A DNA stretch of 64,000 nucleotides from Novosphingobium barchaimii LL02 (GTDB taxonomy: Bacteria > Pseudomonadota > Alphaproteobacteria > Sphingomonadales > Sphingomonadaceae). Position 1 is the stretch's first letter. Each line of letters starts with the position of its first letter. Below, in pieces: positions 1-64,000 of the stretch. Below the pieces are notes generated by a model. It made no database searches, was not told the origin of the DNA, and saw nothing but the letters and a program-made list of their open reading frames with translations. The DNA lies in assembly GCF_001046635.1 (NCBI RefSeq), contig NZ_KQ130454.1, forward strand, positions 728,501 to 792,500, given 5' to 3'. The translations under genes and the position numbers were made by a program.

Positions 1-363
1 GCGCAGGTTTGCCTCACCCGTGGTGGGATCGACGCCCGGAACCTGGAAGCCGGCGGCGATCGCCTTCACCTGGCCTTCGGAGTAGCCCAGCTGCGCCAGG
101 TCGCGGAAAGCGACGTGGTTGAGCGAGTGGCAGGCCGAGCAGACTTCCTTGTAGACCTGGAAGCCGCGCTGCAGCTGCTGCTTGTCGAACTTGCCGAAGG
201 CGCCGTCGCTGGCGAAGGCCACTTCCTTGGGGTGGAGGTGGAATTCATGCTCGGCGGTTGGCGCTGCCGGGTCAGTCGCCCAGGTGTAGAAACCCAGGCC
301 GAACGACCACGCCAGCGCGACTGTGAAGAACAGCCCGACGAGGATCGAGAGAATGCGTGCCAT
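1..363 (-). CDS. petC: Cytochrome c1 (N-terminal part, cut by window edge)
   Basis: Haem-c subunit of the cytochrome bc1 complex, which passes electrons from the Rieske protein to cytochrome c on the periplasmic side. Only the first 121 codons lie in the window and the frame is still open at base 1. The product starts MARILSILVGLFFTVALAW, a hydrophobic export segment, and carries the haem-binding CSACH at residues 75-79 inside the typical context GFQVYKEVCSACHSLNHVAF. It follows petB by 28 bases and completes the petA-petB-petC order usual in alphaproteobacteria. The C-terminal membrane anchor and the methionine haem ligand lie outside the window. Confidence 0.95.
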   Translation of the reverse strand, partial: MARILSILVGLFFTVALAWSFGLGFYTWATDPAAPTAEHEFHLHPKEVAFASDGAFGKFDKQQLQRGFQVYKEVCSACHSLNHVAFRDLAQLGYSEGQVKAIAAGFQVPGVDPTTGEANLR

Positions 364-391
364 GTCTTTCGTCTTCCGTTCTAGCTGTTGA

Positions 392-1681
392 TCAAACGCT
401 GCCCGAGGGAGCGAGCTGGGCGGCTTCATCCGTACCGAGAACGGACTCGGTAATGGAGTAAGGCAGCGGCAGCGGCTTCTCGATGGCGGAGACGATCGGC
501 AGGACGATCAGGAAGTGCGCGAAGTAGTACAGCGCGGCGAGCTGGCTGATCATCACGTAGGGCTCTGCCGCCGCGGCGCCGCCGCAGTAGAACAGGACCG
601 CCATCGCGGGGATCAGGCCGAACCAGAAGAACTTCTTGTACAGCGGGCGATAGCTGCCCGAGCGCACCGGAGACTTGTCGAGCCAGGGCAGGAAAAACCA
701 CACCAGGATCGCGCCGAACATGGCGAGCACGCCCATCAGCTTGGCCGGGATGAAGAAGAAGTCCTGGGTGAAGGCACGCAGGATCGCGTAGAACGGCCAG
801 AAATACCATTCCGGGACGATGTGCGCAGGCGTGCTCATCGGGTTGGCCGGAATGTAGTTGTCCGGGTGGCCCAGCGAGTTCGGGAAGTAGAACAGCATCA
901 GGCTGAACACGATCGCGAACACGCCGATGAACCAGCCGTCCTTGGCCACGTAATAGGGGTAGAAGGGCACCGTGTCGCTCTCGGCCTTCACTTCCACGCC
1001 GGTCGGGTTCGACGAGCCGGGGATGTGGAGCGCCCAGATGTGCAGGATCACCACTCCCAGGATCACGAAGGGCAGCAGGTAGTGGAGCGAGAAGAAGCGG
1101 TTGAGCGCGGCGTTATCGGGCGCGAAACCGCCGAGCAGCCACTGCTGGAGCGGTTCGCCCACGAAGGGGATCGCGCCGAACAGGCCGGTGATGACCTTGG
1201 CCCCCCAGAAGCTCATCTGGCCCCAGGGAAGCACGTAGCCCATGAAGGCGGTGGCCATCATCAGCAGGAAGATCACGACGCCCAGCAGCCACACCATCTC
1301 GCGCGGGGCCTTGTAGGACCCGTAGTAGAAGCCGCGGAAGATGTGGACGTAGATGACGATGAAGAACATCGAGGCGCCGTTGGCGTGCGCATAGCGCATC
1401 ATCCAGCCCCAGTTCACGTCGCGCACGGTCATTTCGATGGTGTCGAACGCCACCGCCGTGTTGGCCGCATAGTGCATGGCCATGACGATGCCGGTGACGA
1501 TCTGGACGATCAGGCACAGCGCGGCCAGGAAACCGAAGTTCCAGAAATAGTTGAGGTTGCGCGGCACCGGATAGCCGGCGCCGACCGAATTGAATACCAG
1601 CCGGGGGAGCGGCAGCCGGTCATCCATCCACTGCATGAAGGGATGGCTTGGCTTGTATTCGTTGGCCCAGGGAAAGCTCAT
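392..1681 (-). CDS. petB: Cytochrome b of the bc1 complex
   Basis: Polytopic, di-haem subunit of ubiquinol-cytochrome c reductase and the site of quinol oxidation and quinone reduction. The 429 aa length is normal for bacterial cytochrome b. Visible marks are the first haem-histidine region (RYAHANGAS followed by YVHIFRGFYY), the second pair in FFSLHYLLPF and VILHIWALH, and the Qo-site PEWYF motif. The protein is strongly hydrophobic throughout. It lies 22 bases downstream of petA and is presumably co-transcribed with it. Confidence 0.97.
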   Translation of the reverse strand: MSFPWANEYKPSHPFMQWMDDRLPLPRLVFNSVGAGYPVPRNLNYFWNFGFLAALCLIVQIVTGIVMAMHYAANTAVAFDTIEMTVRDVNWGWMMRYAHANGASMFFIVIYVHIFRGFYYGSYKAPREMVWLLGVVIFLLMMATAFMGYVLPWGQMSFWGAKVITGLFGAIPFVGEPLQQWLLGGFAPDNAALNRFFSLHYLLPFVILGVVILHIWALHIPGSSNPTGVEVKAESDTVPFYPYYVAKDGWFIGVFAIVFSLMLFYFPNSLGHPDNYIPANPMSTPAHIVPEWYFWPFYAILRAFTQDFFFIPAKLMGVLAMFGAILVWFFLPWLDKSPVRSGSYRPLYKKFFWFGLIPAMAVLFYCGGAAAAEPYVMISQLAALYYFAHFLIVLPIVSAIEKPLPLPYSITESVLGTDEAAQLAPSGSV

Positions 1682-1703
1682 ATTGTGATCCTCTCTCTTG
1701 GCC

Positions 1704-2237
1704 TCAACCGATCTGGACGACGGTATCTGTGGTGAAGGCGTATTCCGGAACCTCTAGGTTCTTGGGCGCGGGGCCCTTACGGATACGGGCGGCAGTGTCG
1801 TAGGCAGAACCGTGGCAGGGGCAGAAATATCCGCCAAACTCGCCCTTGATCTCACCCTCGCCGGCGCCCAGCGGCACACAGCCGAGATGGGTGCACACGC
1901 CCATGGTGATGAGCCAGTTTTCCTTGCCCTCCTTGGTCCGCTCGGCAAGCGTCTGGGGATCGCGCAGCGACGCAGTATCGACCGCGTTGGCTTCCTCGAT
2001 CTCCTTGGGAGTGAGATTGCGCACGAAGACGGGCTGTTTGCGGAACACCGCCTTGATCGCCTGCCCCGGCTGAATCGCGGAAATGTCGATCTCGGTCGAA
2101 GAAGCCGCCAGCACGTCTGCGGATGCCGACATCTGGCTGACCAGGGGAATTACGACCCCCACGCCCGCGATACCCGCGGCGCTTACTGCGGCGATATTAA
2201 TGAAATCGCGCCGCCGCACGCCCTCTGTTTCTGCCAT
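1704..2237 (-). CDS. petA: Rieske iron-sulfur protein of the bc1 complex
   Basis: [2Fe-2S] subunit that takes an electron from quinol at the Qo site and hands it to cytochrome c1. I use the ATG at 2237, giving 177 aa; a GTG 27 bases upstream is also in frame but adds nothing family-like. The N-terminus has the twin-arginine signal RRRDFINIAAVSAAGIAGVG, which also serves as membrane anchor. The cluster ligands are in CTHLGC (C115, H117, disulfide C120) and CPCH (C139, disulfide C141, H142). It is the first gene of the pet operon. Confidence 0.96.
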   Translation of the reverse strand: MAETEGVRRRDFINIAAVSAAGIAGVGVVIPLVSQMSASADVLAASSTEIDISAIQPGQAIKAVFRKQPVFVRNLTPKEIEEANAVDTASLRDPQTLAERTKEGKENWLITMGVCTHLGCVPLGAGEGEIKGEFGGYFCPCHGSAYDTAARIRKGPAPKNLEVPEYAFTTDTVVQIG

Positions 2238-2267
2238 GTTTGCCCTTGCCTTGCTTTCGACCACCTA

Positions 2268-2284
2268 CTGTCGGAATCCGACAG
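2268..2284. promoter_or_regulatory. Perfect 7-bp inverted repeat in the petA leader
   Basis: CTGTCGG-AAT-CCGACAG has perfect arms and a 3-base centre. It sits 31 bases upstream of the petA start codon, inside the predicted leader. It could be an operator for a dimeric regulator or a small mRNA hairpin. I do not recognise the regulator. Confidence 0.4.
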
Positions 2285-2372
2285 GAGGCCAATCTTGACC
2301 ATCGGTAAGCCTGGTATCCCCGTTTCGGTTCGCGCACCGGGCACTGCCCGACATTCTCCCGACTTTGCGGGC

Positions 2373-2401
2373 CTGATATACACGAAAGGCCACCGTGCCA
2401 A
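2373..2401 (-). promoter_or_regulatory. Candidate sigma70-type promoter of petABC
   Basis: Read on the minus strand, TTGGCA (2401-2396) and TATCAG (2378-2373) are separated by exactly 17 bases and point toward petA. They match the -35 and -10 consensus at 5/6 and 4/6 positions. Transcription would start near 2366 and give a leader of about 130 nt containing the hairpin at 2268-2284. Found by eye only. Confidence 0.4.
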
Positions 2402-2463
2402 CCGCCTTTTTGGTCGGTCGGCGATGCATCCTGGCAGCAATGCATCAATAGATCACGAAGTAA

Positions 2464-3246
2464 TCAGGGCAATCCGATCAACGACATCTGCCGTCCATAG
2501 CTGGCTTCCGACCGATGCGTGGCCCGCCGGAACGAAAAGAATTGCTGCGGCGCACTATAAGTATCGAGGCGCAGGCCCTGAACGCTGCCGATCCCGGCGC
2601 CGCGCAGTCGGCCCAGCACATAGGCTTCGAGGTCGAACTGGTAGTGACCCGGGCGGCCCTCATCGAAGCAGCACGCGTTAACGGGGTGGTCGGCGACGAA
2701 TCGATCGCGAAAACCTTCGTCCACTTCGTAGGAGGCGCGCGCGATGCACGGACCCACTGCCGCGGCGATGCTTTCGCGCCGGGCGCCCAGCTTCTCCATC
2801 GCCGCGATCGTCGCGTCGGTCACGCCGCCGATCGCGCCCTTCCAGCCGGCATGGGCAGCGCCGACGACGCCCGCCTCGCGGTCTGCGAAAAGAACAGGGG
2901 CGCAGTCGGCGGTAAGGATGCCCAGCAGCAGGCCGGGCCGGTCAGTGACGATGGCGTCGGCGTGGGGGCGATCGGCCTCGGGCCAAAGGTCCGCGCCTGC
3001 CGTCACGCAATCGGCGGAATGGACCTGGTAGACCGTGACCAGCCGCGCCCCCGGCAACACCGCCCCGGCCGCGAGCGCCCGGTTGCGGGCGACCCGCTCT
3101 GGCTCATCGCCCGCGCCGTGGCCGACATTGAGACCTGCGACATCGCCTTCACTCACCCCGCCCCGGCGGCCGAGGAAGCCGTGCGGCAGTCCCTCGAGCA
3201 CGTCGGCGCGGTTGACCTCGACAGGCTCCATCTCGAAATCAGCCAA
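2464..3246 (-). CDS. pgeF: Peptidoglycan editing factor PgeF / LACC1-like purine nucleoside phosphorylase
   Basis: Member of the YfiH/LACC1 family (once called multicopper polyphenol oxidase), a cytoplasmic zinc enzyme with purine nucleoside phosphorylase/deaminase activity, linked in E. coli to fidelity of peptidoglycan precursors. The 260 aa length is normal. The zinc-site motifs are present: VYQVHSADC, TADCAPVLF and GAAHAGWKG. Its ATG lies inside the last codons of pepN (8-base overlap), so the two are likely translated together. Confidence 0.88.
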   Translation of the reverse strand: MADFEMEPVEVNRADVLEGLPHGFLGRRGGVSEGDVAGLNVGHGAGDEPERVARNRALAAGAVLPGARLVTVYQVHSADCVTAGADLWPEADRPHADAIVTDRPGLLLGILTADCAPVLFADREAGVVGAAHAGWKGAIGGVTDATIAAMEKLGARRESIAAAVGPCIARASYEVDEGFRDRFVADHPVNACCFDEGRPGHYQFDLEAYVLGRLRGAGIGSVQGLRLDTYSAPQQFFSFRRATHRSEASYGRQMSLIGLP

Positions 3247-5893
3247 GGCTTTTGGTCACCTGCTCGCGCACGTCGCGCGACAGCGTCGGCACCGCGGCGA
3301 TGCGTTCCAGTTCGGCGCGCATCAACGCGGCGCGCACCGGCTCGATCCGCCGCCAGCGGCCCAGAACCGGCACGAAGCGCGCGGCGGTCTGCGGATTGAC
3401 CGGGTCCAGCTTGCGGATCAGTTCCCCGATCATGCGGTAACCCTCGCCGCCCTCGTCATGGAACGCGACGGGGTTGCTGGCGGCCGCCATGTAGAGCGCG
3501 CGCACCCGGTTGGGGTTGGTCATGGTGAAGTCTCCGTGCCCCGCCAGCGCCTTTATATGCTCCAGAACCTCGGGATGAAACGCGCTGCCCTGGAGCGAGA
3601 ACCACTTGTCGATGACCAGCGCATTGCCGGTATAACGCTGGTGGAAGTCGGCCAGTGCCTCGGCCCGCTCGGGCGCGTCGAGGCTGGCCAGGACCATGAG
3701 CGCGCCCTGACGGTCGGTCATGGTATCGGCAGCCCGGTACTGCGCGAGCGCGCGCCTTGCGCCTTCGGCCGGATCACCGGCGGCGATCAAGGTAAGCGCC
3801 TGGGTCTTGATCTTGCGGGCACCGCGCGCCGCCGCATCGCGCCCGTAAGGTACCGCCGCCGCACGGTCGTGCAGGGCCTTCAGGCCCTCGCCGCATTCAC
3901 TGCCAAGCCAGGCCTTGAGCGCCTCGCGCTCGGCATGGATGGCGCCGGGATCGGCAACGAGGAGCTGTTCTGCAAGGTAGGTCTCGGCCGGCAGGATCAT
4001 GAGCTCGCCGCGCATCAGGTCGTCGAGTTCGGGATCGTCGATCACCGCCGCGAAAGCCGCGCCGATCGCTGCACGTCCTTCGGTGCGGGCGGCATCGTCA
4101 AGCCGTCCGCTCACGCCGGCGACGAGGTACTGGACGACGAGGCCCTGCATCGCCTCGTAGCGGGCGAAAGGATCGTCGTCATGCGCTGCCAGGAACACGA
4201 GGTCCTCGTTGGCCCGCGCGAAGTCGATCGCGACGGGGGCGGAGAAGCCGCGGTTGATCGACAGCACCGGAGGCTTGGCGAAACCGTCGAAGGTGAAGCT
4301 GCCGGTATCCTTGTCGAGCACGACCAGCTGCTCGCCCGAATGCGCGCCGGTGTCGCGGTCGTAAAGGGCGATCCGCAGCGGGATCGGCACCGGCTGCTTT
4401 TCCGGCTGTCCCGGCGTCGCAGGTACGGCCTGGGTCAGGGTCAGCGTCGTTCGAGCACCATCGTGGTCCAGCTCCACCGTCAGCTGCGGGGTGCCCGCCT
4501 GCGAGTACCAGAGGCGGAACTGGGTGAGGTCCAGCCCGGCGCCGTCCTCGATCGCCTTGACGAAATCCTCGCAGGTGGCCGCTTCGCCGTCGTGACGCGC
4601 GAAATACAGGTCGGTACCTGCGCGGAATCGCTCGGGCCCGGCCATGGTGCGCATCATGCGGATCACCTCGGCGCCCTTGTTGTAGACGGTCGCGGTGTAG
4701 AAGTTGCTGATTTCCTGATAGGAATCGGGGCGGATCGGGTGAGCCAGCGGGCCGGAATCCTCAGGGAACTGGGCGATACGCAGAACGCGCACGTCCTCAA
4801 TCCGCTTGACCGCCGCAGAGCCCATGTCCGCGCTGAACATCTGGTCGCGCAGCACCGTGAAGCCTTCCTTGAGACTCAACTGGAACCAGTCGCGGCAGGT
4901 CACGCGGTTGCCCGACCAGTTGTGGAAGTATTCGTGGCCGATCACCCCCTCGACCGCGTCGTAGTCCGCATCGGTGGCGGTTTCCGGGTCGGCCAGGACA
5001 TAGCGGGTGTTGAAGACGTTGAGGCCCTTGTTCTCCATCGCGCCCATGTTGAAATCGGACACGGCGACGATGTTGAACAGGTCGAGGTCATATTCGCGCC
5101 CGAAGGCTTCCTCGTCCCACTTCATCGAATTGATCAGCGAGTCCATCGCGTGCTGGGTGCGGTCCTCGTCGCCCGGGCGGACCCAGATGTTGAGGTCCAC
5201 CTTGCGGCCGCCCATGGTCGTGAACGTATCGTGATTGGCGACCAGATCGCCCGCGACGAGGGCGAAAAGGTAGCTCGGCTTGGGCCAGGGATCATGCCAC
5301 TCGGCCCAGTGGGTGCCGTCCTCGCCTTCGCCGGTGGCGGTGCAGTTGCCGTTCGCCAGCAGGACCGGAAACTGCGCCTTGTCGCCGCGCATCTTCACCG
5401 AATAGGTGGACAGCACATCGGGACGGTCGGGGAAGAAGGTGATGCGGCGGAACCCTTCCGCCTCGCACTGGGTGCACAGCATCCCATTCGAGGCATAAAG
5501 GCCCATGAGCTGGCTGTTGGCGGCCGGATTGACGGCGGTTTCGACCTCGACGCTATGCGCCTCGCCGGTCAGTTCGACCAGCAGGTCAGGTCCGTCGAGC
5601 CGCCAGTCGTTCACTTCGCGCCCGTCGACACGCACGGCAAGCGGGGCGATCTGATCGCCGTTGAGGCGCAGCGTCGATGTGCCGTTACCCTCAGGGTTGC
5701 GGGTGACCGAAAGGGTCGAGACGACATGCGTGGCATCCACGCCCAGACGGAAATCCAGCAGGACCTGCGGGATCAGCCAGGCGGGCGGCAGGTAATCTTC
5801 GCGGTGGATAACCGGCGGGGCCTGCGGCGGCGGCGCGGCATCTGCGATCTGGGTGTTTTCCACGGGCTCGGCGGGTCTGCTGGCGATATCCAT
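3239..5893 (-). CDS. pepN: Aminopeptidase N (M1 family)
   Basis: Cytosolic zinc aminopeptidase that trims N-terminal residues during peptide turnover. The M1 exopeptidase motif GAMENKGLN (about residues 282-290) and the zinc motif HEYFHNWSGNR (HExxH, about residues 319-323) are intact. I chose the ATG at 5893 (884 aa), which matches E. coli-type PepN; the frame stays open another 93 bases upstream, but that segment has no family character. The gene is divergent from the SDR gene at 5992 and overlaps pgeF. Confidence 0.95.
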   Translation of the reverse strand: MDIASRPAEPVENTQIADAAPPPQAPPVIHREDYLPPAWLIPQVLLDFRLGVDATHVVSTLSVTRNPEGNGTSTLRLNGDQIAPLAVRVDGREVNDWRLDGPDLLVELTGEAHSVEVETAVNPAANSQLMGLYASNGMLCTQCEAEGFRRITFFPDRPDVLSTYSVKMRGDKAQFPVLLANGNCTATGEGEDGTHWAEWHDPWPKPSYLFALVAGDLVANHDTFTTMGGRKVDLNIWVRPGDEDRTQHAMDSLINSMKWDEEAFGREYDLDLFNIVAVSDFNMGAMENKGLNVFNTRYVLADPETATDADYDAVEGVIGHEYFHNWSGNRVTCRDWFQLSLKEGFTVLRDQMFSADMGSAAVKRIEDVRVLRIAQFPEDSGPLAHPIRPDSYQEISNFYTATVYNKGAEVIRMMRTMAGPERFRAGTDLYFARHDGEAATCEDFVKAIEDGAGLDLTQFRLWYSQAGTPQLTVELDHDGARTTLTLTQAVPATPGQPEKQPVPIPLRIALYDRDTGAHSGEQLVVLDKDTGSFTFDGFAKPPVLSINRGFSAPVAIDFARANEDLVFLAAHDDDPFARYEAMQGLVVQYLVAGVSGRLDDAARTEGRAAIGAAFAAVIDDPELDDLMRGELMILPAETYLAEQLLVADPGAIHAEREALKAWLGSECGEGLKALHDRAAAVPYGRDAAARGARKIKTQALTLIAAGDPAEGARRALAQYRAADTMTDRQGALMVLASLDAPERAEALADFHQRYTGNALVIDKWFSLQGSAFHPEVLEHIKALAGHGDFTMTNPNRVRALYMAAASNPVAFHDEGGEGYRMIGELIRKLDPVNPQTAARFVPVLGRWRRIEPVRAALMRAELERIAAVPTLSRDVREQVTKSLG

Positions 5894-5991
5894 GCCCGCA
5901 TACTTAGAGGCTCGGCGGTCGATTGCCAGCGCGGGCGATGCGATTTCGGTGCGAGGGTTGCCCACCCGCGCCGGGGTGGTAGGCATGGGCG

Positions 5992-6837
5992 ATGCCCCGC
6001 CTCTTCATCTTCGGCCTCGGTTACACCGCGCGTTTCATCGCCGCCCGCTTCGAACGGCGCGGCTGGGAAGTGATCTCGACGGGCAGCGAAGGCACTCTCG
6101 CCTTCGATGACGCGGGTAATGTGCGGATGGCGCTGGCCGATGCCGACCATGTGCTCTCCTCCGTCCCGCCGGGCCGCGAGGGGCGCGGCGAACCGCTCGA
6201 CCCGGTGCTGGACCTTTACGCGGATGCGCTGAAAGGAAGGGCGCTGTCCTATCTTTCCTCCACCGGGGTCTACGGCGACACCGGCGGCGCCTGGGTGGAC
6301 GAAAGCGCGCCGATCGGCACCGGCCGCCGCACCGCGCGGGCCGAAGCGGACGCGGCATGGCAGGCGCTGGGGGCACGGGTCTACCGCCTGCCCGGCATTT
6401 ACGGCCCCGGTCGCTCGATCTTCGAGCGGCTGGCCGAGGGCCGCGCCCATCGCATCGACCTACCCGGGCAAGTGTTCAGCCGTGTCCATGTCGAGGATAT
6501 CGCCGCCGGGGTGCTCGCCGGCATCGCCGCGCCGGGCGGAGCGTACAACCTTGCCGATGACCTGCCCTGCGCGCAGAACCGGCTGGTGGAGGAGGCCTGC
6601 CGCCTTACCGGGACGCGGCCGCCGCTGCTGCAATCGCTGGAGCAGGCAAACCTCTCACCGATGGCGCAGGCTTTCTATGCGGAGAACCGGCGCGTCACCA
6701 ACGGCAAGGCCAAAGCCGTGCTGGGCTGGCGGCCGCGCTATCCCACTTACGTCGAGGGCCTTCGCGCGCTCAGGGCGACAACCAGCCCCGCCGTGGCCAG
6801 CACCGCCCCGGCTCCTGCCAGCAGCGACCAGCGGTAA
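5992..6837 (+). CDS. NAD(P)-dependent epimerase/reductase-like protein (extended SDR)
   Basis: Rossmann-fold protein of the YeeZ-like extended SDR group, 281 aa; the substrate is unknown. It opens with MPRLFIFGLGYTARFIAARF, a GxGxxxxxxA-type dinucleotide loop. YLSSTGVYGDTGG supplies the SDR serine/threonine and tyrosine positions, and VEDIAAGVLAG is typical of the epimerase branch. The last 30 codons overlap the 3' end of the convergent EamA gene (6747-6837), and that stretch is low in family character. Such proteins are often annotated only as sugar nucleotide epimerases; I would not assign a pathway. Confidence 0.8.
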   Translation: MPRLFIFGLGYTARFIAARFERRGWEVISTGSEGTLAFDDAGNVRMALADADHVLSSVPPGREGRGEPLDPVLDLYADALKGRALSYLSSTGVYGDTGGAWVDESAPIGTGRRTARAEADAAWQALGARVYRLPGIYGPGRSIFERLAEGRAHRIDLPGQVFSRVHVEDIAAGVLAGIAAPGGAYNLADDLPCAQNRLVEEACRLTGTRPPLLQSLEQANLSPMAQAFYAENRRVTNGKAKAVLGWRPRYPTYVEGLRALRATTSPAVASTAPAPASSDQR

Positions 6838-7664
6838 CCCTCCAGCACCGTCGAAAACAGCATCGCGATCACCACCACGGCAACGCCGTTGTAGGCCGCG
6901 CGCCCGGCGCCCAGCTGGCGGATCAGCGTGTAATAAAGCGGGAACGTCACCACCGAACCGAACAGGGCGAGATAGGCGGTGCCCAGCCAGTATCCGCCAT
7001 CGGTCGGCAGCACCGGGGGCCCGGCAATGGCAAAGGCCAGCGCGGCGTCGCACAGCGTGCCGTAGAGCATCGCCCATGCCAGCAGGCTTACCATCGGCAG
7101 GCGCTGGCCGACCTCGTTGGCCTGGATCACGTTCGATACCGAGGCGCACATCATCGCGATCAGGGCGAAGATCACGCCCAGCAGGACCTTGTCGCCCAGC
7201 GGCGCTTCATGCGCTTCGTGAAGCAGCAGCAGGGCGATGCCGGCGATGGCGACGGCGCTGCCAACGGCAAAGCGGGGCAGGATCGGCTGCTTGAGCATGA
7301 CCCGCGCCAGCACGGTGTTGGGCACCAGCAACAGCGCGATCATGACCGCGACGATGCCCGAGGTAAGGTACATCTCGGCGCGGTAGACGAAGTTGTAGTT
7401 GCCGCAGAACTGCGTCACGCCGACGAGGAAGGCCAGCCAGTGGCCCTCTCTCCCGATCCTGAGGTTGCGGCGCATCGCGGCGGCGACGATGAACATCGCC
7501 GGGGTCGCCAGGGCAAAGCGCCAGGTCACCGACCAACTGGCCGGAACATGGCCGATCTGGCCGGTAATCACCCACCAGGTCGACCCCCATATCAGCGCCA
7601 CGAGCAGGAACGGCAGCGCCACTGCCGGGCGCAGCATCGACTGCGCCGAAGCATCCACGCTCAT
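6747..7664 (-). CDS. EamA/DMT-family transporter
   Basis: Inner-membrane exporter of the drug/metabolite transporter superfamily, 305 aa, with about ten hydrophobic segments in two EamA repeats. It starts MSVDASAQSMLRPAVALPFL followed by the family hallmark ALIWGSTW. The ATG at 7664 forms an ATGA overlap with the stop of the upstream threonine aldolase gene, so the two are coupled; export of an amino acid is a reasonable guess but not shown. The longer frame upstream of this ATG lies inside the aldolase gene and is spurious. Confidence 0.85.
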   Translation of the reverse strand: MSVDASAQSMLRPAVALPFLLVALIWGSTWWVITGQIGHVPASWSVTWRFALATPAMFIVAAAMRRNLRIGREGHWLAFLVGVTQFCGNYNFVYRAEMYLTSGIVAVMIALLLVPNTVLARVMLKQPILPRFAVGSAVAIAGIALLLLHEAHEAPLGDKVLLGVIFALIAMMCASVSNVIQANEVGQRLPMVSLLAWAMLYGTLCDAALAFAIAGPPVLPTDGGYWLGTAYLALFGSVVTFPLYYTLIRQLGAGRAAYNGVAVVVIAMLFSTVLEGYRWSLLAGAGAVLATAGLVVALSARRPST

Positions 7665-8662
7665 AAGGATGCGATCGCTTTCGCCAGCGGGCCGACATGC
7701 TCGGCCCGTGCGTCCCACGAAGTCACCAGCCGCGCTGCATCGGCGCCCCAGTCGTAGAAAGCGAAGCCCGCGCCGCGCAGGGCTTCGCGCTCGGCGGCGG
7801 TGCAGGTCAGGAACACCTCGTTCGCCTCGACCGGATGGAGCAGGCGGCCCGGCGCGGCGGCGGCGATCTCGGCCGCGGCGGCGTTGGCGGCGCGCGCATT
7901 GTCTAGCCACAGGTCGTTTTCAAGCATGGCCAGGATCTGCGCGGCCATGAACCGGCCTTTGGACTGGAGGTGCCCGGCCCGCTTGCGGCGATAGCGGATC
8001 GCCCTTGCCGCCTCGACATCGAAGAAGACGATGGCCTCGGCGCTCATCCCGCCGTTCTTGACGAAGCCGAAGCTCAGCACGTCGACATCGCCCGCCGCCT
8101 CGGCCGGGGTGCAGCCCAGATGCGCCGCCGCATTCGCGAAGCGGGCGCCGTCCATGTGCAGACCGAGCCCGCGTGTTTTTGCGAAGGCGGCGATGGCGGC
8201 GACCTCGTCCGGGCGGTAGACGCAGCCATATTCGCTGGCCTGGGTGATCGAGATCGCGTGGGGCTGAACCTGATGGACGTCGTCGCGGATGATATCGACC
8301 ACCGCCGCCAGCGTCTGCGGCGTTACCTTGGCGCTGGCGCCGTCCGCCAGCAGCAGCTTGGCGCCGTGAAGAAAGAAGCCGGGCGCGCCGGCCTCGTCCA
8401 TCTCGATATGCGCCTCGCGGTGGCACACGGCGGCGCCATGCGGCTGCACCAGCGAGGCAAGCGCGAGGCAGTTGGCCGCCGTGCCGGTCGCGGTCCACAG
8501 CACCGCGCACTCGCGCCCGAACAGCGCGGAGAACGCCCCGTCCAGTCGGCGGCTCAGCGCGTCGTTATCGTAAGGCGCATCAGGGGCGTCGGCCGCCATC
8601 ATCGCCTTCCAGACGGCGGGATGCACGGCGGCGGCATTGTCGGAGGTGAACTGCATGGCCAT
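7661..8662 (-). CDS. ltaE: Low-specificity L-threonine aldolase / beta-eliminating lyase
   Basis: PLP enzyme of fold type I that cleaves L-threonine or allo-threonine to glycine and acetaldehyde. 333 aa, the usual size. GLHMDGARFANA carries the conserved aspartate and arginine of the family. The PLP lysine is probably in FGFVKNGG (about residue 203). ATG codons at 8662 and 8656 are both possible starts. It is the first gene of a two-gene unit with the EamA transporter. Confidence 0.88.
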   Translation of the reverse strand: MAMQFTSDNAAAVHPAVWKAMMAADAPDAPYDNDALSRRLDGAFSALFGRECAVLWTATGTAANCLALASLVQPHGAAVCHREAHIEMDEAGAPGFFLHGAKLLLADGASAKVTPQTLAAVVDIIRDDVHQVQPHAISITQASEYGCVYRPDEVAAIAAFAKTRGLGLHMDGARFANAAAHLGCTPAEAAGDVDVLSFGFVKNGGMSAEAIVFFDVEAARAIRYRRKRAGHLQSKGRFMAAQILAMLENDLWLDNARAANAAAAEIAAAAPGRLLHPVEANEVFLTCTAAEREALRGAGFAFYDWGADAARLVTSWDARAEHVGPLAKAIASL

Positions 8663-8740
8663 ATGCCCTGTAAGGGCGCGCGGCCCGCGTCAAGCGCCCA
8701 TCAGACATCGCCCCATCGAACACGAAGAGGAGAACCACCC

Positions 8741-9031
8741 ATGGTCGGCGTCACCATCACCAAGCACGAAACCGGCTCCACCGGCGAATATCATGCCCAT
8801 GTGGCGGACAGCGACCAGATCGGCCGCCTGACATGGACGGCGCGCGGCGGCGTCCACTACGCCGAACACACGCTGGTGCCGCAGGAGATCGGCGGGCGCG
8901 GCGTGGCGGGAAGGCTGGTTGAGGCGATGGTCGCCGACGCACGGGAAAACGGGTTCAAGATCGGGCCGGTATGCAGCTACGTCGCCGTTGCCTTCCAGCG
9001 CCACCCGGAATGGGCGGACGTGAAGGGATAG
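8741..9031 (+). CDS. Small GNAT-like N-acetyltransferase (YjdJ type)
   Basis: 96 aa single-domain GCN5-like protein of the compact YjdJ/NATD1 group. The acetyl-CoA loop is recognisable in VPQEIGGRGVAGRLVEAMV, and the C-terminus PVCSYVAVAFQRHPEW is diagnostic of the group (conserved C-S-Y and HPE). The start is set by a strong Shine-Dalgarno gaagaggag 8 bases before the ATG at 8741. A much longer frame through this gene begins inside the antisense of ltaE and is not real. Substrate unknown. Confidence 0.85.
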   Translation: MVGVTITKHETGSTGEYHAHVADSDQIGRLTWTARGGVHYAEHTLVPQEIGGRGVAGRLVEAMVADARENGFKIGPVCSYVAVAFQRHPEWADVKG

Positions 9032-9038
9032 GCGCGGC

Positions 9039-10394
9039 TTACTCCAGCGGTTCGTCCTCGACGCCGACGGTGATCTTGCCAGCCTCGACCTGGCGCAGGG
9101 TGCGCCAGGCCATCAGGCCCATCACAAGGTAGGAAACCGCCCCGGCAAGGGCCACGGCCCAGGCCGCGCCGCTGGGACCGATGGGGATGAACTGCCAAAG
9201 GCCCAAGCCCAGCGCGACCACAGCGATCAGCCGAGCCACCAGCGAGTGCCGCGCCTTGCCAGTCGAATGCAGCACCGGCTCGAACGCCACGCTGGCCAGG
9301 TCGAAGCTGGAGGCGATGGCCAGCGGCACCAGAATGCCTGCGCCGCTTTCGAAAGCCTCGCCGCCGATCATCGCCAGCAGCTGCTCGCCCGCGAGTACCG
9401 CGATGGCGACCACGGCAAGCCCGGCAACACCGGCGATCATCGTCGTCTGCACCGCCAGCTTGCGGAATTCCTCGGCCTTGGAGGCGACACGCACGCGTGC
9501 GACTTCGGCATAGACCGATCGGGTGAGCAGCGTGGAAAGCTTGCTCAGCGCCTGCGAAAGCTGCGAGGCAAGGCGGTAGAGACCGGCCGCGCGGGTGCCC
9601 ACCCAGCCGCCGACGATCAGCAGCGGACCATTCTTCATGGCCGCGTCGATCGAAGAGCCCCCGTAGGTAATGAGAAAGAAGCGCGCTACGCCCGGGTTCT
9701 CCGCCAGCGCCTGCCGCCATTTGCCCAAGTTGGAAAGGCGTACCGATTCAGGACTGAGCCTGCGCGCCATGTACCAGTAAAGTACAGCTTCGAGGATATC
9801 GACCGCAGCCCACGCCGCCAGGAACCGCCCGACCGAAGGCCCCGTCGCCCAGATAATCAGCGCGGCGACAAGCCGCCCACTGGGCACGATCGCCTCGACA
9901 TAGACCGCCATGTCGAACCGGTTGAGCGCGCGCACCACGCCGGTAGGCGCGGAAACCAGCGCCCACAGCGAGATGCAGCAATACCAGAAGGCGACGTCGA
10001 CGTACTTGGGATTGAGGTCCAGCACATGGGCGAAACCGAAGATCACGACCGCAGCGAAGATGCAGCCGATCACCGCGCCCACGGCATCGATCATGCCGCA
10101 CAGCATCGCCAGTCGGCCAAACTTGCCCCAGTCCTTGTTGTGGACATGCTCCGACCCGTAGCGAACCGCCACGCGCCAGCTCTGGAAGCCGGCTATCGAG
10201 GTTAGCGCCTGCGCGGTGCCGAAGATCAGCGCGAAGTGGCCGAAGTCCTTCAGGCCCAACGTACGGGTCTGGATGGCAAGGTAGGCCAGGCCGCAGATCG
10301 CGCCGAAGCCCTTTCCGCCAAGCAGCCAGGCGGTGTTCTGGAGTATCCGCCCTAACGGAGTGGCACTCTCCTGGCGGTCGCGTTTGGCGGGCAT
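9039..10394 (-). CDS. Oligosaccharide/lipid flippase, MOP superfamily (Wzx-like)
   Basis: 451 aa membrane protein with about 12 hydrophobic segments, similar to polysaccharide-biosynthesis flippases that move lipid-linked molecules across the inner membrane. The start NTAWLLGGKGFGAICGLAYL is typical of the family. The ATG at 10394 is preferred; TTG and GTG codons further upstream are less likely. It is divergent from the nucleotidyltransferase at 10559, and its neighbours are lipid-headgroup enzymes, so the cargo may be a lipid made by this locus. That link is inference. Confidence 0.82.
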   Translation of the reverse strand: MPAKRDRQESATPLGRILQNTAWLLGGKGFGAICGLAYLAIQTRTLGLKDFGHFALIFGTAQALTSIAGFQSWRVAVRYGSEHVHNKDWGKFGRLAMLCGMIDAVGAVIGCIFAAVVIFGFAHVLDLNPKYVDVAFWYCCISLWALVSAPTGVVRALNRFDMAVYVEAIVPSGRLVAALIIWATGPSVGRFLAAWAAVDILEAVLYWYMARRLSPESVRLSNLGKWRQALAENPGVARFFLITYGGSSIDAAMKNGPLLIVGGWVGTRAAGLYRLASQLSQALSKLSTLLTRSVYAEVARVRVASKAEEFRKLAVQTTMIAGVAGLAVVAIAVLAGEQLLAMIGGEAFESGAGILVPLAIASSFDLASVAFEPVLHSTGKARHSLVARLIAVVALGLGLWQFIPIGPSGAAWAVALAGAVSYLVMGLMAWRTLRQVEAGKITVGVEDEPLE

Positions 10395-10558
10395 CGGGGT
10401 GCATTTGGACGAGGGGGCTGTCACTTGCAAGGGATCACTCGTAGTTGCGGGGAAGAAGGTTTTCGGGTCCGCCCCCGCCAGAGCTTTTCCTTTGGCGCCG
10501 CAATCGCTAGATGGCGCTGCTCCCCCCCTAATCGCCTTTGGGCAGACTGAACCTGAAC

Positions 10559-11317
10559 ATGATAGAACACGCCATCCTTCTCAGCGCCGGCCAGGGCTCG
10601 CGCCTTCTGCCGCTTACCGCAGAGCGTCCCAAGTGCCTGATCGACTTCTCGGGCCGCTCGCTGATTGCATGGCAGATCGAGATGCTGGCCCGCTGCGGCG
10701 TGAAGCGGATCGACGTGGTCACCGGGTTCATGACCGACATGCTGGAGGCGCATCTCGCCGCGATCCGCGATCCGCGCGTGGAAATCGCCATCCGTTTCAA
10801 CCCCTTCTACAAGGTGGCCGACAACCTCGGTTCCTGCTGGATCGTGCGTGAGGCGATGCGCGGCGACTTCCTGATCCTCAACGGCGACACGCTGGTGTCA
10901 GAGGATATCGTGCGCAAGGTGCTGGAAGGCTCGCTTGGTCCCGACGGCAAGCCCTGGCCAGTGACCGTCACTGTCGACGTCAAGGCGGACGGCTACGACA
11001 GCGACGACATGAAGGTCGAACGCACGCAGGAAGGGCGCCTCGTTCATATTGGCAAGACGCTGACCGCCGCGCAGTCGAACGCCGAATCGATCGGCTTCCT
11101 CGCCTTCCGGGGCGAAGGCGTCGAACTGTTCCGCGAAACGGTGCGCAAGGCCATGCGCACGCCTGAGGGCGTGCAGCACTGGTATCTCAAGGTGATCGAT
11201 TCGATCGCCCCCACCGGCAAGGTCGGCACCGTTTCGATCGAGGGGCTGGACTGGGCCGAGGTGGACTTCCTCAACGACATCGAAATCGCGACGAAGCTGA
11301 CCGATACCTGGGCCTGA
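10559..11317 (+). CDS. Phosphocholine/inositol-phosphate-type cytidylyltransferase
   Basis: NTP transferase of the COG1213 type, 252 aa, which activates a small phosphorylated alcohol as its CDP derivative. The GT-A nucleotide signature LSAGQGSRLLPLTAERPKCL is at residues 6-25. FNPFYKVADNLGSCW and FLILNGDTLV correspond to the LicC/PntC motifs; the D of NGD binds the metal. I use the ATG at 10559 rather than the in-frame TTG 21 bases upstream. Nearby lie a CDP-alcohol phosphotransferase and a lipid kinase, which fits a headgroup-activating role. The alcohol (inositol, glycerate, choline or other) cannot be read from sequence. Confidence 0.83.
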   Translation: MIEHAILLSAGQGSRLLPLTAERPKCLIDFSGRSLIAWQIEMLARCGVKRIDVVTGFMTDMLEAHLAAIRDPRVEIAIRFNPFYKVADNLGSCWIVREAMRGDFLILNGDTLVSEDIVRKVLEGSLGPDGKPWPVTVTVDVKADGYDSDDMKVERTQEGRLVHIGKTLTAAQSNAESIGFLAFRGEGVELFRETVRKAMRTPEGVQHWYLKVIDSIAPTGKVGTVSIEGLDWAEVDFLNDIEIATKLTDTWA

Positions 11318-11325
11318 GGGCAGGC

Positions 11326-11757
11326 CTAACCTGAAAAATAGCCCTTGAGCCATGCCGTCAGCGCCTTGAGGGCCTCGCCCTCCAGCGCTACGGCATGGCC
11401 GAGGTCCGGCACCTTGGGCCAGCCGCAGTCGACGAATTCGCGGCCCTGCCACTCGCGCGCGCCTTCGTAGCGCGGGATGACGTGGAAATGGACCTGCGGG
11501 TCCGCCATCATCAACATCAGATAGTTGATCTTCGCATAGCCCACCGCCTTGCCCAGCGCAGCTTCGATTGCGGCGGTAGCGATCTTCAACTCCGCATGAG
11601 CCTCGCCCGGCAGGTCGCCGAAAGCGGTCGCATCGCTTTTTGCGGCCAGCACCAGAGAACCGAGCGTGGGCTGCGAGGGCCTTGCCAGCACGACCCAGTG
11701 ATCGAACTGTGCCACCAGAGTCGCGGGCCAGCCGAACTTTTCGATCGTCGCGTGCAT
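11326..11757 (-). CDS. HIT-family hydrolase
   Basis: Histidine-triad nucleotide hydrolase/transferase, 143 aa, with the active-site stretch QVHFHVIPRYEG (H90, H92) near the C-terminus. The position of the first triad histidine is Q, as in a known HIT subgroup. The ATG at 11757 begins 2 bases after the stop of the CDP-alcohol phosphotransferase gene, so the two form one unit. A role in removing or recycling CDP- or NMP-containing by-products of that enzyme is plausible but unproven. Confidence 0.85.
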   Translation of the reverse strand: MHATIEKFGWPATLVAQFDHWVVLARPSQPTLGSLVLAAKSDATAFGDLPGEAHAELKIATAAIEAALGKAVGYAKINYLMLMMADPQVHFHVIPRYEGAREWQGREFVDCGWPKVPDLGHAVALEGEALKALTAWLKGYFSG

Positions 11758-11759
11758 GC

Positions 11760-12875
11760 TCAGCCTTCCGAAAGCCAGGAAGTGATCTTGCCGCCGCGCG
11801 CCCGCAAGGTCCAGGCCTGAACCAGCCGCACGGCGTGGATCAGGCACGAGCACGCCGTCCACCAGGCCACCGCGATCAGGCCGAGGTCAGGCCGCGAAAA
11901 GACCATGAAGGCGAACAGGATGACCATGTTCGGATTGCGCCGCGCGGTAATCAGGCGGAACCGGCTGTCGAAACGGGTCCACACGTGGATGTGCATCATG
12001 CCGTTCTGGCGCATGAAAGCGCCTTCGATCAGACGCTGGACAATATAGCCGCCCTGGATCGCGCCCTGCACCCACCAGAAGGTGACCGGATCATAGGCCA
12101 TGCCCCAGAACCCTAGTCCGGTCGCCCAGAACCACCACCAGAACGGCGGGTGGACAAGGTCCATGCCGTGGTCGAACACATTGCCCCAGGCCGAGGACGT
12201 GATCGTGCAGCGCGCCAGCTTGCCGTCCACGGTGTCCAGCACCATGAACACCAGACCCGTCGCCATGCCCGCCCAATAGTGGCCATAGGCGAACAGCACG
12301 GTGGCCACGACGCAGAACACTGCGCCCACGCTGGTCACCATGTTGGGGGTGATACCCAACTTCGCGCAGATGCGGGTCATGACCAGTGCCCATTCGGGCC
12401 AGAGGTACTTGGTGAGCACGTCGGTCACGCCCTTGTAGGCGCCGAAATAGCTGGCCCGCTCGATCGCACGTACCGTTTCGGGGACAAGCGGCATGAGGAA
12501 AGGCGTCTCGCGCTTTCTAAGCTGCTTGTTTTCTACTGTCGGGCCGTCCTCGTAGGCGATGACGTCCAGACCAGAGGTATCGGTGAGCGGCGTACCCTGC
12601 GCCATCGCCTGCGCGATTCGCGCGGCCTGCGCCCCGTCGGCTGCATGGGCGAGCGCCGGAACGCCCTTCAAAGTGAGCACCACGCCGGGCCGGCCGGTGA
12701 TGTTTCCAAACCACGCCGGGTCCCACGCATGTGCCGCGTTGGACAGGATTGCGGGGCCTGCGGGCACCTCGTCCAGCGAAACCAGCCCCGCCGCCCGCGC
12801 GATCCGCGCCACGCGCCGGGCCATCGTCAGACCCCAGAGCTTCACGAAATTCTCGCCGATCGTCACGACCGGCAT
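11760..12875 (-). CDS. CDP-alcohol phosphotransferase with a degenerate N-terminal domain
   Basis: Membrane enzyme that transfers a phospho-alcohol from a CDP-activated donor to an acceptor alcohol. The full family signature DxxDGxxARx8GxxxDxxxD is present: D214, D217, G218, A221, R222, G231, D235 and D239. Residues 1-140 are an extra domain resembling the nucleotidyltransferase half of bifunctional IPCT/DIPP-synthase proteins but lacking the GxGxR nucleotide loop. The linker PETVRAIERASYFGAYKGVTD also recalls those fusions. Start: ATG at 12875 (AGGA 10 bases upstream) or ATG at 12896. The separate cytidylyltransferase at 10559 may supply the activity the N-terminal domain has lost. Confidence 0.85.
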   Translation of the reverse strand: MPVVTIGENFVKLWGLTMARRVARIARAAGLVSLDEVPAGPAILSNAAHAWDPAWFGNITGRPGVVLTLKGVPALAHAADGAQAARIAQAMAQGTPLTDTSGLDVIAYEDGPTVENKQLRKRETPFLMPLVPETVRAIERASYFGAYKGVTDVLTKYLWPEWALVMTRICAKLGITPNMVTSVGAVFCVVATVLFAYGHYWAGMATGLVFMVLDTVDGKLARCTITSSAWGNVFDHGMDLVHPPFWWWFWATGLGFWGMAYDPVTFWWVQGAIQGGYIVQRLIEGAFMRQNGMMHIHVWTRFDSRFRLITARRNPNMVILFAFMVFSRPDLGLIAVAWWTACSCLIHAVRLVQAWTLRARGGKITSWLSEG

Positions 12876-13046
12876 TGCCTGCTTTTCCTGCACCATGGCC
12901 CCAGCCCGTAGTCGGTCGCACACAGGCTGGCAATTGCAGCGAGGCAAACGTGTCTGCACGGCAACAGCTGCCATCGAACTGTAACTTTAATGTGTCAGAG
13001 CATGTTTCTTGGTGATTTTGCGGACGGGCGTCACTAGATAGCGCCC

Positions 13047-14090
13047 GTGCACGGAAGCATTTACGAATTCGAGACGCTGCCGATCTTCGGTGAGCTTGGC
13101 CGCCACGGCGGCGCCCACACGGTCCGCCCGGCACGCCGTGGACGGGCGGTTCCGCTCGTCGGCATCGTGCGCAATCCGCGCAGCCACCGCAATAAGGGCA
13201 AGGCGCCCGAAATGGCGGATTGCTCCAACATCCTGACGCAAACGCCCAGCACCCGCGAGGAACTGCACTACACGCTGGCGGAATTCGCGCGGCGCGGCAT
13301 CGACTACCTCGTGGTCGACGGCGGCGACGGCACCGTGCGCGATGTGCTGTCCTGCGGCGCCGATATCTTCGGCGACGACTGGCCGACCTTCGTGGTCCTG
13401 CCCAAGGGCAAGACCAACGCGCTTGCCGTCGATCTGGGCCTGCCCAACCACTGGTCGCTGACGCAGGCGATGGCTGCGGCACACCGGGGTGAAACCTTGG
13501 CGCGCCGGCCGATGCGCCTCACCCCCGCCGATGGCAAGGGACGCGGTGTCCTTGGCTTCGTGCTGGGCACCGGCATTTTCGCGCTGGCGACCGAGGCCGG
13601 GCAGGAAGCCCACCGCCGCGGCGCCTTCAACAGTTTTGCCGTGGGACTATCCATTCTGGCCGCTATCGTCGGCGCCCTGTTCGGCCGCACTGGCAATGTC
13701 TGGCGCGCCTGCACCCCTACCCGTATCATCGACCGCCGCAGCGGCCGCCACCTGCCTTATGATGGGCGCGGCAACCCTGGTGAGCGCTTCCTGACTTTCG
13801 CCACCACGTTTGAGCGTTTCCCTCTGGGCGCCCGGCCGTTCGGGCGCAATCCCGGCGCCGGCCTGAAGCTGGCGGTGATGGACTCGCCGGTACGCTGGAT
13901 TGTCGCGCTGCTGCCCGCGCTCATGTTCGGCCTTCAGGGCAAGTTCCTGACCCGCAACGGCGCAAAGCGTTTCAGCGTGAACAATATCGACCTCGACATC
14001 GGCGGCACGTTCATCCTCGACGGCGAGGCTTTCCCCGCCGGCCGCTACGTGCTGGACGAAGGCCCGCAGATCAACTTCGTGGTGCCCTGA
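13047..14090 (+). CDS. Diacylglycerol kinase-family lipid kinase (possibly ceramide/sphingoid kinase)
   Basis: 347 aa protein with the DAGK catalytic fold. VGIVRNPRSHRNKG (about residues 38-51) is the N-terminal nucleotide-binding strand, DYLVVDGGDGTVRDVL (about 86-101) is the GGDGT ATP loop, and VVLPKGKTNALAVDLGL is the PxGTxNDxA-like segment. The C-terminal VNNIDLDIGGTFILDGE is the usual beta-sandwich element. The start is a GTG at 13047 with no clear ribosome site, so the true start is uncertain. It is divergent from the CDP-alcohol phosphotransferase. The family includes DAG, ceramide and sphingosine kinases; sphingomonads make sphingolipids, so ceramide is a candidate substrate (inference). 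Confidence 0.82.
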   Translation: MHGSIYEFETLPIFGELGRHGGAHTVRPARRGRAVPLVGIVRNPRSHRNKGKAPEMADCSNILTQTPSTREELHYTLAEFARRGIDYLVVDGGDGTVRDVLSCGADIFGDDWPTFVVLPKGKTNALAVDLGLPNHWSLTQAMAAAHRGETLARRPMRLTPADGKGRGVLGFVLGTGIFALATEAGQEAHRRGAFNSFAVGLSILAAIVGALFGRTGNVWRACTPTRIIDRRSGRHLPYDGRGNPGERFLTFATTFERFPLGARPFGRNPGAGLKLAVMDSPVRWIVALLPALMFGLQGKFLTRNGAKRFSVNNIDLDIGGTFILDGEAFPAGRYVLDEGPQINFVVP

Positions 14091-14127
14091 CGCAGGCCCG
14101 GGCTTGCATTGACGGCAGGCCTGCACG

Positions 14128-15078
14128 ATGCACGCGCGAATGAGCGACGACCTCTACGGATCCGAAACCCTTGCAGACCGCACGGCGGCCGCGCTGGCGC
14201 GCGATGTGGTTGCGCCGGTGCGTGCCTTCGCCGAGCGGCTGGCGCGGGACGCCGGCGCGCTGGGCGTGCTGTTCTACGGCTCGAACCTGCGCACCGGATC
14301 GCTGGAAGGCGTGCTGGATTTCTACGTGCTGCTGCCCGGCCCGCAGGTCGAGCGGATCTGGCCGCGCGTCAGCTATCACGAATGGGTCCATGACGGCGTG
14401 CCCCTGCGCGCCAAAGTCGCCACCATGGCGATGGAAACCTTCCGCGCCGCCGCCGCCGGAGCGCGGCTCGACACCACGATCTGGGCCCGCTTCGTCCAGC
14501 CCAGCGGCCTTGCATGGCAGCAGGACGAGGGCGCCGGCGCCTTAGTTGCAGATGCCGTGGCGCAGGCGGCGCGCACCGCAGCGCGGCTCGCCGTGGCCCT
14601 CGGCCCCGAGGCGGGCACGCCAGAGGATTACTGGCGCGCCTTGTTCCGGGCCACCTATGCCGCCGAATTCCGCGTTGAAAAGGCAGGCCGCGAAGACTCG
14701 ATCCTTGCCGCCAACCGCGCTCATTTCGACGGGCTGTTGCCGCTGGCACTGAGCGCCCAGGCGATCCGCTTCGCCCGCTGCGCAAATGGCACGATCCGCC
14801 CCGAAATCACGGCGCGTGACCGTGCCCGGACCCTGGCCTGGTGGAAGCGCCGCCAACGGCTGGGCAAGCCCTACAACGTCATGCGCCTGCTCAAGGCCTC
14901 GACCACGTTCGAGGGCGCATCGCGTTATGCCGCCTGGAAGATCGAGCGTCACACCGGCGTCCCCGTCACGATCACTCCCTGGCGAGAGCGTCATCCGGTG
15001 CTGAGCGCACCGGGCGTGCTGTGGCAGGTCTGGCGCGGCCGCAAGGCGCTGGCGAATGCGGAAGGTAAGGCCCGATGA
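14128..15078 (+). CDS. Uncharacterised protein with a Tam41-like nucleotidyltransferase motif
   Basis: 316 aa soluble-looking protein that I do not recognise with certainty. VLFYGSNLRTGS (residues 47-58) followed by LDFYVLL (63-69) has the GS...D layout of nucleotidyltransferases. The downstream segments (VPLRAKVATMAMETFR, then a predicted helical region with FRATYAAEFRVEKAGRED) resemble the order of motifs in Tam41/Mmp37 phosphatidate cytidylyltransferases. The match is by eye. Its last 4 bases (ATGA) overlap the start of the MobA-like gene at 15075, and it follows the lipid kinase by 37 bases. A CDP-lipid-forming role would fit the neighbourhood. ATG codons at 14128 and 14140 are both possible starts. 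Confidence 0.7.
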   Translation: MHARMSDDLYGSETLADRTAAALARDVVAPVRAFAERLARDAGALGVLFYGSNLRTGSLEGVLDFYVLLPGPQVERIWPRVSYHEWVHDGVPLRAKVATMAMETFRAAAAGARLDTTIWARFVQPSGLAWQQDEGAGALVADAVAQAARTAARLAVALGPEAGTPEDYWRALFRATYAAEFRVEKAGREDSILAANRAHFDGLLPLALSAQAIRFARCANGTIRPEITARDRARTLAWWKRRQRLGKPYNVMRLLKASTTFEGASRYAAWKIERHTGVPVTITPWRERHPVLSAPGVLWQVWRGRKALANAEGKAR

Positions 15079-15830
15079 CCCAGCCCGCAGCCCTCATCCT
15101 CGCCGGCTCACGCCCCGGTGCGCCCGATCCGGTCGCGAAGGCCGAGGGCGTGGCGCACAAGTCGCTGGTAGAGATCGCGGGGCAGCCGATGCTCGCCCAT
15201 GTCGTCCACGCCCTGCGCGAGGCCGGGACCAGCCGGATCGCGGTTTCGGCCAGCGACGACGCGGTGCGCGATCTTGCCCTGCTGCTCGGCTGCGAGGTTC
15301 TGGCAACCGGCACCGGGCCCAGTGCCAGCGTGGCAATCGGGCTGGAGGCATTGGGCGCGCCGCTGCTCGTCACCACCAGCGACCATGCGCTGCTGCGCGG
15401 CGAATGGGTGCGCGATTTCCTGAACGATACGCCGCAAGGCAGCGACGTCGCGATCCTGCTCGCCCGGCGCGAGGCGATCGAGGCGGCCATGCCCGGCAGC
15501 AAGCGCACTTATCTGCGCTTTGCAGACGGACAGTGGTCGGGATGCAACCTGTTCCTGCTCGCCAGCGGCAATGCCGGGCTGGCGATCGAGACCTGGAAGA
15601 TGGTCGAGGCAGACCGCAAGCGTCCCTGGCGCATCGCCGCGCGGCTGGGTCTGGGGATGCTGCTGGGCTATGCGCTGGGCCGGCTGACGCTGGCGGCGGC
15701 GATCGCAAGGCTGGGCAAGCGCATCGGCGTTACCGCCAGCCTCGTCGCGGCGCGCGACGGTCTGGCGGCGGTGGACGTCGACAAGCCCGCCGACCTCGCG
15801 GATGCGCGGACGATCATGGCGAAGCGTTGA
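15075..15830 (+). CDS. MobA-like NTP transferase
   Basis: 251 aa GT-A-type nucleotidyltransferase. The N-terminal loop AALILAGSRPGAPDPVAKAE is a relaxed form of the LAGGxSxRMGxxK signature, followed by HKSLVEIAGQPMLAHVVHAL, and VTTSDHALL supplies the metal-binding aspartate. Residues about 186-216 are unusually hydrophobic for this family (LGMLLGYALGRLTLAAAIARL) and may touch the membrane. It is coupled by ATGA to the preceding gene. The substrate is unknown; the locus suggests an activated headgroup or lipid phosphate. Confidence 0.78.
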   Translation: MTQPAALILAGSRPGAPDPVAKAEGVAHKSLVEIAGQPMLAHVVHALREAGTSRIAVSASDDAVRDLALLLGCEVLATGTGPSASVAIGLEALGAPLLVTTSDHALLRGEWVRDFLNDTPQGSDVAILLARREAIEAAMPGSKRTYLRFADGQWSGCNLFLLASGNAGLAIETWKMVEADRKRPWRIAARLGLGMLLGYALGRLTLAAAIARLGKRIGVTASLVAARDGLAAVDVDKPADLADARTIMAKR

Positions 15831-15863
15831 GGCGGGGGCGAAAGCCTGCCCCCGCCCCTGCCG

Positions 15864-16388
15864 TTACATATACTTCATCTGGATGCGGATCGACTTGACC
15901 GATCCGCCCACCGGCACGCCAACCTTGGTGTAGCTGGGCTTGCCGAGGTTGAAGATGTTGATCGAGGGATTGTTCGACATCGCCCCGCCATCGGTGCGGA
16001 TATCGGTCTCGCCGTTGCCGTTCACGTCGTGGCGCACGGCAACGCCATACCTGCCTGAAGCCGGCAGTGGCACGCAGAAACTCATGCTGCCGGCGCGCGC
16101 CGGCACTTCGATGCGCGAGAGCCACTTGCCCTTCACCAGCCATTCGCCCGCATTGGCGCGGTAGGCCTGCACGCGCACCTTGCCCGACGAGGCCTTGATG
16201 CCGTCGACGGTGACCATCAGCCCTGGCCCCTTGTCGGCGGAGCAGCGGCCCATTTCATTGCGAATCTCGTTCCGATATTCGCGCTGCGCCGAAACCGGCA
16301 CAGCAAGACCGACTGCGGCGGCCAGCGCCAGCACAGCGGACATCCGGTTGGGCATTGCGATCGATCCCGGGGGACTGGTCGTTATCAT
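15864..16388 (-). CDS. Exported DUF2141 protein
   Basis: 174 aa secreted protein of the DUF2141 family, function unknown. The N-terminus carries a signal peptide (MSAVLALAAAVGLAVPVSAQ ending at an AxA-type site). The mature part contains VRVQAYRANAGEWLV and RHDVNGNGETDIRTDGG, a calcium-loop-like stretch typical of the family. The ATG at 16388 is chosen because it is preceded by ggaagag; the ATG at 16355 lacks a ribosome site. The gene is divergent from rpe and stands alone. Confidence 0.82.
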   Translation of the reverse strand: MITTSPPGSIAMPNRMSAVLALAAAVGLAVPVSAQREYRNEIRNEMGRCSADKGPGLMVTVDGIKASSGKVRVQAYRANAGEWLVKGKWLSRIEVPARAGSMSFCVPLPASGRYGVAVRHDVNGNGETDIRTDGGAMSNNPSINIFNLGKPSYTKVGVPVGGSVKSIRIQMKYM

Positions 16389-16677
16389 TTCTCTTCCATT
16401 TGTCGTAAATCCGGCCAGCTGGCGGCCGGTCGTTCGCCCTTGGCGGCGGGGCATGCCATGAACTCTCTTAATGCCGCCTAAATGCCCAAGCCGCCGTGAA
16501 TGGCTACTGAATTTTACGTTTCGGCGGCTGACAGCCTCGTTTGGCTGCATGCGGGCTCATAGCGGCCTCTTGAGAGGCTTGACCCAATATCGCGTGTGGA
16601 AAACGGCCCTGTCGGCGCTTGTCGCCCCAATATGTGGTGGCGTATTCATTCATGGTGAGGAGTTCCGTAAAACTACC

Positions 16678-17340
16678 ATGACGATACCCCTGATTTCCCC
16701 CTCGATCCTGTCCGCCGACTTCGCGCGGCTCGGCGAGGAAGTGCGCGCCATCGACGAAGCCGGTGCCGACTGGATCCACGTTGACGTGATGGACGGCCAC
16801 TTCGTGCCCAACATCACCATCGGCCCCGCCGTGGTGAAGGCCCTGCGCCCTCACAGCGCGAAGGTTTTCGACGTCCACCTGATGATCTCGCCGGTCGACA
16901 GCTATCTTGAAGCCTTTGCCGATGCCGGCGCAGATTATATCACCGTCCATCCCGAGGCCGGTCCGCACGTTCACCGCACGGTGCAGACGATCCACAACCT
17001 GGGCAAGAAGGCGGGCATCTCGCTCAACCCGGCGACACCTGCCAAGATGCTGGACTATCTGATCGACGACATCGACCTGGTGCTCATCATGAGCGTGAAC
17101 CCCGGTTTCGGCGGCCAGAGCTTCATCTCCAGCCAGCTTCGCAAGATCGAGGCGGTGCGCAAGATGATCGACAAGACCGGGCGCGACATCCGCCTGGAAG
17201 TTGACGGCGGCGTCGATGCGAAGACCGCGCCGCTGTGCGTTTCGGCCGGCGCCGACGTGCTGGTTGCCGGATCAGCGACCTTCCGCGGCGGGCCGTCGCA
17301 GTACGCGGCGAATATCCAGACGCTCAAGGGCCTGGCATAA
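16678..17340 (+). CDS. rpe: Ribulose-phosphate 3-epimerase
   Basis: Cytosolic (beta/alpha)8 enzyme interconverting ribulose-5-phosphate and xylulose-5-phosphate in the pentose phosphate pathway. 220 aa, standard length. The family motifs [39 protein letters not shown] and [12 protein letters not shown] are intact with their metal ligands and catalytic aspartates. The start ATG at 16678 follows gaggag by about 15 bases. The gene is followed by the heparinase-like gene and purH on the same strand. Confidence 0.96.
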
Positions 17341-17432
17341 GAGTGGACGCCCGCACCCCTCTTCGGCCTGCGGCAAGGAACCCGGACCCTTCCCGGGCGA
17401 TTCCCATGTCGCAGGCGGAGGAGGAGGGTGCA

Positions 17433-19253
17433 GTGACAGGCAGCGCGGATAAACCAGAAACTCCTGCCTTGCAGCGTCCGGCTCCCGCACATCATCCCGA
17501 AGTCATCGAGCCCGGCCATATCGAGCCGGGCCGCGCGCTGGCTCTGATCGATTTCTCGCCGCCCTCGGTAGGGGTGGCCGAAAAACTGATCCGCATGGCC
17601 TACCGCATGGGCGTGCCGGGATCGATGCTCGGCGCGCCGATGAGCAAGAAGGCGCGCACGCGCCTGCTCGCGACGGTAAGCAATACCCTGCCCGGCAACC
17701 GCACTGCAGGCACCGCCATCCGCGCCGGCCATTTCCTCGTCCACGGCGCAAAGACTCCGGTCGCGCAGGTCGACTATGCTGGCGCCCAGCGCGTAACCCC
17801 GCCGCTGGAAAAGGTGGTACATTCCTTCTCCTGGCTGACCGACCTCGAAGCCTGCGCCTCACGCGAACAGGCCGCGCCGGTGGCCGAACGCATTCTGACC
17901 GCGTGGCTCCAGGCCAATCCCAAGCCCCCCGCCAAGCCCGGAAAGGGCCCTGCGTGGAGCGTGGGCAACACCGGTGCGCGGATCGCCAACTGGCTTGCCC
18001 ATGCGCCGCTGATCCTGTCTGGCGACAAGGCGCTGCGCCTGCGGACCCTGGCCCACATCGCCGATACCGCACGCTGGCTAGACCGCCATGTCACCCACGC
18101 GGAGGACGGACTGGCCGAAGTCGCCGGCTGGTGCGGCATCGTTGCGGCCGGCCTGCTGCTGCCCGATGGTCGCCCGCGCCGCCTTTACGGTGAGGCTGGG
18201 CTGATCAAGGCGCTGGGCGAGCTTATGGGCGATGACGGCGGCGTCCTGGCCCGCAGCCCGCTGGCGCAGATGGAGGCGATCGCGCTGCTGGTCCGGCTGC
18301 GCAATTGTTATCAGGCAACCCGCCGCGATGCGCCGACTTCGGTGGAGCGGGTGATCGAACTGCTGGTGCCGCCGCTGCTGGCGCTTACCCACGGCGATGG
18401 CTCGCTGGGTTCGTGGCAAGGTGGCTGGGCCGTTTCGGCCGAGGACGTCGATGGGCTCGTCAAGGCCAGCGGCGTGCGCACCCGCCCCCTGCGCGACGTG
18501 CGCCAGTGGGGCTATCAGCGCGTGACGGCGCACAAGTCGATCTTGCAGTTCGATACCGCGCCCCCGCCGATGCCCGCCCATGCCCGCTTCGGCTGCGCCT
18601 CGACGCTGGCGTTCGAAATGTCGCACGGCGCCCACCGCCTCATCGTCAACTGCGGCGGTGCGGCCAGCGGCGGCGGCCTTGTACCCGTCCGTCTCGAACA
18701 GGGCCTGCGGGCAACGGCGGCGCATTCGACGCTGACGCTGGATGATGCCAATTCCACCGCGATCCTGATCGGCGGCATGATCGGCTCGGGCGTCACCGAA
18801 GTCGCGCTCGACCGCAAGACCCTGCCGCAGGAAAAGGGCTCGGCCGCGACCCGGCTGGAAGCCAGCCACAACGGCTATGCCGCGCGTTACGGCCTGACCC
18901 ACCAGCGCATACTGCTGCTGCGCGACGACGGCAGCGAACTGCGCGGCGAAGACCTGCTGTTGCCCTCGGGGCGCAAGGGCAAGCGCGGCATGGTGGGGTT
19001 TGCGATCCGCTTCCACCTCGGCCCCGAAGTCGACGTGAACCTGGCCGCCGATGGACAGGGCGCGGGCCTCTCGCTGCCCGATGGCAGCCATTGGCAGTTC
19101 CGTTCGGGCGCTGAAAGCGGCGAAGTGACAGTCGAGGATTCGCTGTGGGTCGATGGCCAGGGGCGTCCTCAGGCGACCCAGCAGCTCGTCATCCAAGGCA
19201 TGGTCTCACGCGGGGGCGGCACGTTCGGCTGGCTGCTCAAGAAGATGAACTGA
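17433..19253 (+). CDS. Heparinase II/III-family protein
   Basis: 606 aa protein. Residues about 100-380 are alpha-helical and alginate-lyase-like; the C-terminal part (about 400-606) is the beta-sandwich heparinase II/III domain, with SHGAHRLIVNCGG and a helical-to-sheet transition near HKSILQFDT. It would act on an acidic polysaccharide or play a related envelope role, but no substrate is known for the sphingomonad members. No signal peptide is evident. I place the start at GTG 17433 because ggaggaggagg lies 6-8 bases upstream; an in-frame ATG at 17406 precedes that Shine-Dalgarno. It sits between rpe and purH. Confidence 0.8.
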   Translation: MTGSADKPETPALQRPAPAHHPEVIEPGHIEPGRALALIDFSPPSVGVAEKLIRMAYRMGVPGSMLGAPMSKKARTRLLATVSNTLPGNRTAGTAIRAGHFLVHGAKTPVAQVDYAGAQRVTPPLEKVVHSFSWLTDLEACASREQAAPVAERILTAWLQANPKPPAKPGKGPAWSVGNTGARIANWLAHAPLILSGDKALRLRTLAHIADTARWLDRHVTHAEDGLAEVAGWCGIVAAGLLLPDGRPRRLYGEAGLIKALGELMGDDGGVLARSPLAQMEAIALLVRLRNCYQATRRDAPTSVERVIELLVPPLLALTHGDGSLGSWQGGWAVSAEDVDGLVKASGVRTRPLRDVRQWGYQRVTAHKSILQFDTAPPPMPAHARFGCASTLAFEMSHGAHRLIVNCGGAASGGGLVPVRLEQGLRATAAHSTLTLDDANSTAILIGGMIGSGVTEVALDRKTLPQEKGSAATRLEASHNGYAARYGLTHQRILLLRDDGSELRGEDLLLPSGRKGKRGMVGFAIRFHLGPEVDVNLAADGQGAGLSLPDGSHWQFRSGAESGEVTVEDSLWVDGQGRPQATQQLVIQGMVSRGGGTFGWLLKKMN

Positions 19254-19367
19254 ATCGCGGCGGACGCCGAGGCGGCCGTATCGGACAAAGCACCCCGACG
19301 CACTTGCCCCCCTCCCCCCGCCGCCCTAAAGGCCCGCGCAAAGAACCTGCCGCAAGGAAGCCGCCCG

Positions 19368-20960
19368 ATGACCGATACAGTCCAGATCCGCCGTGCCCTG
19401 CTATCCGTCTCCGACAAGACCGGGCTTGCCGAACTGGGCCAGGTTCTCAGCGCGCGCGGCGTGGAACTGGTCTCCACCGGCGGCACCGCCAAGGCCCTGC
19501 GCGAAGCGGGCCTTGAGGTGAAGGACATCTCCGAGATCACCGGCTTTCCCGAAATGATGGACGGCCGTGTCAAGACGCTGCACCCGATGGTCCACGGCGG
19601 CCTGCTGGCCGTGCGCGACAACGCCGAACATGCCGCCGCGATGGAGGCCCACGCCATCGGCGCGATCGACCTTGTCGTCGTCAACCTCTACCCCTTCGAG
19701 GCGACCGTGGCCAAGGGCGCGGACCGGGACGAGGTGATCGAGAACATCGACATCGGCGGCCCTTCGATGGTCCGTTCGGCGGCCAAGAACCACGCCTTCG
19801 TCGCCATCGTCACCGACCCCAAGGACTACGCCGGCCTGATCGCCGAGCTGGACGCGACGAGCGGCGGCACCACCTTGCCCTTCCGCAAGCTGCTGGCAGC
19901 GCGCGCCTACGCGCAGACCGCCGCTTACGATTCGATGATCGCGCAGTGGTTCGCCACCGTCGATCAGGGCCTCGAATTCCCCGAGATGATCAGCGTCAAC
20001 GGCCGCCTTGCCACCACGCTGCGTTACGGTGAGAACCCGCACCAGAAGGCCGCGCTCTATACGCCGGTCGGCCCCTTCACCAAGGGCCTGGCCCAGGCAG
20101 AGCAGGTGCAGGGCAAGGAACTGTCCTACAACAACTACAACGACGCCGACGCCGCCTTCGAACTCGCCGCCGAGTTCAAGGGCCAGAAGCCGGCCGTCAT
20201 CATCGTCAAGCATGCCAACCCCTGCGGCGTGGCCCAGGGCGATAGCCTGCTGGAAGCCTGGCAGGGCGCGCTTGCCTGTGACGACGTTTCGGCCTTCGGC
20301 GGCATCGTCGCGGTGAACACGCTGCTCGACGGGCCCACCGCCGAGGCGATCTGCCAGATCTTCACCGAAGTCGTCGTCGCCCCCGATGCCGACGAGGAAG
20401 CCCGTGCCTTCTTCGCCAGGAAGAAGAACCTGCGCCTGTTGCTGACCGGCGAACTGCCCGATCCGCGCCGCGCGGGCCTCACCGTCAAGCCGATCACCGG
20501 CGGGCTGCTGGTGCAGGGCCGCGATGCCGGCGCCATCGGTTTCGACGACCTCAAGGTGGTGACCAAGCGCGCCCCGACCGACCGCGAACTGGCCGACTGC
20601 CTGTTCGCCTGGACCGTGGCGCGCCATGTGAAATCCAACGCCATCGTCTATGCAAAGGACGGCGTCACCGCCGGTATCGGCGCAGGCCAGATGAACCGGC
20701 GCGACAGCTCGCGCATCGCCGCGATGAAGGCGGCGGAAGCGGCCGAGAAGTTCGGCTGGGACGCTGCGCGCACCGTCGGTTCCGCGGTTGCCTCGGACGC
20801 CTTCTTCCCCTTCGCCGATGGCCTGCTGGCTGCGGCAGAGGCGGGCGCCACCGCCGTGATCCAGCCGGGCGGCTCGATCCGCGACGACGAAGTGATCGCC
20901 GCCGCCGACGAGGCGGGCCTGGCGATGGTCTTCACCGGCATGCGCCACTTCAAGCACTGA
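19368..20960 (+). CDS. purH: Bifunctional AICAR transformylase / IMP cyclohydrolase
   Basis: Catalyses the last two steps of de novo IMP synthesis. 530 aa, typical length. The N-terminal MGS-like cyclohydrolase domain (about 1-150) shows [30 protein letters not shown] and [11 protein letters not shown]. The transformylase domain contains [15 protein letters not shown] (catalytic K-H near residue 280). The C-terminal ends [14 protein letters not shown] as usual. It is followed by a palindromic repeat at 20989-21036. Confidence 0.97.
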
Positions 20961-20988
20961 GGCGCTCCTTCCCTTGACTACCCCCCTT

Positions 20989-21036
20989 CGTCATTGCGAG
21001 CATGGTGGCCCACGCCCCAAGCCCTCCGCAATGACG
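20989..21036. repeat. REP-like palindrome with arms cgtcattgcg / cgcaatgacg
   Basis: Perfect 10-base arms at 20989-20998 and 21027-21036 are separated by 28 bases, 28 bases after the purH stop. This sequence type is a common dispersed intergenic repeat in proteobacterial genomes. It could also end the purH transcript, although there is no T-run. Confidence 0.6.
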
Positions 21037-21109
21037 CGGTGGGCGGGACCGGCCGCACTCTGAGCGGCACGCGGCGCCGCAGCGCAGCGCGACAAGGAGA
21101 CTGACGACC

Positions 21110-21715
21110 ATGTGGGTGATCTGGTTCGGCCCCATGGTTGTGGTCTGTTTTCTGGCTGGCATGACGATCGCCGCCGTCCTGCTGCGGCTGGGCAAGCTAC
21201 GCTCGCCGCGCAGCGCGCTGGCCGCCGTGGCCCTGCCGTTCGGGTTCGCGATGCTGCCGATGTTGGCGCTCGCACTGCTTTCTCTTGCCGCCTCGATGTT
21301 TGGTCCCACCAACATCGCGCTCCATGGCGAGTTGTTCGGTCCCGATCCCACGCCCATTTCCTCGCCTGGCCGAATGCTGGCCGATGCCTTCGGCGCCGGT
21401 CCGACTCGCGAAATCCTGCTGCGAATCGACCCCACCCCGGCCGAACGCGAGCGGCTGATGACCCTGCCCGGCCTCACCCGCACCGCCATGACGCCCGAGG
21501 ATTTCGCCCTGCGCGGCGCCCGCCACGGGCTTGGCAACTGGTGGATGCGCCCTGCCCTACCCGGTATCGTCAGCCGCAAACCGGGGACCGACTGCCTCAG
21601 CCCCGCGATCTACCAGGCCGACGGATTCAACGGCTGGCGCGAATTGCGGCTCGCCCTGTGTACACCCGAAAGCGGCGACGCCCCGCCGATGTTTGTGGCA
21701 GCTTACGGTCGATAA
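21110..21715 (+). CDS. Hypothetical membrane-anchored protein
   Basis: 201 aa, not recognised. Two predicted N-terminal transmembrane segments (residues about 3-25 and 38-62) are followed by a soluble region with two cysteines (about residues 164 and 186) that could form a disulfide in the periplasm. A clear Shine-Dalgarno (acaaggaga) lies 8-14 bases before the ATG, which supports a real gene. Base composition matches the neighbours. It lies between the purH repeat and the zur-dxs region with no obvious partner. Confidence 0.65.
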   Translation: MWVIWFGPMVVVCFLAGMTIAAVLLRLGKLRSPRSALAAVALPFGFAMLPMLALALLSLAASMFGPTNIALHGELFGPDPTPISSPGRMLADAFGAGPTREILLRIDPTPAERERLMTLPGLTRTAMTPEDFALRGARHGLGNWWMRPALPGIVSRKPGTDCLSPAIYQADGFNGWRELRLALCTPESGDAPPMFVAAYGR

Positions 21716-21884
21716 CCCCAAAAGTTGCCGGAACTCATCGCCTGAGACCAACCGTTCGTCGCAAAACCACGGTATGATGCCTTTTGTTCACTGGACGGCA
21801 AGGGGTTTCGCGCCATTTGGGCCGCACGCCATTTCCGACCGGCCCCAGCGCCCGTCACCAGCAATACCGAAAGCCGATCACGTC

Positions 21885-22034
21885 ATGGGACTCTTCAAGG
21901 CCGACTTCTACCGCTTCTTCGCTTTCGGCTTCGCCGGCGGGGCTTTGCTGGTACTCGGTGTGATGGGTATCGGCAGCCATTCGCCCTTCGCCAACGACTT
22001 CGCGCCCGCCGCGCAGGCCGCTGAAACGCGCTGA
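21885..22034 (+). CDS. Small single-span membrane protein (49 aa)
   Basis: Short frame MGLFKADFYRFFAFGFAGG continuing into a hydrophobic span (LLVLGVMGIG) and a polar C-terminus. It looks like a genuine small inner-membrane protein: positive and aromatic residues precede one transmembrane segment, and it sits in an otherwise empty gap before zur. The ribosome site is weak. Function unknown. Confidence 0.5.
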   Translation: MGLFKADFYRFFAFGFAGGALLVLGVMGIGSHSPFANDFAPAAQAAETR

Positions 22035-22060
22035 TTGCATAGGGCCGCGACTGCCCCCAT

Positions 22061-22531
22061 ATGGGCCGCATGTCCGCGCACCACGACCACCACGAACATT
22101 CCGGCGTCAGCCTCGTCACCGAGGCGCGCAACGCACTTGTCGAAGCTGGCGAACAGTGGACTGAAATGCGCGCCGACGTGTTCTCGGCGCTGGCGCAGGT
22201 GGAACGCCCCGCCTCCGCCTACGACCTTGCCGAAAGCGTCTCGGCCCTGCGCGGCAAGCGGGTGGCGCCCAACAGCGTCTACCGCATTTTGGACCTTTTC
22301 GTGCGCACCAACCTGGCGCGCCGGGTGGAAAGCGCCAACGCCTATGTCGCCAACAGCCACCCCGGCTGCCAGCACGACTGCATCTTCCTCATCTGCGACA
22401 GCTGCGGCCAGGCCGTCCACATCGACGATGACAAGCTGACCGGCGCACTCGTCGCCGCCGCGCGCGCCAATGGTTTTGCCGACGTGCGCCCGGTGGTGGA
22501 ACTGCGCGGCACCTGCGCGCGCTGCGGCTGA
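22061..22531 (+). CDS. zur: Zur-like Fur-family transcriptional regulator
   Basis: 156 aa metal-responsive repressor. The winged-helix part contains SAYDLAESVSALRGKRVAPN and SVYRILDLFVRTNLARRVES, closely resembling Zur proteins. The structural zinc cysteines are CDSCG and the C-terminal CARCG, and the stretch HPGCQHDCIFLICDSCG adds histidine and cysteine metal ligands. It would repress zinc-uptake genes when zinc is sufficient; no Zur targets are visible in the window. ATG at 22061 or 22070; the His-rich MSAHHDHHEHSG follows the second. Confidence 0.8.
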   Translation: MGRMSAHHDHHEHSGVSLVTEARNALVEAGEQWTEMRADVFSALAQVERPASAYDLAESVSALRGKRVAPNSVYRILDLFVRTNLARRVESANAYVANSHPGCQHDCIFLICDSCGQAVHIDDDKLTGALVAAARANGFADVRPVVELRGTCARCG

Positions 22532-22653
22532 AGTCGCGCCTGCGCGTTGCTTGCGGCACAGGCAGTTGAAATCCGTAATCGTCCCCTCGGCGCAGCTATG
22601 TATTGGCCGCGCATCAATCGACATCAAAGTCACAAGCGTGTAAGGCCCGGAAG

Positions 22654-24576
22654 ATGAACGCCAACCCGGCCACTCCCCTGCTCGATACGGTTTCGACCCC
22701 CGAAGACCTCCGCAAGCTCAAGCCTGCCCAGTTGCGACAGCTTGCCGACGAACTGCGCGCCGAGATGATCTCCGCCGTGGGCCAGACCGGGGGCCACCTC
22801 GGCTCCGGTCTCGGCGTGGTCGAACTGACCACCGCGATCCACTATGTATTCGACACGCCCGCCGACCGCCTCATCTGGGACGTCGGCCACCAGGCCTATC
22901 CGCACAAGATCCTCACCGGCAGGCGCGACCGTATCCGCACCCTGCGCCAGGGCGGCGGCCTGTCCGGCTTCACCAAGCGCAGCGAGAGCGAATACGACCC
23001 GTTCGGCACCGCCCACAGCTCCACCTCGATCTCGGCTGCACTGGGCTTTGCCATGGCGAACAAGATCAAGGGCCAGCCGGGACGCGGCATCGCCGTGATC
23101 GGCGACGGCGCGATGAGCGCGGGCATGGCCTACGAGGCGATGAACAACGCGCGGGATGCAGGTAACCGCCTGATCGTCATCCTCAACGACAATGACATGT
23201 CGATCGCCCCCCCCGTGGGCGGCCTTTCGGCATACCTCGCGCGGCTCGTCTCCTCGGGCCGGTTCCTGGGGCTGCGCGAACTGGCACGCAAATTCGCCCG
23301 CCGCCTGCCGCGCCCGCTGCACGTCGCCGCCAAGAAGACCGACGAATTCGCACGCGGCATGGCCATGGGCGGCACCCTGTTCGAGGAACTGGGCTTCTAC
23401 TACGTCGGCCCGATCGACGGCCACGATCTCGACGCGCTGGTGCCGGTGCTGGAAAACGTGCGCGATGCGGGCGAAGGCCCGATCCTCGTCCACGTCGTCA
23501 CCCAGAAGGGCAAGGGATACGGCCCCGCCGAGGAAGCCGCCGACAAATACCACGGCGTACAGACATTCAACGTCGTCACCGGCGAACAGGCCAAGGCCCC
23601 GGCGGGCCCGCCCAGCTATACCGGCGTCTTCGCCAAGGCTCTGACCGCCGAGGCGCTGGCCGACCCCACCATTTGCGCCATCACCGCCGCGATGCCGTCC
23701 GGCACCGGCCTGGACAAGTTCGCCGCGCAGTTCCCGGAACGCAGCTTCGATGTCGGCATCGCCGAACAGCACGCGGTCACCTTCGCCGCCGGCCTTGCCG
23801 CGCAGGGGATGCGCCCGTTCTGCGCGATCTACTCCACCTTCCTGCAGCGCGCCTTCGATCAGGTCGTCCATGACGTGGCGATCCAGAACCTGCCCGTGCG
23901 CTTCGCCATCGACCGCGCCGGCCTGGTCGGCGCAGACGGCGCGACCCATGCCGGCTCGTTCGACGTGACCTACCTTGCCACCCTGCCCAACATGGTGGTC
24001 ATGGCCGCCGCAGACGAGGTGGAACTGGTCCATATGGTCCACACCGCCGCGCAGTACGACGCAGGCCCGATCGCCTTTCGCTACCCGCGCGGCAACGGCA
24101 TCGGCCTGGACCTGCCCGAAACCCCGCTGGCGCTCGAAATCGGCAAGGGCCGGGTCGTGCGTGAAGGCTCCAAGGTGGCGATCCTGTCGCTCGGTACGCG
24201 GCTGGGCGAAGCGCTCAAGGCCGCCGACCAGCTCGACGCGCGCGGCCTGTCCACCACCGTGGCCGACCTGCGTTTCGTCAAACCACTCGACACCGACCTG
24301 ATCCGCCGCCTGATGCTCAGCCACGAAGTCATCGTGACGGTGGAGGAAGGCTCCATCGGCGGCCTTGGCGCCCACGTCCTGACCATGGCCAGCGACGAGG
24401 GCCTGACCGACGCCGGACTCAAGATCCGCACGATGCGCCTGCCGGACGTGTTCCAGGACCACGACAAGCCCGAGGCGCAGTACGACGAAGCCGGGCTCAA
24501 CGCCCCGCAGATCGTCGATACGGTGCTGAAAGCATTGCGCCACAACAGCGCAGGCGTGAACGAGGCGCGGGCTTAA
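22654..24576 (+). CDS. dxs: 1-Deoxy-D-xylulose-5-phosphate synthase
   Basis: TPP enzyme that makes DXP from pyruvate and glyceraldehyde-3-phosphate, the first step of the MEP isoprenoid pathway (quinones, carotenoids, hopanoids). 640 aa, standard. Visible motifs are [17 protein letters not shown], the TPP-binding GDGAMSAG...LNDNDMSI and the catalytic-glutamate region [17 protein letters not shown] (about residue 369). The start ATG at 22654 follows cccggaag; the upstream extension in the same frame has no homologous character. A strong hairpin follows at 24591. Confidence 0.97.
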
Positions 24577-24590
24577 GAGCGCGTCGCAAG

Positions 24591-24617
24591 CCTCTCCTCC
24601 GCTCCTGCGGGGAGAGG
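24591..24617. terminator. Hairpin between convergent dxs and amidohydrolase genes
   Basis: CCTCTCC-t-CCGC-tcct-GCGG-GGAGAGG gives 11 base pairs with one bulge. It lies 15 bases after dxs and 29 bases after the end of the convergent gene at 24646, so it can end both transcripts. There is no T-run, so termination is inferred from position and stability. It also resembles a dispersed palindromic repeat. Confidence 0.5.
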
Positions 24618-24645
24618 GGCTCCCTCCCCCCGTGCCCGGGATGAA

Positions 24646-25941
24646 TTACCAGACGTAGGCCTTTGGCAGATACGTCTCGTCCAGATCGTTATACCGCGCG
24701 CGCAGGCGGCTCTGGTGGCTCGCCAGCGGCTGCTTCACCCCGTCGATCCACACCTCTACCGGCGCGGAGGACAGTTCCAGCGGATCGCCGTCCCACAGCA
24801 CCACGTCGCCTGCCGCGCCGGGAGCCAATACGCCCAGCTTGCCGCCGAAACCGCTGATCTGCGCCGGGACCGACGTGATCGCGGCAAAAGCCTCGCCCCA
24901 GGTAAGGCCGGTGGCACCAGGTATCTTCGTCAGGGCCACGAGGTTGCCGGCCTGCTGCGGGGCGTAACGCGGCTGGTCCATCCCTGCGAACATGCCGATG
25001 GCGACCTTCACGCCCGCCTTCTTCATCCGGCCCACGTTCGACATGGTGGCCGCCAGCGTCTCGAACGCGGCGGGCAGATCGCGCATGGGCATGGTGATGA
25101 CCGGCACCCTGGCGGCGGCGATCTCGGCGCCGACGAGCCAGCCCTCGGTCGCGCCGACCAGCACGAGGTCGAGCTTGGGAAACTCACTCTTGAGGGCAAG
25201 GACGCTGCGGATATCAGCGGCCCGTTCGACGCCGACGTAAAGGGGCTGGCTGCCGTCGATCACTTTCGCCAGCGCCAGCGCATCGGCGCGGGTGAGCAGT
25301 ACATCGCCCTGCCGCTGGGCGCCGGGCGCCAGCGCCGCCGCCTCGCGCGCCTCGCGCAGGGCATTGCGCAGGGCGGTGTGCGCGGCGACGCGGCTGCCGC
25401 CGGCAAAGCGTGCCCCGGCCTCGCCCAGTTCGACGTACTGGAAGGCGCGCGGGCGCATCAGCATGGCGGCATCGGCGCCAAGGTCGATCACGGCGCCCTG
25501 CCCGGCGAAGATCGAGCCGCCGTTGAACGCGGCCACGCTGGCCCGCGTCACTCCGCCTTCGCGGCTGACGGCAATGTGCTCGCTCGACGGGTTGAGCGCA
25601 GGCGCCACGTCAAGCGCGGCATTGAAGGGCGACTTGTTGGCGGACGTGTCATTGCTGTCGTCCACCCCATCCACGTCCACCAGCCCAAGGTCGGTGACGG
25701 CGGAGAACAGCCCCGGCGTCACCCATTTGCCGGTGCCGTCGACGGTCAGTATGCCCGCAGGCACGGCCACCCCGGCTCCGGCGGCGACCACTTTCCCGCC
25801 GCGCACGACGACAGTGCCATGCTCGACAGGGGCGCCGCCGTCGCCGGTGGCCACCGTGGCGTTGGTGACGGCAAAGTCCTGCGCGAAAACAGGGAGCGGC
25901 GCGGCCACGAGCAAGGCGGCGATGAGCAGACGGGTCTTCAC
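24646..25941 (-). CDS. Exported amidohydrolase-fold protein without metal ligands (probable pseudoenzyme)
   Basis: 431 aa periplasmic protein with signal peptide MKTRLLIAALLVAAPLPVFA. It has the overall layout of the amidohydrolase superfamily: an N-terminal beta strand region ending VTPGLFSAVTDLG, and a C-terminal GVLAPGAAGDVVLWDGDPLE that closes the sandwich. The usual HxH after PG(L/I)ID is replaced by FSAVTD, and the later barrel histidines and aspartate are also not seen. It starts with GTG, overlapping the stop of the intact paralogue upstream (GTGA), so the two are made together. A partner or regulatory role for the active enzyme is inference. Confidence 0.85.
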   Translation of the reverse strand: MKTRLLIAALLVAAPLPVFAQDFAVTNATVATGDGGAPVEHGTVVVRGGKVVAAGAGVAVPAGILTVDGTGKWVTPGLFSAVTDLGLVDVDGVDDSNDTSANKSPFNAALDVAPALNPSSEHIAVSREGGVTRASVAAFNGGSIFAGQGAVIDLGADAAMLMRPRAFQYVELGEAGARFAGGSRVAAHTALRNALREAREAAALAPGAQRQGDVLLTRADALALAKVIDGSQPLYVGVERAADIRSVLALKSEFPKLDLVLVGATEGWLVGAEIAAARVPVITMPMRDLPAAFETLAATMSNVGRMKKAGVKVAIGMFAGMDQPRYAPQQAGNLVALTKIPGATGLTWGEAFAAITSVPAQISGFGGKLGVLAPGAAGDVVLWDGDPLELSSAPVEVWIDGVKQPLASHQSRLRARYNDLDETYLPKAYVW

Positions 25942-27320
25942 TTCACGTCTCCTTCACCGGGTTGGCCGAGTTCGAAATCGCTCACCGGCTTTCGCTTGGG
26001 ATCATCCGCGTCGTACAGCATCGCGCCGTCCACCCAGACCTTCTCGGGGCGCGAGTAGACGGACAGCGGGTTGCCGTTCCACAGCACCACGTCGGCCATC
26101 TTGCCGACTTCGAGGCTGCCGGTCTTGGCGCCGATGCCCATAGCCTTGGCGGCGTTGTAGGTGAACCAGCCGACGACCTGCGCATCGGGAATATCCACGC
26201 CGATGCGCCTGCCCGATGCCTGCGCGCGGGCGGCGGCCTGGTTGAGGCGCTGGATGCCGTTCTCGTCGTCGGAGTGGATGACCACGCAGGCGCCCTGCTT
26301 GGCGAGAAGCGCGGCATTTTCCGGGATGCCGTCATAGGCTTCCATCTTGAAGCCGTACCAGTCGGCCCAGATCGCGGCGCAGACGTCGTTCGCTTTCAGC
26401 AGATCGCCGATCTTGTAGGCTTCGACCGCGTGGTGAAAGGCGGTGACCTTGTAGCCCATCTCCTTGGCCATATCGAGGACCTGCGCCATCTCGTCGGCCC
26501 GGTAGCAGTGGTTCTGGACTAGGATCTCGCCCTTGAGCACGCCTTCCAGGGTGTCCTTGCCAAGGTCGCGCTCGGCATGGTCGCCGTCCATGTACTGCTT
26601 GGCATCGATCCACGCCTGGCGGTTGACCGAGAAGTTGCCCATGCGGGTGGAGGGCTTCTGATTGCGTGCGCCGTAAACCCGCTTGGGATTTTCCCCGCAG
26701 GCCATCTTCAGCGAATAGGGCGCGCCGGGGAACTTCATGCCCTGCACAGTGCGGCTGGGCACGTTCTTGAGCGTGACCGCGCGGCCGCCCATCAGGTTGC
26801 CCGACCCGGGCAGTATCTGCAGCGAAGTAACGCCGCCGTTGACCAGAGCACGGCTGAATCCGGGGTCCTGCGGCCAGACCGAATGCTCGGCCCAGACATC
26901 GGGCGTGGTGGGCGAGGTCATCTCGTTGCCGTCGGAATTGGCATCGACACCGGGGCTGGGATAGACGCCGAGGTGCGAGTGGATGTCGATCACGCCGGGG
27001 GTGACGAACTTGCCCGCGCCGTCGACACGGTCATAGCCCGAAGGGACCGCAAGCTCCGCGCCGCCCACGGCGACCACCCTGCCGTTCTCGAACAGCACCG
27101 TGCCGTTCTCGATCCGGCCCCCGCGCCCGTCATAGACCGTGGCGCCCACCAGGGCGGTGGGGCGCCCGGGATATGCCTTGTAGGTGGACGCGTAGGGGGT
27201 GCCTGCCGCCTTCGCGTCCTTGTCCTTCTTCTTCGCGTCGGCAGCCTGCCCGGCCAGCGTCAGCGCAGCGCCGAGCGCCAGCAGCGACGTCCAGCGCCGC
27301 ATCGCGGTCGATACCCGCAT
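25938..27320 (-). CDS. Exported amidohydrolase (metal ligands intact)
   Basis: 460 aa periplasmic metal-dependent hydrolase of the imidazolonepropionase/prolidase-like amidohydrolase branch. It has a signal peptide at about residues 1-29 (AxA site ADA). The metal-site HxH is present in TPGVIDIHSHLGVYPSPG; LVQNHCYRAD, KVTAFHHAVEAYKIGD and VVIHSDDENG supply the later histidines and aspartate. A good Shine-Dalgarno (aggggaac) precedes the ATG at 27320. It is followed by its metal-less paralogue and lies near a peptide transporter, so peptide or aminoacyl-amide hydrolysis is plausible; the true substrate is unknown. Confidence 0.88.
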   Translation of the reverse strand: MRVSTAMRRWTSLLALGAALTLAGQAADAKKKDKDAKAAGTPYASTYKAYPGRPTALVGATVYDGRGGRIENGTVLFENGRVVAVGGAELAVPSGYDRVDGAGKFVTPGVIDIHSHLGVYPSPGVDANSDGNEMTSPTTPDVWAEHSVWPQDPGFSRALVNGGVTSLQILPGSGNLMGGRAVTLKNVPSRTVQGMKFPGAPYSLKMACGENPKRVYGARNQKPSTRMGNFSVNRQAWIDAKQYMDGDHAERDLGKDTLEGVLKGEILVQNHCYRADEMAQVLDMAKEMGYKVTAFHHAVEAYKIGDLLKANDVCAAIWADWYGFKMEAYDGIPENAALLAKQGACVVIHSDDENGIQRLNQAAARAQASGRRIGVDIPDAQVVGWFTYNAAKAMGIGAKTGSLEVGKMADVVLWNGNPLSVYSRPEKVWVDGAMLYDADDPKRKPVSDFELGQPGEGDVK

Positions 27321-27383
27321 GACCGTTCCCCTGTTGTCGGCCCTCTTGTCCGGGGCCGTCGCCCCGGGGAGGCCATGTAAAAA

Positions 27384-29039
27384 TCAGTGCGGCTTGGTGG
27401 CCGGATGGAAGCCGGCTTCCTGCGCGTCGAGACCGAGGCCGGCCTCTCCCGCAAGGTCGTGGTCGCTTGCCCGGTCGCCCAGCGTGTCGACATGCATCCA
27501 GCGCTTCACCAGCGGCGAAAGCGCCAGCACGGCGACGGCGACGCCCACCGTGGTCCAGCCGATCTTGCTGTAGATATCCAGCGTCAGCGCCTTGTCCATC
27601 ACGCCGCCCTCGCCGCCGGTGGCCTCGCCGATCTTGCCTGCCACGAAGTTGCCCACGGCGGTCATGTAGAACCATGCCCCCATGATGAAGCTGCCCAGAT
27701 GCACCGGCGAAAGCCGGGTCATGGCCGAAAGGCCGACGGGCGAAAGGCACAGCTCGCCGGTGGTGTGCAGGGCATAGATCAGGAACACGAACAGCACCGA
27801 GGTCATCACAGCCGGATCGCCGGTGCCCGCGCCCCATACGAAGACCAGGAAGCCCAGGCCCACCTGGATCAGCGCAAGGCCGAACTTGGCGGGGGCGGAA
27901 GGCTCGATGCCCTTCCTGCCGAGGTACTGCCACAGACCGGCGAAGATCGGGCCGAACAGCACGATGTAGATCGGGTTGATCGACTGGAACAGGCTGGTGG
28001 GCACCCCGCCGCGATCGACGAACTTGTCGGTATAGAGGCTGAGGCTACCGCCCGCCTGCTCGAACAGGCCCCAGAAAATCGGATTGAGGGCGATCAGGAA
28101 CAGGATCGCGAACATCCGCTCACGCGGTTCCTTGGGCAGCTTGAAGGCTTCCCACAAGGTATAGCCCAGCATGGCCACGCCGGTGAGGATCAGCAGGTTC
28201 TGGATCACGCTGACGTACTGGATCAGGAACCAGACCACCAGAACCGCCGCGCCGCCGGTGCCGTAGAGGATCAGTTCCGCCTTCTTCGCCAGCGCCTTGG
28301 GCGGCTCGCCCCGGCCGCGCAGGGCCGGCTTGCCGACGACGAAGATGATGAGCCCCAGCACCATGCCGATACCGGCAACGCCGAAGCCATAGGACCAGCC
28401 GATCGTCTCGCCCAGATAGCCGACGAGGATCGTGCCCAGCGCAGCGCCGGTGTTCACGCCCATGTAGAAGATCGTGTAGGCCGCATCGCGGCGCGTATCG
28501 GTCATCTTGTAGAGCTGACCGACGATGACCGAGATGTTGGCCTTCAGGAAGCCTGAGCCGACTATGATCAGCGCCAGCGCCAGCCAGAACACGTTGATCG
28601 CCGGATCGGCCTGCTTGACGGCCGGATCAGCGACTCCCTGCAGCCCTTCGTAGGCCATGAACAGGTGGCCGAGCGCCAGAACGATGCCGCCGAAAAGCAC
28701 GGCTTTGCGCTGTCCCAACCAGCGGTCGGCCAGATAGCCGCCCAGCACCGGAGTGATGTAAACGAGGCTGGTGTAGGCCCCATAGATCAGATTCGAACGG
28801 CCATCGGAATAGAGCCAGAACTTGGTGAGATAGAGGATCAGCAACGCTCGCATGCCGTAGTAGGAGAAACGCTCCCACATCTCGGCATAGAACAGCACGA
28901 ACAGGCCGCGCGGGTGGCCTACGAATTCGTCGCTTTTGCGCGTGGCGATAAGACCGCCGATCGCCAGCACGGCGAAGAGGCAGATCGCGCCGATCGCGCC
29001 TATCCAGTCCCCTTCGTTCCAAAGTGCGATGTCCTTCAT
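27384..29039 (-). CDS. POT-family proton-coupled oligopeptide transporter
   Basis: 551 aa inner-membrane symporter (PTR2/DtpT type) for uptake of di- and tripeptides. The family fingerprint EMWERFSYYGMRALLILYL (ExxERFxYYG) is present after the first span, and the protein has about 14 hydrophobic segments. The GAYTSLVYITPVLGGYLADR motif and FYMGVNTGAALG are also characteristic. It lies upstream of the amidohydrolase pair on the same strand (63-base gap), which suggests a peptide-use unit. Confidence 0.92.
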   Translation of the reverse strand: MKDIALWNEGDWIGAIGAICLFAVLAIGGLIATRKSDEFVGHPRGLFVLFYAEMWERFSYYGMRALLILYLTKFWLYSDGRSNLIYGAYTSLVYITPVLGGYLADRWLGQRKAVLFGGIVLALGHLFMAYEGLQGVADPAVKQADPAINVFWLALALIIVGSGFLKANISVIVGQLYKMTDTRRDAAYTIFYMGVNTGAALGTILVGYLGETIGWSYGFGVAGIGMVLGLIIFVVGKPALRGRGEPPKALAKKAELILYGTGGAAVLVVWFLIQYVSVIQNLLILTGVAMLGYTLWEAFKLPKEPRERMFAILFLIALNPIFWGLFEQAGGSLSLYTDKFVDRGGVPTSLFQSINPIYIVLFGPIFAGLWQYLGRKGIEPSAPAKFGLALIQVGLGFLVFVWGAGTGDPAVMTSVLFVFLIYALHTTGELCLSPVGLSAMTRLSPVHLGSFIMGAWFYMTAVGNFVAGKIGEATGGEGGVMDKALTLDIYSKIGWTTVGVAVAVLALSPLVKRWMHVDTLGDRASDHDLAGEAGLGLDAQEAGFHPATKPH

Positions 29040-29324
29040 GTCGCTTCTATGCCCTCACGCCCTGTAATCCTGCCCGCTCCCATGCCCGTCTGGAACCGGC
29101 ACAGTGCGAAAGAAGCGAGGTTAGCGGGCAATTTGCCAGTGTAAATGGGCAGCGGCGCATCGTGCCGGCAAGCGCGGAGCGCAAAACTGGGCGATTTCAC
29201 ACACGTAACACTTCCCATTGCGCGAAGCGGCCAGCGATGGCATTTTCCCGGCACGGGGCAGGCTGGCGTTACGTAATTTTATGTTCCGACACGGTTTGTC
29301 GTTTTTTTGGGGGGAAATTTCGCG

Positions 29325-29606
29325 ATGATCAGGTCCGAACTGCTGCAGGTGCTATCCAAGGACAATCCCGAGCTTCGCGCAGAGGATGTGGAGCGCGCCG
29401 TAGACACCTTCTTCGACGAAATCGGCCAGCGCCTGGCAGACGGCGGCCGCGTGGAACTGCGCGGCTTCGGTGCCTTTTCAACCCGCCACCGCGATGGCCG
29501 CAAGGGCCGCAACCCTCGCACCGGCGAAAGTGTGGAAGTGCCCGAGAAGCGCGTCCCCTATTTCAAGCCCGGCAAGGAAATGCGCGCCCGTCTCAACGTG
29601 GAGTGA
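29325..29606 (+). CDS. ihfB: Integration host factor beta subunit
   Basis: 93 aa HU/IHF-fold DNA-bending protein. The beta-arm signature [20 protein letters not shown] is that of IHF rather than HU, and the N-terminus [11 protein letters not shown] matches the beta chain. The ATG at 29325 is preceded by gggggga; an in-frame TTG 18 bases upstream is less likely. It would pair with an IhfA made elsewhere. Monocistronic here, followed by tRNA-Leu. Confidence 0.93.
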
Positions 29607-29701
29607 TCGCACCTTTCGGGGGATTTTCGTACAAGATGCGGCAAGGTCCCGGTTGCCGGGGCCGCGCCGATCTGCGAGATGCAGCGCCTGACGCAGGCCG
29701 T

Positions 29702-29785
29702 GCGGGCGTGGCGGAATGGTAGACGCTGCGGACTTAAAATCCGCTTGGGTATCCAGTGCGGGTTCGAGTCCCGCCGCCCGCACCA
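29702..29785 (+). tRNA. tRNA-Leu (anticodon UAA), CCA encoded
   Basis: An 84-base cloverleaf. Acceptor arms GCGGGCG (29702-29708) and CGCCCGC (29775-29781) pair fully, the discriminator is A and CCA is encoded at 29783-29785. The anticodon stem GCGGA/TCCGC encloses CTTAAAA, giving anticodon TAA (Leu UUA). The T-arm GCGGGTTCGAGTCCCGC and a long variable arm confirm a class II tRNA. Confidence 0.97.
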
Positions 29786-29835
29786 AATTTCCCGATCATT
29801 GATTACTTCGCATTTATTTGCGGCAGTGAACGTAT

Positions 29836-29847
29836 GCAAACGTTTGC
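29836..29847. promoter_or_regulatory. Perfect 12-bp palindrome GCAAACGTTTGC (LacI/PurR-type operator shape)
   Basis: The palindrome lies in the AT-richer gap between tRNA-Leu and the PilZ gene, 126 bases before the PilZ start. With its flanks (tatgcaaacgtttgcgttt) it closely matches the central-CG operator shape of LacI-family repressors such as PurR. No LacI-family gene is in the window. Could be the operator of the PilZ gene. Confidence 0.45.
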
Positions 29848-29972
29848 GTTTACAAATAGGTAATGTGCTGAAAGGTATCTATTACTAGGTATGCACCCGT
29901 TGAGCTGTTGCGCATCCCGCGCAGCGCCGCCTAGCCGGCTTAACGGGCGCGTACCAAGGGGGTATCGTTCGC

Positions 29973-30596
29973 ATGAATTTCCCGGGCAGCCTGTCCACCC
30001 GCAGCGCCGCATCATCGGCCGACCAGCGTGCGACGCCGCGCTTTGCGCTGCTGCTGCGGGCGGCCAAGCTGGTTTCGCCCGGAGGAGAGTACCTCTGCAT
30101 CGTGCGCGACGTTTCCGCGACCGGGGTGAAGCTCAGGCTGTTCCACTCGCTGGCCGGGGTCGAGCAACTGGCGCTGGAAAGCGTGACCGGTGAGCGTACC
30201 GGCGTCAATCTGGTGTGGGAACACGGCGGCGAGGCAGGTTTTCGCTTCGTGCAGCCGATCGACGTCGAGCGTTTCATCGCCGAGGCCGGGCCCTATCCCA
30301 AACGCCCCATCCGCATCTGCGTGGACCATCCCGCCCGCATCACTGTGACAGGCAGCGTGACAGGCGCCCGGCTTCTCGACCTCTCGCGTCAGGGCGCCCG
30401 GATTGAAACCGACCAGCGCCTTGCGATCGGGCAGCAACTGCGCATCGACGCCGCGGAGATGCCGCAGTTCGAGGCCACCGTATGCTGGCGCCGCGAACCG
30501 GCTTACGGCCTGGTGTTCCGCCAGCTCATGAGCCTGGAGGAACTGGCCCAGCGCACCTTCCGCATGCAGGCCCTGCGCGGTATTCCCTCCCGATAA
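29973..30596 (+). CDS. Tandem PilZ-domain protein
   Basis: 207 aa cytosolic protein with two PilZ modules. The first (about residues 19-100) has the c-di-GMP motifs RATPR (RxxxR) and DVSATG (DxSxxG). The second (about 108-200) has DLSRQGARIE (DxSxxG), but its arginine motif is only partial (KRPIR). It probably senses c-di-GMP and controls motility, envelope or polysaccharide functions; no effector gene is adjacent. The ATG at 29973 follows aagggggtat by about 15 bases. A LacI-type palindrome lies upstream. Confidence 0.85.
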   Translation: MNFPGSLSTRSAASSADQRATPRFALLLRAAKLVSPGGEYLCIVRDVSATGVKLRLFHSLAGVEQLALESVTGERTGVNLVWEHGGEAGFRFVQPIDVERFIAEAGPYPKRPIRICVDHPARITVTGSVTGARLLDLSRQGARIETDQRLAIGQQLRIDAAEMPQFEATVCWRREPAYGLVFRQLMSLEELAQRTFRMQALRGIPSR

Positions 30597-30609
30597 AGGC
30601 CCATCGGCG

Positions 30610-31101
30610 CTAGTCCGGCCGAAACTTCATCGCCGCCCCGTTCATGCAATAGCGCTTGCCGGTTGGCGGCGGCCCATCGTCGAAGACGTGGCCCAGATGC
30701 CCTCCGCAGCGCATGCAGTGCACTTCGGTGCGCGAGATCCCCAGCGTCGAATCGCCCGAGACACCGACAGCGCCGGGCACCGGCTTCCAGAAGCTGGGCC
30801 AGCCGGTACCGCTGTCGAACTTGGTCTTCGAGGAAAACAGCGGGTTACCGTCCGCCGCGCATAGAAAGGTACCGGCGCGGTGTTCATCGTTGAGCGGCGA
30901 GGTGAAGGACCGCTCGGTCCCCTGCTGGCGCAGGATGCGGTATTGCTCGGCGGTCAGGCGGCGGCGCCATTCCGCATCGGCGAAATGCACCGGATAGACT
31001 TTCGCCTCGGCTTCGGTGCCCCCGCAGGCGGCAAGCACCGGCAGCGCGGCCCCCGCGCTGAGCCAGGCCAGGACATTTCGGCGGGTTGTCGCTGTGGGCA
31101 T
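30610..31101 (-). CDS. msrB: Exported methionine-R-sulfoxide reductase MsrB (Tat/lipoprotein-type signal)
   Basis: 163 aa enzyme that reduces methionine-R-sulfoxide in proteins. TTRRNVLAWLSAGAALPVLA plus AACGG shows a twin-arginine signal with a lipobox cysteine, so it acts outside the cytoplasm. The catalytic cysteine is in RYCMNG near the C-terminus, and FDSGTGWPSFWKP is the substrate site. One zinc CxxC (CMRCGGHLGH) is intact; the other is CAAD, with only one cysteine. It is a single gene, convergent with the PilZ gene. Confidence 0.9.
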   Translation of the reverse strand: MPTATTRRNVLAWLSAGAALPVLAACGGTEAEAKVYPVHFADAEWRRRLTAEQYRILRQQGTERSFTSPLNDEHRAGTFLCAADGNPLFSSKTKFDSGTGWPSFWKPVPGAVGVSGDSTLGISRTEVHCMRCGGHLGHVFDDGPPPTGKRYCMNGAAMKFRPD

Positions 31102-31189
31102 GATGACGCCTGACCTCTTGCTTGATCCCCTGCCCCTCCATGTGGGGCACGCGCAGCGCTATTCAATCTCGGGCCGGTATCTCTTGTCC

Positions 31190-32449
31190 CTAACGATTGA
31201 CGGCGGGGCGGCGGCCCGGCCACCAGCGGACCTTGCCTTTTTTCCCCTGCGCGCCGGACTTCATCACGCGCATGCGGAACAGGCCCGAACCCAGCCGCAC
31301 CAGCAGCAGAACCCACAGGCCCTGCCAAAGCACCGCGCCCAGATGGGGCAGCAGCGCCGGGTCCTGCGCCGCGCGGGCCAGCATCGCGAAAGGCGAGCTG
31401 AACGGGAACAGCGCCGCGACCATCTCGATCGTGCTGCCCGGCTGGGTCATCGCGTACGTGGCGAAGAAGAACAGCATGAGCTGCATCATCGTCACCGGCA
31501 TCGAGAGCGTCTGCACCTCGCGAACGGTATTCGCCAGCGAGCCGATCGAGAGGAACACCGAACCCAGCAGCAGGTAGGCCATGGAAAAGTAGAGGATGCC
31601 CAGCAGGACCAGCATCGGCCAGCCCACGGCAGGGTCAGGCAGCGACGGCACCGCCGATTCGGCCAGCAGGTAAAGCCCGCCCCCAACAGCGGCCCATGTG
31701 GCGATGCCCACCAGCGACACGCCCAGCATCGCAAAGAGCTTGCCGAAGAACACCGCCTCCATCGGGATCGCGGCGGCCAGCACCTCGATGATCTTGTTGG
31801 CTTTCTCCTCGACGAGGTTGGACAGAACCATCCCCGCCAGCATCATCGTCAGCAGAAACAGCAGCGTCTGGGCGCCCTGCGCCGTCCTGAGACGGCTCTT
31901 GCGGTCGTTGACCCGGCTGCTGACCGTGGTTTCCAGCCTGACCCGCGGCCAAGGCGCGGCGGAGGTCTGCTTTGCCTGTGCCGCGATCATCGCCACGTCG
32001 CCGGTCCACGCCGCGATCTGGTCGCGCGGGCCGGTCAACACGGGTGCTTCGAGGGAGCCGGAGAGAATCGCGGCGATGTTGCCTTCCTTGCCAGCCATGG
32101 CGGCCGCCGGATCGGCGCGCTCGCCCGGGGCGAGGCGCTTGAGCACCATGAGGCCGGGCAAATCCTGCCCCAGCCGGTCGGCAAGCCCGTCACGGGCGCG
32201 AACCATGGCGTCGGCTTCGGCTCCGGGCATGATGACCCCCACTTCCGGCCGCTCGCTGGAATGCTCCACCTGATTGCCCACGCTGCCCGCCAGCGCCCCG
32301 ACGATCAGCGGGAACAGCGGGCCGAGCAGGAAGAAGAAGAACGTGCGCGAGAACAGGATCGCGGTGAAATCGCGCCGGGCCACGACCCAGGCGGCGCTAA
32401 AAGCCGAGAGCCGGCCCTGATGCGAATCGTCGTGCGAGTCGAGGATCAT
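31190..32449 (-). CDS. ABC-2 type exporter permease (NatB-like)
   Basis: 419 aa membrane subunit of an ABC exporter. Its N-terminal span FFFFLLGPLFPLIVGALAG is followed by a large extracytoplasmic loop (about residues 55-215) and five or so C-terminal spans (LLFLLTMMLAGMVLSNLVEE onward), the layout of NatB/ABC-2 permeases. Its ATG overlaps the stop of the ATPase gene (ATGA), so they form one transporter. The substrate is unknown; sodium or drug efflux is only a family-level guess. Confidence 0.85.
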   Translation of the reverse strand: MILDSHDDSHQGRLSAFSAAWVVARRDFTAILFSRTFFFFLLGPLFPLIVGALAGSVGNQVEHSSERPEVGVIMPGAEADAMVRARDGLADRLGQDLPGLMVLKRLAPGERADPAAAMAGKEGNIAAILSGSLEAPVLTGPRDQIAAWTGDVAMIAAQAKQTSAAPWPRVRLETTVSSRVNDRKSRLRTAQGAQTLLFLLTMMLAGMVLSNLVEEKANKIIEVLAAAIPMEAVFFGKLFAMLGVSLVGIATWAAVGGGLYLLAESAVPSLPDPAVGWPMLVLLGILYFSMAYLLLGSVFLSIGSLANTVREVQTLSMPVTMMQLMLFFFATYAMTQPGSTIEMVAALFPFSSPFAMLARAAQDPALLPHLGAVLWQGLWVLLLVRLGSGLFRMRVMKSGAQGKKGKVRWWPGRRPAVNR

Positions 32450-33474
32450 CGGCGCGGCTCCTCGGGCTTTTCTTCTTCCAGCGCGCGCGCCGCGGCCTCA
32501 CCGGCGATGGCGACGAAGGCATCGTGCAGGCCCGCACGCTCGATGGAGAGCGACAGGATGCCAGCCTCTCCCGCGATCAGGGCGCGCAGCAGCGGTTCGA
32601 TACCCGAGTCGGGCAACGCGAAGTGCCAGAACTGGCCATCCTGCCGTACATCGGCGGGCAGCGCGGCGCGCCACGCGCCCTGCAGCGCGCGGGTTTCGAG
32701 GCGGACCTGCGCCGGGATGCGGTCCCGCGCGAGGTCGACCGGACCGGCGAAGGGCACCTTGCCGCCGGCGATGATCGCCACTTCGTCGCACAGCCGCTCG
32801 GCATGGGCGATGACGTGGGTAGAAAAGATCACGGTGGCGCCGTCCTGCGCCAGACCGCGCATCATCGCCTCCAGCTTGCCCTGGTTGAGCGCATCGAGGC
32901 CGGAGAACGGCTCGTCGAAGATCACCAGCCGGGGCCGGTGGACCAGCGTGCCGAGGATCTGGACCTGCTGCGCCATACCCTTGGAAAGCTGGCGTATCTG
33001 CCGATCTGCGGCATAGCCCAGCCCGTGCCGCTCAAGCAGTTCATGCGCCCGGCGGCGGCCTTCCTTCAGCGGCAGTCCGCGCAAGGCGCCAAGAAACGCG
33101 ATCGCCTCCGTCGCCTTCATCGAGGGGTAGAGGCCGCGCTCCTCGGGCAGGTAGCCGATCGCATGGGCAACGTCGTGCGGGCGTTCGGCTCCAAGGATGC
33201 GGCGATAGCCCGAATCGGGGTCGATGATGCCCAGAAGCATCCGCAAAGTGGTGGTCTTGCCGGCACCGTTGGGGCCGAGGATGCCGTAGACCGAGCCCGC
33301 CGGGACCGAAAGATCGACGCCGTCAACGGCGGTGAAACCCTCGAAACGCTTGACCAGGCCGCGCGCTTCGATCGCCAGCGGCCGGTCAAAGGGCAATCCC
33401 GCATCTGACTGCCGTGCCCGATCTGACTGGTGCGGATTGCCGGTCAACCTCGGATCTCCTACTTGCGCATCCAT
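32446..33474 (-). CDS. ABC exporter ATP-binding protein (NatA-like)
   Basis: ATPase subunit partnering the downstream permease. Walker A is [10 protein letters not shown], the signature is LSKGMAQQ and Walker B is [12 protein letters not shown], all intact. The start is uncertain. The ATG at 33474 (342 aa) collides with the start codon of divergent queG; TTG at 33447 has aggag 8 bases upstream, and TTG at 33396 would give the usual short N-terminus before [11 protein letters not shown]. Direct repeats lie between the last two candidates, which would suit a promoter region if the gene starts at 33396. Confidence 0.88.
33403..33429. repeat. Direct repeat atctgactg (two copies, 18-bp period)
   Basis: ATCTGACTG occurs at 33403-33411 and 33421-33429, two copies on one face of the helix at an 18-base period. 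It lies where the ABC ATPase and queG genes diverge. It may be coding sequence by chance or a regulator binding pair; see the start-codon conflict described for the ABC gene. Confidence 0.4.
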
Positions 33475-34594
33475 GACATCCCCCGGCTCTAACATATCCG
33501 CCCATGATGGCGCAGATCTGGTTAAGGCCAAGCTAAATGCTTTCGCCAAGGATGCAGAGGCACAGGCGCGCGCGTTGGGCTTCTGCGCCTTCGGTATCGC
33601 CTCGGCCGCCACCGACGACGCGCGCGCCGCCCGGCTCGATGCCTGGCTGGCGGCGGGGATGCACGGCACCATGGGCTGGATGGAGGAACGTGCGCACCAT
33701 CGTCGCAGCCCGCAGGGTATGTGGCCCGAGGCGCGCAGCGTGATTGCGCTGGGCATGAGCTATGCCCCCGCCGCCGACCCGCTGCGGCTGGAGGGCGAAC
33801 CGCAGATCGGGCGCATCTCCACTTATGCGCAAGGTGCCGACTATCACGACGTGGTGAAGAAGGCGCTGAAGCACCTCTCCCGCTGGATCGTGGCCGAGGG
33901 GCAGGCGCGCAAGATCGCGCCCGAAGTGGGCGTGAAGGTGTTCACCGATACCGCGCCGGTCATGGAAAAGCCGCTGGCCGCCTCGGCCGGGCTGGGCTGG
34001 CAGGGCAAGCATACCAACGTGGTCAGCCGCGAGCATGGATCGTGGCTGTTCCTGGGCGAAATCTACACGACGCTGGAGTTCGAACCTGCAAAACCGGGCC
34101 GCGACAGTTGCGGATCGTGCAGCGCCTGTCAGGACGCCTGCCCGACGAACGCGTTTCCCGCGCCTTACCGGCTCGATGCGCGCCGCTGCGTCAGCTATCT
34201 CACCATCGAACACAAGGGGCCCGTCCCCGAGGACCTGCGAGAAGGGCTGGGCAACCGCATCTACGGCTGCGACGACTGTCTGGCGGTGTGCCCGTGGAAC
34301 AAGTTCGCGCAAGTGTCGCACACCATCAAGGCGTACCTGCCCCGCGCGGAACTGACCGCGCCGGAACTGGCGGACCTGCTGACGCTGGACGATGCGGGTT
34401 TCCGCACGCTGTTCTCGGGCAGTCCGATCAAGCGAATCGGGCGCAATCGCTTCGTTCGCAACTGCCTGTATGCGGCGGGAAACAGCGGGCGGGCGGCACT
34501 GCTGGCGCCAGTGGAGGCGCTATTGGGGGATGATGACCCCGTTGTGGCGGAAGCTGCCCAGTGGGCGCGGGCGCGGCTTGGCGCTCCGGCCTGA
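33473..34594 (+). CDS. queG: Epoxyqueuosine reductase
   Basis: Cobalamin- and iron-sulfur-dependent enzyme that performs the last step of tRNA queuosine synthesis (epoxyqueuosine to queuosine). 373 aa from ATG 33473. The two [4Fe-4S] motifs are present in [16 protein letters not shown] and [15 protein letters not shown], and [15 protein letters not shown] with [17 protein letters not shown] is the family core. The C-terminal HEAT-like tail is shorter than in E. coli. The start codon overlaps that proposed for the divergent ABC gene within CATG. Other que genes are not in the window. Confidence 0.92.
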
Positions 34595-34646
34595 TTTCCC
34601 AGAAGGTGGCGGGGCCCCCGCAAGAACGCAGGCCCCCGCCTTGCCT

Positions 34647-35873
34647 TTAGAGCAGTTCCTTGAGCGGCGTGCCGGCATCCGCCAGAACGGCCACGTCGGG
34701 CGTCGCCCCGGCTTCCACCAGCTTGCGGCCCTGTACGTAGTCCTTGACCGCATTCACGCAGTCCAGCGCGACGACGCGGCCTTCCTTGAGGTATACGACC
34801 GAGAAGCTGCGGCTATCGGGCTCGCCGCGAATCACGGTCTTGTCGAAGCCCATGTTGATGCCGGCGGTCTGGAGACGCAGGTCATACTGGTTCGACCAGA
34901 ACCACGGGAACGCCTTGTAGGCCTTCTCGTCGCCGCAGATGGCCTTGGCGACACAGGTGGCCATGTCGTTCGCGTTCTGCACCGATTCGACCCGCATCAC
35001 GGTGCCGCCGGCGTATTCGCAGGCAAAGGCTGCGCAGTCGCCGATGGCGTAGATGTCGGGCAGCGACGTGCGGCAGAATTCATCCACGTCGACTCCGTTC
35101 GCGCCGCTCGCTCCAGCCGAGATCAGCGGGCCGATGGCAGGCACGATGCCAATGCCGACGATCACCGCCTCGGCCGGGACCACTTCGCCGTCCGCCAGCT
35201 GAACGCCGGTGACACGGTGGCCATCGCCCACCAGGCAATCAACCGCCACGCCAGTGCGCAGGTCGACGCCGTGGTCGCGGTGTTCTTTCTGATAAAACTC
35301 GGACAGTTCCTCGCCGGCCACGCGGGCCAGGACGCGCGGCAGCGCTTCGAGCAGGGTTACGTTGAGCTTCAGCTTCGACAGCACCGCCGCCGCTTCGAGT
35401 CCGATGTAGCCGCCGCCGATGACGACGATGTTCTTCGTACCCGCATCGACTTCGGCCATCAGCGTGTCGCAGTCCTCGCGGGTGCGCACGGCGTGGACGC
35501 CGGCCAGTTCCGCGCCCGAGCACGAGAGGCGGCGCGGATCGCCGCCGGTCGCCCAGACCAGCTTGCCATACCCCAGCGTGGTGCCGTTCGAAAACGTCAG
35601 TTCCTTTGCCTTGGCATCGACCTTCGTGACCTCCGTGCTGAGCTTGAAGGTTATCTCCTTCTCGGCCCAGAACGTCGGAGGGCGGATGTAGAGCCGGTCG
35701 AAGGTCTTCTCGCGCGCGAAGTACTCCTTGGAGAGCGGCGGGCGCTCGTAAGGATACTCCGGCTCGCGGCCGACTACGGTGATGGTTCCGGTGAACCCGT
35801 TCTGGCGCAAGGCAATGGCGCACTGCGCCCCGCCATGTCCCGCTCCCACGATGACGACGTCTGTTGTTTCCAT
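34647..35873 (-). CDS. FAD-dependent ferredoxin/rubredoxin reductase-like protein
   Basis: 408 aa flavoprotein resembling the NADH-dependent reductases of dioxygenase and P450 ferredoxins (BphA4/ThcD type). FAD motif [17 protein letters not shown] is at the N-terminus, the NAD motif [16 protein letters not shown] is near residue 145-160, and [12 protein letters not shown] is the second FAD contact. It should move electrons from NADH to a small iron-sulfur partner, but no ferredoxin gene is adjacent. The ATG at 35873 was chosen; the frame extends 54 bases upstream without family character. Confidence 0.88.
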
Positions 35874-36012
35874 GCCCGGTTGAGTTCCGCAATTTAACCG
35901 CGCGGTCAATGCCCCAGAAGATATCAAGTTGCGATAATTACGGTATCGACGCCTGATCAGCGAGCGACGGCGACAATCGCTTGCCCCGCCTTCACCCTGT
36001 CTTCCGCCCTGG

Positions 36013-37005
36013 TCAGGCCGGCACCTGCCCCAGCGCTTCCATTGTCAGTTCAAGCGAGCGGATCTGCGCCGCCGGATCGTAAGTGGCGATGCTGACCATC
36101 AGTTCGTCCGCCTGCGTGCGGGCGACGAATTCCTCGATCCCGGCGCGCACCGTCTGCGGATCGCCCACGGCACTGACCGAGCGGACCTGCTCCAGCATCG
36201 CTTTCGCCGAACCGGGCAGGCTATCGCGGTAACCGCGTACCGGTGGCAGCAGCCGGCCGGGATTGCCGGTGCGCAGCGCCACGAAGCTCTGGTCGGTGGA
36301 GGTGGCGAGATAGGCCGCTTCCTCGTCCGTATCGGCGGCGATCACGTTGATTGCGGCCATGAAGTGAGGCTTGTCCAGCGTTTCGGACGGCTGGAACCGC
36401 TCGCGGTAGACCTTGGCGGCCTCGTCCAGCGCAGCAGGCGCGAAGTGCGAGGCGAAGGCGTAGGGCAGGCCCAGCATCGCCGCGAGCTGCGCGCCGAACA
36501 GGCTGGAGCCGAGAATCCACATCTCCACATTCGCGCCCGCCGCCTGCGGCGAAGGGACGCCGCCCGCCGCCTGCCCGGCGAAACGGGCCTGCAGTTCGAC
36601 GACATCGTTGGGAAAACGCTCCGACGCGGCGTGGATGTCCTTGCGCAGGGCATGGGCCAGCCGCCCGTCCGCGCCCGGCGCGCGGCCAAGGCCCAGATCG
36701 ACGCGGCCCGGAAAAAGCGCCGACAGCGTGCCGAACTGCTCGGCGATCACGTAAGGCGTGTGGTTGGGCAGCATGATCCCGCCCGAGCCGATGCGGATCG
36801 TCGAGGTCGCATTACCGAGATGGGCCAGGACCACCGAAGTCGCTCCGCCCGCGATCCCGTCCATGCCGTGATGCTCGGCCACCCAGTAGCGCTTGTAGCC
36901 GGCGCGCTCGGCGGCCTGCGCGGTCTTCACCGAGATGTCGAGCGCCTGGGCGACCGTGCCGCCTTCGCGCACGGAAACGAGATCGAGGACGGAAAGGGGG
37001 ATCAT
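36013..37005 (-). CDS. LLM-class flavin-dependent oxidoreductase (luciferase-like)
   Basis: 330 aa bacterial-luciferase-fold monooxygenase. The start [20 protein letters not shown] and [31 protein letters not shown] and [12 protein letters not shown] are the standard motifs of the COG2141 MsnO8-like group. It uses reduced flavin on an unknown substrate. The ATG overlaps the stop of the upstream TPR gene (ATGA), so the two are coupled. Confidence 0.88.
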
Positions 37006-37910
37006 GGCTTAGGGGCCTTCGCTGTGGTCGGTCGGGGCTTGTCGGATTCCGGGCCGAGCTGGGAGATATATTCCTTTGCGGTGACGGCGGCATCGCTGCC
37101 GGGACCGGCGGCGAGGACCGAATTCCAGCTGCGCCGCGCCGCCGTCTCGTTGCCGGAAAGCATGGCGATGACGCCTGCCTCAAGCCCGATCTCGGGGTCC
37201 TGCGGGGCAAGGCTCGCGGCCTTTTCGATCTGGGTCTGGGCCTGGCTTAACTTTTCCTGCCGGCGCGACAGCGTGGCCGAAAGCAGCCATGCCTGCGCAT
37301 TGTCCGGCTGCGCGGTGCGCGCTTCCGCCAGCGCGGCGGCGGCTTCGTCCGGCTGCTTCACCGCCACCAGCGCGCGGGCGCGGTCCAGCGCGATCGAGCC
37401 GGTGAGTTCGGCGTCACCTATGATCTTGGCATCGGTCGCCGCCGGGCTGAGCAGGGCCAGCGCCTGTCCCGGCTGTCCGGCAGCCAGGGCGGCGTTGCCC
37501 GCCATGGCACCAAGCCGGGCGCGGCTGGAATGGTCCGCCGTGTCGGCAGCGTCGCGGGCGGTTACGAAGGCGCCGCGCGCCTCGTCCCAGCGGCCCAGAT
37601 CGCTGAGCGCCGCCCCCAGGCACAGCCCGGCGCGCACGCGCTCGCGCCCGATCGCATCGCCCAGCGCGCTCTGGGCCAGTTCGGCCGAGCGTTCTGGGTT
37701 CGCTTCGACCGCGCTCATGCAGCCCGCCGTGCCGCGCGACGAGGGCAGAGCGACGCTCTGCGCTGCCCGCGCCCGCTTGGCGGCCTCGGCATCCTTCTTC
37801 TCGATGATCTCGAGCGGCAGCGACGAGGCATAGGGGTTGGCGTTGCTGGGCAGCGCGGACGCCGGGCCGACCTGGGCCATGAGGGGAAGCAGGAGAGGCA
37901 GCAGGGACAT
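37002..37910 (-). CDS. Exported TPR-repeat protein
   Basis: 302 aa protein with signal peptide [19 protein letters not shown] and a helical mature part carrying several tetratricopeptide-like repeats (for example [39 protein letters not shown] and [20 protein letters not shown]). The C-terminus is rich in Pro, Lys and Thr. Such repeats bind protein partners; no specific role can be read. It starts at ATG 37910, 4 bases after the stop of the hydrolase gene, and is coupled to the LLM gene. Confidence 0.8.
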
Positions 37911-37914
37911 GGGA

Positions 37915-38685
37915 TCAGGACTCCGAGGGAACCTGCGCCGCGCGGGGGAGAACAAGCTGCGCGACGGTGCGCAGCAGCAGCTGGATATCGCCATCGCGCG
38001 AGAGGCGGTGATCGCCGTCCTTGATCAGCGTCACCTGCACATCGGCTGAACGCAGTCGCTCGGCCAGTTGCAGCGAAATGTCGAAGGGCACGTCCTCGTC
38101 GCGCTGGCCGTGGAGCAGGCGTACCGGCGCATCGATCGCAATCGGGCCTTCCAGCAGGAGGTTTGCCTGCCCGTCCGCCCAGAAACCGGGGTGCGTGGGG
38201 GTCGGCTCGGGGCCGTAGGGGTTATCCTCGAAGATCGTTTCGCCGTCGGCCAGCATGGCCTTGTCCATCTGGGCGATGCCCCAGTCGGTGAAGTCGGGCG
38301 CAGCCGCGATGCCGACAAGGCCGGCAAGCCGATCACCCAGCGCAAGGCCGGCCAGCAGCATGACCCAGCCGCCCATAGAGGAACCGACGAGGACCACCTT
38401 CTCGTCCGGCATCTCCAGCGCGCCGACCAGGGCCAGCACTTCCTGAGTCCAGCGCGTCAGGGTGCCCTCGCCGAAATAGCCGGGGCTTTCGCCGCAGCCG
38501 GAATAATCGAACAGCAGGCACGGCAAGCCGCTGGCGCGCGCCATCTCGAACACGGCAGCGGCCTTGGAACCGTTCATGTCCGACATGTAGCCGGGCAGGA
38601 AGACGATCACCGGGCCGGTCCCCGGCGTGAAGCGATAGGCGATGGTGCGACCGTCGGACAGGTCGAGGAAACTGGTGGAAGTCAT
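37915..38685 (-). CDS. Alpha/beta hydrolase
   Basis: 256 aa serine hydrolase. The nucleophile elbow is GSSMGG (S103), the oxyanion region is FLPGYMSDMNG and LLFDYSGCGES, and the acid and histidine are in RDEDVPFD and DGDHRLS. It resembles PGAP1/BAAT-like alpha/beta hydrolases often annotated as acyl-protein or serine esterases. The ATG at 38685 was chosen over an in-frame ATG 36 bases upstream. It heads the leftward unit hydrolase-TPR-LLM. Substrate unknown. Confidence 0.83.
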   Translation of the reverse strand: MTSTSFLDLSDGRTIAYRFTPGTGPVIVFLPGYMSDMNGSKAAAVFEMARASGLPCLLFDYSGCGESPGYFGEGTLTRWTQEVLALVGALEMPDEKVVLVGSSMGGWVMLLAGLALGDRLAGLVGIAAAPDFTDWGIAQMDKAMLADGETIFEDNPYGPEPTPTHPGFWADGQANLLLEGPIAIDAPVRLLHGQRDEDVPFDISLQLAERLRSADVQVTLIKDGDHRLSRDGDIQLLLRTVAQLVLPRAAQVPSES

Positions 38686-38796
38686 GCTCCCGTTAGTGGG
38701 AACCCCAAGCCCCAAGGGCAACCCGCGAAAGGCAAAGACTTAGCGGTATGGCCCATTCAGGGGTAATAGGCCTTCATATTGCCTGCATCGCAGAAA

Positions 38797-38888
38797 CCGT
38801 CATCCTGAACTTGTTTCAGGATCCAGTTTGCCAATAACACTGCCGGTTGATCGGCTGGATGGATCCTGAAACAAGTTCAGGATGACGG
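38797..38888. repeat. Long inverted repeat (29-bp perfect arms), copy 1
   Basis: Arms at 38797-38825 (begins ccgtcatcctgaacttg) and 38860-38888 (ends caggatgacgg) are perfect complements across 29 bases with a 34-base centre. A closely related copy is at 46035-46122. It lies in a 336-base gene-free stretch (38686-39021) between divergent genes; apart from this repeat I see nothing else in the gap. It is a dispersed repeat of the kind abundant in sphingomonad intergenic DNA. Confidence 0.85.
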
Positions 38889-39021
38889 TATGGAATGTTG
38901 GACGACCAAAGTGTCTTGCTGTCGATCGGCCTCGAAGTGGGCTGGCGCCGCTTCAAAAATGCACCCTTTCGCGCATTTTCAAACGGACTCTTAAGCCTGC
39001 GCTGCTAGAGACGGACCCGTA

Positions 39022-40359
39022 ATGAGCGCCAAGGTCATCCATTTTCCGTCCCGCCCCTCGCGGCTTGCCTTGCGGCTCGAATGGTTTGCTACCGACAAAT
39101 CGGTGCTGCTGGGCATCTGGGCGCTCTATTTCGCACTGCGAGCGGCGGTGCTGCTGATCGACGTGGCGCCTACTTCCGATGCCGAGTGGTACTATGCCCG
39201 CGCCGCGAGCCTTGCGGCGGGGCTGGGCTATCTCGACAATTCCGGCGCGCCCACCGCGTTCTGGCCCGCCGGCTGGCCGATCGCGCTGGGCCTCACCTTC
39301 TCGCGGTTCGGCACCTCGCTGGTGACGCTGGGGCTGTTCAACCTGGTCAGCGCGATGCTGATCGGGGTGACCACGCTGGCGCTGGGGCGGCGGCTGTTCG
39401 GTTCGGAAGGCGCCGCGCGGGCCGGACTGTTGATGCTGGCGGTCTATCCCAATGCCATCGGCTACGTGCCGCTGGCGCTAACCGAGGTGTTCTACACAGC
39501 TCTGCTGATGGCCGGGTGCTGGGTGGTGGTGACGCGCACCAACCGCTGGCAGCTTGTCAGCGCGGGCCTGCTGTTCGGCTTCGCCACGCTGGTGAAGGCG
39601 CAGACGCTGGTGGTGGTGCCCCTGCTGTTCGCGATCGACTGGCTGCGGATGGGCCAGGTCTGGCAGCGCCTGCCGCGCCTGCTGACCGAGGGCCTGATGG
39701 TGCTTGGCATCGCCGTGCTGACGGTGCTGCCCTGGACGATCCGCAACGAGGTGCAACTGGGCCACTGGATCGCGGTTTCGACCAACGGCGGCTATACCCT
39801 GCTCACGGGCAACCACGACACCGCCACCGGCGACTACACGCCGGGCGCCCCGGTGGTGAAGGAACTCATGGCCCGCCCCGGCCTGAACGAAGTGACCCGC
39901 GATGCCGAAGCCGGGCGGCTGGGCATTGCCTGGATCACGCAGAATCCGGACCGTTTCCTGGCGCTCGCCCCGAAGAAGCTGGCGCGCCTGTGGCTGCCCG
40001 ACGGCGAGGCCGAGTGGGCCTATCAGGGCGGCGCGCCGGGTTATGCGCGCTTCGAGATCGTCTACCGCGCGGTGCGTGTGCTCAACCAAGGCTATTACGC
40101 AGCGCTGATGCTGACCTTTGCCGCCGCATTCTTCGTGATGATCGCGCGCCGCCGCCGCGACGGCCAGCGCTGGATCGGCTGGTGGCTGCTGCCTTACGGG
40201 ATCGCGCTCTATCCGACGCTGATCTGCTTGGGGTTTTCGGGCCAGTCGCGCTTTCACTATCCAGTGATGCCCTGGGTCTGCATCACCGCCGGCTGGCTGG
40301 TGATGACCGCGCTGGGCCGTCTGGGCGAACGGACGGCTCTGAAACCGACGTTGCACTGA
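39022..40359 (+). CDS. GT-C membrane glycosyltransferase (PMT/ArnT-like, GT39)
   Basis: 445 aa protein with about 10-12 hydrophobic spans. The first external loop has the catalytic acidic motif APTSDAEWYYARA, the position used by GT39/GT83 enzymes that transfer sugars from polyprenyl-phosphate donors to proteins, lipids or glycans. Later parts (ALTEVFYTALLMAGCW, TLVKAQTLVVVPLLFAIDW) are typical of this fold. It stands alone with a long upstream gap holding an inverted repeat. Acceptor unknown. Confidence 0.82.
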   Translation: MSAKVIHFPSRPSRLALRLEWFATDKSVLLGIWALYFALRAAVLLIDVAPTSDAEWYYARAASLAAGLGYLDNSGAPTAFWPAGWPIALGLTFSRFGTSLVTLGLFNLVSAMLIGVTTLALGRRLFGSEGAARAGLLMLAVYPNAIGYVPLALTEVFYTALLMAGCWVVVTRTNRWQLVSAGLLFGFATLVKAQTLVVVPLLFAIDWLRMGQVWQRLPRLLTEGLMVLGIAVLTVLPWTIRNEVQLGHWIAVSTNGGYTLLTGNHDTATGDYTPGAPVVKELMARPGLNEVTRDAEAGRLGIAWITQNPDRFLALAPKKLARLWLPDGEAEWAYQGGAPGYARFEIVYRAVRVLNQGYYAALMLTFAAAFFVMIARRRRDGQRWIGWWLLPYGIALYPTLICLGFSGQSRFHYPVMPWVCITAGWLVMTALGRLGERTALKPTLH

Positions 40360-40375
40360 CGCGCGCGCCGCCCAG

Positions 40376-40567
40376 CTAGTCCCTCTGAAAGATATCCTCG
40401 ATCGCCATCCCGAACAGGTCGGCAATGCGGAACGCAAGCGGTAGCGAGGGATCGTAGCGCCCCGTCTCGATCGCATTGACGCTCTGGCGGGACACTTCCA
40501 GCCGCGTCGCCAGATCCTGCTGGCTCCAGCCGCGCTCGGCGCGCAGAACCTTGAGGCGGTTGTTCAC
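40376..40567 (-). CDS. Small XRE-type transcriptional regulator
   Basis: 63 aa Cro/CI-type helix-turn-helix protein, essentially only the DNA-binding domain: LKVLRAERGWSQQDLATRLE then VSRQSVNAIETGRYDPSLPL. It starts with GTG at 40567, forming a GTGA overlap with the stop of the membrane-protein gene upstream. This small-XRE plus small-membrane-protein pair is a known recurring arrangement. It may bind the palindrome at 41049-41067 upstream of the pair. Confidence 0.87.
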   Translation of the reverse strand: MNNRLKVLRAERGWSQQDLATRLEVSRQSVNAIETGRYDPSLPLAFRIADLFGMAIEDIFQRD

Positions 40568-40986
40568 AAACCTTGCCCGCCGCCTTGCGAAAAGCGATTG
40601 ACCACCACCCCCACGAACAGCCCCAGTGCCCAAAGCGGGAAGACCAGGAACACCGGCATCCGGGGCACGAACGGCGAAAACAGTTCCAGAATGCCCCAGA
40701 CGCTGCACACCGCCAGGGTCACGCCCGTCGCGACGAGGAATTTGCGCACTTCGAGCATGCGCAGATATTCGTCCTGAAGTTCGACCAGCAGCCTGCCCAT
40801 CGCCCAGATCCAGCCCAGCACCGCGAAACCGGGCAGTAGCGCAAGGCCAACCGTGGTCGCGCTGGCCGGCGCATTGTCCGGCACCAGCCGCGTCGCCAGC
40901 GCGATAGCGGCCACGTAAAGCACGCTTAGCGGCAGCATACGCTTTGCGTAGCGCAGGTAAGCGGGGTTCTTCGGCGGCGAGGCCAT
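40564..40986 (-). CDS. Small four-span membrane protein, partner of the XRE regulator
   Basis: 140 aa from ATG 40986, which has a good Shine-Dalgarno (caggag) 9 bases upstream; an in-frame ATG at 41028 is also possible. Four hydrophobic segments are visible (LPLSVLYVAAIALAT, VGLALLPGFAVLGWIWAMG, FLVATGVTLAVCSVWGILEL, PVFLVFPLWALGLFVGVVVN). Function unknown. Translational coupling to the XRE gene suggests it is a target or antagonist of that regulator. Confidence 0.75.
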   Translation of the reverse strand: MASPPKNPAYLRYAKRMLPLSVLYVAAIALATRLVPDNAPASATTVGLALLPGFAVLGWIWAMGRLLVELQDEYLRMLEVRKFLVATGVTLAVCSVWGILELFSPFVPRMPVFLVFPLWALGLFVGVVVNRFSQGGGQGL

Positions 40987-41048
40987 GGCTGCGATCTCCT
41001 GTTCCTTGATGTAAAGCCAGCTTGTCATTACACTCCACTTAAGTCAAG

Positions 41049-41067
41049 TTTCATTGACATAATGAAA
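41049..41067. promoter_or_regulatory. Perfect inverted repeat TTTCATT-gacat-AATGAAA, candidate XRE operator
   Basis: Seven-base perfect arms around a 5-base centre, upstream of the membrane-protein/XRE pair and pointing away from the thr leader. The 12-bp centre-to-centre geometry suits a dimeric helix-turn-helix protein. The most likely binder is the XRE protein encoded at 40376 (autoregulation); inference. Confidence 0.4.
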
Positions 41068-41141
41068 AGCAACCTTGTCCCATGGGGTCAGGGAGGACAA
41101 ACCTCGACTTATCGCCGCCGAATCGCTACATCGCCCGCACC

Positions 41142-41216
41142 ATGACGCGCCTGCGCACACTTGCGACCACTACCACCACCACCCGGCTCGTCCGGGCACG
41201 GTCGGTCGCGGCTTAA
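41142..41216 (+). CDS. Threonine-rich leader peptide of thrS
   Basis: A 24-codon frame starting MTRLRTLATTTTTTRL and ending ...VAA-stop. It has eight Thr codons, six of them consecutive (41166-41183). That run is the hallmark of ribosome-mediated attenuators such as the thr operon leader. It lies 171 bases before the thrS ATG on the same strand. Its ribosome site is weak and the frame is far too short to stand out by length; the argument rests on the Thr run, its place before thrS and the alternative hairpins that follow. Confidence 0.7.
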   Translation: MTRLRTLATTTTTTRLVRARSVAA

Positions 41217-41274
41217 GGCAAGCGATCACCGTCGCCCGGGCATTTCGGGCGAGACGGCGTCTCTCTGCCCGAAA
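41182..41274 (+). promoter_or_regulatory. Alternative hairpins of a probable thrS attenuator
   Basis: Five segments can pair in mutually exclusive ways. 1:2 is CCCGG (41182-41186) with CCGGG (41192-41196), right after the Thr codons. 2:3 is CCGGGC..GGT (41192-41202) with ACC..GCCCGG (41228-41239). 3:4 is TCGCCCG (41232-41238) with CGGGCGA (41246-41252). 4:5 is TTTCGGGC-GAGAC (41243-41255) with GTCTC and GCCCGAAA (41259-41274). No T-run follows, so termination would be Rho-dependent or the switch acts on translation; the direction of control is not certain. Confidence 0.55.
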
Positions 41275-41387
41275 CGAAGCTATTTAACAGGCGCCGCCGC
41301 TTCACCCTTGCGCGTGCCTGTGCCATGGCGCGCAAAGACCGCCCAGATGCTCCAGTTCGGCATTGGGCAAACGAGAGACGAGCTTTC

Positions 41388-43382
41388 ATGTCCCAGATGT
41401 TCAAGATCAGCCTGCCCGACGGTTCGGTGCGCGAGATGCCCGAGGGGTCCACCCCCGCCGACGTCGCCGCCGCCATCGGCCCGGGCCTCGCCAAGGCGGC
41501 GCTTGCCGCGAAGATCGACGGCGAGCTGGTCGACCTGACCCGTCCCTTCACGGGCGACGCCAGCCTCGCCCTCGTCACCAGCCGCGACGAGGCCGAAGCG
41601 CTCGAGCTGGCCCGGCACGATTTCGCCCACATCCTGGCCGAAGCCGTGCAGGCGCTGTTCCCCGGCACGCAGATCACCTTCGGCCCTTCGACCGATGATG
41701 GCTTCTACTATGACTTCGCACCGGCAGACCGCCCCTTCACCGACGACGACCTGCCCGCGATCGAGGCGGAGATGCGCAAGATCATCGCCGCCGACAAGCC
41801 GCTGCGCCGCGAAGTGTGGGACCGTGAGCAGCTCATCAGCCGCTGGAAGCAGCAGGGTGAAAGCTTCAAGGCCGAATGGGCCGCCGAACTTCCCGGCGAC
41901 GAGCCGCTGACCGTCTACTGGTCGGGCGAAGACTGGCTCGACATGTGCCGCGGCCCGCACCTGCCCTCCACCGGCAAGCTGGACCCGGCCGCGTTCAAGC
42001 TGACCCGCGTGTCCGGCGCCTACTGGCGCGGCGACCAGAAGAACGCGATGCTTTCGCGTATCTACGGCACCGGCTGGCTGAACAAGAAGCAGCTTTCCGC
42101 TCACCTGACGCGTCTGGAAGAAGCCGCCAAGCGCGACCACCGCAAGCTGGGCAATGAGATGGACCTTTTCCACCTCCAGCACGAAGCGCATGGTTCGGTC
42201 TTCTGGCACCCCAAGGGCTACGTGATTTACCGCGCGCTGGAAGACTACATGCGCCGCGCCATCAGCGCAGCCGACTGCAAGGAAGTGAAAACCCCGCAGG
42301 TCATGGACGCCCGGCAGTGGGAGCAGTCCGGCCACTGGGGCAAGTACCGCGAGAACATGTTCGTCATCCCCGACGAAGTGCCCAACACCGAGGACGAAGG
42401 CCCGATCATCTCGGACGATGCCGAGTGGATGGCGCTCAAGCCGATGAACTGCCCGGCCCACGTGCTGATCTTCAAGCAAGGCATCAAGTCCTACCGCGAC
42501 CTGCCGCTGCGCATCGTCGAGAACGGCTGCTGCCACCGCAACGAACCGCACGGCGCGCTGCACGGCCTGATGCGCGTGCGCCAGTTCACGCAGGACGATG
42601 GCCACATCTTCTGCCGCGAAGACCAGATTGTCGGCGAAGTGCAGGCGTTCTGCGAAATGGCCGACAAGGTCTACCGCGATTTCGGCTTCACCTATTCGAT
42701 CAAGCTGGCGCTGCGCCCCGACAACCGCATCGGCACCGACGAGCAGTGGGACAAGGCCGAGGCCGAACTGCGCGACGCCGTGGAGCGGGCCGGCCTCGCA
42801 ACGCCCGAATACGGTTGGGAAGAACTCCCCGGCGAAGGCGCGTTCTATGCCCCCAAGCTGGAATGGCACCTGACCGACGCAATCGGCCGCACCTGGCAGG
42901 TCGGCACGATCCAGTCCGACCGCATGCTGCCCGAGCGCCTGGATGCACACTACATCGGCGAGGACGGCGCCCGCCACCGCCCGGTCATGCTGCACCGCGC
43001 GATCTTCGGATCGTACGAACGCTTCATCGGCATCCTGATCGAACATTTCGCCGGCAAACTGCCGGTGTGGCTCGCCCCGGTGCAGGCCGTGGTCGCCACG
43101 ATCGTGTCCGACGCCGACGACTATGCGGGTGAAGTCACCGCGAAGCTGAAGGCAGCGGGCATCCGCGTCGAGACGGACGTGCGCAACGAGAAGATCAACT
43201 ACAAGGTGCGTGAGCACTCACTGAAGAAGATCCCGCACCTCCTCGTTGTCGGCAAGCGCGAGGCCGAGGAAGGCACCGTCGCCCTGCGCACGCTGGGCGC
43301 CGAGCATCAGAAGGTCATGACGCTGGACGAGGCTATCGCCCTGCTGAAAGCCGAAGCGACCGCACCGGATCTGGTCGCATGA
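41388..43382 (+). CDS. thrS: Threonyl-tRNA synthetase
   Basis: 664 aa class II synthetase. TGS domain at residues about 1-65. The editing domain (about 66-245) shows [12 protein letters not shown] (HxxxH) and DMCRGPH, the C/H pair of the Thr-tRNA proofreading site. The catalytic core contains MNCPAH and [19 protein letters not shown] (motif 2), and the C-terminal anticodon domain ends near [14 protein letters not shown] Thr-rich leader and hairpins precede it. Its last 4 bases (ATGA) overlap the next gene. Confidence 0.97.
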
Positions 43383-44053
43383 TCCAGCGCGAACTCCTCG
43401 ACACCGCATGGATCCCCGACGGCGAGAAGATGGAACTCTTCCGCCACGACAAGGACTTCATGGTCGTGATCGGCCACAACGAGCTGATGAGCACCCGCAA
43501 GTGGGGGTCCGAAGAAGCTCTGGCGACGATGGCCTATGACCGGATCAGGAACGCCAAGCGCCCGCACGTCCTGATCGGTGGCTACGGCATGGGCTTCACC
43601 CTGCGCGCCGCGCTTCGGGTGCTGCCGGAAAACGCCCTAGTCACCGTGGTCGAGCTGGTGCCGGAGATCATCGCATGGGCACGTGGCCCGATGGCGCACC
43701 TGACGGAAAACCACCTCGAAGACCCCCGTGTCAGGCTGGTGATGGGCGATGTCGCCCACGTCATCGAGGAAGGGCACGGCGACTATGACGCCATCCTGCT
43801 CGACGTCGACAACGGACCTGACGGGCTGGTGCGCGAAGACAACAACGTCATCTACTCGAAGGTCGGCCTGCGTAACGCCAAACGCGCACTGACCCCGGAC
43901 GGCGTGCTGGCGATCTGGTCTGCCGGAGCGGACCCGGTGTTCAAGCGGCGGCTGGAGAAGGCCGGGCTGGCTGTGGATGAAGTAAAGGTTCACGCGCGCA
44001 GCAACGGCAAGGGTGCCAAGCACACGATCTGGTTTTCTACGAAGAGCGAGTAG
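43379..44053 (+). CDS. Spermidine-synthase-like class I methyltransferase-fold protein
   Basis: 224 aa Rossmann-fold protein of the spermidine-synthase-like group without the N-terminal tetramerisation domain. [17 protein letters not shown] is the nucleotide-binding loop (GxGxG variant), [13 protein letters not shown] the acidic second strand, and [17 protein letters not shown] the third. Substrate unknown; not enough to call it SpeE. ATGA overlap with thrS indicates coupling, an unusual partner that may be positional only. Confidence 0.82.
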
Positions 44054-44063
44054 GGGCAAAGTC

Positions 44064-44081
44064 CTGGGGCCATTGCCCCAG
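44064..44081 (+). terminator. Hairpin terminator after thrS unit
   Basis: CTGGGGC-catt-GCCCCAG, a perfect 7-bp stem with a 4-base loop, begins 11 bases after the stop of the spermidine-synthase-like gene and is followed by acccctttatt. The T-run is imperfect but its place fits an intrinsic terminator. Confidence 0.6.
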
Positions 44082-44137
44082 ACCCCTTTATTGCCGTCGT
44101 CGTGCGTGCAGCGGCGTTTTGCGCGCATTGCACCGCC

Positions 44138-44235
44138 GGAGGTTATATGTCTCCCGACCAACCGTGAGCGCGCCTGTGCGGCGGCGCGCACAACCTCGAC
44201 ATTAATGGGGGTGCAGGGGGGCTATGCTCCCCTGC
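44138..44235 (+). promoter_or_regulatory. Structured non-coding stretch with a strong ribosome site, mini-ORF and two hairpins
   Basis: ggagg is followed by an ATG at 44147 (frame MSPDQP-stop), i.e. a six-codon mini-ORF with a strong Shine-Dalgarno. Then come GCGCGCC (44168-44174) with GGCGCGC (44183-44189), and GCAGGGG (44213-44219) with CCCCTGC (44229-44235) followed by ttctta. No gene follows on this strand. It could be a small RNA with its own terminator or a remnant leader; there is no direct support for either. Confidence 0.35.
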
Positions 44236-44250
44236 TTCTTACCCTTCAGC

Positions 44251-44424
44251 CTACCGCCGACGCCCAGCCGCCACGATAACGGCACTGCTCAGCAATATCC
44301 CCGAAACCAGCAACCCAGCCGCGACAAGGCCAACGGGGCTGAAGTCCGTCCGCGCCTCCATGCTGAAGGCCTTGCCGATGCGCATCACGGCGCTGGTTGT
44401 CTGGCGATCCTTGGAGAGGCGCAT
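44251..44424 (-). CDS. Possible small membrane protein (57 aa)
   Basis: Frame starting MRLSKDRQTTSAVMRIGKAF and ending with a single hydrophobic span FSPVGLVAAGLLVSGILLSS near the C-terminus. The span is convincing, but the ribosome site is weak and the family is unknown. It sits downstream of the bestrophin gene on the same strand. Treat as tentative. Confidence 0.35.
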   Translation of the reverse strand: MRLSKDRQTTSAVMRIGKAFSMEARTDFSPVGLVAAGLLVSGILLSSAVIVAAGRRR

Positions 44425-44459
44425 GGGCAGGGTGCTTTCTTTGGCGAAACCGCCCTGCC

Positions 44460-45347
44460 CTACCACAGCACTCCGTGCTTGTCCGGTCCCAGCGGCGCGG
44501 GTGCTTCTTCGCCGATGGTCTGCAGCAGGTCGATCTCGATCGTGCGGCACATCGCGTTGAGCGGCAGGTCGTGGACGTCGTTGGCGAAGGGATCGACGAG
44601 GTCGTCGCCGATGGTGAGCACGGCCAGGAACATCAGCCCCGCGAGGGTCGAGCCGAGCGGCGTCGCGAATTGCAGCGTCTCGACCAGTCCGATCGGCAGC
44701 AGCACGCAGAACAGGTGCGTGAACAGCATCGGCAGGAAGCGGTACTGAAACGGCAGCGGCGTGTTCTTGAGACGCTCCATACCGCCCTGCGCATTGGCGA
44801 TGTCGACCAGCACGGCTTCCATCTGCGCCTGCTGGATGGTGTCGATCCAGCCGTTGCGCCGTGCTTCGTCGATGCGGCGGCCGGTGCCATCCAGGATGCC
44901 GTTCGCCACGTTGGTACGGCTGAGCGCGAGGTCCGCCTCATGCTGCGGGAGCAGGCGGAGAACTTCCTCATCGGGCGGCAGACGGCGAAGCTGGCAGCGC
45001 AGCGCGTTGACGTAGGCGATCTGGCGCAGGACAATCCGGCGCTTGTAGTCCGACGCTTCCGGGTCCGGCATGAAGTTGCGGGCCGAGCGCGCGATATTGC
45101 GGCTGGCGTTGATCATCAGGCCCCACAGGCCCCGGCCTTCCCACCAGCGCTGGTAGGCCGAATTGCTGCGAAAACCCAGAAACAGGCCCAGCACCGTACC
45201 GAACAGCGTTACCGGCAGTTCAGGAGCGTGGAAGGGGAGGATGTAGTATGTGATCGTGACCACCACATCCCATACGAACAGAAGGCAAAGCGGCTTCCAT
45301 ATTTCGCGAACGAGACGGGCGGGATTGGGGAGATTATTGACGATCAT
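44460..45347 (-). CDS. Bestrophin-like anion channel protein
   Basis: 295 aa membrane protein of the bacterial bestrophin (YneE) family, pentameric channels for anions or cations. FGTVLGLFLGFRSNSAYQRW followed by EGRGLWG is the family core (the neck and pore region), and the C-terminal DPFANDVHDLPLNAMCRTIE is the conserved acidic cluster region. Its start overlaps the stop of the small gene at 45344 by 4 bases. Physiological ion unknown. Confidence 0.88.
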   Translation of the reverse strand: MIVNNLPNPARLVREIWKPLCLLFVWDVVVTITYYILPFHAPELPVTLFGTVLGLFLGFRSNSAYQRWWEGRGLWGLMINASRNIARSARNFMPDPEASDYKRRIVLRQIAYVNALRCQLRRLPPDEEVLRLLPQHEADLALSRTNVANGILDGTGRRIDEARRNGWIDTIQQAQMEAVLVDIANAQGGMERLKNTPLPFQYRFLPMLFTHLFCVLLPIGLVETLQFATPLGSTLAGLMFLAVLTIGDDLVDPFANDVHDLPLNAMCRTIEIDLLQTIGEEAPAPLGPDKHGVLW

Positions 45348-45601
45348 TGGGGAACTGCAGACTCCGGGCGGGGGTGCTGAGCGAGCGTCGTTATCCGCTT
45401 TTCCTCGAAGCTGCTCTTGGGCTTTTCGGTCGAACGGGCCATGGCGATGGAAGTTCCGGTTGCCGGGCGGATCGAGAACCAGTTCACCCGGTCAGCTGCC
45501 ACCAGAAAGGCCAGCACGCCGCATCCAAACAGGAGCAGCAGCGAGTTGCCGACGAGCGATTCTCGAAGGCGGGTACGTTCAGCATCGGTCATGTTGCGCA
45601 T
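45344..45601 (-). CDS. Small hypothetical protein upstream of bestrophin gene
   Basis: 85 aa with one central hydrophobic span (SLLLLFGCGVLAFLVAADRV) and a polar, Pro- and Lys-rich C-terminus. The ribosome site ggag sits 8 bases before the ATG, and the 4-base overlap with the bestrophin gene supports a real, coupled gene. Could be an auxiliary subunit of the channel; not recognised. Confidence 0.65.
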   Translation of the reverse strand: MRNMTDAERTRLRESLVGNSLLLLFGCGVLAFLVAADRVNWFSIRPATGTSIAMARSTEKPKSSFEEKRITTLAQHPRPESAVPQ

Positions 45602-45684
45602 GGTCGATCTCCAAAATCAGGTTTCAACCCCAAACTGGGGAAACCGGATTTCGATTGCATCAGCACTTTGCGACGAATCTTTGC

Positions 45685-45714
45685 TGCAGTGCAATATTAA
45701 GGTGTGCAGTGCAA
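45685..45714. promoter_or_regulatory. Direct repeats TGCAGTGCAA (20-bp period) in an AT-richer gap
   Basis: TGCAGTGCAA occurs exactly at 45685-45694 and 45705-45714, with further gatgca-containing words just downstream. The 197-base gap (45602-45798) has no gene. The sequence resembles the CTGC...GCAG words bound by PhaR-type regulators of polyhydroxybutyrate metabolism, but no phasin gene is here, so the link is only a likeness. Confidence 0.35.
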
Positions 45715-45798
45715 CACTAGAGACAAGATGCAGCCAAGATGCACCCTGTCACGTTGAAAATACAAAGAAATATTGCTGCCCGATGAATAGGCGGGCGC

Positions 45799-45936
45799 TC
45801 AGAACGGCAGCGATGTCCGCGCGAGAATCAGCGCCAGTGCGCAGCCGCCCACCACCAGCGGACGCAGCATCCCGGCAGTGGGAATGTGCAGCGGTGCCTG
45901 TGCGAGAGCGACGATACGAGCCATGACCGCGACCAT
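45799..45936 (-). CDS. Possible very small membrane protein (45 aa)
   Basis: Frame starting MVAVMARIVALAQAPLHIPT and ending ...RTSLPF-stop, with a hydrophobic stretch LVVGGCALALILA. An inner ATG at 45924 is also possible. No recognised family and a weak ribosome site, so only tentative. It lies between the TGCA repeats and the second long inverted repeat. Confidence 0.3.
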   Translation of the reverse strand: MVAVMARIVALAQAPLHIPTAGMLRPLVVGGCALALILARTSLPF

Positions 45937-46034
45937 GCCCCGGCAGTGGTTGCCAAAGCGTTAAGATCGCGCGGCGACCTGCGGACAGTCGATATCCAAC
46001 CTTGTCGAATAATGCGGCTGTCCGACAACGCCCA

Positions 46035-46122
46035 CCGTCACCCTGAACTTGTTTCAGGGTCCATCTTGCAGCTCAAACAACCGCTCAATCGGATGGATCC
46101 TGAAACGAGTTCAGGATGACGG
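46035..46122. repeat. Long inverted repeat, copy 2 of the 38.8 kb element
   Basis: Left arm 46035-46063 and right arm 46094-46122, each 29 bases, with a 30-base centre. It has the same words as copy 1 (core cctgaacttgtttcagg; right arm cctgaaacgagttcagga) but a few changes (accctg for atcctg), so the arms are no longer perfectly complementary. A dispersed element repeated in the window. Confidence 0.8.
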
Positions 46123-46177
46123 CATTTGCCCGGCAAAAACCGGGCCTTTCGACCAAGCCTCGTACCGCGCCTCCCAA

Positions 46178-47173
46178 TCAGACCAGCGAGGGCATCTGCT
46201 GGCTCGAGCAATGAAACGAGCCGCCGCCCGCCAGCACCGCATCGGCCATCACGCCCACCGTATCGCGGTCCGGGAATAACGCCGCGATCGCGGCGATGCC
46301 TTCGTCGTCATGCGCGGTGCCATAGATCGGCACCACCACCAGCTTCGAGGTGATCGCGAAGTTCATGTAGCTGGCCGGCTCGATACGCCCGCCTTCACTT
46401 TCCACCCGGCCCGGCGAGGGGACTTCGGCCACCGCCACGCCCATCGCCTCGGCCCGCGCCTTGGCGTCGGCGTAGATCTGCGCGTTGGGATCGTCCTGGC
46501 CGGTCGCGCGCGGCAGGGCCAGCACATTGGGCGACACGAAGCGGGCCAGGTTGTCGACATGTCCGTCGGTGTGGTCGTTGATGAGGCCGTCGCCCAGCCA
46601 CAACACCCGGTCATAGCCGAGATCACGCTCCAGCCGCATCTCGAGGTCGCCCTGTGTGAGGTGGGGATTGCGGTTGGTGTTCAGCAGGCACTGCGCAGTC
46701 GTGGCGACAAGGCCGGTGCCATCCCCGTCAAGCGCGCCGCCCTCCAGAATCCAGTCGGCCGTCTCGACATCGAGACCGGCATCGCGCGCCAGTTCCTCGC
46801 CGATCTCCTGATCGCCGTCCATCAGGTACTTGCCGCCCCACCCGTTGAAGCCGAAACGCATCGCCTTGCGGTTGCCGTGCTGGTCCATCGTCACCAGCGG
46901 GCCCGTATCGCGCAGCCACACGTCGCCGAAGCGCCGCGTCTCCAGCTTCACCCTGGACGATACGAGTTCCAGCGCCCGCGCCCGGTTCGCTTCGTCCCGC
47001 ACGATCAGGCGCACTTCCTGCCCGCTTTCGGCAACGGCGCTGGCGAAAGCCGCCATCTGCTCCTGCGCGGCTTCGAGGAAGCCGGGCCATTCCTCGGCGG
47101 CGTGCGGGAAGCCGATCCAGATCCAGTCCTGCGGGTGCCATTCGGGGGGGAGTGCGAAAGTCACGGGTGGCAT
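46178..47173 (-). CDS. aguA: Agmatine deiminase / peptidyl-arginine deiminase-type enzyme
   Basis: 331 aa enzyme of the agmatine deiminase family, which converts agmatine to N-carbamoylputrescine and ammonia (polyamine synthesis). Core motifs are WIWIGFPHAAEEWPG, RFGDVWLRDTGPL, NDHTDGHVDNLARF and the catalytic cysteine in GGGSFHCSSQQMP near the end. The start is ATG 47173 (13-base overlap with the M28 gene) or GTG 47164, which would give a GTGA overlap. Confidence 0.9.
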   Translation of the reverse strand: MPPVTFALPPEWHPQDWIWIGFPHAAEEWPGFLEAAQEQMAAFASAVAESGQEVRLIVRDEANRARALELVSSRVKLETRRFGDVWLRDTGPLVTMDQHGNRKAMRFGFNGWGGKYLMDGDQEIGEELARDAGLDVETADWILEGGALDGDGTGLVATTAQCLLNTNRNPHLTQGDLEMRLERDLGYDRVLWLGDGLINDHTDGHVDNLARFVSPNVLALPRATGQDDPNAQIYADAKARAEAMGVAVAEVPSPGRVESEGGRIEPASYMNFAITSKLVVVPIYGTAHDDEGIAAIAALFPDRDTVGVMADAVLAGGGSFHCSSQQMPSLV

Positions 47174-48870
47174 CCTTTGGTAGCTGCGGCGCAATCCTTG
47201 TCGCGGATGGCGCGGAATTCGTCGGTTTTGCGCCAGTTGGGCCACATCGTGCCATCGGCAAGCTCTCGGCCCAGGTCGTAAAAGAGGCTGACGTCCTGCG
47301 CGATACCGCTCCAGTCCCAGTCGTCCGAATATTCATCGGCGGGGGCGTGATAGCGGTTGTCGGTATAGTCCTGCGCGGCCTTCTCTCCGGCAGCGGTGCC
47401 GCCGGTCACAAGGTCGTTGCTGCGCTCGATGTTGAACATGGGCACGCCGCGCTTGGCCAGACTGAAGTGGTCCGAGCGGTAGTAGCCGCCGCGCTCGGGA
47501 TGATCTTCCGCCGCTTCGGTCAGGCCGCGTGCGGTCAGCGCCTTTTGCAGAAGGTCGCCAAGCTCGGACTTGTCACCGCCCGCCACCGTATAGGACTTCG
47601 CCGGGCCGGTCGGCAGCAGCGCATCCATGTTCACCCCGCCCACCGTGTGGTCGAGCGGAAAGACCGGGTTGGCGCCGTAGTATTCCGAACCGAGCAGCCC
47701 CGATTCCTCCAGCGTCAGCGCCACGAACAGCTGGCTGCGGGCGGCGGGCCCGGCCTCGGCGTTCATCTTCGCCAGCGCGGTCAGCGCCGCTACGCCGGTC
47801 GCATTGTCGACCGCGCCGTTGCAGATGTCGTCGCCGGTCTTGTCGGGCGTGCAGTGGCCGAGGTGGTCCCAGTGCGCGGAGTAGAGCACCGCTTCGTCAG
47901 GACGGGTCTTGCCCGGCAGCACGCCGACGACATTGTTCGAGCTGGAGCGGCGGACCGCGTTGTCGAACCCGAAGCTGGCCTTCACGCCCAGCGGCACGGC
48001 CTTGAAGCCCTTCTTCTGTGCAGCGGCGGTCAGCGCGGCCAGATCCTTGCCGGCGGCCTTCAGGATCGCTTCGGCGACGGGCTTTTGCACCCAGCCGTTG
48101 GCGGCGGTCTGGTCCATGCCGTCACCCGGTTTCTGCACGTAGTATTGCGCGCCGGTCCAGCTGGAGTTGACGACCTTCCAGCCATAGGCGGCCGGGAAAG
48201 TGTCATGCACGATCAGCGCGGCGGTAGCGCCCTGGCGCGCGGCTTCCTCGAACTTGTAGGTCCAGCGGCCATAGTAGGTCATGCGGCGGCCCTTGAAGAG
48301 GCCCTGCTCGCTTTCCGTCGCATAGTCGGGATCGTTGACGAGGATGACGGCGGTCTTGCCCTTCATGTCGACGCCGGCATAGTCGTTCCAGCCCAGTTCC
48401 GGCGCATTGATGCCGTAGCCGACGAAGACCAGTTCGCTGTCTTTCACCTGCGACTTGGGCGTCACGCGGTAGCTGGCGGCCACGTAGTCGTCGCCGAACC
48501 GGAACGATAGCGCCTTGTCTGCGCCTGACACGGTGAGCGGGGTGTAGCCGCTGCCGGTGATCTCCACCGTGGGCACCGGCTGCAGCCACTGGCCCTTGTT
48601 GCCCGGCTGGAGCCCTGCCTTCTTGAACTGCTCGACGATGTAATCGAGCACTTTCGGCTCGACCTCGGTGCTGGGCGCGCGGCCCTCGAGATCATCGGCG
48701 GCGAGGCGCTTGGTGATCGCCTGCATCAGCGGCACCGGCGCATCGGGCTGCGCGCCTGCATCCTGCGGCGGCGGCAGGGCGGTGCCCTTGGGCAAGGGGC
48801 CATCCTGTGCGGAAACGGCGGCGCAAAGACCAAACGCCGCCGCAGCGGCCAGGGGCAGGAGATGCTTCAT
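47161..48870 (-). CDS. Exported M28 family metallopeptidase
   Basis: 569 aa zinc peptidase with signal peptide (MKHLLPLAAAAAFGLCAAVS). A PA (protease-associated) insert lies in the first half (ELVFVGYGINAPELGWNDYA). The co-catalytic zinc site of clan MH is visible: SAHWDHLGH, DNATGVAAL, LEESGLLGSEYYG and YRSDHFSLAKRGVPM. It probably trims peptides in the periplasm. It precedes aguA on the same strand and overlaps it. Confidence 0.9.
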   Translation of the reverse strand: MKHLLPLAAAAAFGLCAAVSAQDGPLPKGTALPPPQDAGAQPDAPVPLMQAITKRLAADDLEGRAPSTEVEPKVLDYIVEQFKKAGLQPGNKGQWLQPVPTVEITGSGYTPLTVSGADKALSFRFGDDYVAASYRVTPKSQVKDSELVFVGYGINAPELGWNDYAGVDMKGKTAVILVNDPDYATESEQGLFKGRRMTYYGRWTYKFEEAARQGATAALIVHDTFPAAYGWKVVNSSWTGAQYYVQKPGDGMDQTAANGWVQKPVAEAILKAAGKDLAALTAAAQKKGFKAVPLGVKASFGFDNAVRRSSSNNVVGVLPGKTRPDEAVLYSAHWDHLGHCTPDKTGDDICNGAVDNATGVAALTALAKMNAEAGPAARSQLFVALTLEESGLLGSEYYGANPVFPLDHTVGGVNMDALLPTGPAKSYTVAGGDKSELGDLLQKALTARGLTEAAEDHPERGGYYRSDHFSLAKRGVPMFNIERSNDLVTGGTAAGEKAAQDYTDNRYHAPADEYSDDWDWSGIAQDVSLFYDLGRELADGTMWPNWRKTDEFRAIRDKDCAAATKGCHP

Positions 48871-49002
48871 CCGGGGGGAACCTCATGCTGGGAACGCGCG
48901 GCCACAGGTGCCAGAGCGGGCCTGACGGCACAAGGCCAGAGCGGACATAGTCGTCGTCCCGCCCCCTTGCCCCTCATCCACCCAGCGGGCAGGGAAGTAT
49001 GC

Positions 49003-51726
49003 ATGAGTGCCGACTGGACAGCCGCCATCGCCCGCGCCCGCGCCCACGCCCCTTACCTTGCCGGCGCGCTGGACCGCTTGCCGCGTCTCACCGAACTGCT
49101 CGCGGCAGGCGACAGCGCCGGTGCCCTTGCACTGGCGAAGGCCGCCGGCGAAGGCGCGCCCGATACTTCGGCGGCGCTGCGACGGGAAAAGCAGGCGCTG
49201 GCCCTCGCGCTCGCCATCGGCGACCTTGCCGGGGCCTTCCCGCTGCTGGAGGTGACCGGCGCCCTCTCCGCCTTCGCCGACCGCGCGCTGAATGCCGCCA
49301 TCGTCGAAGGCATCCGCCGCCGCGCGCCGGACTTCGATCCGGCACATACGCCCACCGGCTTCATCGCGCTCGCCCTTGGCAAGCACGGCGCGGGCGAGCT
49401 TAACTACAGTTCCGACATCGACCCGATCCTGCTGTTCGATCCTCTGCTGCTCCCCCGCCGAGAGCGCGACGAGCCGGGCGAGGCGGCCCAGCGCGTGGCC
49501 CGTACCGTGGTCGAAACCCTCTCGCGCATGGACCACGAAGGCTATGTCTTCCGCGTCGACCTGCGGCTGCGCCCGGCCTCCGAAGTCAGCCCGCTGGCGA
49601 TCTCGGTCAACGCCGCGCTGACCCATTACGAATCCTCCGCCCTGACGTGGGAGCGTGCCGCCTTCATCCGCGCCCGCGCCTGCGCCGGAGACATCGCGGC
49701 GGGCGAAGGTTTCCTGGCCGCGATCCGCCCCTTCGTATGGCGTCGCAGCCTGGATTTCGGCGCCATCGCCGAGATCGGCCGCCTGACCGCGCAAATCCGC
49801 GCCAGCACGCGCGGCAGCGCCGTGGTCGGCCCCGGCTTCGACCTCAAGAAAGGGCGCGGCGGCATCCGCGAAGTGGAGTTCTACGCCCAGACCCACCAGC
49901 TGATCCACGGCGGCCGCAACCCGGCGCTGCGCCTGCGCGGCACCCGTGCAACGCTGGATGCTCTGGCCGCGGCCGGGCTGGTCCCCGCCGAAGAAGCCCG
50001 CCTGCTGGGAGAAAGCTACGACCGTCTGCGCACCGTCGAACACCGCCTGCAGATGATGCAGGACCAGCAGACCCACAGCCTGCCCAAAACGGCAGAGGCG
50101 ATCGAGGCGGTGGCCCGGCTTGACGGCCTCGCCAGCGGCCAGGCCCTGCTGGGCGAACTGACCGAAATCACCGAGGCCGTCGGCAGCCGCTACGATGCGC
50201 TTATCATGGCCAATACGCCCCAGGGCAGCGTGGTCGTGGCCATGCCCGAACAGTCCTCGCTGGTGGAGGAACTGGAAGCGCTGCGCTTTACCGAGCCTGC
50301 CGCGCTGGCGGAGCGGATTCGCGGCTGGCTGGGCGGCAAGGTCCGGGCGCTGCGGTCGGAGGCGGCGCGCGCCGCCTTCGAGACGATCCGCCCCGACCTT
50401 CTCGCCGCCTTCGCCGCCGCGCCTGAGCCGGAGCGCGCGCTGGCGCGCTGGGAGCAGCTGCTGGGCAACCTGCCCACCGCCATCAACCTGTTCAACCTGC
50501 TGGTGGCGCGCCCGGCGCTCATTGAGCTGCTGGCCCGCATCCTGGGCCTCGCTCCGCCACTGGCCGATGCGCTGGCGCGCCGGGCCGACCTGCTCGACCC
50601 GCTGATCGACGCCAGCGCCTTCGACCTGCCCGGCACGGTGGAGGACCTGACTGCGCAGCTGTCCCGCTTCGAATCCGGCGACGATTACGAACGCAAGCTC
50701 GACGCGGTGCGCCGCAAGGTGGGCGAAATCCGCTTCAAGCTGGGCGTCCAGCTGATCGAGGGCGCCAACGACCCGATCGCCATCGGCCAGGCCCTGGCCC
50801 GCATCGCCGAAGCCGCGCTGGTGGTGCTGACCGATGCCGCCGCCTGTGAATTTCGTGCCGCCCACGGCGCCGTGCCGGGCAGCGAGCTTCTGGTGCTGGG
50901 CCTTGGCCGGATGGGCGGCGGCGTGCTGACCCATGCCTCCGACCTCGACCTGATCTACCTGTTCAGCGGCGATCATCAGGCGGAATCGGACGGGCGCCGC
51001 CCGCTGGGCGCCACGCATTACTACAACCGCCTGTCGCAGCGGGCGATTTCGGCGCTCTCCGTGGCGACCGCGCAAGGCGCGCTGTTCGAGGTCGACACCC
51101 GCCTGCGCCCATCCGGCGAACAAGGCCCGCCCGCCGCCAGCCTCGACAGCTTCGAACGCTACCAGCGCGAACAGGCCTGGACCTGGGAACACATGGCGCT
51201 GTGCCGCGCCCGCCCGCTTTACGGCTCGGCAGAGGGCCGCGCGCCCCTCGCAGCCATCGTGCGCGATGTGCTCACCGCCCCGCGCGATGACGACAAGCTG
51301 CGCACCGACGTGCTGGAAATGCGCGCCAAGATGGCGAATCACAAACCGCCCAAGGGCCCGCTCGACGTCAAGCTGGCGCGCGGCGGACTGGTCGACCTGG
51401 AATTCATCATCCACTTCATCCAGCTGCGCGAGCGCGGCCCCGGCCTCGACCCCGACATTGGCGAGGCGGTCCGCGCCCTCGCCGCCGCCGGGCTGCTGCC
51501 TCCCACGCTGGTGGAGGCGCATGACGCCCTGACCCGCCTGCTCGTCGCGGGGCGCCTGCTTGCCCCCGATATGCAGGTGCCCGGCCCTGCGGCGTGCATG
51601 GCGCTGGTGCGCGCATGTGGCTATGGCGACTGGGAAGCGCTCGAACAGGGCCTCGGCCTTGCCCGCCGCCACGTCGCGGCCGCCTGGCAAGAGGCGTTCG
51701 GTGAAACATTGGAGACTGACGCATGA
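49003..51726 (+). CDS. glnE: Bifunctional glutamine synthetase adenylyltransferase/deadenylase
   Basis: 907 aa regulator that adds or removes AMP on glutamine synthetase in answer to PII signals. Two nucleotidyltransferase domains are visible: GKHGAGELNYSSDIDPILLF (about residues 126-145) for deadenylation and GLGRMGGGVLTHASDLDLIY (about 630-650) for adenylylation, each with the DxD pair. The start ATG 49003 follows cagggaag. Overlaps bcp by ATGA; the order glnE-bcp-DUF455 suggests one transcript. Confidence 0.95.
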   Translation: MSADWTAAIARARAHAPYLAGALDRLPRLTELLAAGDSAGALALAKAAGEGAPDTSAALRREKQALALALAIGDLAGAFPLLEVTGALSAFADRALNAAIVEGIRRRAPDFDPAHTPTGFIALALGKHGAGELNYSSDIDPILLFDPLLLPRRERDEPGEAAQRVARTVVETLSRMDHEGYVFRVDLRLRPASEVSPLAISVNAALTHYESSALTWERAAFIRARACAGDIAAGEGFLAAIRPFVWRRSLDFGAIAEIGRLTAQIRASTRGSAVVGPGFDLKKGRGGIREVEFYAQTHQLIHGGRNPALRLRGTRATLDALAAAGLVPAEEARLLGESYDRLRTVEHRLQMMQDQQTHSLPKTAEAIEAVARLDGLASGQALLGELTEITEAVGSRYDALIMANTPQGSVVVAMPEQSSLVEELEALRFTEPAALAERIRGWLGGKVRALRSEAARAAFETIRPDLLAAFAAAPEPERALARWEQLLGNLPTAINLFNLLVARPALIELLARILGLAPPLADALARRADLLDPLIDASAFDLPGTVEDLTAQLSRFESGDDYERKLDAVRRKVGEIRFKLGVQLIEGANDPIAIGQALARIAEAALVVLTDAAACEFRAAHGAVPGSELLVLGLGRMGGGVLTHASDLDLIYLFSGDHQAESDGRRPLGATHYYNRLSQRAISALSVATAQGALFEVDTRLRPSGEQGPPAASLDSFERYQREQAWTWEHMALCRARPLYGSAEGRAPLAAIVRDVLTAPRDDDKLRTDVLEMRAKMANHKPPKGPLDVKLARGGLVDLEFIIHFIQLRERGPGLDPDIGEAVRALAAAGLLPPTLVEAHDALTRLLVAGRLLAPDMQVPGPAACMALVRACGYGDWEALEQGLGLARRHVAAAWQEAFGETLETDA

Positions 51727-52199
51727 CCACCGCCCGCCCTAATGTCGGAGACACCTTCCCCGACATCGCCATGGAAACGCCCGAAGGCGGCAGCGTGAAA
51801 GCCTCTGACTTCGCTGGGCGCAAGCTGGTGGTGTTCTTCTACCCCAAGGACAGCACGCCGGGCTGCACCACGGAAAACATCGAATTTTCCGGCCTCAAGG
51901 GCGAATTCGAAGCTGCCGGCACCGCGCTGCTCGGCGTCAGCAAGGACTCGGCGAAAAAGCACCAGAACTTCATAGCCAAGCACGACCTTACGGCCCCGCT
52001 CGCCAGCGATGCCGAGGAAAACGGCCTGTCCGACGCACTCGGCATCTGGACCGAGAAGCAGAACTATGGCCGCACCTACATGGGCATGGTCCGCACCACC
52101 TACCTGATCGGCCCGGACGGCAAGATCGCGCAGATCTGGGACAAGGTGAAGGTCAAGGACCACGCCGCCAAGGTGCTGGAGGCCGCGAAGGCCCTGTGA
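51723..52199 (+). CDS. bcp: Thioredoxin-dependent thiol peroxidase (BCP/PrxQ)
   Basis: 158 aa peroxiredoxin that reduces hydroperoxides. The peroxidatic cysteine is in FYPKDSTPGCTTENIEF. The resolving cysteine five residues later, as in E. coli Bcp, is absent, so this is likely a variant using an external thiol or a cysteine in another position. ATGA overlap with glnE; the stop overlaps the GTG start of the DUF455 gene. Confidence 0.92.
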   Translation: MTTARPNVGDTFPDIAMETPEGGSVKASDFAGRKLVVFFYPKDSTPGCTTENIEFSGLKGEFEAAGTALLGVSKDSAKKHQNFIAKHDLTAPLASDAEENGLSDALGIWTEKQNYGRTYMGMVRTTYLIGPDGKIAQIWDKVKVKDHAAKVLEAAKAL

Positions 52200-52990
52200 T
52201 CCGGCAAACCGTTGCCGCCGCGATCCGGGCCGCGCTGTGCCAGCAGGATCCCCGGGCCAAGGCGATGGCTGCGCGCAAGGTGGCGCGCGACTGGCGGCTG
52301 GACAGGCTGGCCTTCGTCTTTGACGCGGCGATGCCCGAAACGCCGGGCCGCCCGGATGCGCCCGAACTGTTGCTCCCCGGCAAGATGCCCAAGCGCGGCA
52401 AGGCGGGGTCCGAGCGCGGGCGCATCGCCCTGTGGCACGCTCTCGCCCACATCGAGTTCGTGGCGATCGACCTTGCGCTGGACATGGCCGGGCGCTTCGG
52501 TGCCGAGATGGGGCCTGCCTTCGTCGGCGATTTCCTCAGCGTGGCGGCGGACGAGGCGATGCACTTCGCCCTGCTGGAGCGTCATCTGCATACATTAGGC
52601 AGCCATTACGGCGCTTTGCCCGCCCACGACGGTCTCTGGACTTACGCCAATGACACCCGCCATGACGTCGCGGCCCGTCTTGCGGTGGTGCCCATGGTGC
52701 TGGAAGCGCGCGGCCTCGACGTCACTCCGGCCATGCTGGAACGGGTGCGCTCGGCAGGCGACGAACGCGGCGCACGCATCCTTGAGCGAATCCTTGACGA
52801 TGAAATTCGCCACGTTCGATTCGGCACAAATCATTTCAACGAGCTCGCCAAACGGCAAAACGAAGACCCCGCAGACCGGTGGAAATCCTTGGTTTTTCGT
52901 TACTTTCGCGGCAACCTGAAGCCACCATTCAACGACTCGGCGCGCCTCGCTGCCGGTTTGTCGCGCGATCTGTATACAGGGCTTGCCTGA
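52196..52990 (+). CDS. DUF455 ferritin-like protein
   Basis: 264 aa helical protein of the DUF455 family, ferritin-like. Acidic and histidine residues spaced for a di-metal site are visible in WHALAHIEFVAIDLALDMAG, ADEAMHFALLERHL and ILDDEIRHVRFGTNHF. Function unproven. The GTG start at 52196 forms a GTGA overlap with bcp. Its context with a peroxidase hints at oxidative-stress or iron handling, but that is inference. Confidence 0.8.
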   Translation: MIRQTVAAAIRAALCQQDPRAKAMAARKVARDWRLDRLAFVFDAAMPETPGRPDAPELLLPGKMPKRGKAGSERGRIALWHALAHIEFVAIDLALDMAGRFGAEMGPAFVGDFLSVAADEAMHFALLERHLHTLGSHYGALPAHDGLWTYANDTRHDVAARLAVVPMVLEARGLDVTPAMLERVRSAGDERGARILERILDDEIRHVRFGTNHFNELAKRQNEDPADRWKSLVFRYFRGNLKPPFNDSARLAAGLSRDLYTGLA

Positions 52991-53155
52991 GCGAAAGCTA
53001 ACGGCATAAGTCAGGATCACGAGACGGCGGGGGGTTCCGACGATCTCCAAAACCTAGGCGCGGCGACTTCACGATTGAGGTTGGCTGCGCTCAAAATTAA
53101 GCGTCGCGCTCCACAGGTTGCTGGGCGAGTAGCGGCGGAAAGCAAGGTATTGCGA

Positions 53156-53863
53156 GTGGTCGTAACGAAATTTTTCGCCAAGTTCCGCGCAGTGACTGGT
53201 CTCTTCGTCGCTGCAGGTATCACCATGGCCGCACATCCCGCCATGGCCAACAGCAGCGCCGCCGCTGCCGATATCTCCGCTCCGCTGCGCGCTGCACAGG
53301 CCGCTAATCAATCTGTAACGGGCGGTGAGGACGAACAGTTCCGCCAGCTCTTCAGTTCGTGGCAGAATTTCGAAGAAACCGGCCTCGCCGCCGCCAAGCC
53401 CAAGCCCGCCGTTGCCGGCAGCTTCGCCTCGGTCGCCATTCCTTCGCGCAACCCCCTCGCGCAAGAGCGTATGACCAGCACCTTCGGTATGCGCGAACAT
53501 CCCATTCTCGGCGGTCGCCGCGCCCACAAGGGCGTCGATCTCGCCGCGCCGACCGGCACGCCGATCTACGCAACCGCCGACGGCACCGTCAGCCGCGCTT
53601 CGTGGTTCAGCGGCTACGGCCTTTATATCTCGCTTGAGCACGGCGGTGACATGCAGACCCGCTACGGTCACATGTCGCGCCTCAACGTCGCCGAAGGCCA
53701 GCGCGTCCACAAGGGCGATGTGATCGGTTTCGTAGGCAGCACCGGAAACTCGACCGGCCCCCACCTCCATTACGAAGTGCGCGTTTCCGGTGAAGCCGTT
53801 AACCCGCTGGCTTACATGCAGACCGGCATTGCCGCCAACGATGGCGATGCCAAGGGCGGCTGA
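53156..53863 (+). CDS. Exported M23 (LytM-type) endopeptidase
   Basis: 235 aa from GTG 53156, preceded by aagg 8 bases upstream; an upstream TTG-started frame is less likely. Signal segment AVTGLFVAAGITMAAHPAMA. The lysostaphin-type site is complete: RRAHKGVDLAAPTGTPIYA (H, D), and HLHYEVRV with GSTGNSTGPHLHYE. It likely cuts peptidoglycan cross-bridges, or acts as an EnvC/NlpD-like activator, during growth or division. Followed by a terminator. Confidence 0.88.
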   Translation: MVVTKFFAKFRAVTGLFVAAGITMAAHPAMANSSAAAADISAPLRAAQAANQSVTGGEDEQFRQLFSSWQNFEETGLAAAKPKPAVAGSFASVAIPSRNPLAQERMTSTFGMREHPILGGRRAHKGVDLAAPTGTPIYATADGTVSRASWFSGYGLYISLEHGGDMQTRYGHMSRLNVAEGQRVHKGDVIGFVGSTGNSTGPHLHYEVRVSGEAVNPLAYMQTGIAANDGDAKGG

Positions 53864-53891
53864 ACCGCCCCACCAGGTTGAGAGGAGGAAG

Positions 53892-53919
53892 AGGCGGCTC
53901 ACAAGGCCGCCTTTTCTTT
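53892..53919 (+). terminator. Intrinsic terminator after the M23 gene
   Basis: AGGCGGC (53892-53898) pairs with GCCGCCT (53906-53912) and is followed by tttcttt. A clean GC-rich stem plus T-run 28 bases after the stop codon. Confidence 0.88.
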
Positions 53920-53921
53920 GT

Positions 53922-53999
53922 CCGCAATCCGCGTGGACAACAAAGGCGCGGGCCCTCACGAAAGTGGGCCGCCCGAAGCCGAGGAGAAGCGGATTGCGG
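53922..53999. other. Long stem element with 11-bp perfect outer arms
   Basis: CCGCAATCCGC (53922-53932) and GCGGATTGCGG (53989-53999) are perfect complements around a 56-base centre with an inner imperfect stem (ggccctcac...gtgggcc). It begins right after the M23 terminator. May be a repeat remnant or a small RNA; unknown. Confidence 0.45.
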
Positions 54000-54342
54000 T
54001 TCCTTTGAAGACGGTCAACCCGTGTGGGCACGGGGGGACCCAGCAGGAGCAGCAGCGAACAGCCGATGGCTGAGAACGAAGGTCAGCGCGGTGAGCATGG
54101 CCACGGCGCCATAGGCCACCGGGTCCGCCGGGTCCGCCATGCCGGGCCAGAACCGATGCCGGAGCGGGGGCGCATCGACGAAGCGGAACTCGTGCGGCTC
54201 CCGCTGCCCCGTCATTCCCGCGAAGGCGGCTGACGAAAGGGTCCGCGCAGCGTCAGCGCGCCCTGCGATCCCTGGATGACCATCGCGGGCCTTTCCTACC
54301 GGTGCTGGCGTTGTCGTCGCCCCCTCCGGTGGGGGAGGGCAG
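54000..54342. other. Gene-poor stretch with fragments of dispersed repeats
   Basis: No convincing gene. A 66 aa frame on the minus strand (54015-54215) starts inside a repeat-like word (gtcattcccgcgaaggcgg, 54211-54229) and is doubtful. A GC hairpin at 54322-54339 (CCCTCC/GGAGGG) lies just after the gtrA stop and may end that transcript. Otherwise nothing recognised. Confidence 0.5.
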
Positions 54343-54789
54343 CTAAACTTCGTGGAAATTTAGCGTTGCATTGAGAATGAACACGATCGTTCCCGCGCAC
54401 ACCGAGACGATCACCCGCGCCACCAGATAATGCGTGTCCAGCGGCCCGGTCAGGAGCGCGAAACCGGAAAGGATGATCGCCAGCCCCACCAACGCATTGC
54501 CCAGGAAATAGACGTAACCCGTAACCATCCCGCGTTCACTGTCACGGAACACCCAGAGCCGCGCCAGCACATAGTTCACCGCATTGGCGACAAGGAAACC
54601 CACCGTCACCGCCACGAACTTGTCCAGACCGGCCTGCGACACCATCAGCCAGATCAGCGCCATGTCGATCGCAAAACAGAAGCTGGAAACCAGCGCATTG
54701 CGCGCAAACAGGACCGCTCCGTGGCGGCTGAACAGGCCGGGATGGGAAGAAACAAGCAACATGCCCTCGCAAACACCGCGCGCGGACAT
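54343..54789 (-). CDS. GtrA-like membrane protein
   Basis: 148 aa protein of the GtrA family with four spans: SFCFAIDMALIWLMVSQAG, VAVTVGFLVANAVNYVLAR, a segment ending NALVGLAIILSGFALL and VIVSVCAGTIVFILNATLNF. GtrA proteins are thought to flip polyprenyl-phosphate-linked sugars or assist glycosyl transfer to envelope polymers. Start ATG 54789 or 54762. It lies 34 bases after the Fnr-like gene, with no clear functional tie. Confidence 0.78.
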   Translation of the reverse strand: MSARGVCEGMLLVSSHPGLFSRHGAVLFARNALVSSFCFAIDMALIWLMVSQAGLDKFVAVTVGFLVANAVNYVLARLWVFRDSERGMVTGYVYFLGNALVGLAIILSGFALLTGPLDTHYLVARVIVSVCAGTIVFILNATLNFHEV

Positions 54790-54823
54790 TGTTTCCCGCA
54801 CTGCAAAAAGACGCGCCGGACCG

Positions 54824-55516
54824 TTATCCCGCTTCGGCGACCAGCGCCTGATAGTCGACAATCGTGACATCCCGGCGCGAGGGCAGGTCGATCACGCCTT
54901 CGTTCTTGAGCCGGGAGAACTGGCGGCTGACGGTTTCGATCGTCAGGCCAAGCACGTCGGCGATCTGCTGTCGCGAGAACGGCAGGGTCAGCAGGCGCTC
55001 CCCAGGCTTGCAGGCGTCGGTCCGGCAGCCGAGCCGCTCAACCATCTCGACCAGAAAGCTGGTCATCTTTTCCGCCGCCGACTTGCGGCCCAGCAACAGC
55101 ATCCAGCGGCGGGTGCGGTCCAGTTCGCCCAGCGTGCGTTCGAGCAGCTTGTGCTCCAGCGCCGGGTGCGTTCGCGCGAAAGCGTCAAAATCACGGCGCG
55201 AGAACACGCAGACCTGCGAATCGACCAGCGCAGTGACGCCGTACTCGGTGGTGCCACCGAAGGGCCGGCCGATGAAGTCGGACGGATAGACCACGCCGAC
55301 GATCTGCTCGCGCCCGTCCTCGGTATTGGTGGAAAGTTTCAGCACACCGTCGATGACATTGGCGACGAGAACCGAATCCTCGCCCTCCCAGATGATCGAT
55401 TCGCCGGCCTTCAGCGTACGCGTGCGGCCAATGGCGTTCAGCGCCTCAAGTTCCTCGGCATCGAGCGCGGCACAAATCGCCCGGTTGCGAACGACACAAA
55501 GATCACAGTTGGCCAT
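54824..55516 (-). CDS. FNR-type Crp/Fnr oxygen-responsive regulator
   Basis: 230 aa activator/repressor. Cysteines at 4, 7, 15 (MANCDLCVVRNRAIC) plus C103 match the four ligands of an FNR-type [4Fe-4S] cluster, so it likely senses oxygen. The DNA-binding helix LTIETVSRQFSRL carries the E..SR contact residues of FNR, so it should bind TTGAT-N4-ATCAA sites. It lies beside regA/regB and the cyo operon, which are typical oxygen-controlled systems. Confidence 0.88.
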   Translation of the reverse strand: MANCDLCVVRNRAICAALDAEELEALNAIGRTRTLKAGESIIWEGEDSVLVANVIDGVLKLSTNTEDGREQIVGVVYPSDFIGRPFGGTTEYGVTALVDSQVCVFSRRDFDAFARTHPALEHKLLERTLGELDRTRRWMLLLGRKSAAEKMTSFLVEMVERLGCRTDACKPGERLLTLPFSRQQIADVLGLTIETVSRQFSRLKNEGVIDLPSRRDVTIVDYQALVAEAG

Positions 55517-55568
55517 AATCCGGCGAGTACCCCAATCGCGGCGAAGTTAGAACCTTTGCGAGCCCGCT

Positions 55569-56147
55569 TCAAAGCTGCCGCTTCTCCAGCTTGCGCGCCA
55601 GGGTGCGGCGGTGCAGACCCAAACGCCGCGCGGTTTCCGAAATGTTGAAGTCGCACTCGACCAGCGTCTGGTGGATGTATTCCCACTCCAGCGTCTTGAT
55701 CGAGCTTTTGCGTCCTTCCACCGGAATGCTGGCATTGCCGCGCAGATTGCCGAAAGCGGCCTCGATGTCGTCGGTGTTGGAGGGCTTGGCGAGGTAGTGC
55801 GCGGCGCCCAGCTTGATCGCCTCGACAGCAGTGGCGATGCTGGCATAGCCGGTGAGCACGACGATGCGGGTCTGCGGCGCATGGGCGTGGAGCGCCTCCA
55901 CCACCGCCAGCCCCGAACCGGCGCCAAGCTTGAGATCGACCACGGCAAATTCGAAATCCTCGGCCAGGAACAGCGTCCGGGCCTCGTCCGGGCTGGCGGC
56001 GGAGGCCACGCGGTAACCCCGGCGTTCGAACGAGCGGCGCAGGGTGCGCGCGAAAGTGGGGTCGTCCTCGACGATCAGCAGGCTGGCGCCGCCCCCGGAA
56101 GCTGTATCGAGAACTGCGGAGGCAGGCGGGGGCGGAACCTCGGTCAT
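55569..56147 (-). CDS. regA: RegA/PrrA/ActR-type response regulator
   Basis: 192 aa two-component regulator. The receiver domain (about 20-135) has the phosphorylated aspartate in FAVVDLKLG and the conserved lysine in AAHYLAKPSN. The C-terminal Fis-like helix-turn-helix NISETARRLGLHRRTLARKL is nearly identical in kind to RegA. It controls respiration genes in answer to the quinone redox state. ATGA overlap with regB upstream. Confidence 0.92.
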   Translation of the reverse strand: MTEVPPPPASAVLDTASGGGASLLIVEDDPTFARTLRRSFERRGYRVASAASPDEARTLFLAEDFEFAVVDLKLGAGSGLAVVEALHAHAPQTRIVVLTGYASIATAVEAIKLGAAHYLAKPSNTDDIEAAFGNLRGNASIPVEGRKSSIKTLEWEYIHQTLVECDFNISETARRLGLHRRTLARKLEKRQL

Positions 56148-57496
56148 GCCCCCTTGTCCGGCGCCAGCCCGGCGCTGTCCAGTGCCAGTGTGGCAAGCGG
56201 TATCGCCAATTGCACACTGGCACCGCCATCGCGCCGGTTCTCGACGAAGACCGAACCGCCCAGCTTGCGGATCACGTTGACCACCAGAAACAGGCCCAGC
56301 CCGCCCCCATCGCGTCCTTTGGTGGAGGAATAGGGCTGGCCGATCCGCCCCAGCATCTCAGGCGCAAAGCCCGGTCCGCGGTCGCTGACGGTCAGGACCA
56401 GGCTGGGGCTTTCCGCCTCATTCTCCAGCCAGGCCTCGATTACCACCAGTTCCGGCGATACTTCGACGGCATTATCGATCACGTTGCCGATGATCTGGCG
56501 CAGGCCGGGATCGGCGATGATCGGCACTTCCCCGGCGATCCTGTCGACGAGGCGCAGTTCACCTGCGAAGCGTGCGCGCCATTCCTCGGCGATATCCTCG
56601 ATGAAGGCGCGCACGCCGGTCACCGCCGGGTCGATCCCGCGCACTTCCCCCGCCGACATCAGGATGCCCGAGACGATGGTCTTGCAGCGCGCCAGTTCGC
56701 GCCGCACGTCCGCAAGGTCTGCGGCCATGTCGGGATCGCCCGCGATCGACGGCTCACGGCTCCAGTCGCCCAGGATCACCGAGATCGAGGATAGCGGCGT
56801 ACCCAGTTCATGGGCCGCGCCGGACGCCAGCAGGCCCATGCGGATGATGTGATCCTCCTCCGCCGCCTGCTGGCGCAGCGCCGCCAGGCTGGCGTCGCTC
56901 TCGCGCCGGGAATGGTCGAGCCGTACCACGAAGACGATCAGCAGCACCGCTGCCAGCACAAAGCAGAACAGGCTGCCGTAGATGTAGAGGTGAAAGTGAT
57001 CCGCGGCATACGCGTTGGGCAGGCGCAGCGGTACGTAGCTGAAGGTCAGCAGCGCCATGCACAGGCAGGCGTTGAGCGCCACCAGCCACGACCAGCGCGC
57101 CTCCAGAATGATCGCGCCGATCACGATCTGAAGCAGGAACAGAAAGGTGAACGGATTGGTCGCACCGCCCGAATGGTAGAGCTGCCAGCACAAGGCCACC
57201 ACGTCGATCATCAGCGCGCTGAACAGCTCCTGCTGCGAGAACGCGGTGCGGCGGCGCACCACGCTGGCGGCGACCAGGTTGATGACCATCAGCAGCAGCG
57301 GCGCGAGCAGCAGCGGCGCCAGCGGCAGCCGCACCTTTAGCGACTGCGAGACGATCACGATCGTCGCAAGCTGCCCCGCTACCGCGATCCAGCGCAACTG
57401 GGTCAGCAGGACGACGCTGGACCAACTGGGCGAGCTGGCCGCCATGCCCGGTGGCAAGCCGGGCGGGGCGAACAGCGCCGTCAGCCGGTCGATCAC
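56144..57496 (-). CDS. regB: RegB/PrrB-type redox sensor histidine kinase
   Basis: 450 aa membrane kinase. Six N-terminal spans contain the quinone-site motif GGATNPF. The phosphorylated histidine is in GAAHELGTPLSSIS, a cysteine matching the RegB redox switch is in RRELARCKTIVSGIL, and the ATPase domain has NVIDNAVEVS and DRGPGFAPE. GTG start at 57496 overlaps the surf1 stop (GTGA); the longer frame upstream lies inside surf1. Partner of regA. Confidence 0.92.
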   Translation of the reverse strand: MIDRLTALFAPPGLPPGMAASSPSWSSVVLLTQLRWIAVAGQLATIVIVSQSLKVRLPLAPLLLAPLLLMVINLVAASVVRRRTAFSQQELFSALMIDVVALCWQLYHSGGATNPFTFLFLLQIVIGAIILEARWSWLVALNACLCMALLTFSYVPLRLPNAYAADHFHLYIYGSLFCFVLAAVLLIVFVVRLDHSRRESDASLAALRQQAAEEDHIIRMGLLASGAAHELGTPLSSISVILGDWSREPSIAGDPDMAADLADVRRELARCKTIVSGILMSAGEVRGIDPAVTGVRAFIEDIAEEWRARFAGELRLVDRIAGEVPIIADPGLRQIIGNVIDNAVEVSPELVVIEAWLENEAESPSLVLTVSDRGPGFAPEMLGRIGQPYSSTKGRDGGGLGLFLVVNVIRKLGGSVFVENRRDGGASVQLAIPLATLALDSAGLAPDKGA

Positions 57497-58179
57497 GCGC
57501 GGCGCCAGATGTAGACCAGACCGAACGCCGAAAGCGCCGCGAGCGCGAACCACGTCAGCGCATACATGAGATGATTGTCGGGAAAATGAACCTGCGTCAG
57601 GCCCGGAACCGGCTTCAGCGCCGAGGCCGGATTCTGCGCGGCCTGCTCCACCTGCACGTCGACGAAGGCGGGCACCACGGCGCCCAGCCTGCGCGCCGCC
57701 GCCAGCCCCGCGACGTCGCGCGAATACCAGCGGTCATCCTGCGGACGATTGGCCTGCAGCAGGCTGCCCCCCGGTTCGGTGAAGCGCAGCAGGCCGCTCA
57801 CCGCCACGCGCGTTTCGGGAGCCGTGGCCGCGGCGACAGCGGGTGAGGTTCCCTCGGGCACGAAGCCGCGATTGATCCATACCTGCCGGCCATCGTCCAT
57901 CCGCAGCGGCGTCATCGTCCAGTACCCGGTCCCAAGGTCCGTGGCGGCCCGCACCAGCGCGGTCGCACTGCCCTGATAGACGCCGGAGAGCTTTACGCGA
58001 AGATATTCCAGATCGCGGGTGCGCGGATCGGACACGCTGGCATTCGCCAGGGCGGCATCGGCCGGAAGCGCCACCGGAGCGGCGTGGATGCGCGCATCGA
58101 CGCGGGCGATCAGCGCATGCTTCCAGTGCAGGCGCTGCACCTGCCACACGCCCAGGGCGGCGAAAACGACAAGGGCCAT
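57493..58179 (-). CDS. SURF1-family oxidase assembly protein
   Basis: 228 aa membrane protein needed for haem/copper assembly of terminal oxidases. An N-terminal span (ALVVFAALGVWQVQRLHWK) and a C-terminal span (YALTWFALAALSAFGLVYIW) frame a periplasmic domain with YLRVKLSGVY and the conserved RGFVP segment. From ATG 58179 the first span is short. Upstream in frame, family-like residues (RRPYGLAAFLLM) continue to a CTG at 58248 that would give a CTGA overlap with cyoD, so the true start may be that CTG. Confidence 0.87.
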   Translation of the reverse strand: MALVVFAALGVWQVQRLHWKHALIARVDARIHAAPVALPADAALANASVSDPRTRDLEYLRVKLSGVYQGSATALVRAATDLGTGYWTMTPLRMDDGRQVWINRGFVPEGTSPAVAAATAPETRVAVSGLLRFTEPGGSLLQANRPQDDRWYSRDVAGLAAARRLGAVVPAFVDVQVEQAAQNPASALKPVPGLTQVHFPDNHLMYALTWFALAALSAFGLVYIWRRA

Positions 58180-58244
58180 CAGCAGAAACGCGGCAAGCCC
58201 ATAGGGCCGCCGCGTTCCGCTTGACCGCTGTGAGGCGGGGTGGG

Positions 58245-58637
58245 TCAGGGGACCTGCCTCATGTCCATGTCATGGCTCATCGGCATCATGTTATGGTTGA
58301 GGTGGTACATGACCCAGAGCGAGCCGGAGAGCGCGATCACGACGATGACGATCGTGAAGATCAGCGCCATCACCGTCCAGCCGTTCTCGGACTTGGTGTT
58401 CATGTGCAGGAAGTAGATCATGTGGACCACGATCTGCACGATCGCAAAAGCCATGATGACCAGCGCGGTGGTCTGCTTGTCGGGGATCGCACCCGTCATC
58501 ACCAGCCAGAACGGGATCGCGGTGAGTACGACCGAGAGCAGGAAGCCCACGACGTATTCGCGCATCGAGCCATGGCTGCCGCCGTGGTCGTCATGACCAT
58601 GGGCGTCCGGGTTGGGGTGAGCGTGCTGCGTGCCCAT
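58245..58637 (-). CDS. cyoD: Cytochrome bo3 quinol oxidase subunit IV
   Basis: 130 aa subunit of the bo3 oxidase. His-rich N-terminus ([20 protein letters not shown]) followed by three spans (YVVGFLLSVVLTAIPFWLVM, ALVIMAFAIVQIVVHMIYFL, TVMALIFTIVIVVIALSGSL). It helps assemble the CuB site. The ATG overlaps the stop of cyoC (TGATG). Start at 58637; the longer frame runs into cyoC and is not real. Confidence 0.93.
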   Translation of the reverse strand: MGTQHAHPNPDAHGHDDHGGSHGSMREYVVGFLLSVVLTAIPFWLVMTGAIPDKQTTALVIMAFAIVQIVVHMIYFLHMNTKSENGWTVMALIFTIVIVVIALSGSLWVMYHLNHNMMPMSHDMDMRQVP

Positions 58638-59281
58638 CAGAGCATTCCCATCAGATAGACGAAGGTGAAGACGCCGATCCAGACGACGTCGAGGAAGTGC
58701 CAGAACAGCGAAAGGCACATCAGGCGGCGCTTGTTGGCCGGGATGAGACCCTTGGTGCCGACCTGGACGACCAGCGTGAACAGCCACACCAGACCGAAGG
58801 TGACGTGAAGGCCGTGGGTGCCCACCAGCGAGAAGAACGCGGTGAGGAAGCCCGAGCGCATCGGCGTCGCGCCCTCATGGATGAGGTGGTAAAACTCGTA
58901 CATCTCGATCGAGAGGAACGCGATGCCGAACACGGCGGTGACCAGCAGCCACAGCTGCACGGCGCCCTTGCCGCCCTTTTCCATCGCCAGCATGGCGAAG
59001 CCATAGGTGATCGACGAGAACAGCAGCATCGCGGTGTTGAGCGCGACGAGCGGCAGCTCGAACAGATCCTTCGGACCCGGCCCGGCGGCGAAGCTGCCGC
59101 CAAGCACGCCGTATGCGGCGAACAGCATCGCGAAGATGAGGCAATCGCTCATCAGGTAGATCCAGAAGCCGAGCATGGTGCTGCCGCCTTCGGGGTGGTC
59201 GTGCTCGTTCAGGTCGTAGAACGTAGCCTGAAGCTGCGGCTGCGACAGGTCGTGAACGGAGTTGATCGTGGTAGCGGTCAT
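58637..59281 (-). CDS. cyoC: Cytochrome bo3 quinol oxidase subunit III
   Basis: 214 aa, five-span subunit of the bo3 oxidase. Family marks are [40 protein letters not shown] and [20 protein letters not shown]. It lies 4 bases after cyoB and overlaps cyoD by one base. Confidence 0.95.
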
Positions 59282-59285
59282 GGCG

Positions 59286-61298
59286 TCAGGCTCCCGCAGC
59301 GGCGAGCTGGCGGGTGCGTGCCGCCTCGGTCGCTTCGACCGTCTCGACGGGGATGTGGTAGTCCCGCTTGTAGTTGAAGGTATGGAAGATCGCGTAGCCG
59401 ATGATGCCGACGAACGACGCCGCCGCCAGCCACCAGATGTACCAGATCATCGCAAAGCCAAGCGCCGTGGACAGGCCGGCCAGGATCAGGCCGGTGCCGG
59501 TGCTCTTGGGCATGTGGATCGGACGGAAGCCGGTGACCGGACGCTCCACGCCGCAGCGCTTCATGTCGTCCCATGCGTCGATGTCGTGAACGATCGGCGT
59601 GAAGGCGAAGTTGTACTCCGGCGGAGGCGAGGAGGTCGCCCATTCCAGGGTACGGCCCTGCCACGGATCGCCGCTCTCGTCCTTCAGTTCCTCGCGCTTC
59701 CAGATCGATACCGCGAACTGGACCAGCATGGCGCCGATGCCGCCCGCGATCATCACGGCGCCGAAGGCGGCGATGACGAAGTAGATCTGGATGCTCGGAT
59801 CGTCGAACACCCGCATGCGGCGCGTCACGCCCATGAAGCCCAGGATGTAGAGCGGCGTGAAGGCCACCCAGAAGCCGGGAACCCACAGCCAGAAGCTGAC
59901 CTTGCCCCAGAACTGGTTGAGCTTGAAGCCGAAGGCCTTGGGCCACCAGTAGTTGATCGCCGCGAAGATGCCGAACAGCACGCCGCCGATGATGACGTTG
60001 TGGAAGTGGGCGATCAGGAACAGCGAGTTGTGCAGCACGAAGTCGGCGGGCGGGATGGCCAGCATCACGCCGGTCATGCCGCCGATGGTGAAGGTCAGCA
60101 TGAAGGCCACCGTCCACATCATCGGCAGTTCATAGCGGATGCGCGCGCGGTACATCGTGAAAAGCCAGTTGAACAGCTTCGCGCCCGTCGGGATCGAGAT
60201 CACCATGGTGGTGATGCCGAAGAACGAGTTGACGCTCGCTCCCGAACCCATCGTGAAGAAGTGGTGCAGCCAGACGAGGTACGACAGGATGGTGATGACC
60301 AGCGTGGCGTAGACCATCGACGAGTAGCCGAACAGGCGCTTGCCGCAGAAGGTCGCGGTCACTTCCGAGAACACGCCGAACAGCGGCAGGATCAGAATGT
60401 AGACCTCTGGGTGACCCCAGATCCAGATCAGGTTGACGTACATCATCGGCGAGCCGCCGAAGTCGTTCGAGAAGAAGTTGAAGCCCAGGTAACGGTCGAC
60501 CGAAAGCATCGTCATCACCGCCGTCAGGACCGGGAAGGCCGCGACGATCAGGATGTTGGTGCAAAGCGAGGTCCAGGTGAAGATCGGCATGCGCATCATG
60601 GTCATGCCCGGTGCGCGCATCTTGACGATGGTGCAGATCAGGTTGACGCCCGAAAGCAGCGTACCGACACCCGCTATCTGCAAGGCCCAGATGTAGTAGT
60701 CGACTCCGACCCACGGGCTGTACGCCAGGTTGGACAGCGGCGGATAGGCCAGCCATCCGGTCTGCGCGAACTCACCGATGAACAGGCTCATCATGACCAG
60801 CACCGCGCCGGCGGTGGTCATCCAGAAGCTGAAGTTGTTCAGGAACGGGAAGCTGACGTCGCGCGCGCCGATCTGCAGCGGCACGATGTAGTTCATCAGG
60901 CCGGTCACGAACGGCATCGCCACGAAGAAGATCATGATCACGCCGTGGGCGGTGAAAATCTGGTCGTAGTGATGGGCGTTGAGATAGCCCTCGTTGCCGT
61001 TGAAGGCGATCGACTGCTGGATGCGCATCATGATCGCGTCGGCAAAACCGCGCAGGAACATGATCAGGCCCAGCACCATGTACATGATGCCGATCTTCTT
61101 GTGGTCCACGCTGGTGAACCACTCCTTCCAGAGATACCCCCACAGCTTGAAATAGGTCAGCGCGGCCACGAGGGCCACGCCGCCCAGCGCCACGACCACG
61201 AAGGTCGCCAGCACGATCGGCTCCTGGGGGAGGGCATCCAGCCACAGGCGGCCCAGCAAGGGGCTCCAGTGCGAATGATCTACGGCTTCGATTGCCAT
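59286..61298 (-). CDS. cyoB: Cytochrome bo3 quinol oxidase subunit I
   Basis: 670 aa catalytic subunit that reduces oxygen to water and pumps protons. Ligand motifs are [13 protein letters not shown] (CuB His and the cross-linked Tyr region), [10 protein letters not shown] (CuB HH) and [12 protein letters not shown] (haem histidines). High sequence similarity in layout to E. coli CyoB with about 15 spans. Second gene of the operon, 7 bases after cyoA. Confidence 0.97.
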
Positions 61299-61305
61299 GA
61301 TACTG

Positions 61306-62652
61306 TCAGTTCCGGGAAATCAGGGAAACATGAGCGGGCCTGGAAACAGAATCGGGCGCACGCGCCTCTTCCTGACCCAGTCCGATCGATTGCGGCGCGG
61401 CAAGGCCTGCGCCGTTCAGCGAGCGCATGTCGGTCGGCGCCTTGATGGTGCCGTCCGGCGCGGAGCCGGGGATCTGGCGGCACAGCGCCCGCACCCATGC
61501 CAGTTCCTTGCGGACGGCGGCATCGGGAGTGGCGGTGGCGTCGGTCCCGGCCTGGCGGCCGTTCTTGTCGTATTCCAGCATCGAGACGTTGCGGATACCG
61601 GCCTTGCCCAGGCCGCCGCGCGCGTCGATCGCCATCATCTCGCTCGAGCACATCTTGCCCGGCTCGACGCACATGTCGACGATCGCACCGTAAAGCTCGG
61701 GGTCGACACTGGCGAAGCGGATCACGGGGACCTTCTCGCTCGGCTTTTCCAGTTGCAGGTAGGCCGCGCGGTCGAGGTTGCCGCCCAGCGGCATCGCCGC
61801 AGGTGCCTCGGGAAGCGGAGCATCCGCGGTCTGGCCAGTGTTGGCCTGCTTGCCGCTGGCCTTCACGTCGCCGACCCACTTGGCGAAACCGGCATCGTCG
61901 ACCGAATGCGCCGCGAAGTGCATGCTGGAGAAGCCTGCGCCCGAGTAGTTGGCGGAAAAGCCCTTGAACACGCCGGTCTTGTTCATCACCGCGTGCAGGC
62001 GCGTTTCCATGCCCGGCATCGCGTAGATCTGGCCGGCCATGGCGGGAACGTAGAACGAATTCATCACGCTGGACGAGGTGATCTTGAACTGCAGCGGACG
62101 GCCCGTGGGCACCACCAGCTCGTTGACCGTGGCGATACCCTGCTCGGGATAGATGAACAGCCACTTCCAGTCGAGCGCGACCACTTCGACCTCAAGCGGC
62201 TTCGCATCTGCAGCAATGGCGGTCTCGTGATCGATCCGTCCGATGGTGCGGTACGGGTCGAGCAAGTGAGTGCTGGTCCAGGTCACCGCGCCAAGGCAGA
62301 TGATGATCAGCAGCGGCGCCGTCCAGATCAGCAGCTCCAGCTGGGTCGAGTGATCCCAGTCCGGCTCGTACTTGGCATCCTTGTTGGACGCGCGGTACTT
62401 CCAGGCGAAGATCACCACTGCGGCCATGACCGGAATCACGATAAGCAGCATGAGCAGCACGGAGACGATCACGAGATCGCCCTGCTGCCGCGCCACGTCG
62501 CCTGCCGGGTCGAGGACGACCGTGTTGCAGCCGGACAAGGCAGCGGTCAGCATCCCGGCCAGCCCGAGGGCGGCGAAGGATCGCTGGTTGAGGAAACGAC
62601 TCGGGCCGAATGGACGGCCGGGCGGGTTCAGACGTGACTCGGGCGGATGCAT
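61306..62652 (-). CDS. cyoA: Cytochrome bo3 quinol oxidase subunit II
   Basis: 448 aa, longer than E. coli CyoA (315 aa). Lipobox in [10 protein letters not shown], two spans ([40 protein letters not shown]) and a periplasmic cupredoxin domain. The quinol-oxidase signature [15 protein letters not shown] replaces the CuA ligands, so it is a quinol rather than a cytochrome c oxidase. The extra C-terminal part (about residues 320-448) contains [17 protein letters not shown] 62652; first gene of cyoABCD-surf1-regBA. Confidence 0.93.
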
Positions 62653-62690
62653 GGCGCTGCGCCTAGGCTCGTGCTGCGGATGCGAACATA

Positions 62691-62703
62691 GGACATTTTG
62701 TCC
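62691..62703. promoter_or_regulatory. Palindrome GGACA-ttt-TGTCC in the cyoA / MFS divergent gap
   Basis: A perfect 5-base-arm inverted repeat 39 bases upstream of cyoA, inside the 194-base divergent region (62653-62846) that must hold both promoters. A second small repeat GTAT-acctg-ATAC (62810-62822) lies nearer the MFS gene. Binding proteins unknown; neither matches an FNR box. Confidence 0.35.
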
Positions 62704-62846
62704 AATCCCCTTATGGCCCTGCAATGACGATAGGGCGGCTCATGTGAAGCCGGTCGCCTTTCGCGCCCGGCCGATTCGCGCAGCGTGTGGAATTCTTCCG
62801 CGCGCCCGTGTATACCTGATACCAGACAAAGGCCGCGAAACGCCAG

Positions 62847-64000
62847 ATGAGCAGCACAACCACCCCGACCCGCGAGGAACTCGGCCTGCCGACGTTCAAG
62901 CCGCAGCACACGATTTCTCCCGGAGAGATCGCGATCGGCGTGATCATCGGGCGCACCTCGGAGTTCTTCGACTTCTTCGTATACGCCATCGCCTCTGTGC
63001 TGGTGTTCCCGAAGCTGTTCTTCCCTTTCGTCGATCCGCTCACCGGCACGCTCTATTCCTTCGCGGTGTTCGCGCTGGCATTCATCGCGCGCCCGCTGGG
63101 CAGCCTCGTGTTCATGGCGATCGACCGCGCTTACGGGCGCGGCGTCAAGCTGACGATCGCGCTGTTCGGCCTCGGCGGCTCGACCGCTGCCATCGCCTTC
63201 CTGCCTTCCTATGAAACGGCAGGGATGACGTCGGTCTGGCTGCTGGCGCTGCTGCGCCTGGGCCAGGGCTTCATGCTCGGCGGCACCTGGGACGGCCTGG
63301 CCTCGCTTCTGGCGCTCAACGCGCCTGAGGGACGCCGCGGGTGGTACGCGATGATCCCGCAGCTTGGCGCGCCGTTCGGCCTGATCGTCGCCAGCCTGCT
63401 GTTCGCCTTCATGATCACCACTCTGCCTGCTGCCGACTTCCTCGACTGGGGTTGGCGCTATCCGTTCTTCGTGGCCTTCGCGATCAACGTCGTGGCGCTC
63501 TTCGCCCGCCTGCGCATCGTGGTGACCGAAGAATTCCAGAGCCTGTTCGAAAGCCGCGATCTCCAGCCCGTCAGCGTCGTCGGCACCGTGACTCACGAAT
63601 GGCGCACGATCGTGATCGGTGCTTTCGCCCCGCTTGCCAGCTTCGCGCTGTTCCACATGGTCACCGTGTTCCCGCTTTCGTGGGTCTTCCTCTTCACCCG
63701 CGAAGCGCCCACCGGCTTCCTGCTGATCGAGGCTCTCGCCGCTGCCTTCGGCGTCGTCGCCATGGTCGCCTCGGGCCGCCTGGCTGACCGTTATGGCCGC
63801 CGCACCCTGCTCGGTGTCTGCGCCGTGGGCATCGCGGTGTTCAGCGGCTTTGCCCCCCAGCTGCTCGACGGCGGCACGGCGGGTGAGATCGTGTTCATGA
63901 TCTCGGGCTTCATCCTGCTGGGTCTCGCCTTCGGCCAGTCCTCAGGCGTCGTCTCCTCGGCCTTCGCGACCGAGCACCGCTACACCGGTTCGGCGCTCAC
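62847..64000 (+). CDS. MHS-family MFS transporter (cut by right edge)
   Basis: Metabolite:H+ symporter of the major facilitator superfamily; 384 codons in the window with the frame still open. IGRTSEFFDFFVYAIASVLV is the MHS first-span motif, ARPLGSLVFMAIDRAYGRG follows, and GRLADRYGRRTLLG is the second-half loop motif. It takes up organic acids or similar metabolites; the substrate cannot be told. Divergent from the cyo operon. Confidence 0.88.
   Translation, partial: MSSTTTPTREELGLPTFKPQHTISPGEIAIGVIIGRTSEFFDFFVYAIASVLVFPKLFFPFVDPLTGTLYSFAVFALAFIARPLGSLVFMAIDRAYGRGVKLTIALFGLGGSTAAIAFLPSYETAGMTSVWLLALLRLGQGFMLGGTWDGLASLLALNAPEGRRGWYAMIPQLGAPFGLIVASLLFAFMITTLPAADFLDWGWRYPFFVAFAINVVALFARLRIVVTEEFQSLFESRDLQPVSVVGTVTHEWRTIVIGAFAPLASFALFHMVTVFPLSWVFLFTREAPTGFLLIEALAAAFGVVAMVASGRLADRYGRRTLLGVCAVGIAVFSGFAPQLLDGGTAGEIVFMISGFILLGLAFGQSSGVVSSAFATEHRYTGSAL

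Follow-up and report, generated by a model that had tools for sequence, protein, structure and literature searches.

Control of synthetase genes within the 5' UTR is known from Escherichia coli, where pheST is preceded by a leader peptide with Phe codons and a terminator, and where ThrRS represses its own gene, thrS, by binding to a translational operator in the 5' UTR, while in Firmicutes T-boxes are used for thrS. In gammaproteobacteria, the threonine operon leader (Rfam Thr_leader, RF00506) controls thrABC through a Thr-rich peptide, alternative hairpins and an intrinsic terminator. A comparative study of the attenuation of synthetase operons was reportedly published by Lopatovskaya and co-workers in 2010 and may hold an earlier prediction. 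The element described here lies upstream of thrS in a 64,000-nucleotide stretch of the genome of Novosphingobium barchaimii LL02, the whole of which is called the window. It resembles Thr_leader in its Thr-rich peptide and alternative hairpins and differs in target gene and terminator; with pheST and E. coli thrS it would share the control of a synthetase gene in the 5' UTR, but it has Thr codons in place of the Phe codons and terminator of pheST and of the ThrRS binding at E. coli thrS, and it lacks a U-tract.

A leaderless attenuator, thrL-thrS, with a Thr leader before thrS and no clear terminator, has been reported for Streptomyces lividans TK24 (PMC8079986). A Thr-containing leader peptide before thrS and a hairpin without a U-rich stretch are common to both systems, as is, probably, the leaderless start, but S. 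lividans is an Actinobacterium, its peptide of 18 aa has only two Thr, and the passages of that paper devoted to thrL-thrS describe one hairpin and no covarying set of helices (PMC8079986). Homology of the two seems unlikely; the sphingomonad element is a better supported variant of a kind of Thr leader already published for S. lividans. Among alphaproteobacteria, trpL (rnTrpL) of Sinorhizobium meliloti is, in the sections that treat it, described with the frame at the 5' end of the mRNA and with two exclusive structures chosen by ribosome stalling, as is predicted here, but with Trp codons, a biosynthetic gene and a terminator, in contrast to the Thr codons, the synthetase gene and the absence of a U-tract here (PMC7298713; PMC10117765). 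Sinorhizobium SEP5, compared by its description only, is also a small alphaproteobacterial 5' UTR frame in which six Thr codons are clustered, but contains three Lys codons in addition and lies upstream of an aspartate dehydrogenase gene (PMC10117765). The initial annotation of this DNA had stated that the arrangement is without an established description for alphaproteobacterial thrS. As worded this stands: among the matches listed, no alphaproteobacterial thrS attenuator was found in the titles and opening lines of abstracts of open-licence PMC papers, and the term thrS is absent from the main text of two papers on attenuation (PMC4833913; PMC2965389). Beyond alphaproteobacteria it does not stand, as the S. 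lividans system is published (PMC8079986).

The thrS locus

The following features of the locus, all on the forward strand, are referred to throughout (window coordinates).

41104..41132, + strand: putative promoter P1, read by eye (-35 TCGACT at 41104-41109, 17-nt spacer, -10 TACATC at 41127-41132)
41142..41216, + strand: leader peptide frame of 24 codons, no evident Shine-Dalgarno sequence (open reading frame, relatives)
41166..41183, + strand: run of six Thr codons, ACC ACT ACC ACC ACC ACC (sequence)
41301..41329, + strand: conserved box pair, candidate internal promoter P2 (TTCACC at 41301-41306, 17 nt, CATGGC at 41324-41329; spacing, relatives)
41373..41382, + strand: Shine-Dalgarno region of thrS, GAGAGACGAG (read from the sequence)
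41388..43382, + strand: thrS, threonyl-tRNA synthetase, 664 aa (open reading frame, Pfam domains)

The thrS product contains TGS, tRNA_SAD, class II core and HGTP anticodon domains (Pfam), the four expected of the enzyme. The leader frame, translating as MTRLRTLATTTTTTRLVRARSVAA followed by the stop codon, holds eight Thr among its 24 codons, six of them in a row, and its stop is separated from the thrS ATG by 171 nt, just as the initial annotation had described it. Scans of positions 40000-43500 and of the whole window with Rfam 15 returned no match for the element: in 40000-43500, up to E=5, there was only a chance match on the opposite strand inside thrS (E=3.9), and neither Thr_leader nor the T-box covariance model matched in this region up to E=5 or in the whole window at the gathering score, where a tRNA gene at 29702-29782 was the sole match.

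On the other side of P1, a divergent frame (40376-41038, - strand) has a C-terminal part that resembles XRE/HipB-like helix-turn-helix families, with all hits under the curated cut-offs. Between this frame and P1 lies the stretch TTAAGTCAAGTTTCATTGACATAATG (41040-41065), and similar stretches, TCAAG...CATTGACAT or CATTGTCAT, are found upstream in some relatives (L005, L010, L016); possibly the stretch is an operator of the divergent gene.

Occurrence in the Sphingomonadaceae

The window sequence alone folds modestly better than its shuffles (z -1.9; 8/200 shuffles equally good), and as this gives little statistical support, relatives were needed. The thrS gene is present in 61/61 genomes close to that of the window. 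In a scan of the upstream DNA of thrS at 37 loci of the same genus and 13 of other families, a Thr run with a similar C-terminus occurred at 20 same-genus loci and was missing from the other 17 and from all 13 other-family loci. A covariance model, R1, built on an alignment (A1) of the window and 20 relatives, matched 145/397 genomes of the GTDB family, one match each save for one genome with two weak ones. Among the 130 of 146 matches that were fetched (16 were left out), thrS follows directly in 120, three of these being weak and without a Thr run; seven have a gene and then thrS, and three weak ones neither. The loci L174, L175 and L179 (thrS, no Thr run, weak matches) were dropped from all alignments, L167, L171 and L173 were left out of the analyses of 131 loci for their poor leaders, and L060 was dropped as a duplicate. 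Thinning of alignment A2 at 88% identity left 120 sequences, to which four of the seven loci with an intervening gene were added.

The window itself gives a single strong match, at the place described. A second model, R2, of 124 sequences and restricted to the core, matches 144/396 genomes of the order, all within the same family, and 6/385 genomes of the class. Four of these six belong to the family; the other two (G703, G688), from other families, are weak matches that lack thrS and were taken as chance. Named genomes were covered by a pattern scan of at least 118 loci, of which, among the matches listed, 25 score 83-123 bits with R2 (next best 23.5), 25/25 standing beside thrS and 24/25 having a Thr run by pattern. 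The names among the matches listed are Novosphingobium, Qipengyuania, Altererythrobacter, Parerythrobacter, Tsuneonella, Aurantiacibacter, Croceicoccus and Pacificimonas, and further Erythrobacter or Erythrobacteraceae MAGs and one Sphingomonas sp. The element is thus widespread in Sphingomonadaceae and is not reliably found outside the family, in searches that over more than 40 genomes used strict filters, so that a genome without a match may still carry it. In a tree of 30 same-genus thrS genes presence is the parsimonious root state with seven changes, and the element is therefore dispensable.

In seven genomes (L181-L187, e.g. L181:187-693) a gene of 163-168 codons, taken to be that of an RNase AS-like 3'-5' exoribonuclease, stands between the element and thrS, with segment E (see below) shortly upstream of its start codon. 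The one product tested is weakly similar over its first 60 residues to 3'-5' exoribonucleases including Rv2179c (E 0.003-0.009) and has no Pfam or NCBIfam hit.

Leader peptide and start of transcription

In 131/131 loci an in-frame ATG is found no more than 90 nt from where the Thr run ends, giving leaders with a median of 23 aa and 7 Thr, a Thr fraction of 0.30 over all residues and, in 114/131 loci, a run of at least four Thr. The C-terminus is rather constant (approximately RGRxVA), while the N-terminal half and the number of Thr vary. A short frame rich in codons for the regulated amino acid, as is typical of attenuators, is consequently present, and its translation is predicted. Compared with thrS, codon usage in the leader has moved towards ACC and ACT: the 131 leaders contain 478 ACC, 206 ACT, 175 ACG and 44 ACA (ACC and ACT 684/903), versus 790 ACC, 75 ACT, 643 ACG and 53 ACA in the parts of thrS that were read (865/1561). 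ACC and ACT are the codons that tRNA-Thr(GGU) would read.

With respect to transcription, P1 of the window has by eye 7/12 matches to TTGACA/TATAAT and was not listed by a consensus scan requiring 9/12; its -10 is 9 nt from the ATG, and the predicted start, at about 41139, is 0-3 nt ahead of the leader ATG. The alphaproteobacterial -10 form, GCTANAWC, is visible in the window as GCTACATC. Of the 131 loci, 73 have an upstream promoter scoring at least 8/12, a score that 2.3% of shuffles reach; in 50 of these 73, 6-7 nt separate the end of the -10 from the leader ATG. Over the 131 loci, the 16S tail pairs with a mean energy of -0.13 kcal/mol upstream of the leader as compared with -3.55 upstream of thrS, and the purine measure of the Shine-Dalgarno region is 0.41 for the leader versus 0.76 for thrS; this contrast is an effect of composition, because Shine-Dalgarno-like tetramers are scarce at both (9/131 and 19/131) and pairing at thrS is no better than for its own shuffles (-4.13). 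The promoter position and the missing Shine-Dalgarno sequence of the leader fit a transcript that would begin at the leader ATG or in its immediate vicinity, and the leader mRNA is thus probably leaderless, like Sinorhizobium trpL.

Competing helices and their covariation

Behind the Thr run, six segments were delimited, which can pair in alternative ways.

41192..41201, + strand: segment A (1), partner B; paired-column counts, energy with own partner
41229..41239, + strand: segment B (2), partner A or C; paired-column counts, energy with own partner
41243..41252, + strand: segment C (3), partner B or C'; paired-column counts, covariation
41256..41261, + strand: segment D, within the C:C' loop, partner E; counts, one covarying column pair
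41268..41274, + strand: segment C' (4), partner C; paired-column counts, covariation
41290..41295, + strand: segment E (5), partner D; counts, energy with own partner

Segment B is common to A:B and B:C, and C to B:C and C:C'; C:C' and D:E cross and can therefore coexist only as a pseudoknot. The mutually exclusive pairable segments of the initial annotation (1:2, 2:3, 3:4 and 4:5, named with no coordinates and equated with these helices by reading) thus exist as A:B, B:C, C:C' and D:E.

In the 124 aligned sequences, B:C with D:E is 94.0% paired and shows 89 two-sided changes against a shuffled mean of 25.6, and A:B with C:C' is 92.0% paired with 63 such changes against 16.1. In the control, with partners slid by 1-3 columns, 32-55% were paired; for A:B with C:C', the number of pairs changed on both sides was higher after slides of +1 and +2 (11 and 10 versus 9), though that of such cells was lower. 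When 134 aligned sequences were scanned unguided, C:C', D:E, B:C and A:B had the four highest summed covariations, and the three top-scoring column pairs fall in C:C' (73-102, 75-100) and B:C (67-80), unmatched in 60 alignments of a tree null. This null was simulated along the tree at rates matched to the data (the mean number of parsimony changes being 21.6 in the data and 21.9 in the simulation); it replaced a first, overdispersed tree null, which scored above the real data and under which the best real pair had E=2.6 and none was significant. Over all 16471 column pairs, E is 0.017 for pair 88-120 of D:E; for A:B the best pair has E=0.22, ranking below the columns 91-121, which form no base pair and score E=0.13.

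Pairing energies of own versus permuted partners separate all four helices (A:B z -9.5, B:C -8.6, C:C' -13.5, D:E -15.0), with control pairings outside the model at z -0.8 (A:C'), +2.8 (A:E) and -2.4 (D:B). The longest ungapped helix of own versus other species barely separates A:B (5.90 versus 5.84); that this version fails is because A:B holds an internal loop, and the energy version does separate it. At a base of B shared by A:B and B:C, seven C-to-T changes on the tree were accompanied once by a change of the A partner and never by one of the C partner. The RNA segments 3' of the leader stop codon are also strongly conserved. A hairpin of the last leader codons with the bases after the stop codon was rejected (own versus other-species helix means 4.39 and 4.32).

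Within these alignments, all four helices are backed by compensatory change, A:B being the weakest, so that competing helices of the kind that define an attenuator are kept in the family. The initial annotation had named a Thr run or stems that are not conserved among related genomes as speaking against its reading; with the run kept in most loci and the helices covarying, the reading withstood this comparison.

Folding with a ribosome on the leader

The effect of a translating ribosome was modelled by placing a ribosome at the leader stop codon or on the last Thr codon, masking the RNA as far as that ribosome and folding what follows up to E, in imitation of an RNA still being transcribed. 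With a 9-nt footprint and the ribosome at the stop codon, helix probability exceeds 0.5 for B:C in 111/131, D:E in 92/131 and C:C' in 6/131 loci; with the ribosome stalled, it does so for A:B in 63/131, C:C' in 73/131, B:C in 37/131 and D:E in 16/131. For the window the respective values are B:C 0.85 and D:E 0.87 at the stop codon, and A:B 1.0, C:C' 0.94 and D:E 0 when stalled. A 6-nt footprint gives a similar result, while one of 12 nt blurs the switch (stalled, A:B 9/131; in the window about 0.5 for each of the stalled forms), and B begins at a median of 9 nt past the leader stop, near the edge of a ribosome waiting there. Folds that take in thrS leave D:E weak whatever the ribosome position (mean 0.22 and 0.19 for the two), and in them the window at the stop codon favours C:C' (0.72) over B:C (0.02). 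In RNA ending at C' the window at the stop codon likewise favours C:C' (0.82), so that in the window B:C would win only after E is made; both folds imply that the model needs D:E to be formed during transcription. In this modelling, with footprints of 6 or 9 nt and RNA made as far as E, the position of the ribosome may pick the helix.

The region between segment E and thrS

Downstream of E, the starts of the boxes CTTY and TNTGCCA are 18 or 19 nt apart in 132/135 motif-bearing loci, in a search of 170 loci (less four repeats) that admitted distances from 14 to 23. The box pair is retained in 6/17 same-genus loci that lack the leader, and a similar pair, TTGCCT-N17/18-CATA, precedes thrS in 7/7 loci with an intervening gene. 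Near-fixed spacing, a variable spacer and no consistent stem suit a promoter better than an RNA operator, and the box pair is probably an internal promoter, P2. A narrow exact pattern of the box pair, which would miss the copy in the window, is found in 3/21 genomes, and thrS accounts for two of its three sites; as it is this rare, there is no sign of a common promoter type. In same-genus loci without the leader (L015, L020, L026, L028, L033, L036, L050) a -10-like GCTAAGGGC is by eye often seen shortly before the thrS ATG, and several of these also have a -35 of the TTGAG type, as if thrS were leaderless there.

Two roles for a 3' hairpin in this region were considered and rejected: as a terminator, since single sequences fold there (88/135 better than shuffles by more than 1 sd) but the stem is inconsistent when aligned on the box and the spacing is nearly fixed; and as a tRNA mimic, since variants of the loop letters break the mimic of the UGU anticodon.

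No terminator-like site was found on the + strand between 40950 and 41500, and in the window no run of U stands behind the helices, in agreement with the missing T-run of the initial annotation. In 4/131 loci the 15 nt that follow E contain a stretch of eight bases with five T, and TTTTT occurs between the leader stop and thrS in 6/131. A GC stem with a U-tract terminator as the last alternative, as in the classical attenuator, is absent, and having no intrinsic terminator the element is not filed under that type.

Proposed mechanism and alternatives

The conserved Thr run and the covarying helices support what the initial annotation had proposed, that thrS expression is adjusted to the supply of threonyl-tRNA by a ribosome-mediated attenuator, a reading to which we assign a probability of about 0.7. 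Transcription would begin at or next to the leader ATG, with a ribosome loading on the leaderless mRNA. When Thr-tRNA is plentiful, the ribosome would reach the stop codon and cover A, so that B:C pairs and D is free for E, the presumed OFF form; when it is short, the ribosome would stall in the Thr run just before A, A:B and C:C' would form, and D, held in the loop of C:C', could not pair with E, the presumed ON form. Both the sensing of charged tRNA-Thr and the assignment of ON and OFF are what we infer from this arrangement. D:E, probably together with Rho, which is proposed because no U-tract follows D:E, would lower read-through into thrS, while P2 further downstream would probably supply basal thrS expression outside the control of the leader.

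The output is the part on which the same sensor allows two readings. Rare T-rich stretches, no terminator-like site and equal access to the thrS Shine-Dalgarno sequence favour factor-dependent transcription termination, e.g. by Rho, near D:E, for which the odds appear a little better than even. It is rather unlikely that the D:E form instead affects the translation of the thrS mRNA or its stability, although this would equally fit the missing U-tract, and although in loci of the exoribonuclease type E lies just before a start codon whose Shine-Dalgarno sequence is in 4/7 less accessible with the ribosome at the stop codon than when stalled. In the window, 41373-41380, within the thrS Shine-Dalgarno region, can pair with 41258-41265 (and 41377-41383 with 41186-41192), but the former pairing does not appear among the 25 helices that the covariation scan listed, accessibility at thrS is the same in both states over the 131 loci (mean difference -0.003; more than 0.1 up in 10 and down in 13), and E is far upstream of thrS with the probable P2 in between. 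Sequestration of the Shine-Dalgarno sequence as the output at thrS is thus not supported by the covariation scan or by the accessibility.

Two further explanations would dispense with the switch as sensor, and both are very improbable. The leader peptide might act in trans with RNA pairing secondary, for which peTrpL of S. meliloti is a precedent (PMC7298713, in the part concerning the peptide) and with which the rather constant C-terminus would agree; the RGR part is, however, encoded by segment A and itself constrained by pairing, the N-terminal half is variable, as is the number of Thr, and conservation extends to the RNA behind the stop codon. Alternatively, the Thr run might be incidental and ThrRS might bind the RNA and repress itself. 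Such autoregulation exists at E. coli thrS and the TNTGCCA box is conserved before thrS, but the Thr run is kept together with the switch, and the spacing and missing stem of the box pair fit a promoter better.

Returning to the ribosome-mediated attenuator, we tentatively suggest, with somewhat less than even confidence, a family-wide synthetase attenuator free of a terminator, in which D:E, governed by a chain of three competing helices, would signal that the leader has been finished and would be read by Rho or another factor, the mRNA would be leaderless, P2 would keep the essential thrS on irrespective of the switch, and the unit could also drive another first gene, an RNase AS-like one, placed ahead of thrS.

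Biological significance

If this reading is true, some alphaproteobacteria would gauge threonyl-tRNA by a leader peptide at thrS. The element provides a well-delimited covarying RNA as a testbed for attenuation without a U-tract in named species, e.g. of Novosphingobium and Qipengyuania, and its repeated losses within one genus allow natural comparisons.
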